Shown: piece by piece, positions 1 through 29,772 of the stretch | Layout: each line of letters opens with the position of its first letter | Numbering within the stretch: position 1 is the stretch's first letter | Assembly (NCBI GenBank): GCA_009602725.1 | Contig: WELB01000020.1 | Span: 548,956 to 578,727 of the forward strand | Origin: Spirogloea muscicola | Lineage: Eukaryota; Streptophyta; Zygnematophyceae; Spirogloeales; Spirogloeaceae | Length of the DNA: 29,772 bases | Reading direction: 5' to 3' | Notes under the pieces: generated by a model | Seen by the model: the letters and a program-made list of their open reading frames with translations, nothing else | Told to the model about the DNA's origin: nothing | Database searches by the model: none | Position numbers and translations under genes: made by a program

Positions 1-94
<94 letters not shown>
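1..94. repeat. (TC)n microsatellite
   Basis: Uninterrupted TC dinucleotide run of 94 bases that continues off the left edge. On the minus strand it is a GA run lying in the intron that follows exon 3 of the left glyoxal-oxidase-like copy. The matching intron of the second copy has only a short, interrupted TC tract at 23579-23606. Confidence 0.98.
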
Positions 95-96
<2 letters not shown>

Positions 97-247
97 GTCT
101 GTCACCACCTCACGTTCCTCTGCCATTCCTTGTTACAGTACTTCAGGAATACAGACAGTGCATGGAGAAGGGGTGAGAAAGGGTGAGCAGGAGGGACAAA
201 GATAGTCAGAGAAGAAGACATTATTTCGAAGACTGACAGCTGCGAAC

Positions 248-1241
248 CTCGAATGTTGGGTTATTATGGATGTTTATTCCATTTCCTCCAATGCCGATCG
301 TTGAACCGCCTATGAAGGCGATGTTACCATTGGGCAGCCGGATGGAGCTCGGGTACCAGCGTTTGCTACCCATAGTTTGGTTGACAACCCAGTCACACGA
401 CCCATCCAGGCATGGATCAAACTTGCGTACTGAGATGTAGCTGTTGAGCTTGTCGGGCCCGACGTAGAGTGAGCCGCCGTTGTTCACAATAAGGCCATTG
501 GGCAAAGAGTGGCCCGCCGAGCAGAAGGTGTTGGTCACCGTCTGGACCCCGCCGCCGCCGCCATCGCCGCCCAGGGCACAATGTAGCAGTCAGCTCGTGA
601 CATTACTGGCCGGATGCTCTCTGTGCGAGCGGAGCATCTCAACTGTGAATCGGCTCAGCGGCAGGAGCGGCTCAGTTGACTTTCTGCAATCTGCTCGCAT
701 ACCTCGAGGCCACGCTTCTCAAGTGTGTGTATGTTAAGCTCGACCGAGTATGCCGACACCCCAGCAGACGTGCTGATGCGGGTCGGGCCGACGTCCGAGC
801 GATCGATGTATATCAGCGTGTCCTTGTTGGTGAGGATCACATGCATCGGTGCGATGCCCAGATCCTGCACGACCACCTGGTACTGCCCGCACACTGCCGC
901 CACCGCCACGACGAAGGGTCAGCAATGCATCCATGTTGCCGCCTGCGACTTGCGGGGACATGCAGGACAAAGCTGGTAAGTCTCGCGACATCGATGCCAA
1001 CAAGGCCGGCAACAGACTTGGCATAGTGAGGGTGGCCATCGCCATGCGCCCGGGCTGAGCAGTCTTGCCGGAGGCCTCTGACAGGCCGGGAAGCCGATCG
1101 AAAGGGTGGGCTCGTACCCGAGGGGCCACCGACGCAGGGCGGCGCGTCAGCAGGGGGCAGCGCCTCAGCCGCCGCGGGCAGCGCCAGCGCGGTGAGCGCC
1201 ACAGCGGCCAGCCATCGGAGGCGGGCGAGCGGGCTGCTCAT
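248..1241 (-). CDS. Glyoxal/galactose oxidase-like copper-radical oxidase, left copy (exons 1-3, partial)
   Basis: This is the 5' part of a secreted copper-radical oxidase; the family oxidises simple aldehydes or alcohols to the acid or aldehyde and releases H2O2. Exon 1 is 1118-1241 (signal peptide starting MSSPLARLRW, then a hydrophobic A/L core), exon 2 is 703-893 (QDLGIAPMHVIL, then YIDRSDVGPT), and exon 3 is 248-541. Junctions follow GT-AG and stay in phase (124+191+294 = 609 nt) without a stop. Exon 3 carries the Cys of NTFCSAGH and the Tyr of KRWYPSS, the two residues that form the Tyr-Cys cofactor in this family. The rest of the gene lies beyond the left edge. Exons sit exactly 23513 bp from those of the copy at 21312-24754, with only scattered substitutions, so this is a recent duplicate. 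The exon 1/2 junction is the least certain. Confidence 0.82.
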
Positions 1242-1274
1242 GGCGGAGGCCGCCCTTCCGGGCGACGGGCTGCA

Positions 1275-1288
1275 GGGGGGGGGGGGGG
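1275..1288. repeat. Poly-G run, 14 bases
   Basis: Fourteen consecutive G just upstream of the start codon (minus strand) of the left oxidase copy, so C-rich in the sense orientation. The second copy has 15 G at the same place (24788-24802). The length is likely unstable and prone to sequencing error. Confidence 0.95.
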
Positions 1289-1319
1289 CCCCGCCGCCGC
1301 TTGTTGGGCCCCTCGGGGC

Positions 1320-1500
1320 GCAGTCGGCAGCAGAAGACTTTCTGGGCTGGCTTTCCGCAGCCCCCGCCCTTTTGTGCAATCCTTTGGGCTGCCCTCTCAC
1401 AGCCATTGCCTGTGATAGCACTGCTCCGTTAAAAGAGCAGGTTTCTTCGATGGCTGGCCTTCGCACAGCCCGTCCCGGGCGGGTGGGTGGACTTTGCTGG
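1320..1500. repeat. Duplicated upstream segment of the oxidase gene
   Basis: Blocks such as CTCTCACAGCCATTGCCT and ATGGCTGGCCTTCGCACAGC recur near 25077-25165, upstream of the second oxidase copy, in the same order. The duplication therefore reaches past the gene into its 5' flank. The second copy carries extra sequence between the blocks, including a LINE-tail module. Confidence 0.7.
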
Positions 1501-1596
1501 GCCCCAGCTTGCGGGACAGGACGGGGCCACGCGGGGGAGCTCGCCGCGGCGCCGGGCCGCGCTGCGGCGCATCCTTGGGGCCGGGCGGGCAGGCAC

Positions 1597-1779
1597 GGAG
1601 AGAGGGTGAGGGAGAGGGAGAGGGAGAGAGAGAGAGGAGCGGGGGGAGAAGAGAGAGAGAGTAAGAGAGGGGGGGAGAAGGAGAGCGAGGGAGAGAGAGA
1701 GAGAGAGGGAGAGAGAGGGGGAGAGAGAGAGAGAGAGCGAGAGAGAGAGAGGGAGAGGAAGAGACGGGGAGAGAGAGTT
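1597..1779. repeat. GA-rich microsatellite upstream of oxidase gene
   Basis: About 180 bp of almost pure purine (GAGAGA/GGGAGA). It lies roughly 360 bp 5' of the left oxidase start codon (minus strand), so it reads CT-rich in the gene's sense direction. The preceding GGCGCATCCTTGGGGCCG and the start of the GA tract recur at 29705-29772 at the right edge, upstream of the exon-1 copy there. The tract therefore travelled with the duplicated 5' flank. A GAGA-type promoter role is possible but not shown. Confidence 0.9.
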
Positions 1780-1799
1780 GGGGAGATCGGAGACAAAGC

Positions 1800-2130
1800 C
1801 GCACGTCGGCGCACCCGCGGCTCCGCGATCCGCGCCTTCGATCCTCGGCCCCCGTGTGCAGGGCCTCCGCCGCGGGCGCCACTTGCCCTTGCGCGGTGAA
1901 ACGGATGCGGCCGTTACAGCGGCAGCTTCCCCCGGGGACCTCCTCAGATTGGCAAGGAATGGCGTGTTAGAAGGGGCAGGGCACAGGCGAGGACGAGGGC
2001 TGTGAGCCCGGCGCCTGCCCAAGCTGCCGGCCCACTGTGCTGCAATCCTGGCGGGTCGTTTTTCCCGGAGCAGGGCGGCGCAGAGTCTCAGTGTGACCTC
2101 CAGAAAGGCTTTGCTCATTTCATGCTTTTG
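1800..2130. repeat. Segment shared with 25680-26075
   Basis: Blocks in the same order recur at 25680-26075, for example GGACCTCCTC, ATGGCGTGTT, CTGTGCTGCAATCC and GGAGCAGGGCGGCGCAG. The two stretches are diverged copies, with a LINE-tail module inserted in the right one. No convincing reading frame was found, so this may be non-coding flank or old retroelement sequence. Confidence 0.6.
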
Positions 2131-2177
2131 CTATGGCCGCCGCCTCTGGGTCTCGGCGGAGCGCCTCTTTCCCTGCA

Positions 2178-2405
2178 GCGAGCTACTCAGACCTGATGTT
2201 GCTCACTCGTGGGTACTGAGCTTTCCTCTGCATCGTTTCTGTGTTCTGCAGTATGTTGTAGTGTAGTCCTTTCTCCGGCTCCTCTTGCTTTGGCTTTGGA
2301 CATTGTCCATTCTTTTTTGGGCTGGCTTTGCCAGCCCCTCTTTTCTATGGGCGCGCTCTTCTCTTTTGGGGCAGCGGTTTCACAGCCCTCGCCCCCTTCG
2401 GATTA
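2178..2405 (+). mobile_element. 5'-truncated non-LTR (LINE) 3' end
   Basis: The first bases encode the family C-terminus (A-S-Y-S-D-L-M-L-L-T-R-G-Y then TGA, ending near 2219). A 3' UTR follows with the palindrome GGACATTGTCC and a perfect hairpin at 2319-2337 (GGGCTGGC, loop TTT, GCCAGCCC). The same arrangement recurs at 18405-18680 (+) and, reversed, at 17303-17490 and 17880-18060. Only the tail is present, as expected for target-primed insertions that abort early. Confidence 0.7.
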
Positions 2406-2840
2406 GCCCCTTCATTCTTGCGGAAGGGCTTACTCCTTTTCTTATGTCACGGCCATTGCCCCGGTGAGTAGAGAAGCTGTTCCACGAGGTGGCGATGGCT
2501 GTGAAAGGCCAGCCCGACTCAGTGGACAAAAGAGTGGAACTTGGGGCCACTGTACCATTTGAAGTAAGAAGAGCTGCCTCCAGAAGCATCCCTATCCCCC
2601 CCCCGCCCAGCTTCCCATCTCGTCTCTAACGTGTACCACCTCCGATGCTGGATGAGTCCATCTAGGCAGCTCCGCCTTCTCCTTTGGGCTGGCCCAACTT
2701 GCATCGCGCCTCCCGCAGAGCTCGCATCGCTCCCCTCCCCTTCCGCAGAGCTGGTGCTTCTTCTCATGTGATTTACCTGGGGCTGACACTCTGACTCGGC
2801 GGGCAAAGCGGATGCTGGTGTTTTAGAACAGAGCTTGAAG
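2406..2840. other. No recognised feature
   Basis: Mixed sequence with a short poly-C stretch near 2597-2606. Possible open frames on both strands show no family resemblance and no splice-supported continuation. Confidence 0.5.
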
Positions 2841-2844
2841 CAAG

Positions 2845-2920
2845 CGCGGCCAGATTAACGGGTGGCTGGGAGAGGCCAGCCCAAAAGAATGGACAAGGTC
2901 TGAAGGAGTCGGAGTGCTAA
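2845..2920 (-). mobile_element. LINE-tail hairpin module
   Basis: Read on the minus strand, this matches the module at 18685-18760: a CTTAGCACTCCG start, GACCTTGTCCATTC, then the stem GGCTGG/CCAGCC with a CCTCTC loop, then AATCTGGCCGCGCTTGC. No coding sequence remains. Confidence 0.7.
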
Positions 2921-3169
2921 GGACTGAGACAGCAGTAAGCGAACTCTCAGTAACCTCTCGTCAGTAGATGCAAATCTGAGTAGCTTGACGGTCGGAAGGG
3001 AGGGTCGTACTGAAGAAAGGAAGTACTGCAGTAGTTTGGGCCTATGTGACATCGGATGAGTGGTCAGTCCGTGCAACGTCCCGTCGGTGGTCAATTCGCG
3101 TCGGTGCCGACACAAATGCAAAGTGGCTGCGCACGTGAATACTCAAGACAGGTCAATCCATCAGCTCGA

Positions 3170-3285
3170 AGAAGAAGAAGTGGCTCTCCCAATGGGGGCA
3201 AGGGCTGCGAAAAACCAGCCCGAAAAGAGCTGACAAAGGTTCGAAGGGGCAAAATGACGGAGGGGCCTAAAGCGCTATGTTAGTA
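3170..3285 (-). mobile_element. LINE 3' UTR tail
   Basis: The reverse complement reads GGCCCCTCCGTCAT, then CCTTTGTCAGC, then a stem GGGCTGG/CAGCCC, then CCCCCATTGGGAGAGCCAC and a (TTC)n end. It corresponds to the minus-strand tail at 5243-5345 and the plus-strand tails at 17583-17655 and 18519-18600. The terminal TTC triplets look like the element's 3' simple-repeat tail. Confidence 0.7.
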
Positions 3286-3575
3286 CGGGTGTAGGATTGC
3301 ATCAGCTTGGTGTGAAGTGGAGTACCGAGCGGCGGGACCTCCTCAACCCGCTTCGGTCAGAAGGATGCCGAATGTCCGGCGCAGTTTCGATTGGCGTCAG
3401 CGCAAGAATTAACTGCCGCCCAGCTCGAAATTCAATTGCGGCCTAACTTCCCCTGACGAGGCCACAAAGGCCCTCCCATACTTGTTCCCACATTTGGAGA
3501 CGCCGTTACTTTGGCGGGGCGGCGATAGGTCGGTACGGAGGGTGCAGGTGCCGACGGGGCCACGTGCGGGAGGAG
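3286..3575. other. No recognised feature
   Basis: Unique-looking intergenic sequence leading into the tandem repeat. No coding or RNA feature was seen. Confidence 0.5.
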
Positions 3576-3955
3576 AGAGGAGGGAGGGTGGCCGGCAAGT
3601 CGGCCACCCGCCGGCACGTCGGCCGCCCGGCGGCATCTCGGGCCGGCAGCGCCGGCTGCGGCATCTGACGTGGCACTTGTACACGTGCAGGTTGCGGGGC
3701 GAGAGGAGGGAAGGTGGCCGGCAGGTCGGCCGCCGGCCGGCAGGTCGGTTGCCTGCCAGCCTGGCCGCCCAGCGGCATCTCGGGCCGGCAGCGCCGGCTG
3801 CGGCATCTGACGTGGCACTTGTACACGTGCAAGTTGCGGGGCGAGAGGAGGGAGGGTGGCCGGCAGGTCGGCCGCCTGCCGACCTGGCCGCCCGGCGGCA
3901 TCTCGGGCCGGCAACGCCGGCTTCGGCATCTGACGTGGAACTTGTAAGAAAGTAA
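3576..3955. repeat. Three-unit GC-rich tandem repeat
   Basis: Units begin at 3576, 3702 and 3844 (AGAGGAGGGA...), with lengths of about 126, 142 and 110 bp. Each holds GGTGGCCGGCA, runs of GGCCGCC/GGCCGGC, CATCTCGGGCCGGCA, then GCGGCATCTGACGTGG and ACTTGTA; the first two continue into a near-palindrome around GTACACGTGC. The third unit ends after TTGTAAG. Open frames across it on both strands follow from GC richness and the period, not from coding. Confidence 0.93.
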
Positions 3956-3984
3956 AATGGTGGGCCAAATCTAAGCCAATAAAT

Positions 3985-4110
3985 TCCTGACGCGGGGGGC
4001 CCAATCTAGTCAGCTGCCCAAGTCCTGCTAGACGCGGGCGCCCAACTTCATCAGCTGTCCGAGCCCCGCCTGACGCGGGCGCAACCCATTCAGCTAGCCG
4101 TGCCAAATTG
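3985..4110. repeat. About 42-bp tandem repeat, three degenerate units
   Basis: Three successive units of the pattern GACGCGGGCGCCCAAC...TCAGCTG-CC-AAG-CC-GCC. Two more units occur at 5175-5240 (GATGCGGGCGCCCAACTC), so it is a dispersed tandem family. Both arrays sit near LINE-tail fragments. Confidence 0.8.
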
Positions 4111-4112
4111 GG

Positions 4113-4175
4113 CACGGCGTGCAGGCATGATTTGCCGCCATGTCAACTTCTGTGTCAACTTCTGACACCGGTGAG
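4113..4175. repeat. Short dispersed repeat near TCAACTTCTGACACCGGTGA
   Basis: The block from GCCGTGCCAA through TCAACTTCTGACACCGGTGA recurs at 5792-5842. In both places it follows an AGCTAGCCGTGCCA or AGTTAGCCGTGCCA junction. Its origin is unknown. Confidence 0.65.
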
Positions 4176-4639
4176 CAACGCCATCTTGCAACCCACACCA
4201 CTAAAAGAGAAGGGCCCTCAGTCATAGACCGAGAACGCCCACAAAAGCGCGTCGCAAGGTGAATGACCTCGAGGAGCGGGAGGGAGCAGGCCAGGCAGTG
4301 GTGGGGAAATGGTAGGTAAATGGTAGGAGTGAGTCCCAAATCATACTGGCCGCGGCGGCGCCGGGCGCGCGAGGCGCCGCCGATGGCGGCGGCGGCGGCG
4401 GCGGCGGCGGCGTAGGCGTAGCAGAGGGCGCGGGGCGATCGGGTGTGGTGACTGGCGGGTGCAGCCATGTGGGAAGGAGGAGCATGTGGGAGGAGGGAGG
4501 GAGGTGGGGGCAGAAGGAAGGCGCCCGGTGCGCATGGGGATGCTAGGGTGGCCCCATTTAAGCGCATGAATATTCTGTCCAGGCGAAGGCTGGTGCACAG
4601 GACGGGAGGGCTGGGGCCCCACCCCCGGGTGGAAGAAAG
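4176..4639. other. Intergenic, with (GGC)n run at 4385-4412
   Basis: Contains a 28-bp GGC trinucleotide run. Long open frames cross it on the minus strand, but they are alanine/proline-rich artefacts of GC content without family resemblance. Confidence 0.5.
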
Positions 4640-4735
4640 TGCTCGCCCATAGAGAAGAGGGGCTGGCAAGGCCAGCCCAAAAAAGAATGGACAATGTCCA
4701 CAGCCAAAGAAAGAGGAGCCGGAAAAAGGTCTACA
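4640..4735 (-). mobile_element. LINE-tail hairpin module
   Basis: Reverse complement of the 2297-2370 type. It has the perfect 8-bp stem GGGCTGGC/GCCAGCCC at 4660-4678 with a 3-base loop, GGACATTGTCC, a CTTTGGC lead-in and the trailing CTATGGGCGAGCAC. Confidence 0.75.
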
Positions 4736-4739
4736 GGGT

Positions 4740-5170
4740 GGAGGCGCGCGGTGCGCATCGAATGCAATGGCCGATCCACGCCAGCGGCTGCGCTTTTCAG
4801 GCAAACGCATTGGAAACGAAAAGGAAGAGGGAGGGGGGGGCCTCGGCCCCACCACGGGGTTTGGCTCCTGCCACGCAAGCGTTCTTGGCCTGGAAGCTGG
4901 CATCTGAGGCCTGGGGAATCAGACGAATGGCACACCCCGTCAGACAATGTTCCTCCTGACCAAGCAATAAGGATTTGGAGGACCGGGGCCGAGACAAGTC
5001 TTCTCGGCCCAGTAAATGTGTGCAAGCAACAAGATATAAACTCAGCACTCAATGCAAGTTCCTGAGCATATGGCTGATATCAATCTCCGAAGTTTTCCTT
5101 TTGTTAAAAGGGGGGCCAAGCCCAGCCTATCTACTTTGGAATAGGGGCCAAGCCCAGTTTATCTACGTCA
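4740..5170. other. No recognised feature
   Basis: Mixed sequence with a near-tandem GGGGCCAAGCCCAG pair at about 5112 and 5146. No coding feature could be supported. Confidence 0.45.
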
Positions 5171-5174
5171 GATC

Positions 5175-5240
5175 CTGATGCGGGCGCCCAACTCAATCAG
5201 CTGCCCAAGTGCCGCCTAATGCGGGCGCCAACCCAATAGC
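5175..5240. repeat. 42-bp repeat, second array
   Basis: Two units of the GATGCGGGCGCCCAACTC...CAGCTGCCCAAGTGCCGCC type seen at 3985-4110, directly abutting the end of the LINE tail at 5241. Confidence 0.75.
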
Positions 5241-5792
5241 TAGAAGAAGTGGCTCTCCCAATGGGGCCAAGGGCTGTGAGAAGCCAGCCCGAAAATAATT
5301 GACAGAGGATTGAAGGGGCCAAAATGACGGAGGGGCCTAAAGCCACACTGACGGAGGGGCCTGAAGACGCTATGTCAGAACGGGTGGAGGATGGACCACT
5401 CAAGAGCTACGAGTGAGGAGCCTCACATCCGACAGACTAGCTGCCGGAAATTATCCCACTGACGAAAACCAGAGGCTGCAGCGAGAGCACGGCCAGCACG
5501 CAGATGCAAGGCGAGGGCCATGGGCCGCTGAAGGGAGACTGACAATCGCATGCGATATACCTGGGCCCACGAGCCAGCGGCGTTGAAGTCAGCCGGCTCA
5601 CCTCGGCTGCGGGACACAGCGCGCCGCGCAAGCCTGGCCAGCAGGTCGAGCCACTGGGACCCGAGAGCCCCGTGCACGTCCACGGCCAGGGGTACGAACT
5701 CGTCTCCAGCCGGGTGGTCAGCGTGTTTGGCCGCCTTCTTACTGCGAGCGGCCTTCGCCGCAGCATGGCCAGCCCGCGAGGCAGATAGTTAG
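5241..5792 (-). mobile_element. 5'-truncated LINE: ORF C-terminus plus 3' UTR
   Basis: The coding part (about 5445-5792, minus strand) has FVPLAVDVHGALG, then SQWLDLLARLARR, SWAQVYRMRLSVSLQR and LRAGRALAAASGFRQ. It is preceded by a Lys/His-rich segment (AARSKKAAKHADH). That layout (K...H/Y, then FVPLAVD-hG-LG, then a terminal basic helix) matches the C-terminal end of restriction-like-endonuclease LINE proteins in algae and plants. The frame then shifts and the degraded S-D-L...T-R-x-Y tail lies near 5400-5445. The 3' UTR (5241-5400) carries the GGGCTGG/CAGCCC hairpin and ends in TTCTTCT. Nearly identical copies are at 16640-17270 and 18087-18600 on the plus strand. Confidence 0.8.
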
Positions 5793-5842
5793 CCGTGCCA
5801 ATCTGGCCACGGCCACCCTGTCAACTTCTGACACCGGTGAGC

Positions 5843-6535
5843 AGTGCATATAGAAGGTCGCTAACTGATAACCGAATGCCGGAATCCAGGGGATTGCCGG
5901 GTGCCGCGCGCGGCGTGTACCCGCTCGTGGCGCGTGCCGCGCGTGCCCCGTGTGCCTGGGATGTCTTCCCGGATGATGCCACCTCTATGCGCGGAACGAA
6001 GCCAGCGGCCTGTCATGAGATATCCCGTCGGGGCTTATTGATGTCGGTCTAACGAGGCATGTGAGGTGGCTGCACACGTGGACATTTATGGCACGTCACC
6101 TATCAGTTCAATATGAAACAGGATTCACAACAACGGCACCTCCAGCTCAACCCGGTCAGGTAAGGAGATGCCGCCGCGTCGTCGATCGACATCGGCAATC
6201 GGTCTTTATCCTGCCATCCCAACGGCTCAACAGCCGGACCTGCCGCTGGAGCCGTCGGTATGGCATCGGCGAGCCAACCCCATCTACCGGTCTCAACTAC
6301 TGAAATGAAGTGCGTATCTGCCGCTGCGCCATGAATCCAGAATCCATCAGGCAGTCCCCACCCTACCGCTCGAACCGCTCAAAAAGGCCTCGAAGAGAAG
6401 CCGAAAAGCCCTAAGGCCTGGCCAGGAGCCCAAGTTCTCTGACCTGAGGATGCTTAGCAGGGGTTACTGAGATGTACGTAGCTGCTTTGTTTCTTGTTGT
6501 GCTTGTTTTCCTTAGCGCTTCCCCTGGCCCCCTGG
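5843..6535. other. No recognised feature
   Basis: No gene, RNA or repeat family could be supported. Open frames here have no family resemblance. Confidence 0.45.
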
Positions 6536-6610
6536 CTTCTCGTACTTTGTTCCTTCTTCTTTGGGCTGGTTTTCCCAGCCTCTATCCTCAACGCGCGAGC
6601 ACTTCCTCTT
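6536..6610 (+). mobile_element. LINE-tail hairpin fragment
   Basis: Short plus-strand piece with TTCTTTGGGCTGGTTTTCCCAGCC, a GGGCTGG/CCAGCC stem, then a CTCAACGCGCGAGCAC-like trailer resembling other modules. Confidence 0.55.
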
Positions 6611-7228
6611 AGGCTCGCAATGATGGGGATGACCCACCGTGACGGGCGAAGGCCGGTACCGGCCAGGCTAGCGGCTGGTAAAGGTGGAAGGGGTGGGGGG
6701 GGATAGCAATCCTAGATCACTGGCCTTGGGAAGCGTGTGTATTAAGAGATGAAGGGCCTTTGTGGCCAAGTAAGGGATCAAGGGTGGAGGTGGAGAGCAG
6801 CGATAGCAGTCTCAGGCTACGCTGGCCTTGGGATTGTGGGTGGAGGGTGGAGCCAAATAGGCCAAAGAGCCTGCTCCAAAATCAATGCCATTCTTTCTGA
6901 CCGGCATAAGCGAGCGGAGGGCTGGGACCGAGCGGTTCTACTCGGTCCAGTCTCCTTCCCTGAGCCGATTCGAACGCCGCCTCCGCCGCTGTCGTCGTCG
7001 CTCCTGTCGTTGTCGCTGCTGCTGCCGCCGCCGCCACCGCTGAAAGATCAGCAGGTATCGAGTGCACATTGGTCGTGCCAAGAAGGCACGGGTAGGCGTG
7101 AAGGTCTGGATCTGCTGGTTGAGGAGCCTTATGCCGGAACATTCCGTCAACCGGTACGTGAACCGGTGCATTGGCAAGGCACGCTTGTTTTTGCTCGACT
7201 TGACGCTCTGAACGTTGTCTCAGAAATC
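6611..7228. other. Low-complexity GC-rich region bordering the retrotransposon
   Basis: Contains G-rich and (CCG/TCG/CTG)-type trinucleotide stretches around 6970-7040. Open frames on both strands run through them without family resemblance. Composition shifts to AT-richer sequence after about 7228, which is taken as the left limit of the retroelement island. Confidence 0.5.
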
Positions 7229-7668
7229 GTTTAGTCAGCATTGTTTGACTTTATCATCTACAGAAAATGCGTTGTGTGCATCTTTGCAAGTACTAAGTAA
7301 AGTCCCGAATAGGGTGCGTAGAGATACTGTGACGTAAGTCCCGAATAGGGCGAACCCCGTTGTTATCGGCACTTGATACATTTGCTTACCTGGCACTGAG
7401 ACGATTGGTTACAGTGCCCGAGACCCTACGTGGCCATAAATCTCGGATCTAGTTCATTGCACTGCTGTTGACTGCTTGTGGTCTTCCAACCCACTTCTTT
7501 ACTGGACCGAGTAGAACTGCGGGTAAGGGGGACACATATAAGCAAATTGCAGGTCTCTACATCTGACTTCGGGTGCTATATGCTCGTTCTGCTCTAGACT
7601 CGGTCATACAGACTCCCAATGCCGGCAGAAACACCCTGAAAAACTACCCATCTCCATGAAGGTAAAAT
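7229..7668 (+). other. Possible LTR/leader remnant with a 15-bp direct repeat
   Basis: AT-richer non-coding sequence 5' of gag. AAGTCCCGAATAGGG occurs at 7300-7314 and again at 7336-7350. A TATA-like ACATATAAG is at 7530-7538. No matching downstream copy was found, so calling it an LTR is inference only. Confidence 0.35.
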
Positions 7669-8300
7669 ATGGTCAAGAAAGGGTTTCTAGTCAGGTGGCA
7701 CAGTCGTCCGGGTCCTCTCCTTCAAAAATCGATCAAATGGCAAAACAGATCCAGGAATTTATTAACTAAACACTTGGCAGTTGTCAAGGCGCAGACAAAG
7801 TCTACGATAGTCTCGACTACGTTGCCTTATTCAGATCAGCAGGAGGATGAGGATACTTACACAGGACATCACAACCCCCACAATCCTGATGGGTATGATG
7901 CTCATCACCGTCATGCTTATACATTATTTCTGCCCAGTCGTGATCCTCTTAAGCGGGGGATGAAATGCAGCAAAGTGTCAGATCTGGTTATTTTCGGTGC
8001 GCAGCGAGTTTTCAGTTGAAGGATATCGAAGCCGACAGCCTACCTCGCCGCGTTAAGCCTGTGTTACCCAAGCCAGTTATTGGCACAGTTCCAACGAAAT
8101 GTTCTGTGTCGACTGATAAACTACTGAATAGGATGTATTCCACCCCTATTCTAAGCTATGAAGACCTTGGCATGACAAAGGCACAGTTGGGGGGATACAT
8201 ACAAGCCTCCGATAGTCCTCATCAAATAGTCACAGTGCGAGTGACCAACTCGCCTGCAGTAATGACCACAGCAGTCTCAAAATCTTTGGCTGTTGACTAG
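7669..8300 (+). pseudogene. Gag C-terminal remnant
   Basis: Two overlapping frames (7669-8019 and 7965-8300) carry pieces that match the gag of the minus-strand copy: a SKIDQMAKQIQEF segment (another frame, about 7720-7760), an acidic QQEDED stretch, SRDPLKRG (SRDPLKQG in the other copy), and LLNRMYSTPILSYEDLGMTK, which parallels LLKKMHTVSVLSLKDIGVSE. The zinc-knuckle part visible in the minus copy is not recognisable here. The segment ends in a stop at about 8298, just before the protease. Confidence 0.6.
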
Positions 8301-8329
8301 ATTTCATGCAGGCCACCAATTGCAGGAAC

Positions 8330-8690
8330 CGAGCAGCTAGCTGCTGTGGCCATGCTGGACAATTCAGAAGGAGCCATCCAGGTCTCCTACAAATATGCAA
8401 CAGAGGCACCCATCCATGTCCTTCTGGACACGGGTGCACAACCCATCCTGATTGGATCTCGCTTTGCCAAGTTGCTAAAAATTGAGAAGGATGATATGCT
8501 ATGTAAAAAGGTCCGGATCACCACAGCAACTGGTACCACAGATAACGTGGTTGGAGTCACCGAACGCCCGTTGCATATCACCTTAAACGATCAGGATCCT
8601 GCTAAGCATACATCCTTTTCGGCCATATGCATGATATCAAAAGCCACAACATATGATTGGGTACTGAGATTTCAATTCCTTTAGGTTTTG
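8330..8690 (+). pseudogene. Retropepsin-like aspartic protease domain
   Basis: This domain would cleave the element polyprotein. The catalytic signature is VLLDTGAQPILIG, with D-T-G at 8427-8435, followed by RFAKLLKIEKDD and VVGVTERPLHITLND. FSAICMISKATTYD corresponds to the second hydrophobic catalytic-fold segment. The minus-strand copy aligns throughout but has D-Q-G at the active site. The frame breaks near 8665-8684, where a few codons equivalent to VLLG in the other copy are missing and the reading shifts to the linker frame. Only this frame defect separates protease from linker. Confidence 0.8.
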
Positions 8691-9121
8691 GACTAGACTC
8701 TGAAGTGGCCTGGTACAGACCTCAATGGAAGAATTCAGGTACCACAAGGATCATCTCACCTCTATTGAAGGGGTGGAGATCGAATAAAATATCAGCTAAT
8801 ACTAGTATCGTGATTGTGGATTCAGCTAAACATGAACCAGTAACTCCAGAGAAGCTTTTCTCCGCAGAAGAGAAGGACGTTCCTACAGACCAGAAGGCCA
8901 TCGATGAGCTTGCAGAGGCGGAGGAGACATTCACCGATCTTCAGAAGGATGAGACTGAAAATTCTGCAGAACTTCATCAACAGGATAACAAGGGTAAAGG
9001 GCCACAGGACGATGTGCCTATTGTACCAGAACCCAACAAAGTTCGGGACATGGTGGTGTATGGGCAAGCCCATGGTGAGTCATCACAGTCTTCGGTGCGT
9101 GCCAAGAGGCTTTGCAGATGA
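8657..9121 (+). pseudogene. Protease-methyltransferase linker
   Basis: The start reads IPLGFGLDSEVAWYRPQW and continues with a SPLLKGWR stretch, parallel to IPSGFGIEYYTEVAWYRPEW and LPLLKRWR in the minus copy. After that it is acidic and low in complexity (many E, D, Q), ending in a KGKGPQDDVP-like motif (KGKGILQEDVP in the other copy). It is probably a flexible spacer before the methyltransferase. A frameshift near 9115 separates it from the next domain. Confidence 0.65.
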
Positions 9122-10499
9122 TTGCCCTTGATCCAGACCAGGCCAATCAGCAGGCAGGCCGCATACGTCCCGCGCCCAACATGGGTATACCGCGCACCTA
9201 CATGGAAGAATTGCAGGTTGCCAAGAACCATGAGTTGGTCAAGGCGTCACGTCTGTGTTTTCCCGTGGTAGGCGACATGCGAGCTGAAGAAGCGTGGACC
9301 GAAGACACCCTGACAGCACAGCCCCCAACAGTACACTCAAATGCTGGCAGCGAGGTTGTGGATCGGCTGGGGGTATCCGACCACGGTGTCATTGACTGGA
9401 GTTTGCCTCCGGAGGGCATTGTGTTATTGGAGTTGCTTGGCGGCACCGCAAATGGTTTGAAAGCAGCATGACAAAGCCACATCACGGTGGCTAGATATTT
9501 CTACATTGACATCGATGATGAAGCTCGTCAAACTGCGCAACACCACATCGACTATCTGCTCCGCCAATATCCAATTTTGCTCCAACCATCAACGTTTGCG
9601 CAGTGGGATACCTTGCTCCCACAAGACATTACGAAGGCCGCACCGCCAGGAATGTTGCGCCGTCTTCCTTCAGTTGATCTTATTGTGGCAGGTTTCCCCT
9701 GCCAGGTCTTCAGTGCCATTGGCAAAGGTCTGGGATTTGCTCAAAATGACACGGCTCCTTTCCAGCCCATGGTGAAGTTTATGCATGCGGTGCAGGCAAG
9801 ACAGACCCGACCAGTAATTTATATTAATGAAAATGTTGAATCTCGGGAAAATCAACCGACGGCGCGATTTGGTTTTGCGACAATTTGCGACATCCTTGGA
9901 CCTCAGACAATATTAGATGTAGCCTTTGTTGGTTCGCTTGCAGACCGCAGGCAGGTTCACTGGACGAACTTGGCACCGGCAAAGATGATGCAGATCTGCA
10001 TCAACAACCAATACCGGCCTCTTGGATTACATGCTTACATGGCGCTAGATGCTGGAAGAGAGGTCATGCCAGTGTACGGGTCCAAGCTAGAGCACCACTT
10101 CAATCAGCCAGATCAGAACGCGTCACCTTTCCAACTCTTATGGTGACGGTGGACTCCGAGGGTTTCAGATCGCACTATAACAGGAAAGGACCAGGCATGG
10201 TTAGGTTGAAGGGTACCAACATCTTCCAGGAACCCAATTCTCGTGAGAGGGAGAGAGCCATGGATATGAACCCGGGGAAATTACTCTACTCCATCACTCT
10301 TTTAGAAGCCCTGTCACTAACTGGGCAGGCATTCGATGCGAATTCCATGTCTTGGATATTTAGCGTCACGAATGCCATTCAGGCTAAGAGGAAGGTCAAA
10401 CAACAGCTTTACAACAATGATCCTAAGAGCGTTTCATCTTTAGACATCAGTCTTCTGAAATTGTTTGATCCTGTTGTTGATAACAATGAGGACTTCTGA
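9112..10499 (+). pseudogene. C5-cytosine DNA methyltransferase domain within the retrotransposon
   Basis: The family transfers methyl from S-adenosylmethionine to cytosine C5 through a covalent Cys intermediate. Motif I (SAM binding) is LLELLGGTANG at 9424-9456. Motif II is YFYIDIDDEA near 9496-9525. Motif IV is DLIVAGFPCQVFSAIGKG at about 9676-9729, with the catalytic Cys codon at 9700-9702. Motif VI is INENVES with E-N-V at 9829-9837, and motif VIII is RRQVHWTNL near 9946. Motifs IX/X are probably RERERAMDM (10242-10268) and SLTGQAFDANSMSWIF (about 10315-10362). An in-frame TGA at 9469-9471 separates motifs I and II, where the second copy (12890-13361) has Met. A -1 frame change lies near 10110-10140. 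The N-terminal 100 residues match the 12960-13200 copy but no known domain. The DNMT subclass cannot be assigned without a tree. Confidence 0.88.
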
Positions 10500-10649
10500 C
10501 AATCACAGCCTATCAGGCAAGTTTGCTGATCTTTAACTGGGTACCAGTGGCAGCTTGGTCCTGATCTGTCTGCAGAAAAGAGTTCCTGTATGATTAGGTT
10601 GTCGAATGATAACCTTACCTCTTTTGCTTTCTCATCGGCTGATTCGAGT

Positions 10650-10679
10650 ACATGTGTACAACATGGGTTGTACACATGT
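10650..10679. repeat. Perfect inverted repeat, 13-bp arms
   Basis: ACATGTGTACAAC (10650-10662), a 4-base spacer, then its exact reverse complement (10667-10679). It lies at the start of the RT frame, between the methyltransferase and the first RT motif, in either DNA or RNA form able to make a strong hairpin. Confidence 0.95.
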
Positions 10680-11494
10680 TGGTTGGTTCCAAGTTTCGAA
10701 TTCAGCTTATAGATGAACGTCCGACTTTCAGTCAACGGTATGCATTATCTAAGGTTGAAAATGATTTTATAGATGACAACCGCCAAGAATTGTTAGCCAT
10801 TGGTTTGATACAATCATCCAACAGTTCGTTTGCTGCCCCCACAATTTTCCCAGCCAAGAAATGAATTTGGCAATTACACAGATAGGAGAATTTGTGGTGA
10901 TTATCGTCAACTCAATTTGTCCACACCTCTCGATCAATATCCTATGCCCACCCCCGATGAGATTTTTGCCTGTGTGGGAGACAGCAAGATCTTTTCAGCG
11001 CTAGATCTTAGGCAAGGATATAACCAAATCGATCTTGAGCCTGGAGACGGGCATAAGACCGCTTTCTGGGGGGCCCGTGAAGGTGCTGGAGTTCTTTATG
11101 AATGGTTAAATATGCCATTCGGTCTCAACAAAGTGGCTCCCATCATGTTTCAGCGTGTCATGGACATGGTTTGAGACACGTTCCATTTGCACGGTTTTAC
11201 ATCGACGACATATTAGTGATCAGTGAGAATTTTGCAGGACCCTTGAATCATGTTGCAGTTGTGCTTGAGCCCATACAGCAGGCTGGACTCAGATGTCACC
11301 CAGGAAAATGCCGTTTTGGCTTGTCTGAAGCAACCTATTTGGGTCACCAGATTTCAGACAAGGGTCTGTCCCCACAAGCTGCCAAAGTGCAAGCTGTTCT
11401 TGACATTCCTCCGCCAACCAAACTTACATCGTTGCGATCTTTCCTTTGCTTGGCTAGTTGTGATCGAAAATTCATCATTCAGTTCCATCGCTAG
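10652..11494 (+). pseudogene. Reverse transcriptase domain (Ty3/gypsy type)
   Basis: This is the RNA-dependent DNA polymerase of the element. Successive motifs are RYALSKVENDFIDDNRQELL and GLIQSSNSSFAAPTIF (N-terminal region), RICGDYRQLNLST, FSALDLRQGYNQIDLEPGD with the first catalytic Asp, KTAFWG, MPFGLNKVAPIMFQRVMDM, and the YIDD box (11198-11209) in FYIDDILVIS. CHPGKCRFG, YLGHQIS and GLSPQAAKVQAVLDIPPP then lead into the connection. The frame changes at about 10860 (one extra base after AAGAAA) and about 11172 (one base short in a T run before GAGACAC), and it stops at 11492. All motifs are typical of gypsy RTs; the reading breaks make the copy inactive. Confidence 0.9.
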
Positions 11495-11559
11495 GCCTCT
11501 GAATGATTTGCTCAAGAAAGTTGCCACTGGCAGTGGACTACTTCTCGTCACCAAGCATT

Positions 11560-11899
11560 CACCTCAAACAGGCTCTCACTCAAGCTCCAGTTCTGCGACA
11601 TCCCGACTATACCAAACAATTGTAATCAATTGTAATTGCATACAGATTGGAGCAAAGTGGGGATGGGTGCTGTTTTGACTCAGCATGATGAGGACAACCA
11701 TCAATATATTATCGCTTGTGCGAGTTGCAGTAACAACTCTGCACAGCAAAATTATTCTGCATATCATGGGGAACTTTTGGCTGCAATGTGGGCCATCACA
11801 CATTTCCGACCGTACCTACATGGTCGCTCGTTTCAATTGATTACTGATCATCAGCCTTTACAATGGTTGTTAACAACTGATAAACTCACAGAAAGCTAG
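11560..11899 (+). pseudogene. RNase H domain
   Basis: This domain degrades the RNA of the RNA-DNA hybrid. It shows TDWSKVGMGAVLTQHDED (first catalytic Asp in T-D), QQNYSAYHGELLAAMWAI with the catalytic Glu in G-E-L-L-A, and LITDHQPLQWLL with the third Asp. This is the standard gypsy pattern except for Trp in place of the usual Ala/Ser after TD. The frame ends at a TAG near 11897 and resumes in the integrase frame (QLQEYDFIFIYRPG, then DADALSR), the normal RNase H-integrase connection. Confidence 0.85.
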
Positions 11900-11904
11900 C
11901 ACGC

Positions 11905-12870
11905 TTGGCTCTTCAACTACAAGAGTATGATTTCATATTTATTTATCGTCCTGGTCTTCAAATGATGGATGCTGATGCTCTCAGTCGAAACCCAACTTCC
12001 GATGCTATTTCCGAACAATTTGCTCACATGATCATTTGTCATGAACCCATGTTTCACTGTCGATTGGCGAATGCTCTTACGACCTCTACACATGCTGATC
12101 ATTCAGTAGGCGCTCTTGAAGTGTCTAATGATGACTTCTGTTTCAAAGACGTCTGGTCGGATGCACCAGTTCTCCAATACCTACAAACTGGCACATATCC
12201 TGTTGGCTCCACTACCATGCAGAAGGATCGGGTTAAACACCGAGCCCGTCGTCATGTAAGGAAGGATACTCAGCTCATCAAATCTGATGTTGAATACGGA
12301 AATCGAATTGTTCCACCTTTAGCGGTGCGACACCAATTAATGTATGAAATCCATACATCACTTGGACACAACGGAATTAAGAAAAGCATCAGTTTGTTGG
12401 TCACTAAGTGTTGGTGGTCTGGTCTCACAGACACGGTAAAACACGTTCTATCTCAATACGAGGAATGTGATAGAATTCGAAACACATTCTCGTTGAAGTC
12501 ACCTCAACTACATCCTCTGCCCATCCAAGGACTGTTCTATCGGTGGAGTTTGGACTTAGCTGGTCCCCTAAGAAGGGGTAAGGAACGCCCTTATGTACTT
12601 GTCATGATTGAGCACTTCTCCAAATGGGTGAAAGTGTTCATCATTCCTAGCAAGTCCAGCATACATGTCAAAGAAGCTTTCGTGGAACAGGTGTTGTCAC
12701 GATCCGGGGCTTTCGCCGAAGTGCTCACTGACCAAGGCACTGAATCTCAGGGAGACTTACAACGTCTTTCAGACCAAACGTTTATTTACCATCGTCTTAC
12801 CTCACGCGATCATCCACAAGCTCATGGTTTCGCGGAACGTACTGTCCAAACGATCAAACGTGTACCCTAA
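11905..12870 (+). pseudogene. Integrase (zinc-binding and DDE core), C-terminally truncated
   Basis: Integrase joins element DNA to the host genome. The first 30 residues complete RNase H (YRPGLQMMDADALSRNP). The HHCC zinc finger has both His (HTSLGHNG), but the first Cys is Tyr (SQYEECDR), so the finger is probably defective. The DDE core has Asp in WSLDLAGPL (about 12550), Asp in LTDQGTES (about 12725) and Glu in HPQAHGFAERTVQ (about 12830). The frame stops at 12868-12870, shortly after the catalytic Glu, so the C-terminal domain is missing. The methyltransferase fragment of a second copy begins about 20 bp later. Confidence 0.88.
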
Positions 12871-12889
12871 CCAAATATGCTCTCCGCAA

Positions 12890-13361
12890 AGGTACGGAAT
12901 TTGCATCCACTTCATCAGGCCAGTCCGCACCCCAACAGCCCATCAGGACTTACACCCCGATGCCCAGTGTGGGCTTGACACCGCCACAGCTACAGCATCT
13001 TGAAGTGGAGAAGCACTGGGAGCGCATCAAGGCTGCCCGTAGATATTTTCCTGTGGTTGCTCATTTCCATGCGGCGGAAGCTTGGACAGCAGACACTCTG
13101 ACATCTCATATTCCGCCGCTGGTTTCCAACACGGGGACGGAGGTGGTTGAAGACATGGGTATCTTTTACAATGGTGTCATCAACTGGACTCTACCTCCTG
13201 CTGGGATTGTGCTGGTCGAAGTCTTTGGTGGCACTGCTAACGGCTTTCGAGCCGCTATGCAAAGCCATATCAAAGTGGCATGCTACATCCACGTCGACAA
13301 CGACCCTCAGGCACAAGAGGCTGCTGTCCAAGCTTCCGCCGCATGGAAATGAGCAACCACT
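12890..13361 (+). pseudogene. Second DNA methyltransferase fragment (N-terminus to motif II)
   Basis: The fragment parallels 9112-9540. It has KAARRYFPVVAHFHAAEAWT (KASRLCFPVV and AEEAWT in the first copy), TLTSHIPPLVSNTGTEVVED, INWTLPPAGIVLVEVFGG with motif I F-G-G-T-A-N-G-F, then AMQSHIKVACYIHVDNDPQA (motif II). No stop lies between motifs I and II here, unlike the first copy. The frame is cut at about 13351, where sequence turns back into the reverse complement of 12890-13040. The catalytic PCQ motif is not included. Confidence 0.82.
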
Positions 13362-13515
13362 GGAAAATATCTACGGGCAGCCTTGATGCGCTCCCAGTGC
13401 TTCTCCACTTCAAGATGCTGTAGCTGTGGCGGTGTCATGCCCACATTGGGCATCGGAGTGTAAGTCCTGATGGGCTGTTGGGGTTCGGACTGGCCTGATG
13501 AAGTGGATGCAAACT
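12890..13515. repeat. Inverted repeat with about 150-bp arms inside the methyltransferase region
   Basis: Left arm about 12890-13040 and right arm about 13365-13515 are reverse complements with only a few mismatches. Shared blocks include GCATCCACTTCATCAGGCC, CAACAGCCCATCAGGACTTA, GCCACAGCTACAGCATCTTG and GCGCATCAAGGCTGCCCGTA. The intervening 325 bp holds motifs I and II on the plus strand. It marks the join of two family members in opposite orientation. Confidence 0.93.
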
Positions 13516-13900
13516 CCGCTTTGTAGTTGAGTTCAGCACCATAAGTGGAAGTACTGCAGGAGGCACGATTGGTGATTGGACTGGAGGAGGCACCAAAACT
13601 GGTGGGGTCCCGTCTGCCCTTCTGGGAACATCTTCCTGCAATATGCCCTTGCCCTTGTCTGCATTGGGAGAATGAACTTCATCAATAGCGGTTTCACTGG
13701 ATTGCGAAGACGAGCTACTGTCGACCTGACCAGTATGTACTGGAAGATTAGTAAATCTCCATCTCTTAAGCAGAGGCAATGTCACTCTATTTGTGCCAGA
13801 CGACCTCCATTCTGGTCTATACCAAGCCACTTCAGTATAATATTCAATGCCAAATCCCGATGGAATTAGGAACTCGGTGCCGAGCAATACATCATATGTA
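13435..13900 (-). pseudogene. Protease-methyltransferase linker, second copy
   Basis: Begins FLIPSGFGIEYYTEVAWYRP and has a LPLLKRWRF motif, as in the plus copy. It then becomes Ser/Glu-rich, reaches KGKGILQEDVP, and ends in a Pro/Val-rich tract before the ADGTPPVLVPPP-type spacer. No known domain. Confidence 0.6.
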
Positions 13901-14211
13901 GTTGCTCTGGTAATCAAGCACACAGCTGAAAAGTACGTGCGTTGACGAGAGTCTTTAGCGTTCAAGGTAATGCGAAGGGGTTACTTGGTGACACCAACAA
14001 CACTGTCTAGGCCACCTGTGGCAGTTTTGATTCTGACCATACTGCCACCAATGTCGTCCTTGCTCAAATGCAGTTGTTTAGCAAAGCGATTACTGATTAG
14101 GACTGGCTGGGCACCTTGGTCCAAGAGGACCGCAGCCGGTGATGCTGAATGAGTATTCGTTGCCACGGTAATGACACCCTCGGTATTATTAACCATTGCC
14201 ACTGCAGCCAA
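13900..14211 (-). pseudogene. Aspartic protease domain with altered active site (DQG)
   Basis: It aligns with the plus-strand protease: VAMVNNTEGVITV (AMLDNSEGAIQV), VLLDQGAQPVLISNRFAKQL (VLLDTGAQPILIGSRFAKLL), and KTATGGLDSVVGVTK. The catalytic signature is D-Q-G at 14113-14121 where retropepsins have D-T/S-G, which predicts loss of activity. The frame is interrupted near 13970-13981 and continues as YFSAVCLITRATTYDVLLGT in the next frame. Confidence 0.78.
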
Positions 14212-14249
14212 TTGAGCAGTCCTCTCCTTCGGAGGTCTGCATGGGACAC

Positions 14250-15485
14250 ATTATCTGACCAGGTAAGTGCAGTCTTAGCTATTACGGGAGCAGCTGAAAT
14301 GGCCTCATGCCCAGTGGTTTCTAGTATGCTGCATTTGGTGATCAGATCAACCTTATGCTTCTCCGAAACACCAATGTCCTTCAAACTAAGGACTGAAACT
14401 GTATGCATTTTCTTCAAGAGTACATTATTAGACATCGCCGAAGTAGGAAGTGCCTGTGCGGGAACACTAGATTGAGACCCCACACGAGGAATAGCTTCAC
14501 TGCTTGGGACATCATTTACTCTGAAGCCGGCGGGATATCTTGCAGTGCCTGTTCTAGAGTTATGACGCAGCTCATGTAAACCTTGCTTGAGTGGGTCACG
14601 GGAAACACTTGGATTAGACATCACAACAGCGGCAGGGTGGTGGTTTAGGTTAGAAAGATACCCATCGTCAGTCTCACTTTCATCTTGGAAATAAGACGAT
14701 AGCGGTGGGTTATCCTCGTCCTCCTCGGAGTGACTGAACGGTGCATGGCAGCAGAAGACTGACCATCTAAGACTGGCCCTGCTTGTTTGACAGATCAAGT
14801 TCTCTAAGTAAGGTCTGCGATTTGTCTCTGCATCTGTTCGTATTTATCATCCCGATTACTGGTGGACGGCATCTTTCCTGCAGCCATTTTGTTTCTGAGA
14901 GCTGCAGGCATCTTGTCCTCGCCCAAAACTGGTGTTCTAGATGACCTTGTCTAGAACAATGTGAGCACATAGCACCAGCTCTTTGGTGTTGGCGAGTGCA
15001 ATCTTTTCTCACATGGCCAGCTTTCCCACATGCATTGCAAACAGGAACCGGACGGTTTGTATTTATAGGAGCTGCCACATGAGCCCTCTTCATACCTTCA
15101 GGTCATCTTCTGAGGAAACTTTGGATCCTGTCGCACTCCCGTTGCCTGCAAAACGTTCATCTACGCATTGTAAGGCGTAGTCGTCATTTTTCTTTCTCTA
15201 GCAGTATCTGGGAAACGTCTGCTAGATCGTAATCTTGTTTTTGTAACAGATGTCGCCGTTATGAGGAGCGTTCGGAGCTGATTCATGGATTCCCGCCATT
15301 ATGCGTAAGAACTGAATGGCTAAATCCTTCTTACTGATGGTGGTCTGTGACTGCTCAATGACGTTTATGGAACCGTAATAACATATAGTGACCGATTCAC
15401 CCGGCTTGCGACAGAACTTCGTCAACTCCTGTTTATGGACCAGGGTATTGACTGGAAAGTATTCAGCAAGACGCCTACACAGGTG
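14250..15485 (-). pseudogene. Gag with CCHC zinc knuckles
   Basis: Gag is the capsid and nucleocapsid precursor. The capsid end shows RRLAEYFPVNTLVHKQEL, then FCRKPGESVTICYYGSINVI and KKDLAIQFLRIMAGI (15485-15222, minus strand). The nucleocapsid part has knuckle 1 CNACGKAGHVRKDC (about 15040-14999, complete C-x2-C-x4-H-x4-C) and knuckle 2 CSHCSRQGHLEHQF, where the last Cys is Phe. Downstream is a KYEQMQRQIADL helix (another frame, about 14850), an acidic SEEDEDNPP stretch, SRDPLKQGLHELRHNSRTG and KKMHTVSVLSLKDIGVSE, the pieces conserved in the plus copy. Frames switch near 15220, 14900 and 14770, so it is a pseudogene. Confidence 0.8.
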
Positions 15486-15720
15486 GTATTAACGTTCTTT
15501 GAATAGATTGTTTATCTTATTCCAAGTTCTCAATTGCCAACCACATCATCTGTTGGTTACTCCTATTCTGTTACTTTCTGTTCTGTTGTTTTCATTCGGT
15601 ATCAAAGTAGCTTTCAAACTCCTCGCAGACCTTTTAACCTCATTTCATCAAGTGCCCACCACGCGAGGCTGATTTGTTGCCTGCTTCTGTACTGATCTGA
15701 CTTCTCGACGTCATATAGCA
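15486..15720 (-). other. Putative 5' leader of the minus-strand element
   Basis: AT-richer non-coding sequence outside gag, with A-rich runs on the minus strand. Composition returns to GC-rich at about 15720, taken as the right end of the retroelement island. No terminal repeat partner was found. Confidence 0.35.
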
Positions 15721-15834
15721 GTCGATGCCCTGTGGCACGACACCCTTTCAAATTCATGCGCACCACGCGCCTTCTCTTCAGGAGCGCATGGGGTCACCCC
15801 TTGGCCCGGAAGCCCCCCTTCGAACATGCGTTCC

Positions 15835-16345
15835 GTCCATTCATTCTGGGCTAGCTTTTCACAGGTTACTAAGTAATTATGTTACCGGGAAAGCTTCGGG
15901 AAAGCGCTATCTGGCCCCTTCGGACCTTGTCAAATCTTTTGGGGCTGGCTGTTCACAGCCCTTGCCCCGTTTGGGAGAGCCCCTTTCCTTGTTCTCACAG
16001 GAAGGACTCATCCAGACTTCTCACAGCCCTCGCCCCATAGTAAGAGCTTACTCTTTTTCCATGGACTGGCATACTACATCCTTCGCTCACTTACTCATCG
16101 TTACTAAACTAAGTCATCCTCCCGGGCAAAGTCTAAGACATCGCTTTTGACCCCTTCGGACCTTGTCAAATTTTACCGGCTGGCTGTTCACAGCCCTTGC
16201 CCCCTTTGGGAGAGCCACTTCTCCCTACGCCAACCTGCGGAAGAAAGTGGCTCTCTCAGAGGGAAGAACAGTCTCTTTCCAGTCTCTACGGGCTGGCCCT
16301 TTACGGCCCTGGCCCCCTTCGGACGAGCTTGTACAATTTCTCACA
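15835..16345 (+). mobile_element. Cluster of LINE-tail hairpin modules
   Basis: At least two modules of the type CCTTCGGACCTTGTCAAAT, T-run, GGCTGGCTGTTCACAGCC, CTTGCCCC-TTTGGGAGAGCC occur at 15911-15986 and 16150-16224. A third, partial one is at 16282-16330. Between them is a CCATGGACTGGCATACTACATCC...ACTCA segment that is repeated at 20793-20835. Non-coding. Confidence 0.75.
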
Positions 16346-16639
16346 GCCATTGCCTTACTTTGGAAAGACCTGATTCTTTGCCTCTTGCATAACAGCGTGT
16401 TGGCCCAGCTTGGACCCCCTTTCCACTGTTTCACACTGTTTTGCAGAATGACTCTCAACTGTTTTGCAGAACGCAATGAAGTCACACGCATCTGAGGGGG
16501 GCTTCATTATGGCTTTCTTTTGTTATTAGGGCTTTCCTGCTATTCTTGGCTCATTCTTCTGGGATCTGCCAATCACAGTCATCGCTCTCTACTGGAAAAA
16601 TCATGTTCTCTTGTTTCTTGTTGGAGAGATTCTGGTAAA
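16346..16639. other. No recognised feature
   Basis: Contains a local direct repeat of CTGTTTTGCAGAA-like blocks (about 16437 and 16458). No gene could be supported. Confidence 0.45.
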
Positions 16640-17300
16640 TCTCTCCCAACTCTGGCAGCCGTGGGAACGCGGCGCGGCCATTGGCGGCTCTGACGCCGCC
16701 AGCAAAGAAGTTGCTGCAGATCGCGCTGGTGGCGCTTTTCATGTGCGGGCACTTGTCCATTCTCTTGACCTGGCCAGGCTTGTGCGGCGCGCTGTCCCGC
16801 CAGCAAGGTGAGTTGGCTGACTTCAACGCCGCTGGCTCGTGGGCCCAGGTATATTGCATGCGATTGTCCGTCTCCCTTCAGCGGTTCATGGCCCACGCCT
16901 TGCATCTGCGTGCTGGCCGTGCTCTCGCTGCAGCCTCTGGCTTTCGTCAGGGGGATTGTTTCCAAGGTCCCTTGCCTTCGCGGTTCACTTGCCCGCAAGC
17001 AGCGCTTTGGCTGCGGCCTCCGGCTTCCGTCAGGGCGACGTCTATCCGCCTGCTAGCTATTCCGATTTGCATCTCATCACTAGGAATTACTGAGAGTCCC
17101 CTTGCTGCCGTCTTAGCTCTTATACCTTGCTTTCTCCGCAATCCGGCTCCTTCAGTCCGTGTCCATTCCTGTGGGCTGGCCTCTCGCGGCCACCAGTCAA
17201 TCTGGCCGCGCTTTCTTCTTTCCAGCAGCTAGTCTGTCGGATCTGAGGCTCCTCACTCGTAGCTACTGAGGGTCCATCCTATGCCCGTTCTAACATAGGG
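16640..17300 (+). mobile_element. 5'-truncated LINE 3' end (rearranged)
   Basis: The coding part reads DFNAAGSWAQVYCMRLSVSL, then HALHLRAGRALAAASGFRQG at 16821-16958, as in the copies at 5241-5792 and 18087-18448. A second, partly duplicated stretch follows (SGFRQGD-like at about 17021), then a C-terminal tail S-D-L-H-L-I-T-R-N-Y-stop at about 17060-17092. A further tail (TAGTCTGTCGGATCTGAGG...TAGCTACTGA) lies at 17229-17269 after a GGGCTGGCCTC hairpin module at 17170. The upstream 16640-16800 region is a diverged FVPLAVDVHG-type stretch in broken frame. Several insertions are probably stacked here. Confidence 0.7.
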
Positions 17301-17302
17301 CT

Positions 17303-17490
17303 TCAGAAGAATTGCGCTCCCATAGAGGGGCTGTCAATGCCAGCCCAGAAAAGAATGCACAATATCCAAAGGCCACAAGTAAGGTGCCGAAAATAATAAA
17401 CTACACAACTAGACAGACACGAGATGATGCAGATGGAAGCGCAGTACCCACGAGTGAGCAACAGCAAGTCAGAGTAAGTCGAAGCTGGGA
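17303..17490 (-). mobile_element. LINE 3' tail, minus strand
   Basis: Read on the minus strand, this is a C-terminus Y-S-D-L-L-L-L-T-R-G-Y (about 17484-17449), a UTR with ACTTGTGGCCTTTGGATATTG, then a hairpin GGGCTGGC/GCCCC-type stem and CTATGGGAGCGCAA. It matches 17880-18060 (minus) and 2178-2370 (plus) segment by segment. Confidence 0.7.
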
Positions 17491-17582
17491 AAGAGGCACT
17501 CCGCTGAGACCCAGAGGCAGCAGCCATCGCGCGGCCGGCGCGTGTGTGGACTGCGTGAGCCAGAGAGCACTGGAATGAGACC

Positions 17583-17660
17583 CCTCCGTCATTTGGCCCC
17601 TTCTTGTCGGGCTGGCTTTTCACAGCCCTTGCCCCCATTGGGAGAGCCACTTCTTCTGGC
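17583..17660 (+). mobile_element. LINE 3' UTR module
   Basis: CCCTCCGTCATTTGGCCCCTT leads into GGGCTGGCTTTTCACAGCCC, then TTGCCCCCATTGGGAGAGCC and ACTTCTTCT. It is the same module as 18519-18600 and, reversed, 3170-3285 and 25358-25445. Confidence 0.75.
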
Positions 17661-17879
17661 CACAGCCATTGCTGTCAATTCGGAAGAGCGGTTTCTATTG
17701 TATATTCTTGCTGCGCGCAGGGCTGTCGAGCTTCCGGCCAATTCGGACCATGCCCATCCCTTTTAGGTTGGCCTTTTCGCGCCGCGTCGACCTGTGTGGC
17801 GTCCACGCCGGGCGGCGGCGTGCGCATCATCGCTGATGTGGTCACTACTGATGTGGTCTGACGGCTCCAACCCGGGAAA
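17661..17879. other. No recognised feature
   Basis: Short intervening sequence with a tandem CTGATGTGGTC pair near 17833 and 17849. No gene seen. Confidence 0.45.
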
Positions 17880-18060
17880 AGGCTCGCCCATAGAGGATGA
17901 GGACCTAGCAAAGCTAGCCCAGAAGAGAATGGACAATGTCTGCAGGCCGCGGGGGCCACAAAATAGTGCCCGGAAAGACAACTACACACCAAGACACGAA
18001 ATAATGCAGTTGGATGCTCATTAGCCACGAGTGAGCAACAGCAAATCAGAATAACTCGAA
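17880..18060 (-). mobile_element. LINE 3' tail, minus strand
   Basis: The reverse complement has a degraded S-D-L...L-T-R-G-type C-terminus (about 18055-18020), then a UTR through GGCCCCCGCGGCC, GACATTGTCCATTC and the stem GGGCTAGC/GCTAGG-like, and a CTATGGGCGAGCC end. It abuts the plus-strand copy that begins at about 18087, giving a head-to-head pair. Confidence 0.7.
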
Positions 18061-18086
18061 GCAGGAACAGCGCCCGGGGCTCTCTG

Positions 18087-18860
18087 CCTCGCGGGCTGGC
18101 CACGCTGCGGTGAAGGCCGCTCGCAGCAAGGCGGCCAAACACGCCGATCACCCGGCTGCAGATGAATTCGTACCCCTGGCCGTGGACGTGCACGGGGCTC
18201 TCGGGTCCCAGTGGCTCGACCTGCTGGCCACGCTTGCGCAGCGCGGTGAGCCGGCTGACTTCAACGCCACTGGCTCGTGGGCTCAGGTATATCGTATGCG
18301 ATTGTCCGTCTCCCTTCAGCGGTCCATGGCCCACGCCTTGCATCTGCGTGCTGGCCGTGCTCTCGCTGCGGCCTCCGGCTTTCGTCAGAGAGATAGTATT
18401 GCGGCAGCTAGTCTGTCGGATTTGAGGCTCCTCACTCGTAGCTACTGAGTGGTCCATCCTCCCCCGTTCTGCCATAGCCTCTTCAGGCCCCGCAGTTGCT
18501 GCTTAGCTCGTAGGTTGGCCCCTTCGAACCTTGTCAATTCTTTTCGGGCTGGCTTCTCACAGCCCTTGCCCCATTGGGAGAGCCACTTCTTCTTCTCTTT
18601 CTTTGGCTTTGGACATTGTCCATTCTTTTTTGGGCTGGCTTTGCCAGCCCCTCCTCTATGGGCGAGCACTTTCTTCTTCTTAGCACTCCGGCTCCTACAG
18701 ACCTTGTCCATTCCTTTGGGCTGGCCTCTCCCAGCCACCAGTTGATCTGGCCGCGCTTGCTTTTTTGCCAGCCCCTCTTCTCTATGGGCGCGCACTTCTC
18801 TTTTTTGGGCTGGCCTCTCCCAGCCACCAGTTAATCTGGCCGCGCTGCTTTTGGGCTGGC
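18087..18860 (+). mobile_element. Best-preserved LINE 3' end: endonuclease-domain C-terminus and hairpin UTR
   Basis: A continuous frame (about 18110-18448) reads AARSKAAKHADHPAADEF, VPLAVDVHGALGSQWLDLL, DFNATGSWAQVYRMRLSVSL, RAGRALAAASGFRQRD and ends S-L-S-D-L-R-L-L-T-R-S-Y-TGA. The K...H/Y-then-FVPLAVD layout matches the last motif of restriction-like endonuclease domains in R2/CRE-type LINEs, but the CCHC finger and RT lie beyond the truncation. The 3' UTR holds three hairpin modules in a row: GGGCTG/CAGCCC at 18548-18565, a perfect 8-bp GGGCTGGC/GCCAGCCC stem at 18632-18650, and GGCTGG/CCAGCC modules at about 18719 and 18809. The last two modules may be separate insertions. Confidence 0.8.
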
Positions 18861-19606
18861 GCACGGGTGCTGATGTTAAAGCGTACGGGTGGAATGGCTG
18901 GGGCAGCCAGGTGCTCTCATTCGAGCGCGGATAATGTCCAAACGCCCAACTGTACGTGGGTGGCTGTCCCGACGACTGACGTGAAGTGGATTGGCTTGCT
19001 ACTATGTTGTAATCCGCTTCTTAGTATGCGCCCGCTGCAATATAGAGCTGGCCTCTCACATCCACTGCCTTACATTGAGAGGCCTGTTTCTTCTTTTCTT
19101 CTATCATAGAGGGGCGGGTGTTACTGCCAGCCGAGTGCATACTCGTTCTTTGTGGGCTGGCATTCACAGTCTCGCCCCCTCTGGAAGAGCTACTCCCCCT
19201 TCTACGCCAGCCTTTTCAGCCTGCTTTCACAATCTTCCTTCAGCACCCCTTTGCATAGGGCTTCGTTTATGTAGCCCCATTATTTGTACTGGCCTTTGCC
19301 TGAGTAGTGTACTGGCTTAGATTCGCCTCCCAGACTTAATACATGCGCACTGCACGCATTACTCTAGCAGCTTGCGCGGCATTAAGAGCAGCGGAGCGAG
19401 CAGCCCGCCTTCGACACCGTCGGGTCGCTCCCTGAGGAGCGAGGCCAGCTCGGAAGCAAGAGCTCTTTCAATGTAAGGTAGTGCTGGTGAGAGGCCTGCC
19501 AATGAGGAAGAGCTCTTCTAAGCTGCAGATGCTGGCTCACGAGAAGGCAGATAAGAGGTAGGGAACCCTGGAACCAGGTTAACTGAGTGAGAAACTCCAG
19601 AGGAAA
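18861..19606. other. Intergenic with one LINE-tail remnant
   Basis: A degraded module (GGGCTGGCATTCACAGTCTCGCCCCCTCTGG style) is at 19154-19190. An 18-bp hairpin TCGCTCC/GGAGCGA lies at 19424-19441. GAAGAGCTCTTC-like repeats are nearby. No gene could be supported. Confidence 0.5.
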
Positions 19607-20003
19607 TCAGATGCGGATATTGTCCAGCATGCCTGTGTCCAATTGAAGATTGTGACCACTAAGGTTTGCAGTGATTGGCACAAGGTGGACACATGTGTGT
19701 TTACTAACAACCGAGCGCAAGTGGTTGATTCGTAGCACATCCTCGCTCAAAATAGCATCTAACCATTGTCTCATGGGTGGAGCTACATTGGGATGATGAA
19801 CCACTGCTGATGTTATTCTGGATGGCTGTGCCACCCACTTCTTGCGATACTCCAAGCGGTCAATCTCTCGAAATGCCATACGCTGGACGGTCAGGACCTC
19901 TCGATCATCACTAGAATTCTCATAGAGGCAGTAGCGGATGTTAAACTGGAGCTCTACCAACTCGAAGAAGGCCCAGTCCTTGACCTGGTCAAGGACACTG
20001 TCT
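19607..20003 (-). CDS. Unidentified possible exon (hypothetical)
   Basis: A minus-strand open frame of about 130 codons starts after a good acceptor (TTTTGCAG at 20004-20011) and reads DSVLDQVKDWAFFELVELQF, then REIDRLEYRKKWVAQPSR, MRQWLDAILSEDVLRINHL and VVSKHTCVHLVPITANLSG before a stop at 19607. Its amino-acid composition is balanced, unlike the Ala/Pro/Arg-rich shadow frames around it, which suggests real or formerly real coding sequence. The family is not recognised. It lies on the same strand as, and 1.3 kb downstream of, the oxidase gene, and its upstream side is LINE debris with an unresolved base at 20037. It could be an orphan exon or part of an unrecognised mobile element. Confidence 0.35.
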
Positions 20004-20036
20004 GCAAAACACATCACGAAGCGTCAGCACAGGTTG

Positions 20037-20037
20037 N
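20037..20037. other. Ambiguous base (N)
   Basis: Single N in the assembly, inside a LINE C-terminal remnant. Confidence 0.99.
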
Positions 20038-20039
20038 GC

Positions 20040-20545
20040 CATTGACCTCTGCAGCGAGACGGCCAGGCGCATGCAATACACCTGGGCGAGCGACCCGGCT
20101 GCAGGAAAGTCCACCGGCTCCCCATTGAAGCGGCGAGCGACGGCGTGACGGGCAAGCTGGTGGAGCAGTTCGAGCCACCGAGCACCCAACGCCCCGTGTG
20201 TGTCGATAGCCAGCGGAGTAGAAAGAAAGAAGAGTAGCTAGCCGGGGGAAGACGTCGCCCTGACGGAAGCCGGAGGCCGCCGCCAAAGCTCGGCCTGCGC
20301 GCAAGTGGACCGCGAACGCAAGTAACCGCCGAAGCGAGACGGCCAACCGCATACGGAAGACCTGCGCGAGGGACCCGGCGACATGTAGCCGGGCTGCTCG
20401 CCCTGCTGCCCGTGGCGGCGGGCCGCGGCCTGCTGCGCCAGGCGGTGAAGCAAGTCGAGCCACTTTGCGCCGAAGGCCCCGTGTACGTCGACTGCAAGGG
20501 GAACAAATTCGTCGCCCCAGCTTTGGGAGAGCGCTTTCTGGCCCA
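20040..20545 (-). mobile_element. Two tandem LINE C-terminal remnants
   Basis: First copy (about 20520-20240): FVPLAVDVHGAFGAKWLDLL, HRLAQQAAARRHG, then, after a frame change, SLAQVFRMRLAVSLRRLLAF and HLRAGRALAAASGFRQGDVF. Second copy (about 20215-20040): DTHGALGARWLELLHQLARH, GEPVDFPAAGSLAQVYCMRL and AVSLQRSM. They repeat the same C-terminal domain as 5241-5792 and 18087-18448 in a more diverged form. The tandem order suggests one truncated copy inserted next to another. The 20037 N lies at the end. Confidence 0.72.
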
Positions 20546-20945
20546 TCCGGACCTTGTCAAATTTGTTTTTTTGGGGCTGACTGTCCACAGCCCTTGCCCC
20601 CTTTGGGAGAGCCACTTTCCTTGTTCTCACAGAAAAGACTCTTCCAGACTTCTCACAGCCCTGGCCCCATAGTCAGAGCTTAATTCTTTCCGTGTCTGCC
20701 TAGCCTGTGGCTCCGTTAAGAACATCTGTATTCATCTGACTGGCTTTCACAGCCGCTCCTTTAAGATCAGCAGCCGCATTCATGTTTTCCGTGGACTGGC
20801 ACCCTACATCCTTCGCTCACTAACTCGTGGTTACTAACTGGATCATCCTACCAGGAAAATTTGAAGACAGCAATTTTGACCCCTGCGGACCTTGTCAAAT
20901 ATTCCCGGCTGGCTGTTCACAGCCCTTGCCCCCTTTGGGAGAAGG
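20546..20945 (+). mobile_element. LINE-tail hairpin modules
   Basis: Two modules, at 20547-20615 and 20880-20943 (GGACCTTGTCAAAT, T-run or CCC, GGCTG-CTGT-CACAGCC, CTTGCCCCCTTTGGGAGA). Between them is the GTGGACTGGCACCCTACATCC...ACTAACTCGTGGTTACTAACTGG stretch, a variant of the LINE C-terminal tail also seen near 16060. Confidence 0.7.
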
Positions 20946-21311
20946 CGCGCGATGCGCATGAAATTGAAAGGGAGGCCAATTTTAGCCTTACAAATGGGAG
21001 AGACACTTCTTTCCCATTACTGCTGCACAGGCGACCGTCTCTAGAAGGGCCAGTTGGAAGCGGCCTATCACAAGCTAAAGCAAGTGTTAAGTAGCAAAAC
21101 TTGCAGTAAGGGGAGCGTCTGAGCAGCATTTAGGCACTGCTGCTCTGACCCATGGACAGACAGGCGATGTTCCGTCCTCAGCCTCTACAAGAGGCTTCAT
21201 GTCTAGTGGCTCAGCAATGTGCTGTGCATGACCAGGCCCGAGTATGACGAATGAGTACGGCACCGCCAACGCGCGATCACCTTCAAAAGCCAGACAAGTG
21301 TTGTCCTACAA
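20946..21311. other. Region downstream of the oxidase gene
   Basis: Probably the 3' UTR and flank of the oxidase gene (minus strand). A TGTAA pentamer, the usual polyadenylation signal in volvocine algae, lies on the minus strand near 20990. Its use here is inference. A minus-strand open frame (21087-21269) was not recognised. Confidence 0.4.
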
Positions 21312-21661
21312 CTAGTGTCCTAAACAATGGCGGCGATGGTGGCGCCGGCAAGGGGGTGGCGGAGATGGTGGTGGCGGTGATGGCGATGGTGGTGGCCGAA
21401 TAGGCGGTGGCGGAGATGGTGGTGGCGGTGATGGCAATGGTGGTGGCGGCATAGGGGGTGGCCGAGGAGGTGGTGGCGGTGATGGCGATGGTGGTGGCGG
21501 GAAGGGCGGTGGTGGTGATGGCGGTGGCGGAGGCTGCGGTGGTGGTGGCGGACGTGGCGGTGGTGGTGGCCTTGGTGGTGGCGGAGGCCGCGGTGGTGGT
21601 GGCGGACGTGGTGGCGGCGGCGGCCGTGGCGGCGGTGGAGGACGCGGCGGTGGAGGTGGGC

Positions 21662-21696
<35 letters not shown>

Positions 21697-24600
21697 GGGA
21701 ATCCGCCGACCTGCACCCAGGAGCCTCTGGATGGCACACCCTGATTGACCACGAACAGCATCCAGTATCCGGGGGATACGTAGTTCTGGCTCGGCGGAGC
21801 GACGACGTTGAAGGTACACACAGTTCCCACCTGTCCAAACACGGGTTGCTGGTCAGAACTGGGCCGTCCTGCAACAACTGAATTTGCAAAAAAAATGGCA
21901 AGCGATGTTGGGAAGAGTCATAAGGAGCTGTTTACCTGCAACACCAACGTGTACAAGCAGCGCACGAGATGCTGGCCCATCGTGTTGGCGTGCGTATTGA
22001 AGCCTGCATCGTAGAGACCGATGGATTGCCTGCCGCCCAGTGTCACATTTGAGCTTACTAGGTCCACTACCACCTGAAATGATGCCCCATAGTCTAGCGA
22101 GGTTGGCGCAGTGACAATGACTGGCTGCGGTATCCTGCCGATCATTGCAGACATACCACGCGGTCAGCAGGCCCCATGGTCAGCATTTTGTGCCTTGCCG
22201 CATCATGATTCTGTAGAAGGACATCGGTATTACTGCACATGCACTCACCCTCGGAAAAAGTACGGCGGAGAGTAAGTCTCAATGCGGAATTCAGTTGGGA
22301 ACCTGCCCGTATAGTTGGATGGTGTGTATACACCACGGAAGTTGGAGCCTGCGAGCCATACAAGCGCGTCTGACCCAACGGTGACAGACGAGTGGTAAAG
22401 GCGAGCAATGGAAGAATTGCCAAGCACTGAAAAGCGCGGCGAGATTGTCTCATTCGTCGGGTAGGCGAGTGGCTTGGTCGAGTCATACAAATATGCTGCA
22501 AGCCAATTGCACAGAATACGAGTAAGGTGAGCAGGTGTCGCGTAAAGAACGAGCATAACAAGAGCAGTTTAAACAGGTGCTTATCGAGCCAACTCATCAG
22601 CAATATCTGGTGTTATACCTTGGTAATTGGGATCGTACGACAAGTAATAGCCAGCCATGCCGGAGTTTGAGCCCTCGATAAGCAACAAATCGCCAGTGGG
22701 CAGTATGAGGGTAGCACTCTGTAGCCTGCGCTTATGTACAGGTAGGACGAGTAAGCACCTCGTGCATTAGGGCTCGCAGTACATCAGCAAGACGATCATC
22801 GAGACCAAAGCTACAGCAGGGCACTCAGCTTGCCACTCACCTTCGGCCGGGCATGATCTCTATGAGCCACTGGGGGTTGGTGTCATCCAGCACCAACGTC
22901 CCGCAGCTCTGCGAAGCTGGTATCTGCGCTGCTGGGACAGGATTCTGGCCCCCACCACAGATGATGACTTGCTGCTTATAGGCGTTGTAGGGGTCCACAG
23001 CGAGCATGGCGGATCCAGCTGTGGTACAAAATTCCAATCGCTTAGTGCCAGATCAATCTTCCCAGCTACCATGGTTAAGTTCAGGGACCGATTCACAGGC
23101 ACAGAAGGAAGTAGCATGTGGCCCTGAGCCCCATCTGCGGCTCACCCGTAAAGGGATGCGTGCGGGAGGTCTGATTGATGCCGTCCGGCGCGGTAAGGGG
23201 CGGGAAGTTGCGGAGGCAGTCTCCACTCGTCATTATGTCTATCTCGCACGAGATGGCACCCGCAAACAGAAAGAAATGTCCATTGGTCATTTGGTGCACA
23301 AACGGGTAGAGATTGTAGGGCAGTGAGTCCACGAGCAGCTGCACATAGTACTGTTTCTTGTTGTTGCTGGCAAAGTACTGTTTTTGGAAAGTCAAACACA
23401 ACAATGCGCGTCAGAAGGCCCCCTGCCCAAGTCCCAAGCTGATGAGGTAGGAATAAATGAGCACAACCAGGAGTGCAGGTTGCAATGAAAGCAAGCCCTT
23501 GCAACAATCGGGTACAAACTCTTGTGTGACTGTCTTCTCCCTGTGTATATCTTACGGTCTGCCTACCTGCACAAACACTCTCTCTCCCTCTCTCTCTCTC
23601 TCTCTCCAGTCTGTCCAACACCTCACATTCCTCTGCCATTCCTTGTTACAGTACTCCAGGAATACAGACAGTGCATAGAGAAGGGGTGGGAAAGGGTGAG
23701 CAGGAGGAACAAATATTATTAGAGAAGAAGACAATGAGACGAAAAGTAACAGCTGCGAACCTCGAATGTTGGGTTATTATGGATGTTCATTCCATCTCCT
23801 CCAATGCCGCTCGTTGAACCGCCTATGAAGGCGACGTTTCCATTGGGCAGGCGGATGGAGCTCGGGTACCACCGTTTGCTACCCATAGTTTGGTTGACAA
23901 CCCAGTCGCACGACCCATCCAGGCATGGATCAAACTTGCGCACTGAGATGTAGCTGTTGAGCTTGTCGGGCCCGATGTAGAGTGAGCCGCCGTTATTCAC
24001 AATAAGGCCATTGGGCAAAGAGTGGCCCGCCGAGCAGAAGGTGTTGGTCACCGTCTGGACCCCGCCGCCGCCGCCATCGCCGCCCAAGGCACAATGTAGC
24101 AGTCAGCTTGTGCCATTGCTGGCCGGATGCTCTACATGTGAGCGGAGCATCTCAACTGTGAATTGGCTCAGCGGCAGCAGCGGCTCAGTTGACTTTCTGC
24201 AATTTGCTCGCATACCTCGAGGCCACGCTTCTCAAGTGTGTGTATGTTAAGCTCGACCGAGTATGCCGACACCCCAGCAGACGTGTTGATGCGGGTCGGG
24301 CCGACGTCCGAGCGATCAATGTATACCAGCGTGTCCTTGTTGGTGAGGATCACATGCATCGGTGCAATGCCCAGATCCTGCACGACCACCTGGTACTGCC
24401 CGCACACTGCCGCCACCGCCACGGCGAAGGGTCAGCAATGCATCCATGTTGCCGCTGGCGACTTGCGGCGACGTGCAGGTCACAGCTGGTAGGTATCGCG
24501 ACATCGATGCCAACAAGGCCGGCAACAGACTTGGCATAGTGAGGGTGGCCATCGCCATGCGCTCGGGCTGAGCAGTCTTGCCGGAGGCCTCTGACAGGCC

Positions 24601-24754
24601 GGGAAGCCGATCGAAAGGGTGGGCTCGTACCCGAGGGGCCACCGACGCAGGGCGGCGCGTCAGCAGGGGGCAGCGCCTCAGCCGCCGCGGGCAGCGCCAG
24701 CGCGGTGAGCGCCACAGCGGCCAGCCATCGGAGGCGGACGAGCGGGCTGCTCAT
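21312..24754 (-). CDS. Glyoxal/galactose oxidase-like copper-radical oxidase with proline-rich C-terminal tail (9 exons)
   Basis: Secreted copper-radical oxidase, likely H2O2-producing and wall-associated. Exons (minus strand): 24631-24754, 24216-24406, 23761-24054, 23146-23377, 22841-23018, 22619-22725, 22249-22495, 21936-22134, 21312-21830. All junctions are GT-AG and phases agree, giving 2091 nt (about 696 aa). Exon 1 encodes a signal peptide (MSSPLVRLRWLAAVALTALA). Family ligands are present: Cys in NTFCSAGH (exon 3), Tyr in RWYPSS (23868-23866), Tyr-His in RLYHSS (22397-22392) and His in GFNTH (21992-21990). Other family blocks are VDSLPYNLYPFV, QQVIICGGGQ, FPTEFRIETYSPPYF and YVSPGYWMLFVV with NQGVPS (C-terminal beta domain). 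About 120 Pro-rich residues (PPPPPR, PPPPSP) follow, as in hydroxyproline-rich wall proteins. Exon 1/2 and the 3' end are least certain; another exon could follow the proline tract. Galactose oxidase is the main alternative; substrate cannot be read from sequence. Confidence 0.85.
21325..21700. repeat. GGTGGC-type minisatellite encoding the proline-rich tail
   Basis: Plus strand is (GGTGGCGGY)n-like; minus strand encodes PPPPPR, PPPPSP, PPPPMP and PPPPIR units in frame with the oxidase. It opens long frames in all three minus-strand phases (His/Arg-rich and Ala/Thr-rich), which are artefacts of the period. Confidence 0.9.
23579..23606. repeat. Short TC tract in intron 3
   Basis: Counterpart of the 1-94 microsatellite: both are followed by CCAGTCTGTC and CTCTGCCATTCCTTGTTACAG. 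It lies in the intron between exons 3 and 4 of the oxidase gene. Confidence 0.9.
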
Positions 24755-24787
24755 GGCGGAGGCCGCCCTTCCGGGCGACGGGCTGCA

Positions 24788-24802
24788 GGGGGGGGGGGGG
24801 GG
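24788..24802. repeat. Poly-G run, 15 bases
   Basis: Matches the 14-G run at 1275-1288, about 35 bp upstream of the oxidase start codon on the minus strand. Confidence 0.95.
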
Positions 24803-24949
24803 CCCCCGCGGCTTGTGGGGATCCTTCGAGACGCAGTCGGCAGCAAAAGGGAGTTGAGCTGTTGTGGCCAAAGGAAGAGCACGTCCGAGAAGTAGCTGCG
24901 GAGGAGCTGTGGTCCCCGGGAGACATGTCCCATTTCCATTGGGCCTTGT

Positions 24950-25040
24950 TCGTACTTTCTGGCCTGGCTTTTCACATTGTCCATTCTTTTCTGGGCTGGC
25001 TTTGCTAGCCCCTCTAATTCTCCGGGCGAGCAGTTTGTCA
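24950..25040 (+). mobile_element. LINE-tail hairpin module in the oxidase upstream region
   Basis: CACATTGTCCATTCTTTTCTGGGCTGGCTTTGCTAGCCCCTC followed by CCGGGCGAGCAG-like sequence, as in the 18610-18680 module. It separates blocks that are contiguous upstream of the left oxidase copy, so it is a post-duplication insertion or the left copy lost it. Confidence 0.7.
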
Positions 25041-25357
25041 TTTCACCGCCCCGCCGGCTTGCACTCCTTTGTGCTGCCCTCTCACAGCCATTGCCTTGGA
25101 TTGATAGCACTGTTTCTGTCTTCGGAAGAGCGGATTCCTTCAATGGCTGGCCTTCGCACAGCCTGTCGCCCCAAACGTCAGGCCGCGAGCCGCACGATCT
25201 GTGTAGGTGGGGCCCGGCAAAGCGTGTGCCGACGGAAGCCCGCCCGCTCGTGCGCCGCCCCAGGAAGCGGGAGGCGCCGTCAGCCGGTCGGTGGGCCGCC
25301 GGTTGGGAAAGCCGGCCCACACAGACTGGACAGGAGATGGACTCTGCCAGTCGTAGA
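25041..25357. other. Duplicated oxidase 5' flank and unassigned sequence
   Basis: 25060-25165 matches 1372-1470. The remainder (to 25357) is GC-rich with no feature that can be supported. Confidence 0.5.
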
Positions 25358-25445
25358 GGTGGCTCTCCCAATGGGGGCAAGGGTTGTGAAAAACCAGCCC
25401 GAAAAGAATTGACAAAGGTTTGAAGGGGCCAAATGACGGAGGGGC
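25358..25445 (-). mobile_element. LINE 3' UTR module
   Basis: Reverse complement of the 17583-17660 module: CCCCTCCGTCATTTGGCCCC, TCAATTCTTTTCGGGCTGG, CACAACCC, TTGCCCCCATTGGGAGAGCC. Confidence 0.75.
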
Positions 25446-25679
25446 CTAAAGCGCTACATCCAGTAGGAGAGATCTCGTGTGTTTGAAACAAACGAAGGCC
25501 AAGTGGCCAAGTACATGGCAAGCACGTCAAAAGACCTAAACTCCAGTAGGGGGCGAAGGTTGGGAAGGCCACCCCAGCAACCTCAACGAAAGAGGTGCCA
25601 CGAAAGATGCAGAGCTAAGGGAGAAGGCGACAGATCAGCTGGCCAACCAGAGAAGGCCGCCCTTGGATCATCACGCGGT
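25446..25679. other. No recognised feature
   Basis: No coding or RNA feature seen. Confidence 0.45.
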
Positions 25680-26075
25680 CCCGCAACCGGCGCCTAGATC
25701 CTCGCCTGCTTGTACGGCGCCTACGCCGCGCGCGGCGCCCATCTAGTGGGCGAGCCCTTTCCTTCGTTTAGTGGCGCTACTCGCCCTTGGTTGGCAGTAT
25801 CTCCAGCGGACCTCCTCCGATTGGCCAGGATATGGCGTGTTCGAAGGGCAGACAGCGAGGGGCTGTCAGGCCGGCGCCGGCCGTGTGCGGAAACGACGCC
25901 GGCCCCAAGTTGCCCGCCTGCTGTGCTGCAATCCCGACGGGCCCTTTTTCTTGTGGGCTGGCCTCTCACAGCCACCAGTCAATTTGGAAGTCACGCGCTG
26001 CTTCTGGTTCCCCGGAGCAGGGCGGCGCAGGTTCTCAGCGTGACTCCGAAAATGGCTTCCTTCATTTCATCCTCT
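25680..26075. repeat. Segment shared with 1800-2130
   Basis: See the left counterpart. A GGGCTGGCCTCTCACAGCCACCAGTCAAT hairpin module (about 25956-25985) is inserted between shared blocks in this copy only. Confidence 0.6.
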
Positions 26076-26187
26076 CTGGGGCTGCGGTTTCACAGCCCTC
26101 GCCCTCTCGGGAACGCCTCCAAAAACACCTCACCCCCCTCCCTTCCCTGCCCCTCCTTGGAATATTTTGTGTATTTGAATCCCCTCC

Positions 26188-27317
26188 TTGGGGACACAGC
26201 TGGCGTTGGCCATTCTCACCCGCTGCATCGGCCAACTGGAATGCTACCTGCAACGGACAGTCGCCCCAATGGGCATGGTGGGCGAGCTCTACAAGGAATT
26301 CGACAACTCTCTGCTGCAGTCCCTGGCATCCCTACAATCTTCCCCTCCGCTTCCTCTTCCCTCCAGGCTTCCCTCCCCACTCGCATGGGCGGCCTAGGCT
26401 GCCGGTCGTTGGAGCAGACTGCGCAAGCAGCTTTCCTGGGCTGCTGGCACCAGATCGCCTGTATGCTTCCCATGCGCTTCCACTTGCCTCCACGATCCCG
26501 TACGCAATGTGGAGGAAGGCTCCTTCCCCTTCCAAGCGGATCTGAGGAGCATCCGTGACTCGGCAATCGGCCCTTTCCCCTCTATACAACCCCTACTCAC
26601 GCCACTCTCCGACCTCGCCCAAGCTTCGGAGAGAGGGGCACAATCCAGACTGGTTACGGCAGTGGAAGATGAGCGCCGCAGAAGCTTGAGGAGGCTGCCA
26701 GAGATTCACGACAATCCTAGGAGCCTGGCAAGACTTACTTCCCTCGCCACACCTAGAGCCACAGACTGGATCACCTCACACGCCGTGGCCAGCGCCTTCA
26801 GCATCAGCTCCGAGGCCTTTCGGACGTTGCTTCAACTCTTCCTCGGCCTCCCACCCAACTGCCTGATTGGGGTGTGCCAGTGTAAGTGCGGCTTCCGTGC
26901 AGAGGGTGCTGAGCTCGCCACTCACATGCTGCGATGCCCCACTGGACCAGAAGTTGTGGGCATCCACAACGTCCTCCGTGATGCCCTGGCGGATTTGATG
27001 CGCAATGCCGTGTACCGTGCGGTCGTGGAAGTGAGCAACATCATGCCTATACCAAGGATGCCCAGGGACGTCATCATCGCCGCACACTTAACTTTGTGGG
27101 CGTGCAACCTGGTGGAGGACCACGGGCCTTGGTCGATGTTGTGATTACGGAGGCCTATAAAGGTCCAGCATTCACACACATCGCTGGCCACGCAGTGGGC
27201 AGTGCTGAACAAAGAAAGTTGCAGCACTACTCCGATTACCCCCAATGTGATCAGCTCCTGCCAGCGGCAATCGACATCTTTGGCTGCTTAGGTCCTCGTT
27301 TCCTTACTCTCCTTTAA
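26188..27317 (+). pseudogene. 5'-truncated LINE ORF with CCHC finger and restriction-like endonuclease motifs
   Basis: C-terminal third of a non-LTR retrotransposon protein. The post-RT region reads LTRCIGQLECYLQRT, LPTRMGGLGCRSLEQTA and AAFLGCWHQIACML, a pattern common downstream of the RT in plant and algal LINEs. The finger is C-K-C-G-F...THMLRC (about 26878-26938), followed by IHNVLRDALADLM. The endonuclease-like part has PRDVIIA, GPRALVDVVITEAYK (Asp of the D-V core), and K-L-Q-H-Y before LLPAAIDIFGCLGPRFLTLL, which matches the FVPLAVDVHGALG segment of the other LINE. The frame changes near 26330, 26500 and 27097. No RT catalytic motif is present, so the element is 5'-truncated. It ends at TAA 27315-27317, 161 bp before the first ENGase exon. 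Confidence 0.75.
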
Positions 27318-27478
27318 AACATAGCCAATCTAGGCTACACGACATGCACATGTGTTCCGCCTCAAGATAGTCTGAAGATGCAAGAAGGAAGTCTCACAGA
27401 ATGCATCAGCGTGCACGTACAGTCGTACATGAGTACATGGTGTCTTCGACTCACGACTGACAAGCAGCTGGTGCGCAG
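27318..27478. other. LINE end / intron of ENGase gene
   Basis: Short stretch between the LINE stop codon and the acceptor (GTGCGCAG) of the first recognisable ENGase exon. No poly-A or simple tail is visible. Confidence 0.4.
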
Positions 27479-28624
27479 GTACGACAGTGTCACCGAGGAT
27501 GGCCGACTGCAGTGGCAGGACGGTCTGACCGACAAGAAATCCTGCTTCTTTGCAGCTGCAGATGGAATATTCACCAACTATTGTTGGAAAGTAAGTGCTT
27601 TTGCTGCAAGCCTTGCTTCAGTGCTGAATTGTTACCTGCTCTGTCATTGCATCTGGACAATCAAGCAGTCATTCAATGACTTGCATCTGGCAGCAGTCAG
27701 TCCCTTGCACTAACAGTCTTTGAGCATGACCATGACTAGGAAGGGGTTCCAAAGCAACGTGCACAAGGCGCTGGAGCCTGCCACCTAGACATCTTCATGG
27801 GCATCGATGTATATGGAAGGGGCACATATGGTGGCGGGGGTTACCAGCGCCCATGTCCTGTGGCACACCCTCACTACTGTGCTCTGATCAAGGCCACGTC
27901 TTGCTTAAGTCAGGCTCTGTGACTGAGTACAAGGTGTTATCATCCCTGTTCTGGCCTTTGTACCTTTTCGAAGTGCAAGCATGGGTGATGTGTACTATCT
28001 CATCGTGTGGCTAAACAGTGCGAGTTAGCTGTGCGGGAAGCCTTTGCTGCTGGTACCTCCGTGGCTCTTTTTGGTCCTGCGTGGCCATATGAGAACGAGC
28101 AGGAACTACTGTACGAGGCTGCGCAATTGCGGTAGGCCATACTCCTGCCTCTTACATAGCAGATTCAGGTACACTGCATTCATTCATGCCTCGGTATGTC
28201 AAGGACGCTTCGGCGTGCCCATGCCAGACCACAGACGATGTTGTACCACGCTGTGCGGAGTCAATGGTGGACCGCAGCTTTTGGGATCTCATAAGGAAAA
28301 GTTGGACAAGCCGGCGGCCTCTCCCACGGACTCTGCCATTGTACTCCACCTTCGATCAGGTGATCCGCAGGATCTGATACCTTCATGTCATGGATGACAC
28401 AGCTCTGCGGAACATGTCTGATGTGGATGCAAATGCTGTGAGCTCTTACACAGCTTAATTGTCCAGTTGCTGAGTGCTGTTGCACTTAGGATGGCTATTA
28501 GTGAAATTGAAGGCAGTAGGAGGGTATGCTTGCGTGCCCTTAGGGCTGCGGGGAGGCCATCTTCATCGGAGGCTTCCAGGTCTCAGGACTCCCATGGAAC
28601 AACCTCGCCCTGCAAAGCTTGCAG
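27479..28624 (+). CDS. GH85 endo-beta-N-acetylglucosaminidase (ENGase), partial gene fragment
   Basis: ENGase cleaves the chitobiose core of N-glycans in the cytosol. Exons recognised: 27479-27590 (YDSVTEDGRLQWQDGL, then AADGIFTNYCWK), 27740-27854 (EGVPKQRAQGAG, LDIFMGIDVYGRGTYGGGGY), 28029-28131 (AVREAFAAGTSVALFGPAWP, YENEQELLYEAAQ), about 28230-28359 (MVDRSFWDLIRKSW, LPRTLPLYSTFDQ) and 28544-28624 (GCGEAIFIGGFQVSGLPWNN, LALQSLQ). These are consecutive blocks of the GH85 domain in the right order. Most junctions are GT-AG and in phase; the 27854 donor and the start of the fourth exon are unresolved. The upstream half with the catalytic Asn/Glu segment is not in the window, and a LINE end lies directly upstream. 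No clear exon follows 28624. It is either a gene split by very long repeat-filled introns or a broken copy. Confidence 0.8.
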
Positions 28625-28969
28625 GTCAGTGTCTCGAGCGTTTTGTAGGTGGACGAGCTGCCTTTAAGTAGCTGACTGCACTCAGCAACACTTTCATTTA
28701 AGTTGTTTGGATAGACGAGGTTTGGCTGATGCGGTTGATTGCATGAGATGCGGCTGACTCCTGGCGTGGTGCAGCCGCTTCACCCTCTCCGCTGCTGTGA
28801 CCGTCGCGGCGTGCGGCCCCATCGCTTCTGTCCGGGCTGATTCAGCGCAGGCGCAAATCTCGGAGGAGCACTTATTGTCTCCCGCCCATGAGACGCAACG
28901 GGCACCTGCTCTCCCGTCTCAGCTCTTGACACGTGAAGGGCCCACAGAGGTGCACCCGCTCATTTCGCA
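28625..28969. other. Downstream of last ENGase exon
   Basis: Intron-like start (GTCAGTG). A possible acceptor at about 28773 (GTGGTGCAG) would begin Pro-Leu-His-Pro-Leu, but the frame closes after some 20 codons, so no exon is claimed. Confidence 0.4.
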
Positions 28970-29099
28970 GGTTCAGCCAAGGCCGGCAACAGATTTAGTG
29001 AAGGTGGCCATCGCCATGCACGTCGTCCACAGAAGCCTAAACTGAGCAGTCTTGCCGGAGGCCTCTGATAGGCCAGCCGAGCGTAATGGTGGGGCGTAC

Positions 29100-29226
29100 A
29101 CGAGGGGCCACCGACGCAGGGCGGGGCGTCGGCAGGGAGCAGCGCCACAGCCGCCGCGGGCAGCGCCAGCGCGGTGAGCGGCGCGGCGGCCAGCCACCGG
29201 AGGCGGGCGAGGGGGCTGCTGCCCAT
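29100..29226 (-). pseudogene. Oxidase exon 1, third copy (fragment)
   Basis: ATG at 29226 begins MGSSPLARLRWLAAAPLTAL and continues ALPAAAVALLPADAPPCVGG, nearly the same signal peptide as the other two copies. The donor (GTACGC after 29100) keeps phase 1. Similarity continues into intron 1 to about 28976 (AAGGCCGGCAACAGA) and then stops; exon 2 is absent, with the ENGase fragment beyond. This copy is therefore a severed 5' end, unless the rest lies elsewhere. It reads head-on toward the ENGase exons. Confidence 0.75.
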
Positions 29227-29439
29227 GGCGGCGGCTGCCCTCCCGGCCGATGGGCTGCGGGGGGGCATGGCCGCCGCTGCTTGTGGGGCCCCCTCGAGGC
29301 GCACTCAGCAGCAGAAGGGAAGTGAGCTGTGCCTCAGGGGGAGAGCTCACTGCCGAGCAGTGGCTGCTCGTGGAGCTGCGCTTCCTTCTCTCCTCCCGGG
29401 AGATTATCCGCATGTCTTTTGGGCCTTATCCTGCTTTTG

Positions 29440-29640
29440 ATCCTTCGGACGGTTCAGACCTTGTACATTCCTTTGAGCTGGCCTCTCAGAGCCACTGCCG
29501 TATAATATCTGGTCGATTTGGTTGGTTTTCCGCTGGGCCTTTTTCGTTCTTTCTGGGAGGGCATTTCGAAGCCCCCGCCCCTTTGGAAAACCATTTTTCT
29601 GCACTGGGCTGGCCTCCTTACAGCCGTCGCCCCGGGGGGA
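29440..29640 (+). mobile_element. LINE-tail hairpin modules upstream of third oxidase copy
   Basis: CCTTCGGACGGTTCAGACCTTG, ACATTCCTTTGAGCTGGCCTC and CAGAGCCACTG form one diverged module. GGGCTGGCCTCCTTACAGCC at about 29607-29626 forms another. Non-coding. Confidence 0.55.
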
Positions 29641-29772
29641 ACTGAGCTGGGCCTGAGCTTGCGGGCCAGGACGGGGATCTCGCCCCGGCGCCGCGCCGCG
29701 CCGCGGCGCATCCTTGGGGCCGCGGGGGCAGGCACGGGAGAGGGAGAGGGAGAGAGAGAGAGAGAGAGGGGG
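29641..29772. repeat. GA microsatellite and flank shared with 1480-1640
   Basis: GGCGCATCCTTGGGGCCG and GGCAGGCACGG precede a GA run that reaches the window edge, as at 1566-1640 upstream of the left oxidase copy. This extends the third duplicate at least 540 bp 5' of its start codon. Confidence 0.85.

Follow-up and report, generated by a model that had tools for sequence, protein, structure and literature searches.

The window, a stretch of 29,772 nucleotides from the alga Spirogloea muscicola, contains a decayed gypsy-type retrotransposon that is a member of an old multi-copy family with its own cytosine DNA methyltransferase (DNMT), Dnmt3-class by profile searches. Elements of this kind are already known, as a gypsy element with its own Dnmt3-class DNMT has been published for Klebsormidium nitens (PMC5890265, cited here and below from excerpts). 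In the S. muscicola family, the DNMT is predicted to form the end of a Gag-protease (PR)-DNMT open reading frame (ORF), directly before a putative leaky stop. These features bear on a question left by the excerpted parts of PMC5890265, namely why a transposon carries the class of enzyme that is used for silencing transposons.

Layout and decay of the window copy

Searches by tblastn with related copies place the element at 7.5-12.9 kb of the window on the plus strand, in the order gag-PR-DNMT-reverse transcriptase (RT)-RNase H (RH)-integrase (IN), and bear out the gag-PR-linker-DNMT-RT-RH-IN order proposed in the first-pass annotation. The features are as follows, with C numbers denoting copies in the host genome.

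7518..7754, plus strand: gag zinc-knuckle region, degenerate (tblastn, C48, 69% over 75 aa; also C157 ORF1)
7971..8836, plus strand: C-terminal part of gag and aspartic protease (tblastn, C48, 73% over 237 aa; translation)
9097..10496, plus strand: putative Dnmt3-class cytosine methyltransferase with N-terminal extension (tblastn, Pfam, translation; class from family profiles)
10497..10505, plus strand: TGA CAA TCA, stop between DNMT and RT in a sequence context of the TMV readthrough type (conserved in the family; compared with control stops)
10530..11932, plus strand: reverse transcriptase and RNase H with disrupted frames (tblastn, C2 ORF2 residues 12-469)
11893..12861, plus strand: integrase (H2C2 zinc domain, rve/DDE core) that has lost its C-terminal part (tblastn, Pfam)
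12895..13325, plus strand: fragment inserted from another copy, with linker and N-terminal part of the DNMT, C157 type (tblastn, C157 ORF1 825-971, 67%)
13322..15482, minus strand: inserted piece of another copy, gag, PR, linker and start of the DNMT (tblastn, C157 ORF1 176-893)
15502..15743, plus strand: final part of the integrase polyprotein, carrying the PHD finger (tblastn, C157 IN-PHD 461-541, 65-73%)

The translation of the window copy has the protease motif LLDTGAQ near 8421 and one frameshift near 8660. A profile search of the DNMT translation, as suggested by the first-pass annotation, matched PF00145 at 9487-10143 (E 3e-8), and Integrase_H2C2 (4e-10) and rve (7e-8) were matched within 11905-12867. 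SAM motif I reads LLELLGGTANG, and the codon of the catalytic PCQ cysteine (9700-9702) and the ENV motif (9829-9837) lie exactly at the positions first given. Motif VIII is present as described, but by eye its second Arg, invariant in a 13-row alignment, is replaced by Gln. The DNMT had been called nearly full length; its frame, however, is broken by a TGA (9469-9471) just past motif I and by a frameshift near 10075-10146. Further decay is apparent from a TGA near 10527 and additional breaks in RT. The element extends past its annotated end at 12889, as the PHD-bearing C-terminal piece lies farther on, beyond a rearranged stretch (12895-15482) in which the two inserted pieces stand head-to-head with inverted repeat arms at 12895-13097 and 13316-13518. 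Pfam gave no match for 15502-15624 on its own or for the ORFs at 25.7-27.1 kb. With its stops, frameshifts, lost integrase end and rearranged insert, the window copy is dead. Terminal repeats were not recognised within the window and were read from other copies instead.

The methyltransferase and the putative leaky stop

In host copy C2, ORF1 (1411 aa) comprises Gag-PR-linker-DNMT and ORF2 (1037 aa) RT-RNase H-integrase-PHD, both in the same frame and separated by TAG CAA TTA. Pfam matches to PF00145, RVT_1, RT_RNaseH, Integrase_H2C2, rve and PHD were above the cut-off, those to gag-asp protease and zf-CCHC below it. What was initially described as a DNMT inside pol is in S. muscicola better seen as the last domain of the Gag-PR ORF, ahead of a putative leaky stop.

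The family enzyme is assigned to the Dnmt3 class on profiles, the outgroup of the DNMT tree consisting of DNMT3A pieces only. The best profile match was DNMT3A (5e-21), followed by HhaI (2e-10), DRM2 (1e-8) and DNMT1 (0.11). A host-only profile (A3) placed DNMT3A (1.6e-10) slightly ahead of HaeIII methylase (1.4e-9), and the window piece alone matched HhaI best (0.001). Overall, the family profiles lie nearer DNMT3 than DNMT1, DNMT2, DRM and the bacterial enzymes, by a small margin in the host-only case. The DNMT is under purifying selection, with a dN/dS of 0.127 for C134-C351, the one unsaturated pair (the remaining 35 pairs are saturated or nearly so, pN 0.26-0.49).

We favour, with moderate confidence, the explanation that the Dnmt3-class domain is a permanent part of this gypsy-type family and that DNMT made at Gag level methylates the element's own cDNA or its insertion site. 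Briefly, the junction motif suggests that translation would mostly terminate behind the DNMT, with Pol arising as a minor readthrough product. Such a dose, with DNMT accompanying Gag and little RT, favours work inside the particle, into which DNMT and Pol might both be packed. The DNMT could then add de novo methylation to freshly made cDNA or to the site where it inserts, and the PHD finger might help to read target chromatin. Once methylated, the cDNA might be taken for self, avoid DNA sensing or adopt a silent but tolerated state.

Alternatively, the DNMT could act in trans, altering host chromatin methylation or silencing rival elements or viruses instead of modifying its own cDNA. Its position before the stop does predict far more DNMT than RT, transposon methylases have been proposed as antiviral defence (excerpts of PMC6338049), and benefit to the host is considered in the discussion of PMC5890265. 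We nevertheless regard action in trans as rather improbable, as selection on an element would hardly favour helping others, except in cis, and because the DNMT-bearing proteins observed have the domain fused to Gag-PR or Pol, which argues for a role in the particle.

An explanation in which the domain is kept for DNA or RNA binding or for structure, and not for catalysis, draws on motif IV, where Pro is replaced by Glu in many relatives, possibly with loss of normal activity. EC stands in place of PC in 64 of the 109 Cys-keeping rows of a second type of element (RT-RH-DNMT-IN-PHD, see below), in 4/9 first-type and in 1/9 host sequences. In yeast, the KnitGypsy-Dnmt3 enzyme of K. nitens, the closest one tested, and the SymbioLINE domains gave no methylation, from which the authors draw no conclusion because human DNMT3B likewise failed in this assay; SymbioDIRS-Dnmt3 domains carried out de novo CG methylation (excerpts of PMC5890265). 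The K. nitens result also counts against the favoured explanation, and the activity of the SymbioDIRS-Dnmt3 domains, from a related kind of element, speaks for it. However, the catalytic Cys, the ENV Glu and the motif VIII Arg hardly vary across these rows, PC is present in 8/9 host sequences, all nine of which keep the Cys, the Glu and both Arg, and the domain is under purifying selection. A non-catalytic role is therefore unlikely. With the Pro-to-Glu replacement in so many such enzymes, a catalytic motif known from textbooks can be tested directly.

UAG-CAR-YYA readthrough signals occur in plant viruses and in some plant retroelements. The ORF junction of the family has the corresponding STOP-CAR-YYA form, and we take its STOP-CAA-YYA to be a putative TMV-type readthrough signal. 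In both cases the motif stands at a conserved junction ahead of a polymerase ORF, with the difference that here Gag-PR-DNMT is the product ending at the stop. It is very unlikely that this stop reflects decay or an alternative genetic code, even though the copies contain many other stops (126 in the aligned coding stretches). A stop is present at the same position in 25 of 32 readable host junctions (7 have none), as TAG (18) or TGA (7) and never as TAA, counts that are not independent because the copies are related. CAA is next to the stop in 23 and CAA YYA in 21 of these 25 cases, whereas STOP-CAA-YYA occurs at none of the 126 control in-frame stops, 40 of which are TAA. CAA-YYA is kept while the codon after CAA changes its residue (Leu, Pro, Ser). 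C2 has no further in-frame stop in its 1411 and 1037 codons, and TAG is therefore not an ordinary sense codon in this copy. This kind of element can do without the leaky stop, as DNMT and RT share one stop-free ORF in relatives from other species (proteins P0020, P0024, P0038, P0040, P0058, P0072 and P0094) and also in host copy C21.

The family in the host genome and its ends

Chance insertion of a host DNMT beside one retrotransposon copy has a negligible probability, refuted by the many copies in several species and rejected because the DNMT-RT association is family-wide. The host genome (153 Mb, 471 contigs) contains at least 105 DNMT matches, in places several per copy. A DNMT lies upstream of 44 of 59 RT matches at >=49% and of 0/91 of the more distant ones; it is tied to one RT clade and found in both host subfamilies. 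Together with the purifying selection and the occurrence of the domain at the matching place in Klebsormidium, Closterium and Tetraselmis (by label Tetstr1) proteins, this supports the stable domain initially proposed. Family members lacking the DNMT, named at the outset as evidence for chance insertion, were sought in part. Among 12 loci initially without a visible DNMT, four carry DNMT remains, one is masked and seven have none within ~2.6 kb; two of the seven (C17, C36) are internal deletions, and in the remaining five either the locus is rearranged or neither gag nor PR can be recognised ahead of RT.

All seven inspected copies, of the C2-type subfamily, have TGTC or TGTT...GACA ends and 4-bp target duplications, which were not seen in the window copy. 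Comparison of near copies revealed split repeats in the order A1-coding-B1-A2-B2 (C65, C328) or A1-coding-B (C2), and solo A-B units exist. A1 and A2 are 99.3% identical over 548 bp in C65 and B1 and B2 98.6% identical in C328, which suggests youth. This DIRS-like arrangement was found in the C2-type subfamily only. No canonical LTRs were seen in the stretches analysed of C2, C157, C48 and C38 or in the window. The RT-RH-IN order, the DDE integrase and an aspartic protease ahead (its Pfam match below cut-off) are those of Ty3/gypsy elements, but two plain direct LTRs do not surround the coding region. Because of the split repeats in their place, we call the family gypsy-type and not a canonical LTR element. 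Membership in DIRS/PAT/Ngaro was rejected because no tyrosine recombinase was matched, PF00589 having no hit in the host genome (six frames, exon by exon; controls 14/14). The repeats suggest a replication route in which the cDNA ends could be restored from the internal B-A junction, and the DDE integrase would then insert the cDNA with the observed 4-bp duplication. Such a pairing of DIRS-like repeats and DDE-type 4-bp duplications is relevant to the question of how elements with split repeats regain their termini.

Comparison with known systems

A second arrangement, RT-RH-DNMT-IN-PHD, is present in chlorophytes (Haematococcus, Astrephomene, Scenedesmus and further sequences). Its RT, integrase, PHD finger and Dnmt3-class DNMT are related to those of the host family, but the DNMT stands between RNase H and integrase instead of before RT, and these elements fall on a separate side of both the RT tree (100/86) and the DNMT tree (96/98). 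In 93 of 233 relatives no DNMT is visible in the protein, and P0005 matched nothing among viral contigs. An old association that has been retained is suggested by the two positions in pol and by the broad occurrence among green lineages, which also provide natural replicates. Tentatively, these observations can be joined in one reading: a Gag-level particle DNMT might mark its own cDNA before the DDE integrase and PHD reader insert it, in an association ancient in the green lineage, the domain having moved once between slots (before RT in the streptophytes/Tetraselmis group, after RNase H in other chlorophytes). Chlorophytes, in which one transcriptome survey detected no DNMT3, might therefore carry Dnmt3-class enzymes on mobile elements.

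Among the matches listed in a literature search, seen as the beginnings of abstracts, nothing on the family was found beyond PMC5890265, and excerpts of PMC6338049 and PMC9998398 likewise contained nothing on it. In the literature thus covered we found, for such elements, no TMV-type leaky stop between DNMT and RT, no PHD finger after the integrase, no TGT...ACA ends with 4-bp duplications despite split repeats and without tyrosine recombinase, and no RT-RH-DNMT-IN-PHD arrangement in chlorophytes. The words PHD, readthrough, read-through and target site duplication are absent from the main text of PMC5890265.

SymbioDIRS-Dnmt3 of Symbiodinium shares with the host family a Dnmt3-class DNMT in the retroelement polyprotein and A-coding-B-A-B repeats, but encodes a tyrosine recombinase and a DIRS-type Pol (excerpts of PMC5890265), whereas the host family has a DDE integrase, 4-bp duplications and no PF00589 match. 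Closer is KnitGypsy-Dnmt3, which likewise combines Gypsy domains with a Dnmt3-class DNMT in the polyprotein, DIRS-like repeats and purifying selection (excerpts of PMC5890265). The first-pass annotation correctly noted that algal DNMT-bearing retroelements had been described; the arrangement itself is less new than it implied, because the published KnitGypsy-Dnmt3 shows the same one. The K. nitens protein P0058 (PR-DNMT-RT-RH-IN), probably a copy of KnitGypsy-Dnmt3, is distant kin (about 44% for ORF2, in line with the RT and DNMT trees; K. nitens proteins among the matches listed are 36-44% identical to ORF2) and, unlike the host family, runs from DNMT into RT with no stop. The leaky stop and the histone-reading PHD finger of the S. 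muscicola family say more on how such an element may work.

Anatomy of the element and its family in the host genome

We regard the anatomy of the element carrying a DNA methyltransferase (DNMT), and its standing as a family, as firm, and infer the role of its DNMT. Translation, comparison with related copies and Pfam bear out the domain order that the first-pass annotation had read on the plus strand, and the positions it gave for the catalytic Cys codon (9700-9702) and the ENV motif (9829-9837) are exact in translation.

Window about 7.5-12.9 kb, plus strand: gag, protease, methyltransferase, reverse transcriptase (RT), RNase H and integrase, in this order (translation, family comparison, Pfam)
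Window 15502-15743, plus strand: PHD-bearing end of the integrase polyprotein (family comparison)

The window copy is dead. Its DNMT is broken by a TGA at 9469-9471 and a frameshift near 10075-10146, additional frame breaks lie in gag/protease and RT, and the integrase is truncated at 12861, with its terminal part missing. The second Arg of DNMT motif VIII is replaced by Gln, as judged by eye from the translation against an alignment of 13 DNMTs. Two pieces of another copy lie head-to-head between 12895 and 15482. A 203-bp inverted repeat at 12895-13518 (arms 12895-13097 and 13316-13518, 96% complementary, 218 bp apart) is the head-to-head junction of two pieces of one related copy and fits strand switching in reverse transcription, or rearrangement. 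Many dispersed 40-120 bp repeats of the GGCTGGC...CAGCCC type occur in both orientations at 15912-20938 and elsewhere; they also adjoin an 18S locus on contig C33 (L061), where the 18S gene appears interrupted or broken off by them upstream of its 3' part. The 18S 3' end pattern has three matches in the assembly. Overlapping plus-strand ORFs at 25710-27144 gave no match in a Pfam search; our impression is that, in translation, they resemble the C-terminus of a non-LTR element of the retrotransposon kind.

The 153-Mb host assembly, in which the window belongs to contig C20, holds 71 DNMT places by Pfam search and at least 105 matches to the DNMT of copy C2, some copies giving several. C2 ORF1 (1411 aa) comprises gag, zinc knuckle, protease, linker and DNMT, with zinc knuckle and protease scoring below their Pfam cut-offs; a single stop separates it from ORF2 (1037 aa), which lies in frame with it and encodes RT, RNase H, an H2C2-rve integrase and a PHD finger. 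Closest to this finger in the PDB are those of MLL3, MLL4 (KMT2D), CHD4, ATXR5, KAT6A and BAZ2, a set that includes several readers of the unmodified H3 tail.

Among 150 RT hits scored from 659 candidates, 59 were at least 49% identical to C2 and 91 at most 43%. A same-strand DNMT match lay within 5 kb upstream of 44 of the 59 near RTs as against none of the 91 distant ones, counted on a list of 120 DNMT places (all 105 C2-query matches and 15 of the 71 Pfam places). Two of the remaining near rows have a nearby DNMT match in antisense only, and 13, representing 12 loci, showed none at first pass. On re-examination, four of these loci retain DNMT remains (C290, C123, C7, C115), C142 is masked by N, and seven have no DNMT within about 2.6 kb. 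Internal deletions explain two of the seven: in C17 the junction lies where the N-terminal extension of the DNMT begins, and in C36 gag is fused directly to RT. In the remaining five the locus is rearranged, or neither gag nor protease can be recognised ahead of RT. A second gypsy group without upstream DNMT (C70, C80, C225, C294, C33, C235, C267, C412) includes nine RT copies whose open frames all measure exactly 1237 aa, which suggests recent amplification. At C119:326983-327618, an RT lies inside a 7286-aa open frame that may span a run of N and not be a real ORF.

The stop codon at the DNMT-RT junction

The junction was compared in 32 host loci (17 + 15), those fetched out of all copies; L027, whose alignment falls short of the junction, and L058, which is masked, were omitted. 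An in-frame stop stands at the same position in 25 of the 32. Its distance to the start motif of RT is 15-16 codons, except in C246 (22) and C341 (14). The seven junctions without it are open throughout (C134, C365, C248, C21) or damaged or shifted in frame (C326, C31, C269). The stop is TAG in 18 cases, TGA in seven and never TAA; CAA follows directly in 23 of 25 and CAA YYA in 21 (exceptions C246, C341, C1, C104), counts that are not independent events because the copies are related. Among 126 control stops elsewhere in the aligned coding stretches, a few perhaps double-counted where fetched loci overlap, CAA follows in four and CAA YYA in none, and 40 are TAA. Across the 25 junction stops, the codon after CAA encodes Leu, Pro or Ser, with A as third base in 23 of 24, and Arg in C341; A-ending codons make up 24, 39 and 20% of C2 usage for Leu, Pro and Ser, respectively. 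This pattern agrees with the TMV-type UAG-CAR-YYA signal. Judged from sequence, such a leaky stop would put the DNMT last in the Gag-protease product.

Relatives in other species were 233 proteins from three protein searches, in two of which the best 120 of 4253 and the best 120 of 397 were taken. All 14 with DNMT before RT have it fused to RT with no stop between, as must be so for single predicted proteins. No DNMT is seen in 93 proteins; 62 of these have one long RT, and 45 of the 62 begin within 130 residues of it, so that an upstream ORF is possible there.

Class, selection and phylogeny of the methyltransferase

A combined profile of 13 DNMTs (nine host, four from other sources) matched DNMT3A best in the PDB (5e-21), followed by DNMT3B, HhaI (2e-10), DRM2 (1e-8) and DNMT1 (0.11). 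DNMT3A was also best for eight host sequences (1.6e-10, with HaeIII methylase close at 1.4e-9) and for four sequences of the type with DNMT after RNase H (5e-11); the window piece alone matched HhaI best, weakly (0.001). Hardly any of the aligned rows departs from the catalytic Cys, the ENV Glu or the Arg residues of motif VIII. Glu replaces Pro before the catalytic Cys in 64 of the 109 rows of this second type that show the Cys, in 4/9 rows of the first type (DNMT before RT) and in 1/9 host rows. The C134-C351 DNMT pair has a dN/dS of 0.127 over 366 codons; in the other 35 pairs synonymous sites are saturated or nearly so (pS 0.73-0.89; pN 0.26-0.49).

The 14 first-type proteins among the 233 scanned include Klebsormidium nitens P0058, Closterium P0072 and P0094, and two proteins labelled Tetstr1 (P0087, P0103), a label we read as Tetraselmis. 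The 126 second-type proteins include those of Haematococcus, Astrephomene and Scenedesmus. Chlorophyte DNMT elements are of note because Hoguin et al. 2023 (PMC9998398) did not identify DNMT3 in the green algae of MMETSP. In P0001, P0002 and P0004, the tail past the PHD finger weakly resembles N6-adenine (D12) methyltransferases (PF02086 at E 0.003, below cut-off, in P0001; by eye in the others) and may perhaps be a second, decayed methylase.

In an RT tree of 100 rows, in which the second type was sampled (25 of 117 at random plus named ones), a 100/86 branch separates 27 second-type rows from 14 first-type and 12 DNMT-clade host rows. Seven distant DNMT-less host RTs fall on the first-type side on a long branch, weakly placed, as would be seen after loss or if the root lay elsewhere. 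A DNMT tree (44 rows) has the same split at 96/98, with a bootstrap that had not settled. The split is compatible with a single capture plus one move, or with kindred Dnmt3 genes having been captured twice.

Repeats, integration and comparison with known elements

Comparison of near copies defined two repeats, A of 1033 bp and B of 212 bp. C65 and C328 have the order A1-coding-B1-A2-B2 and C2 has A1-coding-B, and solo A-B units occur elsewhere; this analysis covers the C2-type subfamily, and C328 is internally rearranged. All seven copies inspected (C328, C65, C384, C274, C52, C137, C2) end in TGTC...GACA (TGTT in C137) and have 4-bp target duplications, and the B1-A2 junction in C65 and C328 reads GACA-GC-TGTC. 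A search for the tyrosine recombinase family gave no match across the host assembly (control matched in 14/14). Together, the split repeats, the 4-bp duplications and the missing recombinase match suggest repeats that look DIRS-like and an insertion that looks DDE-integrase-like. The C65 and C328 arms are 96-99% alike, which points to a recently active lineage. In C174 and C66 (L010, L016), only a few hundred bases separate repeat A from the DNMT behind it, with gag and protease absent, and in C328 (L014) an A fragment replaces the gag end and protease; these are internal template-switch or deletion forms retaining DNMT.

A word search of de Mendoza et al. 2018 (PMC5890265) and the literature searched gave no mention of five features described here: the leaky stop at the junction, a PHD finger, target duplications of 4 bp, the chlorophyte arrangement with DNMT in a second slot, and the Pro-to-Glu change. 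KnitGypsy-Dnmt3 of K. nitens is described in that paper as a Gypsy element with a Dnmt3 within its Pol ORF, repeats of DIRS-like arrangement and purifying selection. Its DNMT domain did not methylate DNA in yeast, where human DNMT3B failed too, and SymbioDIRS-Dnmt3 domains methylated CG. The host family is of the same kind as KnitGypsy-Dnmt3, both being Gypsy elements with a Dnmt3 domain and DIRS-like repeats.
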